NCBI GenBank assembly: GCA_021777845.1
Contig: JAJYDB010000011.1
Span: 1 to 35,041 of the forward strand
Source of the DNA: Planctomycetota bacterium
GTDB taxonomy: Bacteria; Planctomycetota; Planctomycetia; Isosphaerales; Isosphaeraceae
Length of the DNA stretch: 35,041 bases
Reading direction: 5' to 3'
Part shown: in pieces, positions 1 to 35,041 of the stretch
Position numbering within the stretch: position 1 is the stretch's first letter
How the letters are laid out: each line of letters starts with the position of its first letter
Position numbers and translations under genes: made by a program
The notes under the pieces: model-generated
What the model saw: only the letters and a program-made list of their open reading frames with translations
What the model was told of the DNA's origin: nothing
Database searches by the model: none

Positions 1-2
1 AC

Positions 3-1745
3 GAAATTATTGTCCACACCGAGCACGCCGTGAGCGTCTGGGTCAACGACCGGAAAAAGCCGCTCATCGACGCGGTCGTGAAGTCCGGCAACGACCACGT
101 CCACACCGCGACCATCCGCCTCCTCGCCGGGCGCGTTTATCCGATCCGCATTGAGTTCTCGAAGGCCAAACAAGGCGTAGACGACTCCAAAGATAAGAAA
201 AAGAAACCCCCGCCCAACGTCAAAGCTTCGATCCGACTCGAATGGAAACCGCCCGGACGCACGGCCGAAGTCATTCCTTCTCACAACCTTACGCCGAAGT
301 GGTTCCCGGAGTCGTACGTCGTCTCGACCCCGTTCCCGCCCGACGACCGCTCCGTCGGCTACGAACGCGGCACCTCGATCTCGAAAGCCTGGGAGCAGGC
401 CGTCACCGACGCCGCGATCGAGACCGCCGACTACGTCGCCGCCCACCTCCGCGACCTCTCGAACGTCCCCGACGACGCCAAGGACCGCGCCGACAAGCTC
501 CGCGGCTTCGCGCTTAAGCTGGCTGAACGTGCCTTTCGACGCCCGCTCGACGACGAACAAAAAGCACGCTACATTGACCGCCAATTTAAGCAGGCGAAGG
601 AACTCGACGTCGCCGTCAAGCGCGTCGTGATGATCGTCCTGACCTCGCCTCGATTCCTCTATCGCGAGTTGGTTGGGGGCGACGACGCTTGGAACGTCGC
701 CGCGCGACTCGCCTTCGAACTCTGGGATTCGCTCCCCGACAACGCCCTCCGCGAGGCCGCCGCCGCCGGCAAACTCGCGACCCGCGAACAGGTTGCGCAA
801 CAGGCCGAACGGATGTCGACCGATCTACGAACCCGCTCGAAAATGCGCGAATTCCTCTTTCAATGGCTCAGAGTCGAGCGCAACCCCGATACCACCAAGA
901 ATCCAAAACTGTTCCCGGGGTTCGACCCGAATCTCGTTTCCGACCTGCGGACGTCGCTCGACCTCGGCCTCGAAGACCTCGTTTGGAGCGACGCGTCCGA
1001 CTTCCGACGCCTCCTGCTCTCGAACGAATACTTTCTGAACGGCCGGCTCGCGGCCTTTTATGGCGTGAAACTCCCCGCCGACGCCCCGTTCCAGAAGGTC
1101 AAGCTCGACCCCGACGCGCGGTCCGGGGTGCTTGCGCATCCTTATTTACTCGCGAACTTCGCCTACACGGCCGCGAGTTCGCCGATTCACCGCGGCGTCT
1201 TCATTGTCCGCAGCCTGCTCGGACGGACGCTCCGACCGCCGCCCGAGGCCGTCGCTCCGCTTGCGCCCGATCTCCATCCCAGTCTCACGACGCGTCAGCG
1301 GGTCACGCTGCAAACCAGTCCTGCCGCGTGTGTTACGTGCCACGGCACAATCAACCCGCTCGGCTTCGGGCTCGAACATTTCGACGCCGTGGGCCGCTAT
1401 CGACTCCTCGAAAACGGCAAGCCGATCGACGCCTCGGGCACGTACGAACGCCCCTCCGGCGAGGTTGAAAAGTACGACGGCGCGCGGGCGCTCGCCAAAA
1501 TCCTCGCCGCGAGCGACGAGACGAGCAGCGCGTTTGTCGAGCAGCTTTTTCACAACCTCGTCAAGCAGCCGGTGCGAGCCTACGGGCCGCGCGCCGGCGA
1601 ATCGCTCCGCGCCGGCTTCGTCTCGAGCAACGCCAATTTACGCAAGTTGATCGTCGAGATCGCCGTGCTCGCGGCCCGCAACGAACGCGACACCAAGCTC
1701 GCCGGCAAGATTCCGCCCGCGGACAAGGCCGGACCCGGCGGTTGA
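3..1745 (+). CDS. DUF1592/DUF1588/DUF1585 cytochrome-like protein, 5' end outside window
   Basis: The reading frame is open to the first base of the window, so the gene starts upstream; the GTG at 30 is internal. The first ~90 visible residues look like the end of a PA14-type carbohydrate-binding domain (PIRIEFSKA, then LEWKPPGR). A DUF1595/1592-like part follows (AERAFRRPLDDEQ, LTSPRFLYRE, EYFLNGRLAAFYG). A DUF1588 part carries one haem-binding CVTCH motif at 1329-1343 just before INPLGFGLEHFDAVGRYR, and a DUF1585 part (FVEQLFHNLVKQPVRAYG) ends the protein. This domain order is typical of large planctomycete proteins, thought to be periplasmic c-type cytochromes; their substrate is not known. 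The DUF1552 gene follows 60 bases downstream on the same strand, the usual partner, so the two are probably co-transcribed. Family assignment is firm; function is not. Confidence 0.93.
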   Translation, partial: EIIVHTEHAVSVWVNDRKKPLIDAVVKSGNDHVHTATIRLLAGRVYPIRIEFSKAKQGVDDSKDKKKKPPPNVKASIRLEWKPPGRTAEVIPSHNLTPKWFPESYVVSTPFPPDDRSVGYERGTSISKAWEQAVTDAAIETADYVAAHLRDLSNVPDDAKDRADKLRGFALKLAERAFRRPLDDEQKARYIDRQFKQAKELDVAVKRVVMIVLTSPRFLYRELVGGDDAWNVAARLAFELWDSLPDNALREAAAAGKLATREQVAQQAERMSTDLRTRSKMREFLFQWLRVERNPDTTKNPKLFPGFDPNLVSDLRTSLDLGLEDLVWSDASDFRRLLLSNEYFLNGRLAAFYGVKLPADAPFQKVKLDPDARSGVLAHPYLLANFAYTAASSPIHRGVFIVRSLLGRTLRPPPEAVAPLAPDLHPSLTTRQRVTLQTSPAACVTCHGTINPLGFGLEHFDAVGRYRLLENGKPIDASGTYERPSGEVEKYDGARALAKILAASDETSSAFVEQLFHNLVKQPVRAYGPRAGESLRAGFVSSNANLRKLIVEIAVLAARNERDTKLAGKIPPADKAGPGG

Positions 1746-1805
1746 CCTGGCACGTTGCGAACACCGATGATAGAGATAGTCCCCCGACCCTTTTTTATGG
1801 GAGCG

Positions 1806-3131
1806 ATGAACGTGCCTCAGCCCCGCAATCGACGCGAGTTTGTCCGCGACCTCGGCCTCGGCGCCGCGGCGTCGGCGTTCATCCTTAATCTCCCCAGCCT
1901 CGGCTTCGCGAACCAGACTGAGCGCAAACGCAGGCTGGTTGTGATGTTTAGCCCGAACGGCGTCGTGCCGTCGACCTTTTGGCCCGACGAAGAGGGCGCG
2001 AAGTTCAGCTTCAAAGAGAGCCTGAAGCCGCTCGAACCCTTCCGCGACCGCACGCTCGTGCTCCACGGAGTCTGCGATAAAGTCCGCGGCGACGGCGACA
2101 ATCACATGCGCGGGATCGGCTGCCTGCTCACCGGCGTCGAGTTGTTTCCCGGCAATATCCAAGGCGGGTCCGACACCCCCGCGGGCTGGTCGAGCGGCGT
2201 CTCGATCGACCAGGAAATCAAGAACCACCTACAACAAAGCCCCGGCACGCGCACGCGGTTCGGCTCTCTCGAATTCGGAGTCATGGTTCCGCAACGCGCC
2301 GACACCTGGACCCGCATGGTCTACGCAGGTCCGAACAAGCCGCTGCCGCCGATCGACGACCCCTATCAGATGCTCGCCAAACTCTACGGCCGCGTCAAAG
2401 ACCGCGAGAGCTTGAAGAGCATCCTCGACGACCTCCAGGACGACTTCCGCAAGCTCGAAACCAAGCTCAGCGTCGACGACCGCCGTCTCCTCGACGAGCA
2501 CGCGACCTTCGTCCGCGAGCTGGAACACGAACTGAAGGAGACGCGCGACGACGCGCTCGCGCATGCAGTCCCGGCGCTTGAACCCGGCGTCAAAGCGGAA
2601 AACGACAACATCCCGCGCATCAGCAAAATGCAGATCGACCTGATGGTGAACAGCTTCGCGGCCGACTTCGCGCGGGTCGCGACGTTACAGTACACCAATT
2701 CGGTCGGCGGCGCGAAAATGCGTTGGATTGGAGTCGACGAGGGTCACCACGAACTCTCGCACCACGACGACAACAACAAGAAGTCGCAGGAGAGTCTCAC
2801 GAAAATCAACAAGTGGTTTGCCGAGCAGCTCGCCTATTTGGCGCGTCGGCTATCCGAAACGCCCGAGCCCGGCGGCGGCGGCAGCCTGCTCGACAACACG
2901 ACGATCATTTGGACGAACGAGCTGGGCAAAGGCAACTCGCACACGCTCGACAACATCCCGTTCGTGCTTGTCGGCAACGGGCTCGACTTTAAGATGGGGC
3001 GGTCGATCAAATACCCGAAATTGCCGCACAACCGGCTCTTGATCGCGTGCGCCCACGCGATGGGACACCGCATCGAGAAATTTGGAAACCCGAATTTCTG
3101 CGCCGGCGGCCCTCTTCCGAATTTGACCTGA
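1806..3131 (+). CDS. DUF1552 family exported protein (Tat signal)
   Basis: A 441-residue protein of the DUF1552 family, with the early [13 protein letters not shown] segment and a C-terminal [20 protein letters not shown] segment. The N-terminus has a twin-arginine signal: NRREFVRD followed by a hydrophobic run and LPSLGFA, so export in a folded state is likely. I place the start at the ATG at 1806, nine residues before the RR pair. In-frame starts also exist at 1797 (ATG) and 1755 (TTG). A GGGAG sequence lies only two bases before 1806, so the exact start is uncertain. The gene follows the DUF1592-type gene, the standard pairing in Planctomycetota. The biochemical role of DUF1552 is unknown; a joint role with the cytochrome-like partner in the periplasm is inferred from the pairing only. 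Confidence 0.92.
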
Positions 3132-3184
3132 CTCCACTCCGCTTCGCCGCGGCGCGACTCTCGGGTTTTGGCGTCGATACCACA

Positions 3185-3200
3185 CGGGTAGAGTTACCCG
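3185..3200. terminator. Small hairpin between convergent genes
   Basis: Six perfect pairs, CGGGTA against TACCCG, close a four-base loop (GAGT). The hairpin lies between the convergent DUF1552 and mnmE-like genes and overlaps the mnmE-like stop codon (3194-3196). It has no U-tract on either side, so a terminator role is only possible. Confidence 0.3.
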
Positions 3201-4336
3201 AGTAGAGCGAGGAGTCGCGCGCGGGCGATATCGGGACGATCAGAGTGGAGTAATTCGAGCGCCGCTTCAATCGCCGCGAGATGCTCCGGCAAGAACGGCG
3301 CGGCCTCGCCGGGTTGTGGAGGGTGCGGAGCGATCCGCGCCGCGATCGCCGCGCGCAGATCGTCGACGCCGTCGCCGCGCGCCGCGGAAACCTCGATCAT
3401 CGGGCCGCGGCTTGCGAGCCCGCCGGCGTTGGGGAGGTCGGACTTGTTCGCGACGAGGATCGTGCGATCGTCGCGGCCGGCGAGCAGCCGTTCGTCTTCG
3501 GATTCGAGCGGCCGCGAGCGGTCGAAGACGAGGATCACGACGTCGACGACCGCGCGGACGCCGCGCGCCGCGGCCACGCCGGCGGCTTCGACGTCGTCGC
3601 GCGCCGCGCGCAGCCCCGCGGTGTCGACGAATTCGACCGGCAGTCCGTCGAGCGCCGCCCGCGACGAGACGACGTCGCGCGTCGTCCCGGCGGCTTGATC
3701 CACAATCGCTCGTTCATATCCAACAAGTGCGTTGAGCAGGCTGCTCTTGCCGACGTTGGGGCGCCCCACAATCGCCGCCCGCGCGCCCGCGACCATCCGC
3801 GCGCCGACGCGACCGACCGCGATCAACCTCGTCAGTCGCGCCCGCACCGCGGCGAGTTCATCGGGCCCGCCGCCGCACAACACGGCAGTCTCTTCGAGCG
3901 CGCGGCGCAGCGCGCCGAGGCTTTGATCGAGCAGGAATTCGGCGACGCGCGCGGTCGGAGCGCGCGTCAGCTCGACCAACGCCGCCGCTTCGAGCGCGGA
4001 GCCGGCCTCGTCGCGGACCCAGTCGGACGGCGGGCGCAGGGTCGCCCCCGCGACGACGAGCGCATCGAGCACGAGCGTCAACGCGGCCGAGCCGCCGTGT
4101 CCGTGCAGCTCAACTTGGGGCGGAGCGCGGCTGATCAAGGTCGCGACCACCTCGTCGCCGAGCCCCGCGCCGATCAACCCCAACCGCGGCCGGCCAACTT
4201 CGCTCACCTCAAACCCCGCCCCGCGCCTGGGCCGCCACGCCGCGCCGACCACCTCGACCGCGCGCGGACCCCACACCCGCAACACCGCGAGCGCCCCGCG
4301 CGAAGATGACGTGATCACGCTGACATAGCATGACAT
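3194..4336 (-). CDS. MnmE/TrmE-like GTPase lacking the C-terminal FCIGK motif
   Basis: This 380-residue protein has the architecture of the tRNA wobble-uridine modification GTPase MnmE. Its N-terminal folate-binding-type domain holds SRGALAVLRVWGP and VELHGHGG. A helical region follows, then an inserted Ras-like G domain with all motifs: GRPNVGKS (~191-198), TTRD (~218-221), DTAG (~238-241) and NKSD (~297-300). True MnmE is about 450 residues and ends in a catalytic FCIGK-type Cys motif. Here the protein stops at ARARLLALLG, and no such motif follows in any frame before the next gene. The usual GEFTKRAF-like segment is also replaced. GTPase activity is expected, but the tRNA chemistry is doubtful. 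The start is the ATG at 4336; a GTG at 4357 would add seven residues. It is the last gene of the ribF run, 34 bases after coaX. Confidence 0.85.
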   Translation of the reverse strand: MSCYVSVITSSSRGALAVLRVWGPRAVEVVGAAWRPRRGAGFEVSEVGRPRLGLIGAGLGDEVVATLISRAPPQVELHGHGGSAALTLVLDALVVAGATLRPPSDWVRDEAGSALEAAALVELTRAPTARVAEFLLDQSLGALRRALEETAVLCGGGPDELAAVRARLTRLIAVGRVGARMVAGARAAIVGRPNVGKSSLLNALVGYERAIVDQAAGTTRDVVSSRAALDGLPVEFVDTAGLRAARDDVEAAGVAAARGVRAVVDVVILVFDRSRPLESEDERLLAGRDDRTILVANKSDLPNAGGLASRGPMIEVSAARGDGVDDLRAAIAARIAPHPPQPGEAAPFLPEHLAAIEAALELLHSDRPDIARARLLALLG

Positions 4337-4370
4337 CGTTGTCTCTGTTGTTTGCACGCGTGAGCTTCAT

Positions 4371-5132
4371 TCACAACAGTAACAGGGTTGAGAGTCCTTC
4401 GAGCACGAGGTCGGGCGCGACGACGGCGTCTTTCAGGTCGAGCCAAGGGGCGAGCCGCGACGCGTCGCCGCCGCTGAGGAAGATCGACGGCGGGTGCGCG
4501 AGGCCCCGCGTTTGACGTCCGACCAGCTCGCGAATCGCGCCGACGGCGCTCCAAAACACGCCTGCCGCGAGTGCCTCGCGCGTCGCGCGGCCCAGCGCTT
4601 CGGGCACTTCGTCGCAGCTCGCGAGCGGGAGTTGCGCGGTGGACTCGACGAGTCCGCGCGCCATCGAAATCAACCCCGGCGCGATCGCGCCGCCCTGCCA
4701 GACGCCGGTCTCGTCGATCAATTCGACGGTGATCGCGGTGCCGCACATCACGACGACCGCCGCGCGGCCCGCGGCCCGCCGCGCACACGCCGACCGCACC
4801 GCCAGGGCGCGATCGACGCCCGTCGCGTTGGGATGTTCGAGTCGGCTCGGCACCGCCGCGTCCGCCGCGGAACGCAGCACTCGGACCGCGTCGCGACCGA
4901 CGCCGCGACCGTCGAGCCACGCCTCGAAGCGGCTCGCAGCAGGCGGGTTCACCGAAGCGACCAACCACGTCGAGGCAGGGTCGAGCCCACACTCCGCCCA
5001 CGCCGAATCCCAGGCGGACAAAGCGTCGAGCGGCAGGGCACGCGTCAGCTCCACCCGTCCGAAACCCGTCACGACTCCCCACTTCAGGCGGGAATTCCCG
5101 AGGTCGGCGACCATTCGCGCGGGGGCCGTCAA
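4371..5132 (-). CDS. coaX: Type III pantothenate kinase
   Basis: CoaX phosphorylates pantothenate with ATP in the first step of coenzyme A synthesis, in the cytoplasm. The 253-residue length fits the family. Visible ASKHA-fold motifs are DLGNSRLKWG near the N-terminus, GVDRALAVR mid-protein, then CGTAITVELID and GGAIAPGL. The likely start is the TTG at 5132. It has GAGGAA about nine bases upstream and overlaps the obg stop codon by four bases (TTGA), implying translational coupling. An ATG at 5114 lacks a ribosome site. The family is insensitive to CoA feedback and often needs a monovalent cation; nothing here argues otherwise. Identification is firm. Confidence 0.93.
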   Translation of the reverse strand: MTAPARMVADLGNSRLKWGVVTGFGRVELTRALPLDALSAWDSAWAECGLDPASTWLVASVNPPAASRFEAWLDGRGVGRDAVRVLRSAADAAVPSRLEHPNATGVDRALAVRSACARRAAGRAAVVVMCGTAITVELIDETGVWQGGAIAPGLISMARGLVESTAQLPLASCDEVPEALGRATREALAAGVFWSAVGAIRELVGRQTRGLAHPPSIFLSGGDASRLAPWLDLKDAVVAPDLVLEGLSTLLLL

Positions 5133-6208
5133 GTCGCGGATTCCTCGCTCACAGCCTCGCCCACGACGACCGTCGCGGACCGTGGCAAACTCGCCTCCGC
5201 GACGACTTCAGGCTCCGCGCGCAGCGTTTTGAGGCGTTCGATGATCGTCCGCGTCAACTCGGCGACTCCCGCCCCCGTCACCGCCGAAATCGCGAACACC
5301 CGCGCGCCCAGGCTTGCCTCGAACCGCGCCCGCGACTCCTCCGCGCCCGTCAAATCCATCTTCGTGAGCACGACGATCTCAGGCAGCGCGGACAGCGTCG
5401 CGCGATATTGACTCAACTCGTCTCGAATCGTCGTATAATTATGATACGGATCCGACTCGTCGACCGGCATCGCCTCAACCAGATGGACGAGCAGCCGCGT
5501 GCGTTCGACGTGCCGCAAAAACTCGTGCCCGAGCCCGTTTCCGAGGTGCGCGCCTTCGATCAAACCGGGAATGTCCGCGAGCACGAAACTCTGATCGCGA
5601 TCGAGCTGCACCACGCCGAGATTCGGATATTTTGTCGTGAACGGATAATCGGCGATCTCAGGTCGAGCACGCGTGACGCGCGAGAGCAAGGTCGACTTTC
5701 CGGCGTTCGGCAGGCCGATCAAGCCGACGTCGGCGATCATTTTGAGTTCGAGTGCAATCGAGCGCTCTTCGCCCGGCAAGCCCTCTTCGGCGGTATGCGG
5801 CGCGCGGTTCGTGCTCGACTTGAAGTGCGTATTGCCGTGGCCGCCGCGTCCGCCGTGCGCGACGATCATCGAGTCGCCGACGTGCTTGAGGTCGCGGAGC
5901 ACAAACCCGCGCGCCTCGTCGCGGACGATCGTCCCGACCGGCACCTCGATCACGACGTCGCGCCCGCCCCGTCCATATTTGTCGGAGCCGAGGCCGTGCC
6001 CGCCGCGATCGGCCTTCCAATGCCGTTGATACGACATATGTGCGAGGTTCGTCAGCCCCTCGACGGCGCGGATGACGATATCGCCCCCCTTGCCGCCGTC
6101 GCCGCCGTTCGGGCCGCCGCGCGGTACATATTTTTCACGGCGGAAGCTGACGCATCCGTTGCCGCCGTCGCCCCCCTTGACGAAGATCGCGACGCGGTCG
6201 ACGAACAT
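5129..6208 (-). CDS. obg: Obg/CgtA ribosome-associated GTPase
   Basis: Obg GTPases act in late assembly of the large ribosomal subunit and in growth and stress control. The 359-residue protein starts with the glycine-rich Obg fold (MFVDRVAIFVKGGDGGNG, KYVPRGGPNGGDGGKGGD). The G domain follows, with GLPNAGKST, PFTTKYPNLG, DIPGLIEGAHLGNGLGHEFL, LTKMD and a SAVTG-like G5. The C-terminal tail is short and variable, as is common. The start is secure from family alignment, but the GGGAGG ribosome-site sequence abuts the ATG with no spacer, which is unusual. It follows rpmA by 54 bases, the classical rpmA-obg order, and overlaps coaX by four bases. Confidence 0.96.
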   Translation of the reverse strand: MFVDRVAIFVKGGDGGNGCVSFRREKYVPRGGPNGGDGGKGGDIVIRAVEGLTNLAHMSYQRHWKADRGGHGLGSDKYGRGGRDVVIEVPVGTIVRDEARGFVLRDLKHVGDSMIVAHGGRGGHGNTHFKSSTNRAPHTAEEGLPGEERSIALELKMIADVGLIGLPNAGKSTLLSRVTRARPEIADYPFTTKYPNLGVVQLDRDQSFVLADIPGLIEGAHLGNGLGHEFLRHVERTRLLVHLVEAMPVDESDPYHNYTTIRDELSQYRATLSALPEIVVLTKMDLTGAEESRARFEASLGARVFAISAVTGAGVAELTRTIIERLKTLRAEPEVVAEASLPRSATVVVGEAVSEESAT

Positions 6209-6262
6209 CCATCCTCCCAGCGGCCGAAACCTGCGTCCGGCCGCGCAACCCTTTGACCTAAA

Positions 6263-6523
6263 TCAAGATGCGACGACGGCGATCGGGTCGACGTTGATCC
6301 GACGCCCCTCTTGGTCGAAACGCACGGTGCCTTCGACAAGCGAATAAATCGTCCAGTCGCGACCGACCGCAACCCCTTTGCCGGGCCGCCACTTGGTGCC
6401 GCGCTGCCTGCAAATGATGCTGCCCGCGGTCGCGTACTGACCACCGAACAGCTTAATTCCCAACATCTTCGGGTTGGAGTCGCGACCGTTGCGGCTCGAC
6501 CCCTGCCCTTTTTTGTGTGCCAT
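6263..6523 (-). CDS. rpmA: 50S ribosomal protein L27
   Basis: This 86-residue protein is L27 of the large ribosomal subunit, whose N-terminus reaches the peptidyl-transferase centre. It begins [16 protein letters not shown] and has the conserved LFGGQ and [18 protein letters not shown] blocks. There is no cleavable N-terminal extension of the Firmicutes type. AAAGGGACGG upstream of the ATG at 6523 is a good ribosome site. L27 is usually preceded by rplU (L21); here the upstream gene is yjbQ and L21 is absent from the window. obg follows directly. Confidence 0.97.
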
Positions 6524-6645
6524 GTCCCGTCCCTTTGCAATGTCCAACCCAAAGCGCGCCGCGCACCGACACCGCTGGGCTCGCCGCGTCGCGGAATCAC
6601 ATATTCTAAAGGCCGACCCTGCTCGACGCAAGCTCGATCCCGGCG

Positions 6646-7068
<423 letters not shown>

Positions 7069-7132
7069 CGCAAGTCCACTCCACTGTCGAGGTCGATCGA
7101 CGCTCCGGTGTATTCGGGACGCTGCGGGCGCT

Positions 7133-8089
7133 TCAAGGCGCATCCTCGCCGGGGAGTTCGGGGAGGGTTGCGCCGGGTTCGGCCGCGCGTTCGGAATTGG
7201 TGAGATAGATGCCGAGTCCGACGAGTCCGCCGCCGATCATGAGCGCCCGAGTGAGGGCCTCGCCGCGCATCAGGCAGCCGAGTCCGACGCCGAAAATGGG
7301 CGTCAGAAAGACGATCGTCGCGAGTTTTCCCGCGGGATAGCGGTCGAGCAGGACGAGCCAGATCGCGAAGCAAATGCCCGAGGTCGCGATGCCTTGATAA
7401 AGCACGCCGCCGATCGCGCGCGACGACCACACGTAATGGTCGAAGCCCTCAAAGACGGCGCTCGCGACCAGGCACAACGGCACTGCGAGCACGGTTTGCC
7501 AAAAGAGGAGAGTCACCGGCGGGATGTACGGAAACGTCTTTTTTTGGACGATCGTTTGCGTCGCGAAAATGAAGCCCGAGACGAGCACGACGACGTCGCC
7601 GGCCAGTCCGCCGCCGCGCAGCAAGGGTTCGGCGAGCAGGACCCCGACCCCGCCCGCCGCCGACAACAATCCCAGCACGCCGCGCGCGCCGAGCTGTTCG
7701 CCGAGCAGCAGCCACGCCAGCGGCGCGACCACCAGCGGGTGAACGTTGATAAAAACCGAGGAACGTCCGGCCTCGCTGTGACCCGTGCCCCAGTTGAACG
7801 TGCCGATCTGGATCGCCGCGAGCGTTGCGTTCAGACTGAGCAAACGCCAGTGCGCGCGCGGGATCGCGAGCGGCCGGCGGAGTCCGCGCGCGATCGCCGC
7901 GACCAGAGGGATCGCGATCAAAAAGCGGAGTGCCGCGCAGCCGATCGGCGGCAGGTCGGGGATCGCGAATCGGGTCGCGACCGCGTTCCCGCCCCAGAGC
8001 AGACAGCAGATCACGCCGCCGAAAATGCCGATCGCGTCGAGCGGGCGGACGGACTTGACGGCGGGTTTGGCGGCGGCGGTTGTGGACAA
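7133..8089 (-). CDS. EamA/DMT-family membrane transporter
   Basis: A 318-residue hydrophobic protein with about ten membrane helices in two EamA repeats (drug/metabolite transporter superfamily). The first repeat opens with [20 protein letters not shown] and includes [10 protein letters not shown]. The second begins around [16 protein letters not shown] and ends with [15 protein letters not shown]. The substrate cannot be told from sequence; members export or import amino acids, nucleotides and vitamins. Its place right behind ribF makes a flavin or vitamin substrate conceivable, but this is a guess. The start is the TTG at 8089, with GAGG six bases upstream; no better ATG lies near. ribF ends 51 bases upstream. 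Confidence 0.88.
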
Positions 8090-8140
8090 ATCGGGCCTCG
8101 AACGGATGCGGCGGTGGAGTCAATGAGTAGAGTAACCGCG

Positions 8141-9082
8141 TTAAATGGTGGAGTACGGCGCGGCGGCGACGACTGCAACGGTGCGGGCGATGTCCTCGCG
8201 AATTTGGGCGAGCAGGTCGTCGATGCCGTCGAAGCGTCGCGCGGGGCGGAGGCGCGCGTGGACGTCGACGGCGAGGGTGCGGCCGTAGAGGTCGCCGTCG
8301 AAGCCGACGAGGTGGGCCTCGACTTTGCGGATTTGCTCGCCGAAGGTGGGGTTGGGACCGATGTTGAGCGCGGCGGGATAGGTTGCGTCGTCGAGGATCG
8401 CGCGGCCCGCGTAAACGCCGTCGAAGGGGATGACGACGTCGATGCCGTCGAGGTTGGCGGTCGGGATGCCGAGTCCCGCGCCGCGGCCGGCGCCGTGCGT
8501 GACGATGCCGCGGAGGCGGTGCGGACGTCCGAGCATGCGCGCGGCGGCGTCGGCGTCCCCCTCGGCGAGCAGCGCGCGGATGCGGCTCGACGAGACGAGC
8601 GCGCCGTCGATCGCGAACGAAGGGGCGGATGCGAAGCGGAGGCCGGCGTCGGCGCACCAGTCGCGAAGCTGGTGGGCGTCGCCGCCGCGACCGCGACCGA
8701 AGGCGAAGTTTGATCCCTCGACGATGCCGCGCGCGGCGAATTGTCCGCGGATGATGCGGTCGAAGAACTCGCGCGCCGAGAGCCCGAGCAGCCAGGGACC
8801 GGTCTGAAAGACGCCGACGTCGTCGACGCCCGCGGCCTTCAAGAGCGCGACCTTGCGCTCGGTCCAGACGAGCGGGACCGGCGCGGCCTCGGGACGCAGG
8901 AGCGCGACCGGGTGCGGGTCGAACGTGAGCGCGATCGCGGGCGCTGCGAGCGCGTCGGCCATCGCGCGCAGCGAGCCCGCGAGTTGCGCGTGGCCCAAGT
9001 GCACGCCGTCAAAATTACCGATCGTGAGGCACGCGCCCGCGACTCGCGACGGCGCCTCGGCGATCCGATCGAGCGTGATCAA
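8141..9082 (-). CDS. ribF: Bifunctional riboflavin kinase/FAD synthetase
   Basis: RibF makes FMN from riboflavin and then FAD from FMN, using ATP. The N-terminal nucleotidyltransferase domain shows GNFDGVHLGH (~22-31), TFDPHP, NFAFGRGRGG (~125-134) and VSSSRIR (~163-169). The C-terminal kinase domain shows GLGIPTANL (PTAN ~207-210), FDGVYAG and the VEAHL segment with its catalytic Glu (~255). I start it at the TTG at 9082 because GGAAGGGGGG lies just upstream and residue 1 then meets the usual N-terminus, giving 313 residues. An ATG at 9148 would add 22 Arg-rich residues and lie only about four bases after the predicted transcript start. This is the first gene of the seven-gene run. Confidence 0.95.
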   Translation of the reverse strand: MITLDRIAEAPSRVAGACLTIGNFDGVHLGHAQLAGSLRAMADALAAPAIALTFDPHPVALLRPEAAPVPLVWTERKVALLKAAGVDDVGVFQTGPWLLGLSAREFFDRIIRGQFAARGIVEGSNFAFGRGRGGDAHQLRDWCADAGLRFASAPSFAIDGALVSSSRIRALLAEGDADAAARMLGRPHRLRGIVTHGAGRGAGLGIPTANLDGIDVVIPFDGVYAGRAILDDATYPAALNIGPNPTFGEQIRKVEAHLVGFDGDLYGRTLAVDVHARLRPARRFDGIDDLLAQIREDIARTVAVVAAAPYSTI

Positions 9083-9158
9083 ACGCCCCCCTTCCGCGAC
9101 GATCGACCCGCACGCGCACGGCAACGACCGCGACCGACGGCGTCCCATCGAAAAGGAG

Positions 9159-9188
9159 ATTATCGACGTCGCCGGGCCGCGCGGTCAA
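9159..9188 (-). promoter_or_regulatory. Sigma-70-type promoter of the ribF run
   Basis: On the minus strand, TTGACC (9188-9183) and GATAAT (9164-9159) are separated by 18 bases. Each matches the consensus at five of six positions. Transcription would start near 9152, giving a leader of about 70 bases before the TTG start of ribF. No FMN riboswitch fits in that leader. Confidence 0.65.
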
Positions 9189-9315
9189 TTCCGGGTTGCC
9201 GGCGCGGGACGTCGGCCCGTCCGACGCGTATGATGCAAGCGGCGGACGCGGTCGATCGGCGACGGGCGTCGAGCCCGCGGACGACCGCTTGATCCCGCCG
9301 GATGCGTGTGCCGTC

Positions 9316-10500
9316 ATGAATTTCTTGATTTTGGGCGAGGGGCCGGACGAACTTGCGTGGGCGCGGCGGCTCGCGGTCGACCCGACGCACAGGCTCTGGG
9401 CGGTCTATCCCAGCCTCGACGAGTTCGAGCACTTGCCCCCGGCCCGCGACCTCGACGAGGCGCTCGCGATCGCGGGGGTCGACGCGGTCGTGGTCGGCGG
9501 CGAGCCCGAATTTCGCCAGGAGGCGTTGCGACGCGCCGCCGCGGCCGGACTCCGCATCGTCTGCCTGCACCCGCCCGGTCCCGACAGCCTCGCGTATTAT
9601 CAGGTCGCCCTCAGTCGCTCCGAAACCGGCGCGATCATCGTCCCCGACCTCCCCGCGCGGCTGCACCCGGGAGCCGTGGAGATCCGTCGCGCGATCGTCG
9701 AGAAGTCGCTCGGCGAGCCGCGCACGCTCCGACTCGAAGCCATGGCCGACGTCGATCGCGACGACCTCGCCCGCGGCGCCTTCGCGCGCGACGTCGACCT
9801 GATCCGCTCGCTCTTCGGCGACGTCGAAGCCGTGAGCGCGACCGGCGACCCCGCCGGCGATCGGCCCACGCACGAGCTGATCGTCCAGATGCGCTGCGCC
9901 GTCGGTCGACGCGCCGAGGTCCGCCTCGCGGCAGGCCCGCGCGGACCCTCGGGGCTCACCCTCAACGCCGCCGACGGCACGCTCGCGATCGAGTTCGACC
10001 CCGCCTTCGAAGGCCCTTCGTATCTCACCCGCCGCGATCGCGAAGGACGCGAAACCACCGAGGAAATCCCCCCTTGGGACGCCCGCGGCGCTATTCTAAG
10101 CGTCCTCGACGACGCCGTCGACGAGCGCGACCGCGCGCCGACGCTCCTCGACGGCACCCGCGACGTCGAAGTCGCCGAGGCAACCCTCCGCGCCCTCCGC
10201 CGCGGCCGCACCATCGACCTCCACTACGAGGAAATCAGCGAGGCCGGCAGCTTCAAATCGGTCATGACCTCAACCGGATGCCTGCTGCTCATCGGCATCC
10301 TTGTCGTCCTGCCGATCGCGCTCGCCGGCCCCTCGCTCGGCTTCGGCTGGACGGTCTACATCGCCTGGGCGATCATCCCCATCCTCGTCGTTTGGGTCGT
10401 CCTGCAAGGGCTCCGGTTCGCGATCCGCAAGCCCGCGCCGCCCCCCAACCGCGACCTCGACTCCCCTTTGAATCCGCCCGACGCCCGCGAGCAAGCCTGA
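9316..10500 (+). CDS. Gfo/Idh/MocA-like protein with two C-terminal membrane helices
   Basis: This 394-residue protein begins like a nucleotide-binding oxidoreductase (MNFLILGEGPDELAWARRLA; then GVDAVVVGGEPEF and AAAAGLRIVCLHP). The usual EKP motif, whose Lys helps catalysis in Gfo/Idh/MocA enzymes, is replaced by HPPGPDS. The mid-region looks like the substrate domain (DVDLIRSLFGDVEAV, LRALRRGRTIDL). Two hydrophobic helices follow at about 320-338 and 345-367, then a Pro-rich tail. It is therefore probably a membrane-anchored, perhaps non-enzymatic member; similar tails are, as I recall, seen in other planctomycetes. The ATG at 9316 matches the start of the fold; upstream in-frame starts only add low-complexity residues. 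The gene ends three bases from the convergent DUF1080 gene. Confidence 0.8.
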   Translation: MNFLILGEGPDELAWARRLAVDPTHRLWAVYPSLDEFEHLPPARDLDEALAIAGVDAVVVGGEPEFRQEALRRAAAAGLRIVCLHPPGPDSLAYYQVALSRSETGAIIVPDLPARLHPGAVEIRRAIVEKSLGEPRTLRLEAMADVDRDDLARGAFARDVDLIRSLFGDVEAVSATGDPAGDRPTHELIVQMRCAVGRRAEVRLAAGPRGPSGLTLNAADGTLAIEFDPAFEGPSYLTRRDREGRETTEEIPPWDARGAILSVLDDAVDERDRAPTLLDGTRDVEVAEATLRALRRGRTIDLHYEEISEAGSFKSVMTSTGCLLLIGILVVLPIALAGPSLGFGWTVYIAWAIIPILVVWVVLQGLRFAIRKPAPPPNRDLDSPLNPPDAREQA

Positions 10501-10503
10501 TCC

Positions 10504-11307
10504 TTACCGAGGCGAGCTCGGAGCCGAGCGCGCCTCGCCGGCCGGCAAGGGTCGCACCCGGAGGTTGCGGAACGCGACCGGCCCGTGATCCGCCTGCAAC
10601 AACAGCGGGCCCACAGCGTGCTCTTTCGCCTTGTTCCAAGCCGCGCCGGTGGCGTACGGCACCTCGACGTCCTCCTGGATCAGCACGCCGTTCAGCGTCG
10701 CCCGCACAATGCGCGCGTCCGACGTCTTCTTGCCGTCGGCGTCAAACCGCGGCGCGCGGAAGCTCGCGTCGAGCGTCTGCCACTCGCCGGCGGGCTTACA
10801 TGCGTTCACGCGAGGAGGCTTACCTTTGTCGAGGTAATGATACGTCGGCAAGAACGCCGCGCGCGGGTAAATCCCGCCGCAATCCTGGCCCAGAGGCTGC
10901 TTTACGCCGAAACTGTCGAGAATCTGGATCTCGTAAATCCCCTGAAACTTCACCCCCGAGTTCGATCCCTTCGGGATCATGAACTCGCAGTGCAGCTCGA
11001 GGTCGCCGAACGCTCGCTTCGTGACCAAATTCACCGTCCGGCCGGTCGCGCCGTTGTAAATCGCCCCCGTCCCCGGCTCGACCGCGAACCGCCTTGGATT
11101 TGCGGAATCAAGATGTGCGTCCGCGATACTCTTCCAGCCGTATTGAGCCTGCCAGGCGGCGAAGTCGGGCGTCGAGAGCATGATCCAGGCCTCTTTTTCG
11201 TCCGCCTGGACCCGCGCGGGACAGTTTGCATAAACGCCCGCCCACGCAACGATCGCGACCCAAAACGCCGCGAGCCTCGGCCCGTCACCGCAGCTGAATC
11301 GTGACAT
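10504..11307 (-). CDS. Secreted DUF1080 (3-keto-disaccharide hydrolase-like) protein
   Basis: A 267-residue protein with an N-terminal signal (hydrophobic LAAFWVAIVAWAGVYA) and one DUF1080 domain, a concanavalin-like beta-sandwich expanded in planctomycetes. Characteristic blocks are FGDLELHCEFMIPKGSNSGV, GIYEIQILDSFG, CGGIYP, WQTLDASFRAPRFDADGKK and LLLQADHGPVAFRNLRVRPL. Some family members cleave 3-keto-glycosides; the substrate here is unknown. The start is the ATG at 11307, preceded by GGGAGCGG; the frame extends upstream but without a signal-like sequence. It is divergent from tRNA-Sec, and its stop lies three bases from the stop of the opposing gene, leaving no room for a separate terminator. 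Confidence 0.9.
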   Translation of the reverse strand: MSRFSCGDGPRLAAFWVAIVAWAGVYANCPARVQADEKEAWIMLSTPDFAAWQAQYGWKSIADAHLDSANPRRFAVEPGTGAIYNGATGRTVNLVTKRAFGDLELHCEFMIPKGSNSGVKFQGIYEIQILDSFGVKQPLGQDCGGIYPRAAFLPTYHYLDKGKPPRVNACKPAGEWQTLDASFRAPRFDADGKKTSDARIVRATLNGVLIQEDVEVPYATGAAWNKAKEHAVGPLLLQADHGPVAFRNLRVRPLPAGEARSAPSSPR

Positions 11308-11403
11308 CCGCCGCTCCCTCGCCCACGCCACCCGTCGAACACCCGACACCGAAATCGACCGCCGACTTCGATCGTACGACGCCCGTCGACGATTGCAAGC
11401 GGC

Positions 11404-11432
11404 TGGACTTCCCGACCCGCGGGCGCTATAAC
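11404..11432 (+). promoter_or_regulatory. Probable promoter of the tRNA-Sec gene
   Basis: TGGACT (11404-11409) and TATAAC (11427-11432) are 17 bases apart, matching the sigma-70 boxes at four and five of six positions. The start would be near 11439, about 14 bases before the mature 5' end of the tRNA, a sensible leader for RNase P processing. Confidence 0.55.
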
Positions 11433-11452
11433 GTCTCCTTCGGCGAACACTC

Positions 11453-11551
11453 GGGAGCGTGTTCGCGGCTGGTGCCCGGCCCGGTCTTCAAAACCGGTGA
11501 GGGGTCGCGAGAGCGGCTCCTGGTGGGTTCGATTCCCATACGCTCCCGCCA
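11453..11551 (+). tRNA. selC: tRNA-Sec (anticodon UCA)
   Basis: This 99-base gene folds as a bacterial selenocysteine tRNA. The acceptor stem has eight perfect pairs (GGGAGCGT with ACGCTCCC). The anticodon stem CCGGT/ACCGG closes loop CTTCAAA, with anticodon TCA at 11488-11490, which reads UGA. The variable arm is long: nine pairs (11500-11508 with 11513-11521, two G-U) around a GAGA loop. The T arm has five pairs and loop TTCGATT, giving the 8+5 bacterial arrangement. Discriminator G is at 11548 and CCA is encoded at 11549-11551. The D stem reaches six pairs around a TGGT loop only if C11466 is bulged out. It implies selenocysteine insertion by SelA, SelB and SelD, none of which is in the window. 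Confidence 0.95.
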
Positions 11552-11554
11552 AAA

Positions 11555-11579
11555 CCTTAAGCAGGCTCGCTTTTTAAGG
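11555..11579 (+). terminator. Possible terminator after tRNA-Sec
   Basis: CCTTAA (11555-11560) pairs with TTAAGG (11574-11579) across a 13-base loop ending in a T-run. It lies four bases after the tRNA. The stem is AT-rich and short, so support is moderate. Confidence 0.35.
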
Positions 11580-11597
11580 CGATACAGCTCGATCGCG

Positions 11598-11616
11598 ACC
11601 GGCCCGAAGTGCCGGC
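11598..11616 (-). terminator. Hairpin at the end of the exported two-module gene
   Basis: On the minus strand GCCGGC and GCCGGT form five Watson-Crick pairs plus one G-U around a seven-base loop, directly after the stop codon at 11618-11620. There is no U-tract. It may end transcription of the upstream minus-strand run. Confidence 0.35.
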
Positions 11617-11617
11617 G

Positions 11618-13231
11618 TCACTTCACAGGTCGATCGCCGGGCGTCGCGACTGCGGAGGGGGCGGGCTCGAGGCCGAGGATCCGGCCGCGGGGTCGCGAGC
11701 GGTCGACAATGACCGCGCCGCCGATTTCGGAGGTGTCGCGAGCGGTGCGGTTGCCGAGCTGGTCGACCACTTCCAACCGCACGTGGAACCGCGGCGGCAG
11801 CGCGGGGGGCACCGTCCAAATGTATTTGCCGTTGTTTTCGAGCCCCTCGACGACCGGCTGCCAGGGTGCGTTCGGGGTGTCGGCCCGCCAGGAAATCGAG
11901 ACCGGCCGCGGACCGAGATGCACGTCGGTGGCGCGCCAGGTGATCGCCAACTGCCCCGTGTGCGTGCCCGTGCCCACGAACGGCGGGTCGAGCAGGACGT
12001 TCGGCGGCGTGTCGTCAACCTCGACCCAAAGGTCGGGCGGATCGCCGGGGACGGGCGGCTGATCACCCAGCCCCGAGAGCGACTTTGTCACCAATCGCAA
12101 GCCATAAGTGCCTGTGCCGCCAAGATCTACGTCGAACGGTGAGACCTTGTCGGGATCTTCGCCGCGGCGGATCCAGGTGCGGCCGCCGTCCTGCGTGACC
12201 CAGAGTTCGACGCTCGCCGGCCCGTGCGGCCCCGCGTCCTCGACCGCGTATTGCATCGCGAACCGCGGGTTGCGGGAGTAGAGCGTGCGCGTGCCCGCGG
12301 GCTCGCTCGCGGCGCCGGCCGCCGCGGACCCGCGCGGCAGCGAGGCCGGCGGGCGACCACGCTCAGCCGGCGGATTCGAGCCGGCCGTCTCGCGCGGCAG
12401 AGGGTTGCGCTGCGTCGCCGGACGCGGAGCACGGTCCGACGGGCTCGAAATCGGAGCGATCGCGGCGGGCGAGCTGAATTCATAGGCGTCACCCGGCGGA
12501 GCCGTCGCGGGGTTGCGGGCCTCGCCTCCGGGGATCGTGATTACGTTGGCACCTTCGTTTCCAGCCTTATCCAGCACCGAGAGGCGCACCTTAAGCGGCA
12601 TCGCCGTCCCCGCATCCCAACGCTCCGCGCCTATTAAGGCCGCCCGTCGGATTGGCACGCGTCTCCATTCGCCCGCGCCGTCGATCTGGTATTCGAGCGT
12701 CAGCGTGGCGATGTCGAGATACTCGTCGCGGACCTCCCAGCGGATCGCCGCGAAGCTGCCGCGACGATCCTCAGCCTCAAGGATCACGCTCGGCGGGGTG
12801 GTATCGACGATGACCTTCAGGCTCGGCTCGACGGTCGCCTCGTCGGTTGGATAGACCTTGCCGCGTGCGTCGAGAGTCCGCACGGCGAACCAGTATTCGG
12901 CGTCGCGGGGAGCACGAAAGACGAACGCCGGTCGGTCGGGGGTCGTTCGGCTCATCGTCTTCCATGCGAAGCCGGAGTCGTCGGAGACGTAAAGCTGGAC
13001 CTCGGCGAGCTTTTCGCGTTCGGCGGGGTCGACGTTGAAGGGGATTTTGAACGAGCGGTTGCGTTGGTAGAGTGTGGCCGGCTTCGCGGTGCTCGTCGTG
13101 CGCGGTTGCTGAGCGACGGCGGCGGGAACCGCCGACAACAGCGCCGTCGGCAACAAGACCAGTCCCCACGACCAGCCTCCTGCCGTCAATCGCCGCGATC
13201 CGTGCTCAAGCCAACGCGACCACAACGCCAC
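11618..13231 (-). CDS. Exported protein with two copies of a ~185-residue beta-rich module
   Basis: A 537-residue protein of no recognised family. The N-terminus is a signal sequence (LVLLPTALLSAVPAAVA, cleavage near residue 40). Two similar modules follow: A at about 53-235 and B at about 315-505, joined by a Pro/Ser/Ala/Arg-rich linker (~236-314). Matching positions include TLYQRN/TLYSRN, VQLYVSDD/VELWVTQD, VIVDTTPPSVIL/VEVDDTPPNVLL and RLSVLDKAGN/RLEVVDQLGN. The DTTPP and DKAGN patterns are typical of immunoglobulin-like or fibronectin-like domains. The likely place is the periplasm or cell surface; no enzyme motif is visible. The start is the GTG at 13231, with AGGAGAG four bases upstream. 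It ends the bestrophin-eda-cobS-cobU run, 61 bases after cobU. Confidence 0.8.
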   Translation of the reverse strand: MALWSRWLEHGSRRLTAGGWSWGLVLLPTALLSAVPAAVAQQPRTTSTAKPATLYQRNRSFKIPFNVDPAEREKLAEVQLYVSDDSGFAWKTMSRTTPDRPAFVFRAPRDAEYWFAVRTLDARGKVYPTDEATVEPSLKVIVDTTPPSVILEAEDRRGSFAAIRWEVRDEYLDIATLTLEYQIDGAGEWRRVPIRRAALIGAERWDAGTAMPLKVRLSVLDKAGNEGANVITIPGGEARNPATAPPGDAYEFSSPAAIAPISSPSDRAPRPATQRNPLPRETAGSNPPAERGRPPASLPRGSAAAGAASEPAGTRTLYSRNPRFAMQYAVEDAGPHGPASVELWVTQDGGRTWIRRGEDPDKVSPFDVDLGGTGTYGLRLVTKSLSGLGDQPPVPGDPPDLWVEVDDTPPNVLLDPPFVGTGTHTGQLAITWRATDVHLGPRPVSISWRADTPNAPWQPVVEGLENNGKYIWTVPPALPPRFHVRLEVVDQLGNRTARDTSEIGGAVIVDRSRPRGRILGLEPAPSAVATPGDRPVK

Positions 13232-13292
13232 AACACTCTCCTAACCTATTCCTTGAAATAGTCTTACGACAAATCCGACTGACCACTCCGTA

Positions 13293-13832
13293 CTATTTAA
13301 GCCGCATCGGGATCCCGGCGACGCACAGATGCACCGCGTCCGCCTCCGCGGCCAGCATCTGGTTCGCGAGCCCTTGCAGGTCGGCGAATCGCCGCGCGAG
13401 CGCGTTCGATGCCACGCCCCCCGAGCCGACCTCGTTCGATACCCACACCACCCGCGCCGGCCCCGCGACCCGTGCCGATCGGGCGGAAGTCTCGACCATA
13501 AAGAGAATTGCGTCGTCGTCGAGAGCCGCGCCGCCGTCCATCCCGAGCATCAGGTTACTGATCCAAAGCGTCACGCAGTCGATCAGAATCGCCCCAAAAC
13601 TCGCCGACTGGTTTGCAATCACGCTCTCAAGCTCGCGAGGGGTTTCGAATGTGGTCCAGTCGGCGGGGCGTCGATGCCGGTGCCGGTCGATCCGGGCCGT
13701 CATGTCGGTGTCGTTACGGTCGCGGGTGGCGGTGGCGACGAACGCGACGGGCGGCTTTTCGGACGCAAGTCGTTCTGCCAGCCGGGTTTTGCCCGACCTC
13801 ACACCGCCCAGAATCAGAATCGATTCGCCCAT
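13293..13832 (-). CDS. cobU: Adenosylcobinamide kinase/adenosylcobinamide-phosphate guanylyltransferase
   Basis: CobU phosphorylates adenosylcobinamide and then links GMP to it, giving the activated intermediate for cobalamin nucleotide-loop assembly. The 179-residue protein has the P-loop GGVRSGKT (residues 9-16) and a RIDRHRHRRPADW segment in which His51 sits where the guanylylated His is expected. ILIDCVTLWISNLM and VWVSNEVGSGGV complete the pattern. The start is the ATG at 13832, with AAAGGGG nine bases upstream; the frame is open further upstream but lacks family sequence. cobS, the next enzyme, lies 178 bases upstream on the same strand. I saw no cobalamin riboswitch in front of either gene. 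Confidence 0.93.
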   Translation of the reverse strand: MGESILILGGVRSGKTRLAERLASEKPPVAFVATATRDRNDTDMTARIDRHRHRRPADWTTFETPRELESVIANQSASFGAILIDCVTLWISNLMLGMDGGAALDDDAILFMVETSARSARVAGPARVVWVSNEVGSGGVASNALARRFADLQGLANQMLAAEADAVHLCVAGIPMRLK

Positions 13833-14010
13833 CCGCGAGCCCCTTTCGGCCCGGCGGCTCGGGTTCGGGCGCGAACACCCGAAGCGCGACGCGCCGCTCG
13901 ACGACTTTATCGACGATCCTGCACGTTCGGCTTGATCCGAATCGAACGGTCGCGCCGATTCTCGCGACTTCAACGCGCCGTCGGCCACCCGAACGAACCG
14001 TCCGCAACCC

Positions 14011-14760
14011 TCAACTCAGACCAGCCAGCCCCAGGACCGCCAGCTCGACGACCTCGATCGTCGCTCCGAGAACATCGCCCGTGACGCCGCCGAGACGCCG
14101 TCTCGAGGCGCGGGCGACCCCTATCACGCACGCGAGGCAAACGCCCGCGACTGCCAGACCGCGGACCCCGAAGACACCGCACGCAACGACGCAAAAGATA
14201 ATGACAGCAATGTTTGCGTCGCGACGCGTGGTCGCCTCAAGGAGCCAGAGCGCCGCGCCGCGGGGCCGTGCGTAGCGCGACCAGCCGGCCGTGACCAGAA
14301 CCGCCGTCCGTGACAGCACCACGGCTCCAAAGACCGCGCGTGCACGCATTGGATCATGCAACTCGGCGAGGAGCGCGAATTTGCCGACGACCGCGAGCGC
14401 GACCGCGGCGACTCCAAAGGCTCCGACGTGCGGGTCGTCCATGATGGCCAGTCGAGCGGCGGCGTCGCGGCCGTGGCAGAGCCCGTCGGCGCTGTCGGCG
14501 AGGCCGTCAAGATGCAGAGCGCCGGTGATCGCGACCCACCCGAGCGTGATCACAAACGCAGCTGCAAAGGGCCCGGCGTGAAGGACTTGCAGCCCGGAGT
14601 CGAGGGTCGCGAGCACGAGCCCGACGAGCGCCCCGACGACGGGAAACGCCCATCGCGAGGCGGCGATGTCGCGCGCGTCGATGGTGGATCGAGCCCCCGG
14701 CCAAGGCACGATCGTGAGGAACATCCACGCGGCCCGGAGTGCGTTCGAGAGCCGCCTCAC
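14011..14760 (-). CDS. cobS: Adenosylcobinamide-GDP ribazoletransferase (cobalamin synthase)
   Basis: CobS is the inner-membrane enzyme that joins adenosylcobinamide-GDP with alpha-ribazole or its phosphate, the late step that makes cobalamin. The 249-residue protein is mostly membrane helices. It opens with ALRAAWMFLTIVPWPG and carries the conserved acidic HLDGLADSADGL motif at 83-94, with RLAIMDDPHVGAFGVAA after it. The start is the GTG at 14760. It follows eda by 51 bases and precedes cobU, whose product supplies its substrate. cobT and cbiB are not in the window. Confidence 0.93.
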   Translation of the reverse strand: MRRLSNALRAAWMFLTIVPWPGARSTIDARDIAASRWAFPVVGALVGLVLATLDSGLQVLHAGPFAAAFVITLGWVAITGALHLDGLADSADGLCHGRDAAARLAIMDDPHVGAFGVAAVALAVVGKFALLAELHDPMRARAVFGAVVLSRTAVLVTAGWSRYARPRGAALWLLEATTRRDANIAVIIFCVVACGVFGVRGLAVAGVCLACVIGVARASRRRLGGVTGDVLGATIEVVELAVLGLAGLS

Positions 14761-14811
14761 AAGCTCGACCCCGCTTCAAAGAAAGAACGTAACTCAAGGC
14801 ATGGTCACGAC

Positions 14812-15468
14812 TTATACAGACTTGCCCGCGCGATGTCTCTGCACGATCGCGGCAAACGCGGCGGCGCGTTCGCGGAGCGTCGCGTAATCGCCCTCGCGGA
14901 CGAGCCGGGGGTCGACGAGCGCACTGCCGACACCAAGACAGCACGCGCCCGCCTTCAGGAAGGCCTCGGCGGTTTCGAGGTCGACGCCGCCGGTCGGCAT
15001 GAGCCGAATTTGGGGCAATGGACCACGCAGCGACTTGAGGTAATTTGGGCCGCCGACGTCGGCAGGGAAGATTTTAACGACGTCGGCACCCGATTCCCAG
15101 GCGTTGACGACCTCGGTGGGCGTAAACGCACCCGGCATCACGGCCTTGTCGTATCGTCTGCAAAGCTTGATGACGTCAATGTTTAGGGACGGCGAGACGA
15201 TATATTCGGCTCCGGCGAGGAGTGCCGCGCGGGCGGTCTCGGGGTCGAGCACGGTGCCGGCTCCGAGGACGATGTTCTCGCCCAGTTCGCGGCGCACTTG
15301 GCGGATGACGTCCACCGCGTCGGGAACGGTGAACGTGATTTCGACGGCATGAACGCCGCCCTCGACGAGCGCTTGGACGACGGCGATGAGCGACGCGCCC
15401 GATTCCGCGCGCACGACGGCGACGAGGCCTCCGTTCAAGATCCGGCTGAGCGTGACGTCCCGGCTCAT
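14812..15468 (-). CDS. eda: KDPG/KHG aldolase family protein
   Basis: Class I aldolase of the Eda family, cleaving 2-keto-3-deoxy-6-phosphogluconate and/or 4-hydroxy-2-oxoglutarate to pyruvate plus an aldehyde. The 218 residues match the family length. Visible marks are LVAVVRAES, catalytic Glu43 in AVEITFTVPDA, LGAGTVLDPE, MPGAFTPTEV, the Schiff-base Lys132 in VVKIFPAD, and MPTGGVDLETAEAFLKAG. The ATG at 15468 has GAGGAAG about nine bases upstream. Neighbours are a bestrophin gene upstream and cobS downstream, with no Entner-Doudoroff partner gene nearby, so the in vivo substrate is not fixed by context. Confidence 0.92.
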   Translation of the reverse strand: MSRDVTLSRILNGGLVAVVRAESGASLIAVVQALVEGGVHAVEITFTVPDAVDVIRQVRRELGENIVLGAGTVLDPETARAALLAGAEYIVSPSLNIDVIKLCRRYDKAVMPGAFTPTEVVNAWESGADVVKIFPADVGGPNYLKSLRGPLPQIRLMPTGGVDLETAEAFLKAGACCLGVGSALVDPRLVREGDYATLRERAAAFAAIVQRHRAGKSV

Positions 15469-15619
15469 GCGGCCAGCTTCCTCAAAACGCGGCGTGCTGC
15501 CATCTAAGTCTCATTCATTCAACGGGTTGCGATTAGTCAGCAGCAGTTTCGCCGCCCGTCTGGAGTTTTGATCTTGAGGGACGCGCGGCTTGCTGTCAAG
15601 CGGCGACGGGCCGGTTGTT

Positions 15620-16603
15620 TCAGGTTGGCAGCGAGGCGAGCGGGTCGTGATGGCGGGGCAGCGCGAGGCGGCTGCCGGCGTCGTCGCGGCAGAGCAATTC
15701 GAAGACGTTGCGTTCGAGCATGTCGCAGAAGCCTGCGAGGGGGAGCGCACCGAGGTTGCGGGGGTCGAAGGGATTTTGAAGTTGGACGCCGATCTCGTCG
15801 AGTTCGAGCAGCGGGTAGGCGACGAGCATCACGAAAAACGGGGTGAGCCACTCGAGGCGGGGCATGAGGCCGAACGGGAGCAGGAAGAGGAAGCCGACGA
15901 TGAATCTGCGGATTTTGATGCGATAAGCGCGCGGGAGCGGGGTATTGCGGATGCGTTCGCAGCCGCCGATGTGATTGATGAGCTCGGTGCGTGCGTTTTC
16001 GGCGGCGAGAAAGGCGAAGTGGTCGAGGCCGAGTTGGTCGCGGGCGTCGCGGAGGAGTTCTCCGATACGAAGGGCGACGTAGTCAGGCATGTGCTCGGCC
16101 TCGAGGATTGCTTGGGCTTCGCCGGGGCCGAGGAGCTTCTCAAAGGGGCCGGGGTCGCGACCGTCGCGGAGGTCTTGCAGCATGGCGTGGGGGAGCGCGG
16201 CGGTCCAGCGTGCGAAGTCGGCGCGGAGTTCGCGTCGGCGGGAGGCGAGCGCGGCGTCGGGGTCTGCGTCGGGGACGTTGGCGGCGACGGTGATCGCGAT
16301 ATTGCGGGTGGCGTTGATGATCGAGCCCCAGAGTTTGCGGGCCTCCCACCAGCGTTCGTAGCCGGTGTTGGTGCGGAGGACGAGCACAGCGCCGAGGACG
16401 CCGCCCGCGATCTCAAACATCGTGATCTCGACGCCGATGTTGACGTCGACGGTTTGATTCAGGATCCAGATGGTAAGCGACCACGCTCCGAAGAGCAGTA
16501 CGCGGAGGAGCACGATGCGAGTCGCCGAGCCGCGGATTGCGATCGCCTCGTGCCAGAATCGATTGTTGAGCTCGCTCGCTTCGTGACTCGGCGTGGAATT
16601 CAT
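15620..16603 (-). CDS. Bestrophin/UPF0187-family membrane channel
   Basis: A 327-residue membrane protein of the bacterial bestrophin-like family, pentameric ion channels of the inner membrane. The N-terminal half has hydrophobic helices followed by the signature VLRTNTGYERWWEARKLWGS. The C-terminal half has FIVGFLFLLPFGLMPRLEW and LELDEIGVQLQNPFDPRN, the usual NPF-type motif, with a preceding acidic stretch. Ion selectivity cannot be read from sequence; known bacterial members conduct cations or anions. The start is the ATG at 16603, matching the family N-terminus (FWHEAIAIRGS follows). A TTG at 16645 would add 14 residues. It is the first gene of the run that continues into eda. Confidence 0.88.
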   Translation of the reverse strand: MNSTPSHEASELNNRFWHEAIAIRGSATRIVLLRVLLFGAWSLTIWILNQTVDVNIGVEITMFEIAGGVLGAVLVLRTNTGYERWWEARKLWGSIINATRNIAITVAANVPDADPDAALASRRRELRADFARWTAALPHAMLQDLRDGRDPGPFEKLLGPGEAQAILEAEHMPDYVALRIGELLRDARDQLGLDHFAFLAAENARTELINHIGGCERIRNTPLPRAYRIKIRRFIVGFLFLLPFGLMPRLEWLTPFFVMLVAYPLLELDEIGVQLQNPFDPRNLGALPLAGFCDMLERNVFELLCRDDAGSRLALPRHHDPLASLPT

Positions 16604-16698
16604 GGGGTCGAGGACCTGTCGGCGGAATCGAAAAAAAAAGGGCAAACGAATCGACGCGGCGCGCGTTGGCGACCTACGCTTTGAGTAGGCAGGCGCTC

Positions 16699-16727
16699 AT
16701 TATAAGCGGGGACGGCGCGAGGGACAC
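16699..16727 (-). promoter_or_regulatory. Possible promoter of the bestrophin gene
   Basis: A perfect TATAAT lies on the minus strand at 16704-16699. The sequence 17 bases upstream (GTGTCC) is only a three-of-six match to the -35 box. The start would be near 16692, about 90 bases before the gene. Confidence 0.4.
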
Positions 16728-16728
16728 G

Positions 16729-17676
16729 ATGGCAGGGTCGAACGGCCGCCCCGAATGGGTCGAACGCGGCAAAATCGGGGGGATCGACGGACTGCGCGGC
16801 TGCGCGATTCTCGGGGTTTTGATCACGCACGCGGCGCATGTGTTCCTCGTGGACGAGTCCGACGTGCTCGCGCCCGCCGCGGACTTCCTGGGTCGGCTCG
16901 GGGTGCAGATTTTTTTTGCGATCAGCGGCTTTCTGATCACGCTGTTGTTGTTGCGCGAGTACGACCGCGCGGGGTCGATCTCATTGCGGGGGTTTTACCG
17001 ACGCCGGACGCTGCGGATCATTCCGGCGTACGTTTGCTATCTGACGGCGATTTTCGCGGCGGCGGGAGCGGGGTGGATCACGATCGACGCGACAAGTTCG
17101 GCGGCGGCGCTCACGTACACGATGGACTTTGTCCCGCGGCCGAGCTTGCCGACCGAGCACATTTGGACGCTCTCGCTCGAAGAGCAGTATTACCTGATTT
17201 GGCCGCTCGCGTTCGCGACGCTGGGACCGCGCGGGGCGTTTCGAGGCTTGCTCGCGTTCCTGATCGCGACGCCGCTGCTGAGGCCGGCGGTCGAGTCGAT
17301 GCTCCTGAGCGCCGGTGCGCACCCGACTCGGATTCTCTCGTCGACGACGATCGCCGCGGGGTGTCTGTTCGCGTTCGTGGTATGGGATCGACGCGCCTGG
17401 CCGCGTCTGGGACGAGTGCGTTTGCCCGCGCTGCTCGATCATCCGGCGCTGGTGTGGCTGGGGACGCTCTCGTACAGCCTCTATCTTTGGCAGCAGCCGA
17501 TTTTGATGAACAACGGTTGGAACGATCGGCTGCCGTTCGCGGCGCGGGTCGTCTTGACGTTCGCGTCGGCGGCGGGCTCGTATCATCTCATCGAGCGGCC
17601 GTTCCTGCGGTTGAAAGAGCGCGCGGCGAACCGTGCGGGCGCGGCCGTCGCGGTCGGCGGAGTGCCTTCGCTCTGA
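16729..17676 (+). CDS. Acyltransferase 3 family membrane protein
   Basis: A 315-residue integral membrane acyltransferase of the OafA/NodX type, which moves acetyl or similar groups onto sugars or surface polymers. Marks are IDGLRGCAILGVLITHA with the conserved early His, FFAISGFLITLLLLRE, FYRRRTLRIIPAY, and IWTLSLEEQYYLIWPLAF, followed by about six more helices. The last helix pair contains LGTLSYSLYLWQQP and YHLIERPFLRLKE. The ATG at 16729 has AGGG about six bases upstream. The acceptor is unknown, and no polysaccharide cluster is nearby. It is divergent from the bestrophin gene, and its stop lies 15 bases from that of the convergent DUF790 gene. Confidence 0.9.
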   Translation: MAGSNGRPEWVERGKIGGIDGLRGCAILGVLITHAAHVFLVDESDVLAPAADFLGRLGVQIFFAISGFLITLLLLREYDRAGSISLRGFYRRRTLRIIPAYVCYLTAIFAAAGAGWITIDATSSAAALTYTMDFVPRPSLPTEHIWTLSLEEQYYLIWPLAFATLGPRGAFRGLLAFLIATPLLRPAVESMLLSAGAHPTRILSSTTIAAGCLFAFVVWDRRAWPRLGRVRLPALLDHPALVWLGTLSYSLYLWQQPILMNNGWNDRLPFAARVVLTFASAAGSYHLIERPFLRLKERAANRAGAAVAVGGVPSL

Positions 17677-17691
17677 GAGCGGGACGCGCGT

Positions 17692-18960
17692 TTATTTTGA
17701 ACCCGCGTTCGACCTCGATTCCGGTGGAAGCAGCGTCGGCGCGAGGAATTGTTCGAGCAGCGCGGCCATCTCGGACGCGTTCGGGATCTCCTTGAAGCGC
17801 AGCACGGGGGCGTTCAATTCGCCGAGCGCTTCCTCGTCGACCTTGAGGCGGTCGGAGATGGCCAAGACATAGCGCGGCGGTCCAAATTTTGGGAGCAGAG
17901 CGATCAGACGCTCGACGCTCGATCGCTTCCAGAAGCCGAGGACCTCGCAATAGACGTCGAGGCCGCGCGCGACGTGCGTGAAGCGGTAGTCGGGAACCCA
18001 AACGCCTTGTCCGCCGAGCTCGACGACGTCGGTCGCCTCGGTCGCTTCCCAACCGCGGGCGACTTGTCGAAAGCGCTCGAGAAAGGCGGTTTGCTCGGCC
18101 GGGACGAAGACGCCCTCGTCGCCGGTGTGCGGGACGAGCCCGTCGCGGGCCTCGAGCAAGAAGCGGCGCGGCTCGCGACGCGGGCCCCAGTGGACCTCGG
18201 CCTCGAGGCGGAACTGCTCGCAGTGCAACAGCGCGGGGAGAAAGAGCGCGATCTGCAGTCCATATTTGTTGGTCGCGGAGAAGAGGCTGAGCGGGCCGTC
18301 GATTTGAAACACATAGCCCTGCGCCATCGAGCCTTCGACGCGATACAAGAGGCGGTGAAATTTGAGTTTGCGGAAGATTTGACGATAGCGTGCCGGCTTT
18401 TCGCCGCGGATTTCGACGGTCACCCGCACCGAGCGGAGCAAGACCGCCTGCGCGAGCGCGACGTTGTAGCGGTCGACGAGTCGCGACGCGGTCGTATCCT
18501 CGAACGAAGTCATGCGGTTTTCGTCTTTGAGGTCGGCGAAGAGCGCGGCTTCGAGCGCGGCGGGGGGGGCTTGGAGTCGAGCGGCGACGTCGGCGACGAC
18601 GGCGTCGCGCGCGAACGGCGGGTGCCGGCCCTCGACGACCGGAGTCGCGAGCCGTCGCGAGGCGGCCTCTCCAAAGAGCTCCGCGCGGACCTGTTCGGGC
18701 GGCAGGTCGGCCACGACCTCGAACTCGGCGCGGTCCTCAAGGACTTTTGCAAGTCCGCGGTGGACGAGCGTGGCGGGGTCCGCGCCGAGCAATTCCTCGA
18801 GTTCGTCCTCGATCTCGCCGCGGGTCCGACCGACGGCCTCTCGAAAGATCCACAACATGCCCTCGGCGGCCTCGAGCCGTCGCGGGTCGTCGCGCGCGAG
18901 GTACTGCGGAATCACGCGATCTTTCGTCACCCGCACGCGTACAAGGTTGCCGGTCAGCAT
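17692..18960 (-). CDS. DUF790 family protein, Bax1-like nuclease
   Basis: A 422-residue DUF790 protein. The family includes archaeal Bax1, a DNA nuclease that binds the XPB helicase. Supporting blocks are MLTGNLVRVRV with VIPQYL, a mid-region IDGPLSLFSATNKYGLQIAL (~220-239), and a C-terminal nuclease-like core: Asp324 in VWVPDYRF and Glu339 in VYCEVLGFW, a PD-(D/E)XK-like spacing. The N-terminal part is helical and probably partner-binding. Members are usually encoded beside an XPB-type helicase; neither neighbour here is one. A role in DNA repair or processing is inferred from the family. The start is the ATG at 18960, at the family N-terminus, with no clear ribosome site. Confidence 0.85.
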   Translation of the reverse strand: MLTGNLVRVRVTKDRVIPQYLARDDPRRLEAAEGMLWIFREAVGRTRGEIEDELEELLGADPATLVHRGLAKVLEDRAEFEVVADLPPEQVRAELFGEAASRRLATPVVEGRHPPFARDAVVADVAARLQAPPAALEAALFADLKDENRMTSFEDTTASRLVDRYNVALAQAVLLRSVRVTVEIRGEKPARYRQIFRKLKFHRLLYRVEGSMAQGYVFQIDGPLSLFSATNKYGLQIALFLPALLHCEQFRLEAEVHWGPRREPRRFLLEARDGLVPHTGDEGVFVPAEQTAFLERFRQVARGWEATEATDVVELGGQGVWVPDYRFTHVARGLDVYCEVLGFWKRSSVERLIALLPKFGPPRYVLAISDRLKVDEEALGELNAPVLRFKEIPNASEMAALLEQFLAPTLLPPESRSNAGSK

Positions 18961-19083
18961 CGGTGCGAGCCGCGTCGTCCGTCGGTTGCGCGCGTGTCGG
19001 TCGGACGGCCGGACGCCCGGCCAAGTCCCGCCGCGTCTGGCCTCAATCTAGCATAAACCGCCGGCGAGAGCCCCAACCGCCCG

Positions 19084-20433
19084 TCAGCGCGCGACGGAGC
19101 GAGCCGCGCCGTCGATCATCGGTTCGTTGCGGAACTCGAACAAATACGCCAGACGCCGCGCGATCAGCTTTGCCCACAGCGCCGAGCCGGCCTCGGAAAA
19201 GTGATTGTCGCTGATCTGGCCGTTGTAGAGCGGGCTGTACGACGTGAACTTGCCGGCGGAGCGGGCGGCGATCGCCAGCCGCAGGTGCTCGTCGGTGAAG
19301 GAGTCGGTGAGGCTCCGGTACGAAGTGGGGCCGCCGTCGAACACGACCGGAACCCGCGACGGGTATTCGATGTGATCGCGGTGGCCCAAAAGCTCGTCCT
19401 CGACGGGCACCGGGACGAGCACGCAGGCGATGCTCCGCGTGCGGCAAAACTGCGCGATTTGGTCGAGCCAGTATTCCGCCTCGTCCCAGTCGCCGCCGCC
19501 CATCATGACCGTGGGGCCGTCGCCGAAGTCGTTCGGACAGACGCTCACGACGGCGAAATTCGGCCGCAGGCGGTCGTAATAGGCGGTGAGCGCGTGGAAG
19601 TATTGCTCGGGCGAATAGCCGATGTGGCCGGTGTTGAGCACGCTGACTTTGGTCCCGAGCGCGGCGGCGAGGTCGCGTTCGAGCAGGACCGAGGGGGTGT
19701 GCGCGTCGTCGAGGAACATCCCTTGCATGAACGAGTCGCCGAGCACGATGCCGCGGATCGGCGCGCCGGGGTCGGGCTCGGGGCCGCGACATCCCCAAGA
19801 GTTCGTGGTTTGTCGCGAGCCGAGGTCGGGGATCGCTCCGGCGCGCGCGGCGACGGCGAGCGTCTCGGGCTCGTCGAGGACCTGAAACATGCCGAACAGC
19901 CCGTCTTTGAGTGTAATTTGTCGGAGCCAGATCGAGCGCACGTTGGGGCGCATTCGGTACGCGCGGCCGTGATCGTCGGGTTCAAACACGCGCGACGACA
20001 CGACGAACGCGCCGTCGCCGAACCCCCAGCGGACGACGCCCTCGCCCGGGGCCATGCCCGCGACGTCAAACAGACGGCGCATCTCGGGGGTCGTGCCTCG
20101 ATAGAATTTCGCGAGCTTTTCCTCGACCACCTCGACGCCGCGGGCGCGCCGGACGCTCCAAATCGCGTCGATTTCGTCGCGATTGGGAGGAACACCGACG
20201 GCACGCTCGAGGAGCACGGCGGCCTCGCGCGGCGCGGTCCGCAACAACGCTCGCGCCGCGGGCGAGCTCACCGTCGCGACGCACGCGACCACCGCCGTCG
20301 ACGCGAGGATCGCCACGCGAAACAGACGGTCGCGACGCAACGACCGCACTCGAAACGGCAGCAACGTCTGCACGTACGGCTGCGGTCGCAACCCCGACCG
20401 CTTCGACAACAACGGACGACGCGAGCGAGCCAT
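19084..20433 (-). CDS. Membrane-anchored SGNH/GDSL-type hydrolase
   Basis: A 449-residue protein with one N-terminal membrane segment (~38-56) and a large outside domain of the SGNH fold. The nucleophile motif is VLGDSFMQG (Ser234 in GDS). VSVCPNDFGDG supplies the Asn block, and ISDNHFSEAG (~408-416) holds the Asp-x-His pair. Members are esterases or acetyl-transfer enzymes acting on sugars and cell-surface polymers; the substrate here is unknown. I choose the ATG at 20433, with GGGGA nine bases upstream. A GTG at 20472 lacks a ribosome site. The small exported-protein gene lies 120 bases upstream on the same strand. Confidence 0.82.
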   Translation of the reverse strand: MARSRRPLLSKRSGLRPQPYVQTLLPFRVRSLRRDRLFRVAILASTAVVACVATVSSPAARALLRTAPREAAVLLERAVGVPPNRDEIDAIWSVRRARGVEVVEEKLAKFYRGTTPEMRRLFDVAGMAPGEGVVRWGFGDGAFVVSSRVFEPDDHGRAYRMRPNVRSIWLRQITLKDGLFGMFQVLDEPETLAVAARAGAIPDLGSRQTTNSWGCRGPEPDPGAPIRGIVLGDSFMQGMFLDDAHTPSVLLERDLAAALGTKVSVLNTGHIGYSPEQYFHALTAYYDRLRPNFAVVSVCPNDFGDGPTVMMGGGDWDEAEYWLDQIAQFCRTRSIACVLVPVPVEDELLGHRDHIEYPSRVPVVFDGGPTSYRSLTDSFTDEHLRLAIAARSAGKFTSYSPLYNGQISDNHFSEAGSALWAKLIARRLAYLFEFRNEPMIDGAARSVAR

Positions 20434-20553
20434 GCGAGCGTTCCCCAAGTCGGCGACGGAGACACGGCTCACTCGCGTCGTTTGCGGATGAAATTCGTCG
20501 CGACGACCTGGGGGGTGCGGGTCGCGATCGCGTGTGCTCGCCCCAAATCCACG

Positions 20554-20970
20554 TCATCGCAGGCGAGCCGAGCCGTAGGCGAAGTCGCCCGTGACGCGAC
20601 GCGGCAACGCGGGCCGGGACGTCGAGTACATCCTGCGAGCCTCGCCCACGCGCGTCGACACGGCTTCAACGCCGCCTTGATCATAATACTGCGGCGCGCG
20701 ATTCAACAATCGCCGCCTCGGCAACATCGACACCGCGGCCGGAGCCGCCGCCGATTCGCCGACCCAAGTCGCCGCGACGCGAGCCCGCCGGAACGACGAA
20801 ACCTCGGACGGACTCGTCCGCCCGCTCGTCCCCTGCGCGCCGACGCCCGCGCGATCGCGATCGGTCCGATACCATCCGCGCGTCTGCGCCTGACACGCCG
20901 ACGCCGCCCACAACCACGCTCCGCCGCACATCAAACACGCCGCACAACGAAGCAATTCACGGTGTCGCAT
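20554..20970 (-). CDS. Small exported protein of unknown function
   Basis: A 138-residue protein that I do not recognise. The N-terminus is a clear signal sequence (MRHRELLRCAACLMCGGAW, then LWAASACQAQT). Mature residues are rich in Arg, Ala and Ser, with no visible domain or repeat. The ATG at 20970 has an excellent ribosome site, GGGAGG with a five-base spacer, which argues for a real gene; a longer upstream frame to 21177 is likely leader. A promoter-like pair lies at 21149-21177. The SGNH hydrolase gene follows. Confidence 0.6.
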   Translation of the reverse strand: MRHRELLRCAACLMCGGAWLWAASACQAQTRGWYRTDRDRAGVGAQGTSGRTSPSEVSSFRRARVAATWVGESAAAPAAVSMLPRRRLLNRAPQYYDQGGVEAVSTRVGEARRMYSTSRPALPRRVTGDFAYGSARLR

Positions 20971-21148
20971 CGAAACCTCCCGCGCCGAGGGCTCGGCGCC
21001 GCGAGCGATTCGCACGAACTCCGAGGGGGAGTCGCTCTGAGATGAATCGAGATCCCGACACCGAGCGCGCGAAGCCGCACGACTGGTCTCGAAAATGCAC
21101 GCCCGGGTTGTGACTTCGATGAGGAAGATCGGCTGATCTCCCACAATT

Positions 21149-21177
21149 ATCTTATACCCCTCGCGCGCGCCTTTCAA
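21149..21177 (-). promoter_or_regulatory. Possible promoter of the small exported protein gene
   Basis: On the minus strand TTGAAA (21177-21172) and TAAGAT (21154-21149) are exactly 17 bases apart, matching the boxes at five and four of six positions. The leader would be about 170 bases. Confidence 0.45.
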
Positions 21178-21246
21178 TCAACTCCTTCAAAAGGTTCACG
21201 GATTTCTAGGTCGCCGTGCGCATCGATCCCGCCGAGGTTCTCCGAA

Positions 21247-21390
21247 TTACTTAGGAGCGATCATCAAAAAGGGCGTTAACCAGAAGGCGGCGACGACCTT
21301 CGCGAGGATGTCCGGGCTTTCCCGTGTCGCCTTCGGGACCGCGATTTCGAGTTTGCGGTAGAACTTTTGGAGTGAGCCTTCCCGCCCCAC
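21247..21390 (-). CDS. Short ORF or gene remnant, 47 residues
   Basis: A 47-codon frame from a GTG at 21390 to TAA at 21247, extendable to a GTG at 21426. The translation runs GREGSLQKFYRKLEIAVPK, then a stretch ending AAFWLTPFLMIAPK. It looks protein-like: mixed charges, a Trp/Phe-rich end, and mostly G or C at third codon positions. No ribosome site precedes either start. It could be a true small gene or the C-terminal end of a decayed membrane protein. I do not recognise the family. Confidence 0.3.
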   Translation of the reverse strand: MGREGSLQKFYRKLEIAVPKATRESPDILAKVVAAFWLTPFLMIAPK

Positions 21391-21590
21391 CGGCTTCGTG
21401 TTTGACCTACATTCTGGTCTTATCACGATTTCGCGCGCGGGTGTCGGGCGTTGCGTGCTTCCGGATGAGTCTTCATCCCAGGCTGAGGCGAGACTCGCCG
21501 TGATTGCGAGCTCGGTCTGCGGTTGGTTGTCGAGTTCGCCCGGAGCGGGGGGCCGCGTGGGCGTCTCCCCCTACCCTTTGAGCATCTACG

Positions 21591-22292
21591 ATGATTACAA
21601 CGAACATCCCGCGACATCCCCGCACCCTTTCGCCGCTGGTCGACTCGCTCGAATCCCGGCTCGTCTTGACGGGCCTGCCGACCAACCCGGCCTCGACGTA
21701 CGTGATCGGCCTTTATACGTCGGTACTGCAGAGGCAGCCGTCGTCGGCCGAGGTCCAGTCGTGGGACGACGCGATCGCGTCGCAGAAGCTCTCGAACCAG
21801 ACGGTCGCGCAGATCTTTTGGAACGCGCCCGAGCACCGCGTGCTCGAGGTCACGGTGGATTACCAGACCCTCTTGCATCGCGCCCCGGACCCCGCGGGTC
21901 TCGCGTTTTTCACGTCCCAGCTTGAATCCGGCAAGATGAACGAGGCGGAGGTTCAAGAGAAGATTCTCGACTCGACCGAGTACGTGAACGCGAATCCCGA
22001 CCCGACGAGCTTCGTCACGAGCCTCTATGAGAACGTCCTCAAGCGTGCTCCGAGCGCGACCGAAGTGAGCCGTTGGGTGCGGAAGATCGGCTCGGGGCTG
22101 ACCGAAGCGCAGGTTGCGAACGACTTCCTGAACTCGCCCGAAGCGCAGGCCGACGGCGTCGCCGCCGACTCGCCAAACGACGCCGACCACGCTGCGGAGA
22201 CGACGGAGATTCCCGGCACGCTCGACAACTCGTCGGGCACGGACAATTCGCCCGACCTCATCGGCACGTCGACCGACAAGTCGAAGTCGTAA
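21591..22292 (+). CDS. DUF4214-repeat exported protein
   Basis: A 233-residue protein with three repeats of about 50 residues related to DUF4214, starting near 39, 88 and 143: LYTSVLQRQPSSAEVQSW, YQTLLHRAPDPAGLAFF and LYENVLKRAPSATEVSRW. The N-terminus has DSLESRLVLTG at 18-28, the LExRxLL-type motif found at the start of many planctomycete surface proteins. The tail (~190-233) is a Ser/Thr/Asp-rich low-complexity stretch. DUF4214 occurs in S-layer and other secreted proteins; the function is unknown. The ATG at 21591 is the only start in frame before the motif but has no clear ribosome site. A strong hairpin follows 28 bases after the stop. Confidence 0.85.
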   Translation: MITTNIPRHPRTLSPLVDSLESRLVLTGLPTNPASTYVIGLYTSVLQRQPSSAEVQSWDDAIASQKLSNQTVAQIFWNAPEHRVLEVTVDYQTLLHRAPDPAGLAFFTSQLESGKMNEAEVQEKILDSTEYVNANPDPTSFVTSLYENVLKRAPSATEVSRWVRKIGSGLTEAQVANDFLNSPEAQADGVAADSPNDADHAAETTEIPGTLDNSSGTDNSPDLIGTSTDKSKS

Positions 22293-22320
22293 CGTCGCGC
22301 CGCGGACGATGTCGTGCTCA

Positions 22321-22362
22321 AGCGACCGCGCGCACGTCCGCCCCGGACGCCGCGCGGTTGCT
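22321..22362. terminator. Long hairpin between the DUF4214 gene and valS
   Basis: Twelve outer pairs (22321-22332 with 22351-22362, one G-U), then CA opposite C as a small internal loop, then five pairs CGTCC/GGACG around GCCCC. It lies 28 bases after the DUF4214 stop and 137 before valS. There is no U-tract. It may be a terminator for the first gene or a leader structure for valS. Confidence 0.5.
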
Positions 22363-22498
22363 CGATGGATCGCCGCCGAAGCCGAGATCGCGACGCGAGG
22401 CGATTCGGCGTCGTCGATCAGCGCCTGGTCGTGTTAAGATCGTGCTTCCCCGCGCGGGTTGCGCGGCGACGTTCGTTGTCTAACGCGGCCGATTGAAT

Positions 22499-25351
22499 AT
22501 GAGCATCCGAGAGCTTCCGAAGCAGTACGACCCCGCCGCGGCGCAGGCCCGCTGGTACGAGTTTTGGCTGGAGCGCGGCTACTTCCGCGCCGAGCCCTCG
22601 AGCGCGAAAACGCCGTATGTGATCGTGATCCCGCCGCCGAACGTCACCGGCGCGTTGCACCTGGGCCACGCGCTCAACAACACGATTCAAGACATCCTGA
22701 TTCGTTGGCGACGGATGCAAGGGTTCGACGTCCTCTGGATGCCGGGCACCGACCACGCGGGCATCGCGACGCAGGCGGTGGTCGAGCGGCGCATCCGCGA
22801 GGAGGAGAAGAAGACGCGCCGCGATCTCGGCCGCGAGGCGCTCGTCGAGCGCATCTGGAAGTGGAAAGACGAATACGAGGCGAGGATTTTGAGCCAGCTC
22901 CGCCTCATGGGCTGCTCGTGCGACTGGTCGCGGACGCGGTTCACGCTCGACGACGGCTGCGCCCGCGCGGTCCGCGCAACCTTCTTCCGCCTCTTTCAGG
23001 CCGGCAAGATTTTCCGAGGCAAGCGGCTCGTGAATTGGGACACCCAGTTGCGCACCGCCGTCGCCGACGACGAGGTTTATTACGAGGAAGTCGCCGGCAA
23101 GCTCTGGACGATCAAGTACCCCGTCGACGGCTCCGCAACCGGCGAGGCGCTGCACGTCGCGACCACGCGGCCCGAGACGATGCTGGGCGATACCGCCGTC
23201 GCGGTCCACCCCGACGACCCGCGTTACCGGCATCTCATCGGCCAAACGATTGCGCTGCCGCTCACCGGCCGGCGGATCCCGATCATCGCCGACGCGATCC
23301 TCGTCGACCCGAAATTCGGCACCGGCTGCGTCAAAGTCACCCCCGCGCACGACCCGAACGACTATCAAACCGGACTCCGGCACAAGCTGCCGATGATCAA
23401 CCTGCTCAACCCCGACGGCACCTACAACGAAAACGCGGGCGCGTACGCGGGCCTGAAATTGAAGGACGCGCGCGACCGCGTCGTCGCCGACCTCGAGGCG
23501 CAAGCGTTGCTCGAAAAGGTCGAACCCTACACGACGCGTCTGAATTACTCCGACCGCAGCAAAACGCCGATCGAACCGTACCTCTCGGACCAATGGTTCG
23601 TGCGGATGGGCGACGAGGACGGCAAACCGGGCCTCGCGCAAATCGCGATCGACGCCGTGACCTCGGGCCGAATCAAAATCAACCCCGAGCGCTACGCGCG
23701 CAGCTACCTCGACTGGCTCGGCGAAAAGCGCGACTGGTGCATCAGCCGCCAGCTTTGGTGGGGACACCGCATCCCGATTTGGTACGCCCCCGACGTCGAC
23801 GAAACGGTGCTCGCACGCGCCTTCGACGGCAACTCCGGCGTCGAGTGGACCCGCGCCGAGGACGGCGGCTGGTTGATCTGCTCCGACGTCGATCTTCCCG
23901 CCGACGCACTTGGATCTGATTACGCGTTGACCCAAGATCCCGACGTGCTCGACACCTGGTTTAGCTCGGCGCTTTGGCCGCATTCGACGCTCGGCTGGCC
24001 CGAAAAGACAACCGACCTCGCGAAGTATTACCCGACCAGCGTGCTCTCGACGGCGCGCGACATCATTACTCTCTGGGTTGCGCGGATGGTGGTCTTCGGC
24101 GAGTTCAATATGGGCGACGTGCCGTTCCGCGACGTCTTCATTCACCCGGTGATCCAAGACGGCCAGGGACGGCGCATGTCGAAGTCGCTCGGCAACGGCA
24201 TCGACCCCGTCGACATCATCGACCTCTACGGCGCGGACGCCTTGCGCTTCACCCTCGCCGGCGCGACCACCGAAACGCAAGATTTACGCATGCCCGTCGA
24301 GAAAACCAAGCTCCCCGACGGCCGCGTCGTCAACACCAGCGAGCGCTTCGACCAAGGCCGCACCTTCCCGAACAAACTCTGGAACGCCGCACGGTTCGTT
24401 TTGATGAACATGGAAGGCTATGAGCCGTCGCCGATCGACGTCGCGGCGCTGCCGGTCGAGGACCGCTGGATTTTGAGCCGATACGCGGACGTCGCGGCCG
24501 AAACGACGCGCGCGTTCGAGCGGTTCCAATTCGCCGAGGCGGCGCTCTCGCTGCGCGACTTCACGTGGAGCGAGTTCTGCGACTGGTACCTCGAATTCGT
24601 GAAGGATCGCCTGCGCGACCCCGCCGCGCGGCCGACCGCGCAGCGCGTGCTCGCGACGTTGCTCGACGGCCTCTGCCGACTCCTGCATCCGATCATGCCG
24701 TTCGTGACCGAGCAGATTTGGCAGGCTCTCGCCGAGGTCGCGCCGGTGCGCGGCATCCCCGAACCGACCCGCGCCGAGGAGAGCGTCTGCGTCGCGGCCT
24801 GGCCGACTCCGCCCGCCGCTTTACGCGACGAAGCCGCCGTCGCACTCATCCGACGCCGCCGCGAGGTCATCGGCGCGATCCGCAACCTCCGCGCCGAGCG
24901 CGACGTCCCCGACGCCGCCAAAACCACCCCGATTTTGATCGCGAACGGCACCGTCGCCGACGATCTCAACGCCGCCGAATCGCATATTCGTGCGCTCACA
25001 AACTCATCCACGTTGACGATCACGGCGAATTTCGATCGCCCCGACGACTGCGCGGTCACGGTGCTCCCCGAGGTCGAGGTGATCCTGCCGCTCGAGGGTT
25101 TGATCGACCGCGAGGCCGAGCGCAACCGGCAGCGCAAGGCGCGGGCCGACCTGGAAAAGCAGCTCGGCGCGGTCCGCGCGAAGCTGAACAACGAGTCGTT
25201 CGTGAGCCGCGCGCCCGCCGAGGTCGTCGAACAACAGCGCGCGAAGGAATCCGAACTCGCCGCGCAGCTTGCCGCGGTCATGAAGCTGCTCGACGCCGCC
25301 GACCGCGACCGCCCCGCGGCCGCGCCCGATCCATCCCGCGCCGCGCGTTGA
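22499..25351 (+). CDS. valS: Valyl-tRNA synthetase
   Basis: ValS charges tRNA-Val with valine in the cytoplasm and edits mischarged threonine. The 950-residue protein has the class I signatures PPPNVTGALHLGHALNNT (HIGH motif as HLGH, 54-57) and RRMSKSLGNGIDP (KMSKS as RMSKS, ~559-563). The editing domain begins after TIKYPVDGS and holds HVATTRPETMLGDTAV. DQWFVRMG and WCISRQLWWGHRIPIWY lie in the catalytic part, with an anticodon-binding domain after it. The C-terminal coiled coil (~EAERNRQRKARADLEKQL) is the usual ValS tail. The start is the ATG at 22499; a TTG two codons earlier is possible. It is probably co-transcribed with the next gene, 121 bases downstream. Confidence 0.97.
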   Translation: MSIRELPKQYDPAAAQARWYEFWLERGYFRAEPSSAKTPYVIVIPPPNVTGALHLGHALNNTIQDILIRWRRMQGFDVLWMPGTDHAGIATQAVVERRIREEEKKTRRDLGREALVERIWKWKDEYEARILSQLRLMGCSCDWSRTRFTLDDGCARAVRATFFRLFQAGKIFRGKRLVNWDTQLRTAVADDEVYYEEVAGKLWTIKYPVDGSATGEALHVATTRPETMLGDTAVAVHPDDPRYRHLIGQTIALPLTGRRIPIIADAILVDPKFGTGCVKVTPAHDPNDYQTGLRHKLPMINLLNPDGTYNENAGAYAGLKLKDARDRVVADLEAQALLEKVEPYTTRLNYSDRSKTPIEPYLSDQWFVRMGDEDGKPGLAQIAIDAVTSGRIKINPERYARSYLDWLGEKRDWCISRQLWWGHRIPIWYAPDVDETVLARAFDGNSGVEWTRAEDGGWLICSDVDLPADALGSDYALTQDPDVLDTWFSSALWPHSTLGWPEKTTDLAKYYPTSVLSTARDIITLWVARMVVFGEFNMGDVPFRDVFIHPVIQDGQGRRMSKSLGNGIDPVDIIDLYGADALRFTLAGATTETQDLRMPVEKTKLPDGRVVNTSERFDQGRTFPNKLWNAARFVLMNMEGYEPSPIDVAALPVEDRWILSRYADVAAETTRAFERFQFAEAALSLRDFTWSEFCDWYLEFVKDRLRDPAARPTAQRVLATLLDGLCRLLHPIMPFVTEQIWQALAEVAPVRGIPEPTRAEESVCVAAWPTPPAALRDEAAVALIRRRREVIGAIRNLRAERDVPDAAKTTPILIANGTVADDLNAAESHIRALTNSSTLTITANFDRPDDCAVTVLPEVEVILPLEGLIDREAERNRQRKARADLEKQLGAVRAKLNNESFVSRAPAEVVEQQRAKESELAAQLAAVMKLLDAADRDRPAAAPDPSRAAR

Positions 25352-25472
25352 CGTCGCCACGCGGCGGCGCTATCATCGAACGAGTTGCGAAAGCGGACGC
25401 GCGCGCCCCACGGGCACGAGCCTGCATCCCTCTAAACCCGGCCCGCGTCCGGCAACCCAGGAGTCGACCGCC

Positions 25473-25868
25473 GTGCCCGTCCAAATGGAACTCTCGCGCA
25501 TCATCATCAACGAAAACCTCGACCAACAGATTATCTATCTGAAGGAGTTCGAGGGCGAACGCAAGTTCCCGATCGTCATCGGCATGTTCGAGGCGACCAG
25601 CATCGACCGCCGCGTGAAAGGCCAGTCCGCCCCGCGTCCGCTCACGCACGACTTGCTCGCGAATACCATCGACGTGCTCGGCGGCGAGGTCCAAGACGTC
25701 CTCATCAGTGAGCTGCGAGATCATACCTACTTCGCGAAACTGCGTATCCGTCACGAGGGCGAGTTGGTCGAGGTCGACTCGCGCCCGAGCGACGCGATCG
25801 CGGTCGCGGTCACGGTCGACGCGCCGATTTACGTCGCCGAGGACATCCTCGACGAAAATTGCCAGTGA
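25473..25868 (+). CDS. Bifunctional nuclease family protein (DUF151)
   Basis: A 131-residue protein of the DUF151/BFN-like family. A plant member has both DNase and RNase activity; bacterial members are hardly studied. The family blocks are visible: ELSRIIINENLDQQIIYLKE, FPIVIGMFEATSIDR, RPLTHDLLANTIDVLG, TYFAKLRI and the acidic EVDSRPSDAIAVAVTVDAPI. The protein is a single domain with no extension. The start is the GTG at 25473, with GGAG upstream, slightly far. It lies between valS and tRNA-Ser on the same strand; the 55-base gap to the tRNA suggests a shared transcript. Confidence 0.9.
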   Translation: MPVQMELSRIIINENLDQQIIYLKEFEGERKFPIVIGMFEATSIDRRVKGQSAPRPLTHDLLANTIDVLGGEVQDVLISELRDHTYFAKLRIRHEGELVEVDSRPSDAIAVAVTVDAPIYVAEDILDENCQ

Positions 25869-25923
25869 ACCGGCGAGCCCGAGTCGGCGTCTCGATCCTA
25901 CAGCGACAGCCTCGATAGAATAC

Positions 25924-26010
25924 GGAGGGGTGCCAGAGTGGTCGATTGGGACGGTCTTGAAAACCGTTGAAGGGTCACACCTTCCGTGGGTTCGAATCCC
26001 ACCCCCTCCG
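25924..26010 (+). tRNA. tRNA-Ser (anticodon UGA)
   Basis: An 87-base class II tRNA. The acceptor stem GGAGGGG/CCCCTCC is perfect, the anticodon loop CTTGAAA gives TGA at 25958-25960 (reads UCA and related serine codons), and the variable arm GAAGG/CCTTC encloses six bases. The T loop is TTCGAAT. Discriminator G is at 26010 and no CCA is encoded, unlike the tRNA-Sec gene in this window. Confidence 0.96.
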
Positions 26011-26596
26011 CTTCGTTCGTTATCGACAGTGACCGACCTGATGCGTCGAAACCCTTGTTCTCCAGAAGTTCAAGCTCGATCCACAAATCTTCGCATAGCG
26101 AGTCGTTCATATCAGTGGATCTACTGAAAGTCGACGGTTCGCGACCGTTTCGGGCCGCTCGAAATCCGGTGCGGGCGGCCGCGAGAGGGAGTGCCGCGCG
26201 ATCTCGGATCGGATGAACCGCTCGGCCTTGAATCGACGCGCCGCAACGGCTTTCCGCGACGACCTCGACGGCCCACCGTGGGGTCGGCCCGTGTTTCGGG
26301 CCTAGGCAAAGCCGCGCGTGGACGTGCTCGCGCGCGATCTCCCGCTCGAATTCGGCGAATTCGGCGGGCTTGTCGGCCATCGCGCGACCCGACGGCGTCG
26401 TCAGACAGCGTCACGGACCAATCCTGATACTCGCGATCGCCCCACCTTTCGGCATCGGACTGAGCCTCGAACGCGAGCGGGGTCGCGATGCCCAACATGC
26501 TCGTTATGCTCCCTCGGCAAGAGAGGGAGTGGTGGGCATCGTCGCGCTCGCCTGCGTGGTTCGCTCGGCCCGTGGACCGTAAAGCCGGCAGGAGAA
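26011..26596 (-). pseudogene. Gene-poor stretch with a possibly broken minus-strand ORF
   Basis: No intact gene is convincing in these 586 bases. On the minus strand a frame from an ATG at 26498 (MLGIATPLAFEAQSDAERWG, then DREYQDWSVTLSDDAVG), with GGAG about 11 bases upstream, looks protein-like. The protein-like signal then appears to continue in a different frame from an ATG at 26380 (MADKPAEFAEFEREIAREH, HARLCLGPKHGPTPRW). A third piece starts MNDSLCEDLWIELELLENKG near 26110. The pattern suits a decayed or frameshifted gene. The second frame runs on into the antisense of tRNA-Ser, which is an artefact. The family is not recognised. Confidence 0.25.
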
Positions 26597-26635
26597 ATTT
26601 GGAGCGCCGCCCGCGTGCTCAGGGGCGCTCCAAAT
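26597..26635 (-). terminator. Intrinsic terminator overlapping the queC 3' end
   Basis: A perfect 12-pair inverted repeat: 26597-26608 (ATTTGGAGCGCC) with 26624-26635 (GGCGCTCCAAAT), loop 15 bases. Read on the minus strand, the first arm lies inside the last codons of queC, the stop codon is in the loop, and the second arm ends AAATTTC. This is the strongest terminator in the window. Confidence 0.7.
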
Positions 26636-27320
26636 ACTCCACTGGATCGACGATCCCGACGCGTTGAAAGGCCGCGAGACGTATTCGGCACGAGTCGCAA
26701 CGACCGCAGCTTTTTCCCGAACGGTCGGGGTCGTAGCAACTGTGCGTCAGGCCGTAGTCGACACCGAGGGCCAGCCCCCGACGGATGATCTCTTCCTTGT
26801 TCAGCAGCAAGAGAGGCGTATGGATGGCGAACCGCTTGGAGCCCTCGACACCCGCTTTCGTTGCGAGATTCGCCAAAGTCTCGAAGGCGCGGAGAAACTG
26901 TGGACGGCAGTCGGGATAGCCCGAATAATCGACGCAGTTTACGCCGATGAAAATATCGAAGGTGCCCAAGGCCTCGGCCCAGGCGAGCGCCAAAGACAAC
27001 ATCACCGTGTTTCGAGCCGGCACGTAAGTGACCGGAATCCCCGCGGCGATCGCCTCGTCGGTTCGATCCTTCGGGATGATGCCGGCACCCGTCAGCGCGC
27101 TGCCGCCGAACGACGCGAGGTTCACTTCAACCTCGGCGTGCCGCGCGACTCCATACGCCGCCGCCGCGCGCCGCGCCGCCGCGAGTTCAACCGCGTGCCT
27201 TTGTCCATACAGAACAGTGAGCGCGTAGACCTCGAAACCCCCGGCGACCGCTTCCGCCAAGACCGTCGTCGAGTCGAGGCCGCCGCTCAGCAGCACGACC
27301 GCTTTGTTCGCCTTCGACAT
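26619..27320 (-). CDS. queC: 7-cyano-7-deazaguanine synthase
   Basis: QueC converts 7-carboxy-7-deazaguanine to preQ0 using ATP and ammonia, on the path to queuosine in tRNA and other 7-deazaguanines. The 233-residue protein has the PP-loop [10 protein letters not shown] (10-19), [33 protein letters not shown], and the zinc site Cys195/205/208/211 in SCYD and CGRCDSC. The start is the ATG at 27320, the normal family N-terminus; the frame runs further upstream without homology. No queD, queE or queF is adjacent, so the gene stands alone. It is divergent from the CNNM-type gene, and its own terminator overlaps its final codons. Confidence 0.95.
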
Positions 27321-27626
27321 CGCCAAACACACCTCGCCGTCGCCGCTTCGTGAGTGACTCGGCCGCGATTCTTCCCTCGCGACCAGCCGAACCACCGCCG
27401 CACCAACATCGCATTTGGAGTATACTCGAAGCATATCCGCGACGCGTCCCGCCCTTGGACGAACCGCCGGCTTGGAAAACGACCGGCAACGCGTTTCCCT
27501 CCGGCCTGTTTTGTCGTAAAATTGAGCCGCTGGCGGGGGTCGATCGCGTGCGATTGTCGTGCGCGTGAGCAGCTCGCGCACGTTTGCACTCTCGCGGTTT
27601 GTCTTTTCGAGGGCTGCGGCTCGACG
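27321..27626. other. 306-base divergent intergenic region with a palindrome
   Basis: This stretch separates queC and the CNNM-type gene. It contains the perfect 10-base palindrome GAGTATACTC at 27418-27427, whose centre gives TATACT on both strands, resembling a -10 box. No good -35 box matches it on either strand. I saw no preQ1 riboswitch. A TAAAAT near 27513 also lacks a good -35. Confidence 0.4.
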
Positions 27627-28985
27627 ATGTCGATCTGGGAGTTTCTGCTCGTCGCGGGCTTGGTCCTGGTCAACGGATTCTTCGTCGCCGCCGAGTTCGC
27701 GCTGGTTAAAGTCCGGGTGAGCCAGATCGATCAACTGGCCGATCGCGGCCACTGGGCAGCCCTGATCACCCGTCGCGCGCTCAACCGCCTCGACTCCTAT
27801 CTCTCCGCGTCGCAGTTGGGCATCACTGTCTCGAGCTTGGCACTCGGGCGCGCCATCGAGGATTGGGTCGAACCGGGCGTCCGTTCGATCCTGCACGCGT
27901 TGCACCTGCGCGGCGGCGAATTCGCCGTCGGCGCGGTCAGCCTGTCGGTGGTTCCGTTCCTCGCACTCTCGCTCGTCACCTTCGTCCACATGGCGCTCGG
28001 TGAACAGGCCCCAAAGAGCCTCGCGATCCGCTCCGCGAAACGAGTCGCGCTCTGGACCGCTCCACCGCTTGTCGCCATCTATTACTTGTTTTGGCCGGTG
28101 ATCCGCCTCCTCAACGCCGCCAGCAACTTCACGCTTTGGATCCTCGGGCTCGGGAACGTCAACCACAATGAACTCGCCCACACCGGCGAAGAATTACGGC
28201 ACATCGTCGCCGAAAGCGTCGCAGGCGGACACCTTTCGAGGAACGAGCGCGAGCTCATCGAGAACGTGCTCAGCCTTGAGGAAAAAACTGCCCGGCGAGT
28301 CATGGTGCCGCGCCCAGATATCGTTTATTTAAGCCTATCTCGCCCGCTCGACGACAATCTGCGCATCGCCCGGCAGGCCGGACACACGCGATACCCCCTC
28401 TGTGAGGACGACCTGTCTACCGTCATCGGGATGATCCACGTTAAAGATCTCTTCCGCGCGGGCTCGATTTCGAGCCGCCGCGTCGACCTGCGGGAGTGGG
28501 CCAGAAAGGTACCGTTCTTGCCCGAAACCCTGCGTCTGGACCAACTTTTGGTGGAATTCCAACACGACCGCGTTCATTTGGCGATGCTGCTCGACGAATA
28601 CGGCGGCGTGGTCGGGATGGTCAGCCTCGAGAACGTGCTGGAAGAACTTGTGGGGCCCATCCAGGACGAATTTGACCGGGAGCCGCCGCGGATCATCGCG
28701 TTCGAGAACGATACATTCGAGGTTGATGCGGCCTGTCCTCTCGACGTCCTGGCCGAAACCTGCAGCCTTGCGCTTCCTGAAACCGAAGCCGAGACCGCCG
28801 GCGGACTTGTGCTCGACCTCCTTGGCCGCATGGCGAGTGCCGGCGACGCGGTGGAGGTCGACGGGCATCGTCTCACCGTCCTCCGCGCCGACCCCACCCG
28901 GATTCGCAGGCTGCGTCTCGAACCGGTTGGTCGTAAACTGCCAACCATCCTGCCCAACGAGCCCAACGCGTCACCGCACAGCTAA
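27627..28985 (+). CDS. CNNM/CorC (HlyC)-type membrane protein
   Basis: A 452-residue protein with the order DUF21 membrane domain, two CBS domains, CorC/HlyC domain. Members transport or regulate Mg2+ (or other divalent cations) across the inner membrane; older names call them hemolysins. The DUF21 part (~1-190) shows [17 protein letters not shown] and [17 protein letters not shown], typical of the family. The CBS region (~210-335) contains [36 protein letters not shown] and [21 protein letters not shown]. The C-terminal part (~350-430) contains DEFDREPP and [10 protein letters not shown]. The start is the ATG at 27627, the family N-terminus. The nearest GAGGG is about 14 bases upstream, rather far. 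The gene is monocistronic or leads into the small gene at 29172. Confidence 0.93.
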
Positions 28986-29171
28986 CCGTAAGCCATTCCT
29001 CCTGTTGATCTTGCGTCCACAAGTCGGGTTGCTTGGCACAAATCTCGAAAATCCCCGGACAAGCACGCAAGCGTGACGTACAGTCCTCAAGGGAGCCAAG
29101 TGTCGCTCGAACAAAAGCGGCTCGCCTGCCGAATTTCGCGACTGAGATTGGACACCAACGGAGGGACGACC

Positions 29172-29372
29172 ATGTCTTGCGAACACCCCGAGGTGAAAGT
29201 TGTACTGACCGACGAAATGATGCGGCGTTTCCGGATCGAGGCGCTCGAGTTGGGCGTGCCCGTCGAGTGGCTGGTCGCCTCGCTGATCGTCGACACGATG
29301 GATGCACTGAGCGATCCGCCCGTGGTGCCGGTGCGTCCCGCGCGCCGACCCGCCGCCCGCTGTGTTGCGTAA
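29172..29372 (+). CDS. Small ribbon-helix-helix-like protein
   Basis: A 66-residue protein. The core EVKVVLTDEMMRRFRIEALE then GVPVEWLVASLIVDTMD has the strand-helix-helix spacing of MetJ/Arc/CopG-type DNA-binding proteins, though similarity is only by pattern. A Pro/Arg-rich tail follows (VRPARRPAARCVA). The ATG at 29172 has GGAGGG seven bases upstream, one of the best ribosome sites here, so expression is likely. No toxin-like gene is next to it: the CNNM-type gene lies upstream and a convergent phosphatase 19 bases downstream. A regulator is a plausible but untested guess. Confidence 0.6.
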   Translation: MSCEHPEVKVVLTDEMMRRFRIEALELGVPVEWLVASLIVDTMDALSDPPVVPVRPARRPAARCVA

Positions 29373-29391
29373 AATCTTTGCGCAGTAGGAT

Positions 29392-30180
29392 TTACCGTGA
29401 TACAGGCGGGGCTGAAGGTTGGGTCGCGACGCGCTCGCGACGATGGCGGACGCGAGGTCCAGGCGTGATCGGGGTGAATTCATCGGGCGGGTCGTCGGAG
29501 CGATAGTCGCGGGCGATCCAGGCGCGGAAACGCGACGGCGTGTGGCTTAAACCGTTGCGGGCGAGCCACGCTCGATATTCCTCAATCGGCTCGTGCAGAT
29601 GCTCTGGGCCGCCGTAACTCACGTGTCCGTAGGCGATTGAGAATGCGCGCAACGCTTGCTCGGGAGCGAGGCCGCGCTGCGACATCAAGTACAGGACGCT
29701 CGCCAGGCCGGTCCGGTCGGCACCCGACTTGCAGTGGATGAGGAGCGGGTAGCGACAGCGATCGAAGAGGTCAAGCAAGGCGAGCAACTCGCGGCGGCCG
29801 GGGCGACGGACAGCGCTCATGGAAAAGTCAAAAAAGGCGATGTCGCGGCGTTTGAGTGCGTCCACTTCGTCGGCGTAAAACGAGTCGGACGGCGAGCCGC
29901 CGCGCAAGTTGAGAACGCTCGCCAGGTGGTCGTTGTCGATCAAGCGGTCCCAGTCGCCCCGCGGCTGAGCCGAGCGAAAGACGCGTCCAGGGTCGACTAC
30001 GTCGTGGTTGCCCTGGAAGAGCGGTCGACGCAAGGCAACCAAACCGACGACGATCGCGAGCGCGCCGCAGACCAGCGCCAACACCTTGGCCGGCCTTGAA
30101 ATATGTCGACGAGGGGGCGTCGGCCGCGGGTCGCGGTCAGGCGTTGTCGAAGTAGGATGAGCTACGGTCGCGCCGTCCAT
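29392..30180 (-). CDS. Membrane-anchored protein tyrosine/dual-specificity phosphatase
   Basis: A 262-residue protein with a short Pro/Arg-rich N-terminus, one membrane helix (~33-50, VLALVCGALAIVVGLVAL) and a phosphatase domain outside or at the membrane face. The signature HCKSGADRTG (~149-158) holds the nucleophile Cys150 and the Arg loop. Upstream blocks VFRSAQPRGDWDRL and LASVLNLRGG are typical of the bacterial tyrosine phosphatase group. Substrates are unknown. The start is the ATG at 30180, with GAGGCG upstream; a longer frame exists but adds a disordered extension. It is downstream of clpX on the same strand but separated by a strong hairpin, so probably transcribed from its own promoter. 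Confidence 0.87.
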   Translation of the reverse strand: MDGATVAHPTSTTPDRDPRPTPPRRHISRPAKVLALVCGALAIVVGLVALRRPLFQGNHDVVDPGRVFRSAQPRGDWDRLIDNDHLASVLNLRGGSPSDSFYADEVDALKRRDIAFFDFSMSAVRRPGRRELLALLDLFDRCRYPLLIHCKSGADRTGLASVLYLMSQRGLAPEQALRAFSIAYGHVSYGGPEHLHEPIEEYRAWLARNGLSHTPSRFRAWIARDYRSDDPPDEFTPITPGPRVRHRRERVATQPSAPPVSR

Positions 30181-30243
30181 AGCGTTCGCCTCGGTACCGG
30201 GAGGTCGCTCCGGGTTGAGCGGCCCCAAAACGATCCGAGCTCT

Positions 30244-30272
30244 ATCTCAATCCAAGCGCGACAACTCGTCAA
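30244..30272 (-). promoter_or_regulatory. Possible promoter of the phosphatase gene
   Basis: On the minus strand TTGACG (30272-30267), a five-of-six match, is 17 bases from TGAGAT (30249-30244), a three-of-six match. It lies between the clpX hairpin and the phosphatase start, where a promoter would be needed. Confidence 0.35.
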
Positions 30273-30302
30273 CCGCGACTTCGCGCGGTTCGGACCTCGC
30301 TC

Positions 30303-30333
30303 GGGTGGGCGATCGATTTCAATCGCCGCACCC
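30303..30333 (-). terminator. Strong hairpin after clpX
   Basis: Eleven pairs: GGGTG GGCGAT (30303-30313) with ATCGCC and CACCC (30322-30333), one bulged base at 30328 and an eight-base loop. It lies 26 bases after the clpX stop. No U-tract follows on the minus strand, so termination may be weak or need Rho. Confidence 0.5.
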
Positions 30334-30359
30334 GTGCGTCAGTCCAGGTCGCTTGCGGA

Positions 30360-31757
30360 TTAGGCGCTTTCCTTCTTACGCTCGGATGCTTTAGGCGTCG
30401 GCGGCGCGGGGGCCATCGACTCAAAAAGCGTCTTTTCCTTGCGGACAACCTCGGGTGTAACGAGGTATTTCGTTTTGTCTTTCGGCGAGCGGTCGGGCAG
30501 TTCGAACATGACGTCGAGCATCACTTCCTCGACGATCGAACGCAGGCCGCGGGCGCCGGTGTCTTTTTCTTTCGCGCGCTTCGCGATTTCGTGGAGGGCC
30601 TCGATGGTGAACTCGATACCGGTCCCTTCCATCTCGAAGAACTTTTGATACTGCTTGACGAGGGCGTTTCGCGGCTCGGTCATGATTTGGACGAGCGCCT
30701 CTTCGTCGAGCGGCATGAGCGGGCAAATGATCGGCAGACGTCCGACGAACTCGGGAATCATGCCGAATTCGAGGATATCGTCGGAGGTGACGCGGTTCAG
30801 GAGCGCGCCGAGCTCGTGGTCGTGATCGTCGTCGTGCTGCGTCGCGAAGCCGATCGTCTTGCGGCCGACTCGGCGGGCGATGATGTTGTCGAGCCCGACG
30901 AAGGTGCCGCCGCAGATGAACAGGATGTTGCTCGTGTCCATCTGGATGTACTGCTGCTCGGGATGCTTGCGTCCCCCTTGGGGAGGCACGTTCGCGATCG
31001 TCCCTTCTAGCATCTTGAGGAGCGCCTGCTGGACCCCCTCGCCGGAAACGTCGCGGGTGATCGAGACGTTGTGGTTGGTCTTGCCGATTTTATCGATCTC
31101 GTCGATGTAAATGATGCCGCGTTGGGCACTTTCGAGATCAAAGTCGGCGGCGTGGAGCAACTTCAGGAGGATGTTTTCGACGTCCTCGCCGACGTATCCG
31201 GCTTCGGTCAGCGTGGTGGCGTCGCCGATCGCGAAGGGGACGTTGAGAATCCGCGCAAGTGTCCTGGCCAGAAGGGTTTTGCCGCAGCCGGTCGGACCGA
31301 TGAGAAGGATGTTCGACTTGTCGAGTTCAACCTCGCTGTCGTTGCTTTCGCCGTGAACGAGCCGCTTGTAATGGTTGTGGACGGCGACCGAGAGGACGCG
31401 CTTGGCGCGATCCTGGCCGATGACGTAAGCGTCGAGCTGCGTTTTGATTTCGCGCGGCGTGGGGATGTCGGTGAATAGCGTCTTGGGGACGCCTCGGCGC
31501 CGCCGCTCCTCATCGAGGATCGACTGGCAAAGCTCGATACATTCGCCGCAAATATAGACGTCGTCGGGACCTTCGACGAGCGGGCCGACGTCCCGATAGC
31601 TCTTGCGGCAGAACGAGCAGAAGGCGTTCTTTTTCGCGCCGCTGCTGGTGCCGGTGGGGGGTGTCGACCCGCCTCCGGCACCGCCGCCGCCGCCGCCCGA
31701 GCGTCGTCCGCCGCCGCCGCCCGAACCGCCGCCCGTGACGTCTTTACCCGATGGCAT
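30360..31757 (-). CDS. clpX: ATP-dependent Clp protease ATP-binding subunit ClpX
   Basis: ClpX is the hexameric AAA+ unfoldase that feeds proteins to ClpP. The 465-residue protein has the zinc-binding domain (Cys47, 50, 70, 73), Walker A GPTGCGKT (154-161), pore loop GYVGED (187-192), Walker B IIYIDEID (215-222), the GRKHP loop (262-266) and TIGF (301-304), the loop that docks ClpP. These match active ClpX. Residues 9-30 before the zinc domain form a Gly/Ser-rich tract of low complexity, absent from most ClpX. The C-terminus is a Pro/Lys-rich tail. The ATG at 31757 has GAAAGGA upstream. clpP, often directly upstream, is not in the window; the 543 bases upstream hold no gene. Confidence 0.97.
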
Positions 31758-32300
31758 GACTTGTCCTTTCGACGCCCCGGCGGGCGAGCATGGCGATTAT
31801 TGCTGCGCGAACGCGGACGGACCCGTCGCGTCGCGCCGTCACAACGTTCATGAACATCTTGGCGACATGCGGCGTCGCGCGTCCAGACGGACGATCCCGA
31901 CTCCCCAAACAAATGAGAGCCCGGTACATCCGCGACCACAACTACGCGAACTCGCCCGACGCCGGTGACCAGCGTCCGCGAGCCCCCTTGCCGGGCCAAC
32001 CCATCACAGCCGACCAAGCATACCAGTTTAGTTCACGAATCCCGAACGGGCAAGGCCGCACCTAGCGGCGACAAGGAACCGGCCGCGCCTGGAAACCGCG
32101 CGCGACCTTGATACACCACGTCCTCTGCTCGGCGGAGCGTGCCGCGCCGGAGGCAAGTCAGCACTTCGCAAGTCCCCCCCGTCCGACGCGCCGGCGATCC
32201 TCGGAGGAAGCCCTGGGAGGGGAGTCCCGAGACGCAGCCCGGCGTTCCCCCCCCAGTGATCGGTCGATCGATGTTAACCTCGGGGTCGTAGCGACTTCGT
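31758..32300. other. 543-base intergenic stretch upstream of clpX
   Basis: I find no convincing gene here; frames on both strands look like shadows. It has two C-runs (near 32177 and 32249) and GACTTGC occurring twice on the minus strand near 32155-32180. No clear promoter, CIRCE-type heat-shock element or strong hairpin is visible, though the clpX promoter must lie here. Confidence 0.4.
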
Positions 32301-34898
32301 TCAATCATCGTCATCCTTGGCCGCGAGTTTGTCCTTCGCGCGGGGAAGGACAAACGCGGCGCGGACGGGCGGCGGCATCGGCGAGCCGGCTCCCTTCACC
32401 GACTTCCAGATGATCTCGTTGAGCACGAGGTCGTCGGCGCGGTCTTCCTGTTCGAGGTCGAGTTTCTTGGACGCCTCGGCGCCCCAGGCGGAGGCGGTGT
32501 TGAGGGCGCTCAAACTCACGCGCGCCGGTTTGCAAGCGTAGGGCGCAAGGTCCGGAGTGGAGGTGAAACTCTCCCACATGGGTCGCGCGGCGGCGTCGAA
32601 CTGGCTGAGCGGCTCGAGGCCGAGGATGAGGCCGATCGTACGCAGCATTGACGAGGTGGAGTAGAGCGTCGAGTCTAGCTTGCCTTTTTTAGTGTAGGGA
32701 CTGATCGCAAGCGCGACCGTCCGGTGCGCGTCGACGTGATCCGAGCCGTTCTGCGCGTCGTCCTCGACCACGAAAATCGCGATTTTCGGCCAGAATTTGC
32801 TCTTCGAGAGCCCTTCGACGATGCGGCCGAGCGCGAGGTCGTTGTCGGCGACGTAGGCCGTCGGCGTCGGTTTGCCGGGCGAGGTTCCAGCGGTGTGATC
32901 GTTCGGGAGGTGGATCGTGATCAGCCTCGGCAGCTCGCCCCTCTTTTCGAATTCGGCGAGTTCGGCGAGGAAGCGGTCGGCGCGCTTGACGTCGGGATAA
33001 TCCATGTCGAACGACCTGAACTTCGGGTCGAAGTGCCCTTGCAGGACGGGCAGTTTGGTGGTCGCGGGCCCCTCGCCGTCCTCGGGGCTGTGGACGAATT
33101 CGCCGTAGCTGCGATAGGTCAGGCCCTTCGCGGCGGCTCGATCCCAGAGGTAGCCGTCGGTCGGCCGCGCGATCTTGAGCATGTTCCCTTCGGCGGGATA
33201 GGGAACGCGGCGGTCGCCTCGGTAGCCGAGCGGCCAGATACGCTCGACGAAGTCGGAGGCATAGGCGCCCATCGTCCACTCGTGGCCGTCGGCGCTGACT
33301 TCGCCGTCGACGTAAAAGTTGTCGAGCAGCACGAATTCGTTCGCGAGCGCGTGGTGGTTGGGCGTTACTTCCTCGGGAAAGAGGCAGAGGGCCTTCTCGC
33401 CGTTGCCGCGCGGCAGATCGCCGAAGACTTGGTCGTACGTCCGGTTCTCCTTAATGATATAAACGACGTGTTGGATGGGGCTTGCGTCGCCGACCCTGGA
33501 AGGAATCGGGCCTCCGGCGGGTCCGACGCGATCCTTCGAGGCCCGCAGCGGGCTGCATTCGTACACGGTTTTCGTGAACGCCGCCATTTCCTTCGCGGAG
33601 GGCATCCGCAGGGTCGCGAGCGTCCCTTCATAAAGCCCGCCGATGTACTCGCGGATGCCGCCGCCGCGTCCGACCAGCGGATTCGGACCGTCGCGGTTCG
33701 CTTTCGAGGTCCCTCCCTTGCCGTTCAGCGTCCAGAGCGTTTTGCCGTCGCGCGCAACCCGCACCGCGGTGGGATACCAGCCCGAGGGGATGAATCCGAG
33801 CGGGGCGCTCGAGCCTGGTTCCTTCACGTTCACGGCGGCGACGTCGTTCGTGTTCGCGTTTGCGACGAACAGGATCGACTCGTCGGGGGTGAGACTCAGC
33901 GAACTCGGCGTGCAGCCGTTCGGCGCCTGCGGGTCGATCGCGGTGCCGATCGTTTCGAGCGGCTTGCCGGCCGCGGCGTCGAAGACCGAGACGGTGTTCC
34001 GGTTTGCGTTCGCGACGTAGAGGATCTTACCGCCGCGGGCGAGCAGCAGCTCGTTGGGATGGTCCTGAGCAGGCCAGCGGGCGGTCACCTTGCCCGAGTC
34101 GGCGTCGATCACCGCGACCTCGGCGCGCGCCCAAAGGCTGACGTAAACACGACGCCGAGCGTCATCGACGACAACGCCGAACGGATAGGCGTCCTCGCCG
34201 AGCGGCCACTCGCCGACATATTTGCCGGCACCCGCGGTGTCGAATCGCGCAATGGTGTGACTGAACGCGTTCGCGACCCAAAGCGTCCGGCCGTCGTCGC
34301 CGAGCGCCAGTCCCGCGGGCACGCGCTGGCTCTTGACCTGACCACCGAAGCCCGGCATCTGCTCCTTTAAGAACTCGGCGCGGTTCGGATATGCAAAGGT
34401 CCGCCGCTTCGAGAGCAACCCGGCCTCGTACTCGAAGCCGTAAACGACATCGTCAAAACCGCCGCCGACGTACAGATGCTTGCCGTCGCGCGACCACGTC
34501 AAACCCGCGAACGCGTGCGGCAACGCATAGCGAGCAACCACGCGACCACTGTCGGCGTGCAGCGTCACCACCTCGTTTTCGCCGTATCCCGCATGCAAGA
34601 CCGCCAGGTAAGGCTCGGTCGGATGCTCCGCGAGCGCGACCGGCATGTCGCCCAGCGCCGTCTGACGCCCCGCCGGCTTCAAAGTCCAGCCGTTCGGCAG
34701 CAACACACTCCCGGCGCGATCCAAACCCGGCCAAGTCGGCGTCGCCGCCGGTGGGTCGCCCGCGCGCACCCACATCGCGGTCATGTTCATCAAAAGCAAC
34801 GCGACCGCGGCCGAGCCGAACGCAACCCGCCGCACTCTCGTCGTAGTACCGCGCTCAGATCGCGACCACATCCTCACGCCTGCTCGATCTCGACTCAT
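32301..34898 (-). CDS. Exported beta-propeller and phosphoesterase protein
   Basis: An 865-residue protein with an N-terminal signal or membrane anchor (FGSAAVALLLMNMTAMWV). Residues ~50-430 form a YVTN/Lactonase-type beta-propeller, with repeated blades such as GLALGDDGRTLWVANAFSH, KILYVANANRNTVSVFD and ILFVANANTNDVAAVNV. Residues ~475-780 form a phosphoesterase domain of the acid phosphatase/phospholipase C type: IQHVVYIIKENRTYDQVFG, DGHEWTMGAYASDF, LITIHLPNDHTAG and IFVVEDDAQNGSDHVDAHR. Known relatives cleave phosphate esters; the substrate here is unknown. The start is the ATG at 34898, with AGAGG eight bases upstream; a longer frame to 34952 is unlikely. The two-domain fusion is frequent in Planctomycetota and Acidobacteriota. 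Confidence 0.9.
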   Translation of the reverse strand: MSRDRAGVRMWSRSERGTTTRVRRVAFGSAAVALLLMNMTAMWVRAGDPPAATPTWPGLDRAGSVLLPNGWTLKPAGRQTALGDMPVALAEHPTEPYLAVLHAGYGENEVVTLHADSGRVVARYALPHAFAGLTWSRDGKHLYVGGGFDDVVYGFEYEAGLLSKRRTFAYPNRAEFLKEQMPGFGGQVKSQRVPAGLALGDDGRTLWVANAFSHTIARFDTAGAGKYVGEWPLGEDAYPFGVVVDDARRRVYVSLWARAEVAVIDADSGKVTARWPAQDHPNELLLARGGKILYVANANRNTVSVFDAAAGKPLETIGTAIDPQAPNGCTPSSLSLTPDESILFVANANTNDVAAVNVKEPGSSAPLGFIPSGWYPTAVRVARDGKTLWTLNGKGGTSKANRDGPNPLVGRGGGIREYIGGLYEGTLATLRMPSAKEMAAFTKTVYECSPLRASKDRVGPAGGPIPSRVGDASPIQHVVYIIKENRTYDQVFGDLPRGNGEKALCLFPEEVTPNHHALANEFVLLDNFYVDGEVSADGHEWTMGAYASDFVERIWPLGYRGDRRVPYPAEGNMLKIARPTDGYLWDRAAAKGLTYRSYGEFVHSPEDGEGPATTKLPVLQGHFDPKFRSFDMDYPDVKRADRFLAELAEFEKRGELPRLITIHLPNDHTAGTSPGKPTPTAYVADNDLALGRIVEGLSKSKFWPKIAIFVVEDDAQNGSDHVDAHRTVALAISPYTKKGKLDSTLYSTSSMLRTIGLILGLEPLSQFDAAARPMWESFTSTPDLAPYACKPARVSLSALNTASAWGAEASKKLDLEQEDRADDLVLNEIIWKSVKGAGSPMPPPVRAAFVLPRAKDKLAAKDDDD

Positions 34899-35005
34899 CG
34901 CAGCAACCTCTCGAGGAACCGGCGACTCTTCTTCCCCAACGACGCGCGACACGCCCGCGTCGTCACCCGTCTCCTACCGGTCCTACCAGCGGAGCGGCGG
35001 TACCA

Positions 35006-35037
35006 GTGGCGTCTGCGCTGTCGGTGGCGCCTGCGCT
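35006..35037. repeat. Two near-identical 14-base repeats at the window edge
   Basis: GTGGCGTCTGCGCT (35006-35019) and GTGGCGCCTGCGCT (35024-35037) differ at one base, with an 18-base period. CCTACC also occurs twice just before (34976-34995 region). A longer array could continue past the window end. Confidence 0.4.
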
Positions 35038-35041
35038 CCAG

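Follow-up and report, generated by a model that had tools for sequence, protein, structure and literature searches.

In bacteria, tRNA-Sec (selC) follows the Rfam model RF01852 (8/5 fold) and has an 8+5 acceptor/T branch, the anticodon UCA, a six-pair D stem with a four-base loop, a long variable arm, G73 and CCA. Its D arm is recognised by SelA through shape and not through sequence (PMC7609411). A D-stem bulge at position 13a was reported in tRNA-Sec of Clostridiales, a set with seven-pair acceptor stems, and planctomycetes were not named in that report (Santesmasses et al. 2017, PMC5330540). As for gene order, selA, selB and selC usually form a cluster in Alphaproteobacteria, Betaproteobacteria and Pseudomonadales (PMC1794560), and the planctomycete P1 keeps selC separate from selA and selB (PMC4807772).

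Here, we analyzed a selC gene of a planctomycete of the family Isosphaeraceae, located at 11453..11551 on the + strand of a 35,041-nucleotide stretch of DNA (the window, meaning the whole stretch). The gene shares all the features of bacterial tRNA-Sec listed above, and differs from the enterobacterial tRNA-Sec (L112, CGTCTC/GAGGCG) in an extra base in the 5' D strand. With the Clostridiales tRNA-Sec it shares the single bulged D-stem base, whereas its acceptor stem has eight pairs instead of seven, and the bulge lies one base earlier than 13a (about 12a by our own count; in many relatives it is at 11a, two bases earlier). We consider it about 95% probable that this is an intact, functional-looking selC within an active selenocysteine system, with the bulge as a common and tolerated one-nucleotide insertion.

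The gene was called by ARAGORN as tRNA-SeC(tca) at 11453-11551 with the anticodon UCA, and was matched by Rfam RF01852 over 11453-11547 with 79.5 bits (E 5.5e-15, model positions 1-91 of 91; gathering cut-off 47 bits). It is the top RF01852 match in the genome; since the runner-up, a tRNA-Ser inside the window, also exceeds the cut-off with 53.2 bits, the score alone is not decisive for tRNA-Sec. Pairs read off the sequence gave a complete fold, with all features on the + strand. The 5' strand of the acceptor stem (11453..11460) forms 8/8 pairs with 11540-11547, and the 3' strand continues through G73 to the encoded CCA (11540..11551, GCCA end). The anticodon arm (11481..11497) has five pairs and the loop CUUCAAA with UCA at 11488-11490, the variable arm (11500..11521) has nine pairs and a GAGA loop, and the T arm (11523..11539) has five pairs and the loop UUCGAUU, making 13 pairs (8+5) in the acceptor/T branch. 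The D arm (11463..11479, loop UGGU at 11470-11473) was assigned by folding, pairing and comparison with relatives. Its six pairs are U11463-G11479, C11464-G11478, G11465-C11477, G11467-C11476, G11468-C11475 and C11469-G11474, with C11466 (11466..11466) bulged between the third and fourth pairs from the outer end. The initial annotation had identified a bacterial tRNA-Sec, and the ARAGORN call, the full-length RF01852 match and the presence of selA, selB and selD in the same genome agree with it. No sigma-70 promoter or intrinsic terminator was found by scanning at selC, a kind of scan that is weak evidence in Planctomycetota.

Two further observations concern the tRNA genes. C11480 and U11498 (27/43, just below the anticodon stem) face each other unpaired; C/U at 27/43 was also found in most relatives and in 56/117 bacterial tRNA-Sec among the matches listed (scan described below), thus many tRNA-Sec lack the sixth anticodon-stem pair seen in the enterobacterial form. 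ORFs antisense to two tRNA genes (11031-11552 and 25898-26380, both on the - strand, containing GNRTHQEP and EGVGFEPTEG) look spurious and could get annotated as proteins.

For comparison with planctomycete relatives, which the initial annotation had proposed, 59 genomes belonging to the same family and class as the host were searched and 32 tRNA-Sec with UCA anticodon were obtained. The distance from the eight-base acceptor strand to the anticodon loop is 25 bases in 30/32, including the gene in the window, one base above the enterobacterial tRNA-Sec. The extra base sits in the 5' D strand, which has seven bases in these 30, and six D pairs are formed with an interior one-base bulge in 29/30 and without a bulge in 0/30. 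Two registers were observed: three pairs on each side of the bulge, the type in the window (CCG-N-NGC/GCNCGG), and two plus four pairs (GC-A-CGGC/GCCGGC). As judged by these pairings, the bulge position slides among relatives. The remaining two genomes (G019 and G024) have a six-base 5' D strand without the bulge and have kept selA and selB.

The comparison was extended by a pattern scan of named genomes in which the 5' D strand was left unconstrained, and at least 117 tRNA-Sec were obtained, a sample and not a census. Among the matches listed, 70/117 have an unbulged six-pair D stem and approximately 38/117 (32%) reach six pairs only via an interior 5'-strand bulge, while in six an unbulged stem forms five of its six pairs, and three are of other kinds; for L141, counted among the 38, an unbulged stem of five pairs is the better reading. 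For the loci listed with a record title, from which the taxa were taken, the bulged form was found in 3/5 Planctomycetota and in Actinomycetota, Bacillota, Verrucomicrobiota, Deltaproteobacteria, other Pseudomonadota (Halomonas, Polynucleobacter) and Campylobacterota, giving at least seven phylum-level groups; it is absent from most Pseudomonadota, Acidobacteriota and Chloroflexota among the matches listed. The bulge had been regarded as unusual at the outset. With the extra base in 30/32 relatives and the bulge in about a third of the bacterial tRNA-Sec listed, this view was not upheld, and the predicted D-stem bulge is a common feature of bacterial tRNA-Sec. A D-stem bulge was already described in Clostridiales; only the wide occurrence of the bulged form and the sliding of its position are mildly new. 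Five of the scanned loci (the verrucomicrobial L104, L119 and L140, and the untitled L153 and L160) seem to have a seven-pair acceptor stem together with a longer linker and a bulged D stem.

According to the known bacterial pathway, SerRS would charge this tRNA-Sec with serine, SelA, reading the long D arm, would turn Ser into Sec with selenophosphate supplied by SelD, and SelB would take Sec-tRNA to UGA codons. A one-base bulge would retain the six pairs and the four-base loop seen by SelA and leave the shape of the D arm largely intact, and its position would shift among relatives through base-pair exchange; the insertion would then be neutral. The initial annotation stated that SelA, SelB and SelD all contact the D-stem region. 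To our knowledge, there is no evidence for binding of SelD to the D arm, and the SelB part of the statement is likewise unsupported. The part on SelA agrees with its recognition of the D arm (PMC7609411).

The bulge may instead be a positively used element of recognition or flexibility, matched by a co-adapted N-terminal domain of SelA. Such a role would fit the retention of the extra base in 30/32 relatives despite variation in its identity and exact register, the recurrence of the bulge in many phyla and the reading of D-arm shape by SelA. Against it, G019 and G024 lost the bulge yet retain both selA and selB, most Pseudomonadota, Acidobacteriota and Chloroflexota among the matches listed do without it, and neither its position nor its base is fixed. 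We regard this explanation as unlikely. The stronger form of the proposal, in which the sliding bulge amounts to a second standard architecture for bacterial tRNA-Sec that selection maintains, along with an adapted SelA, in planctomycetes and several other phyla, seems equally doubtful.

A second alternative is that the D stem is unbulged, with three or four pairs and a larger internal loop. A fold of this kind exists, as the RF01852 alignment places the D stem ungapped with two mismatches, and the energetic difference is only about 3 kcal/mol (minimum-energy fold −52.0 kcal/mol with the bulge, −49.0 kcal/mol in the unbulged register). The D-stem pair probabilities are 0.31-0.59 in a model of the unmodified, isolated strand, so that the thermodynamic argument for the bulge is weak when taken alone. 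The comparison of arms, however, favours the bulge. Of 19 distinct arms, 18 form all six pairs once an interior base is bulged, and none does so unbulged; when the 3' strands were shuffled 2000 times, the number of bulged arms with six pairs averaged 5.0 and peaked at 11. In the gene itself, only 4/6 D pairs are formed when C11466 is not bulged, so the initial reading that six pairs need the bulge holds, and the covariance fold without it, although it can be drawn, is improbable as the actual structure. A tolerated insertion is our preferred reading. In the light of the relatives the bulge appears to be real, and it is neither an error nor a peculiarity of the gene at 11453-11551.

The genome of the host (G000; 4.85 Mb, 407 contigs, 92% complete) was searched for selA, selB, selD and UGA-containing selenoprotein genes, as the initial annotation had suggested, and all three genes and several candidates were found. 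selB is located at C290:5870-7753 (343.8 bits) with EF-Tu-like and SelB winged-helix domains, and selA follows directly at C290:7816-9171 (489.2 bits). selD is located at C269:524-1456 (349.7 bits) and carries one in-frame TGA in NCAG-U-AGKLGP. Directly upstream of it lies a SelW-like Rdx gene with an in-frame TGA in CAKU; the two genes, which together span C269:524-1770 (locus L178), both have the TGA at the redox position and may form a two-selenoprotein operon. Two thioredoxin-like candidates with WUGPC (C4:8491-8847 and C228:2066-2440) and a peroxiredoxin-like candidate with UIAC (C321:4545-4874) also contain in-frame TGA. Besides selD, at least four selenoprotein candidates thus have TGA at the redox position (the list is partial), and foldable sequence is present after the TGA (putative SECIS). 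Since the TGA codons fall at known redox Cys/Sec sites, an active Sec code in the host is very likely.

Two other genes were rejected as selenoprotein genes: the formate dehydrogenase-like match has no internal stop and lies below the family cut-off, and the FmdB-like gene also lacks an internal stop. No match to selU was found in the host genome, thus selenouridine is not an evident reason for keeping selD. The planctomycete P1 resembles the host in its dispersed sel genes and several selenoproteins, and differs in having a Sec-type fdhA and a 2-selenouridine synthase (PMC4807772), neither of which was detected in the host genome.

A relic gene, or a sequencing error at the bulged C, is extremely improbable, the only point in favour being the mismatches in the Rfam register: the pseudogene reading was rejected because this genome carries selA, selB and selD together with several genes containing TGA, the error reading because 29 other, independent genomes share the insertion, and the D arms covary.

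The genomic position of selC was then considered at the level of the lineage. No sel genes other than selC were found within the window. selC is adjoined upstream by a PF06439 protein and downstream by a Pfam-less, probably exported protein, in agreement with the initial annotation, which had reported unrelated neighbours. The domain search also showed PSD/PSCyt and DUF1552 family proteins in the window, which point to a planctomycete as the host. At 3194-4357 on the - strand lies an MnmE/TrmE-like GTPase of 387 aa, in which the match to the TrmE N-terminal domain is weak and the C-terminal part is unmatched. Among the selC-bearing genomes, selB was found in 31/32 and selA in 31/32. selA and selB lie 5 kb or less apart in 19/32 genomes having both, and selC lies 10 kb or less from selA and selB in 3/32 (G014, G015 and G041). 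Six relatives whose assemblies have long or single contigs show selB and selC 0.7 to 3 Mb apart. The isolation of selC had been taken as a departure from the usual order, an expectation that may stem from the selA-selB-selC clusters mentioned above; with selC apart from selA/selB in 29/32 lineage genomes, and in P1 as well (PMC4807772), isolated selC is the normal layout in this lineage.

In conclusion, neither a D-stem bulge nor an unlinked selC in a planctomycete should be taken as a sign of decay. About one-third of the bacterial tRNA-Sec among the matches listed carry a D-stem bulge that is not represented in the Rfam model, and this could matter for annotation and for the tRNA-Sec variants accepted by SelA.
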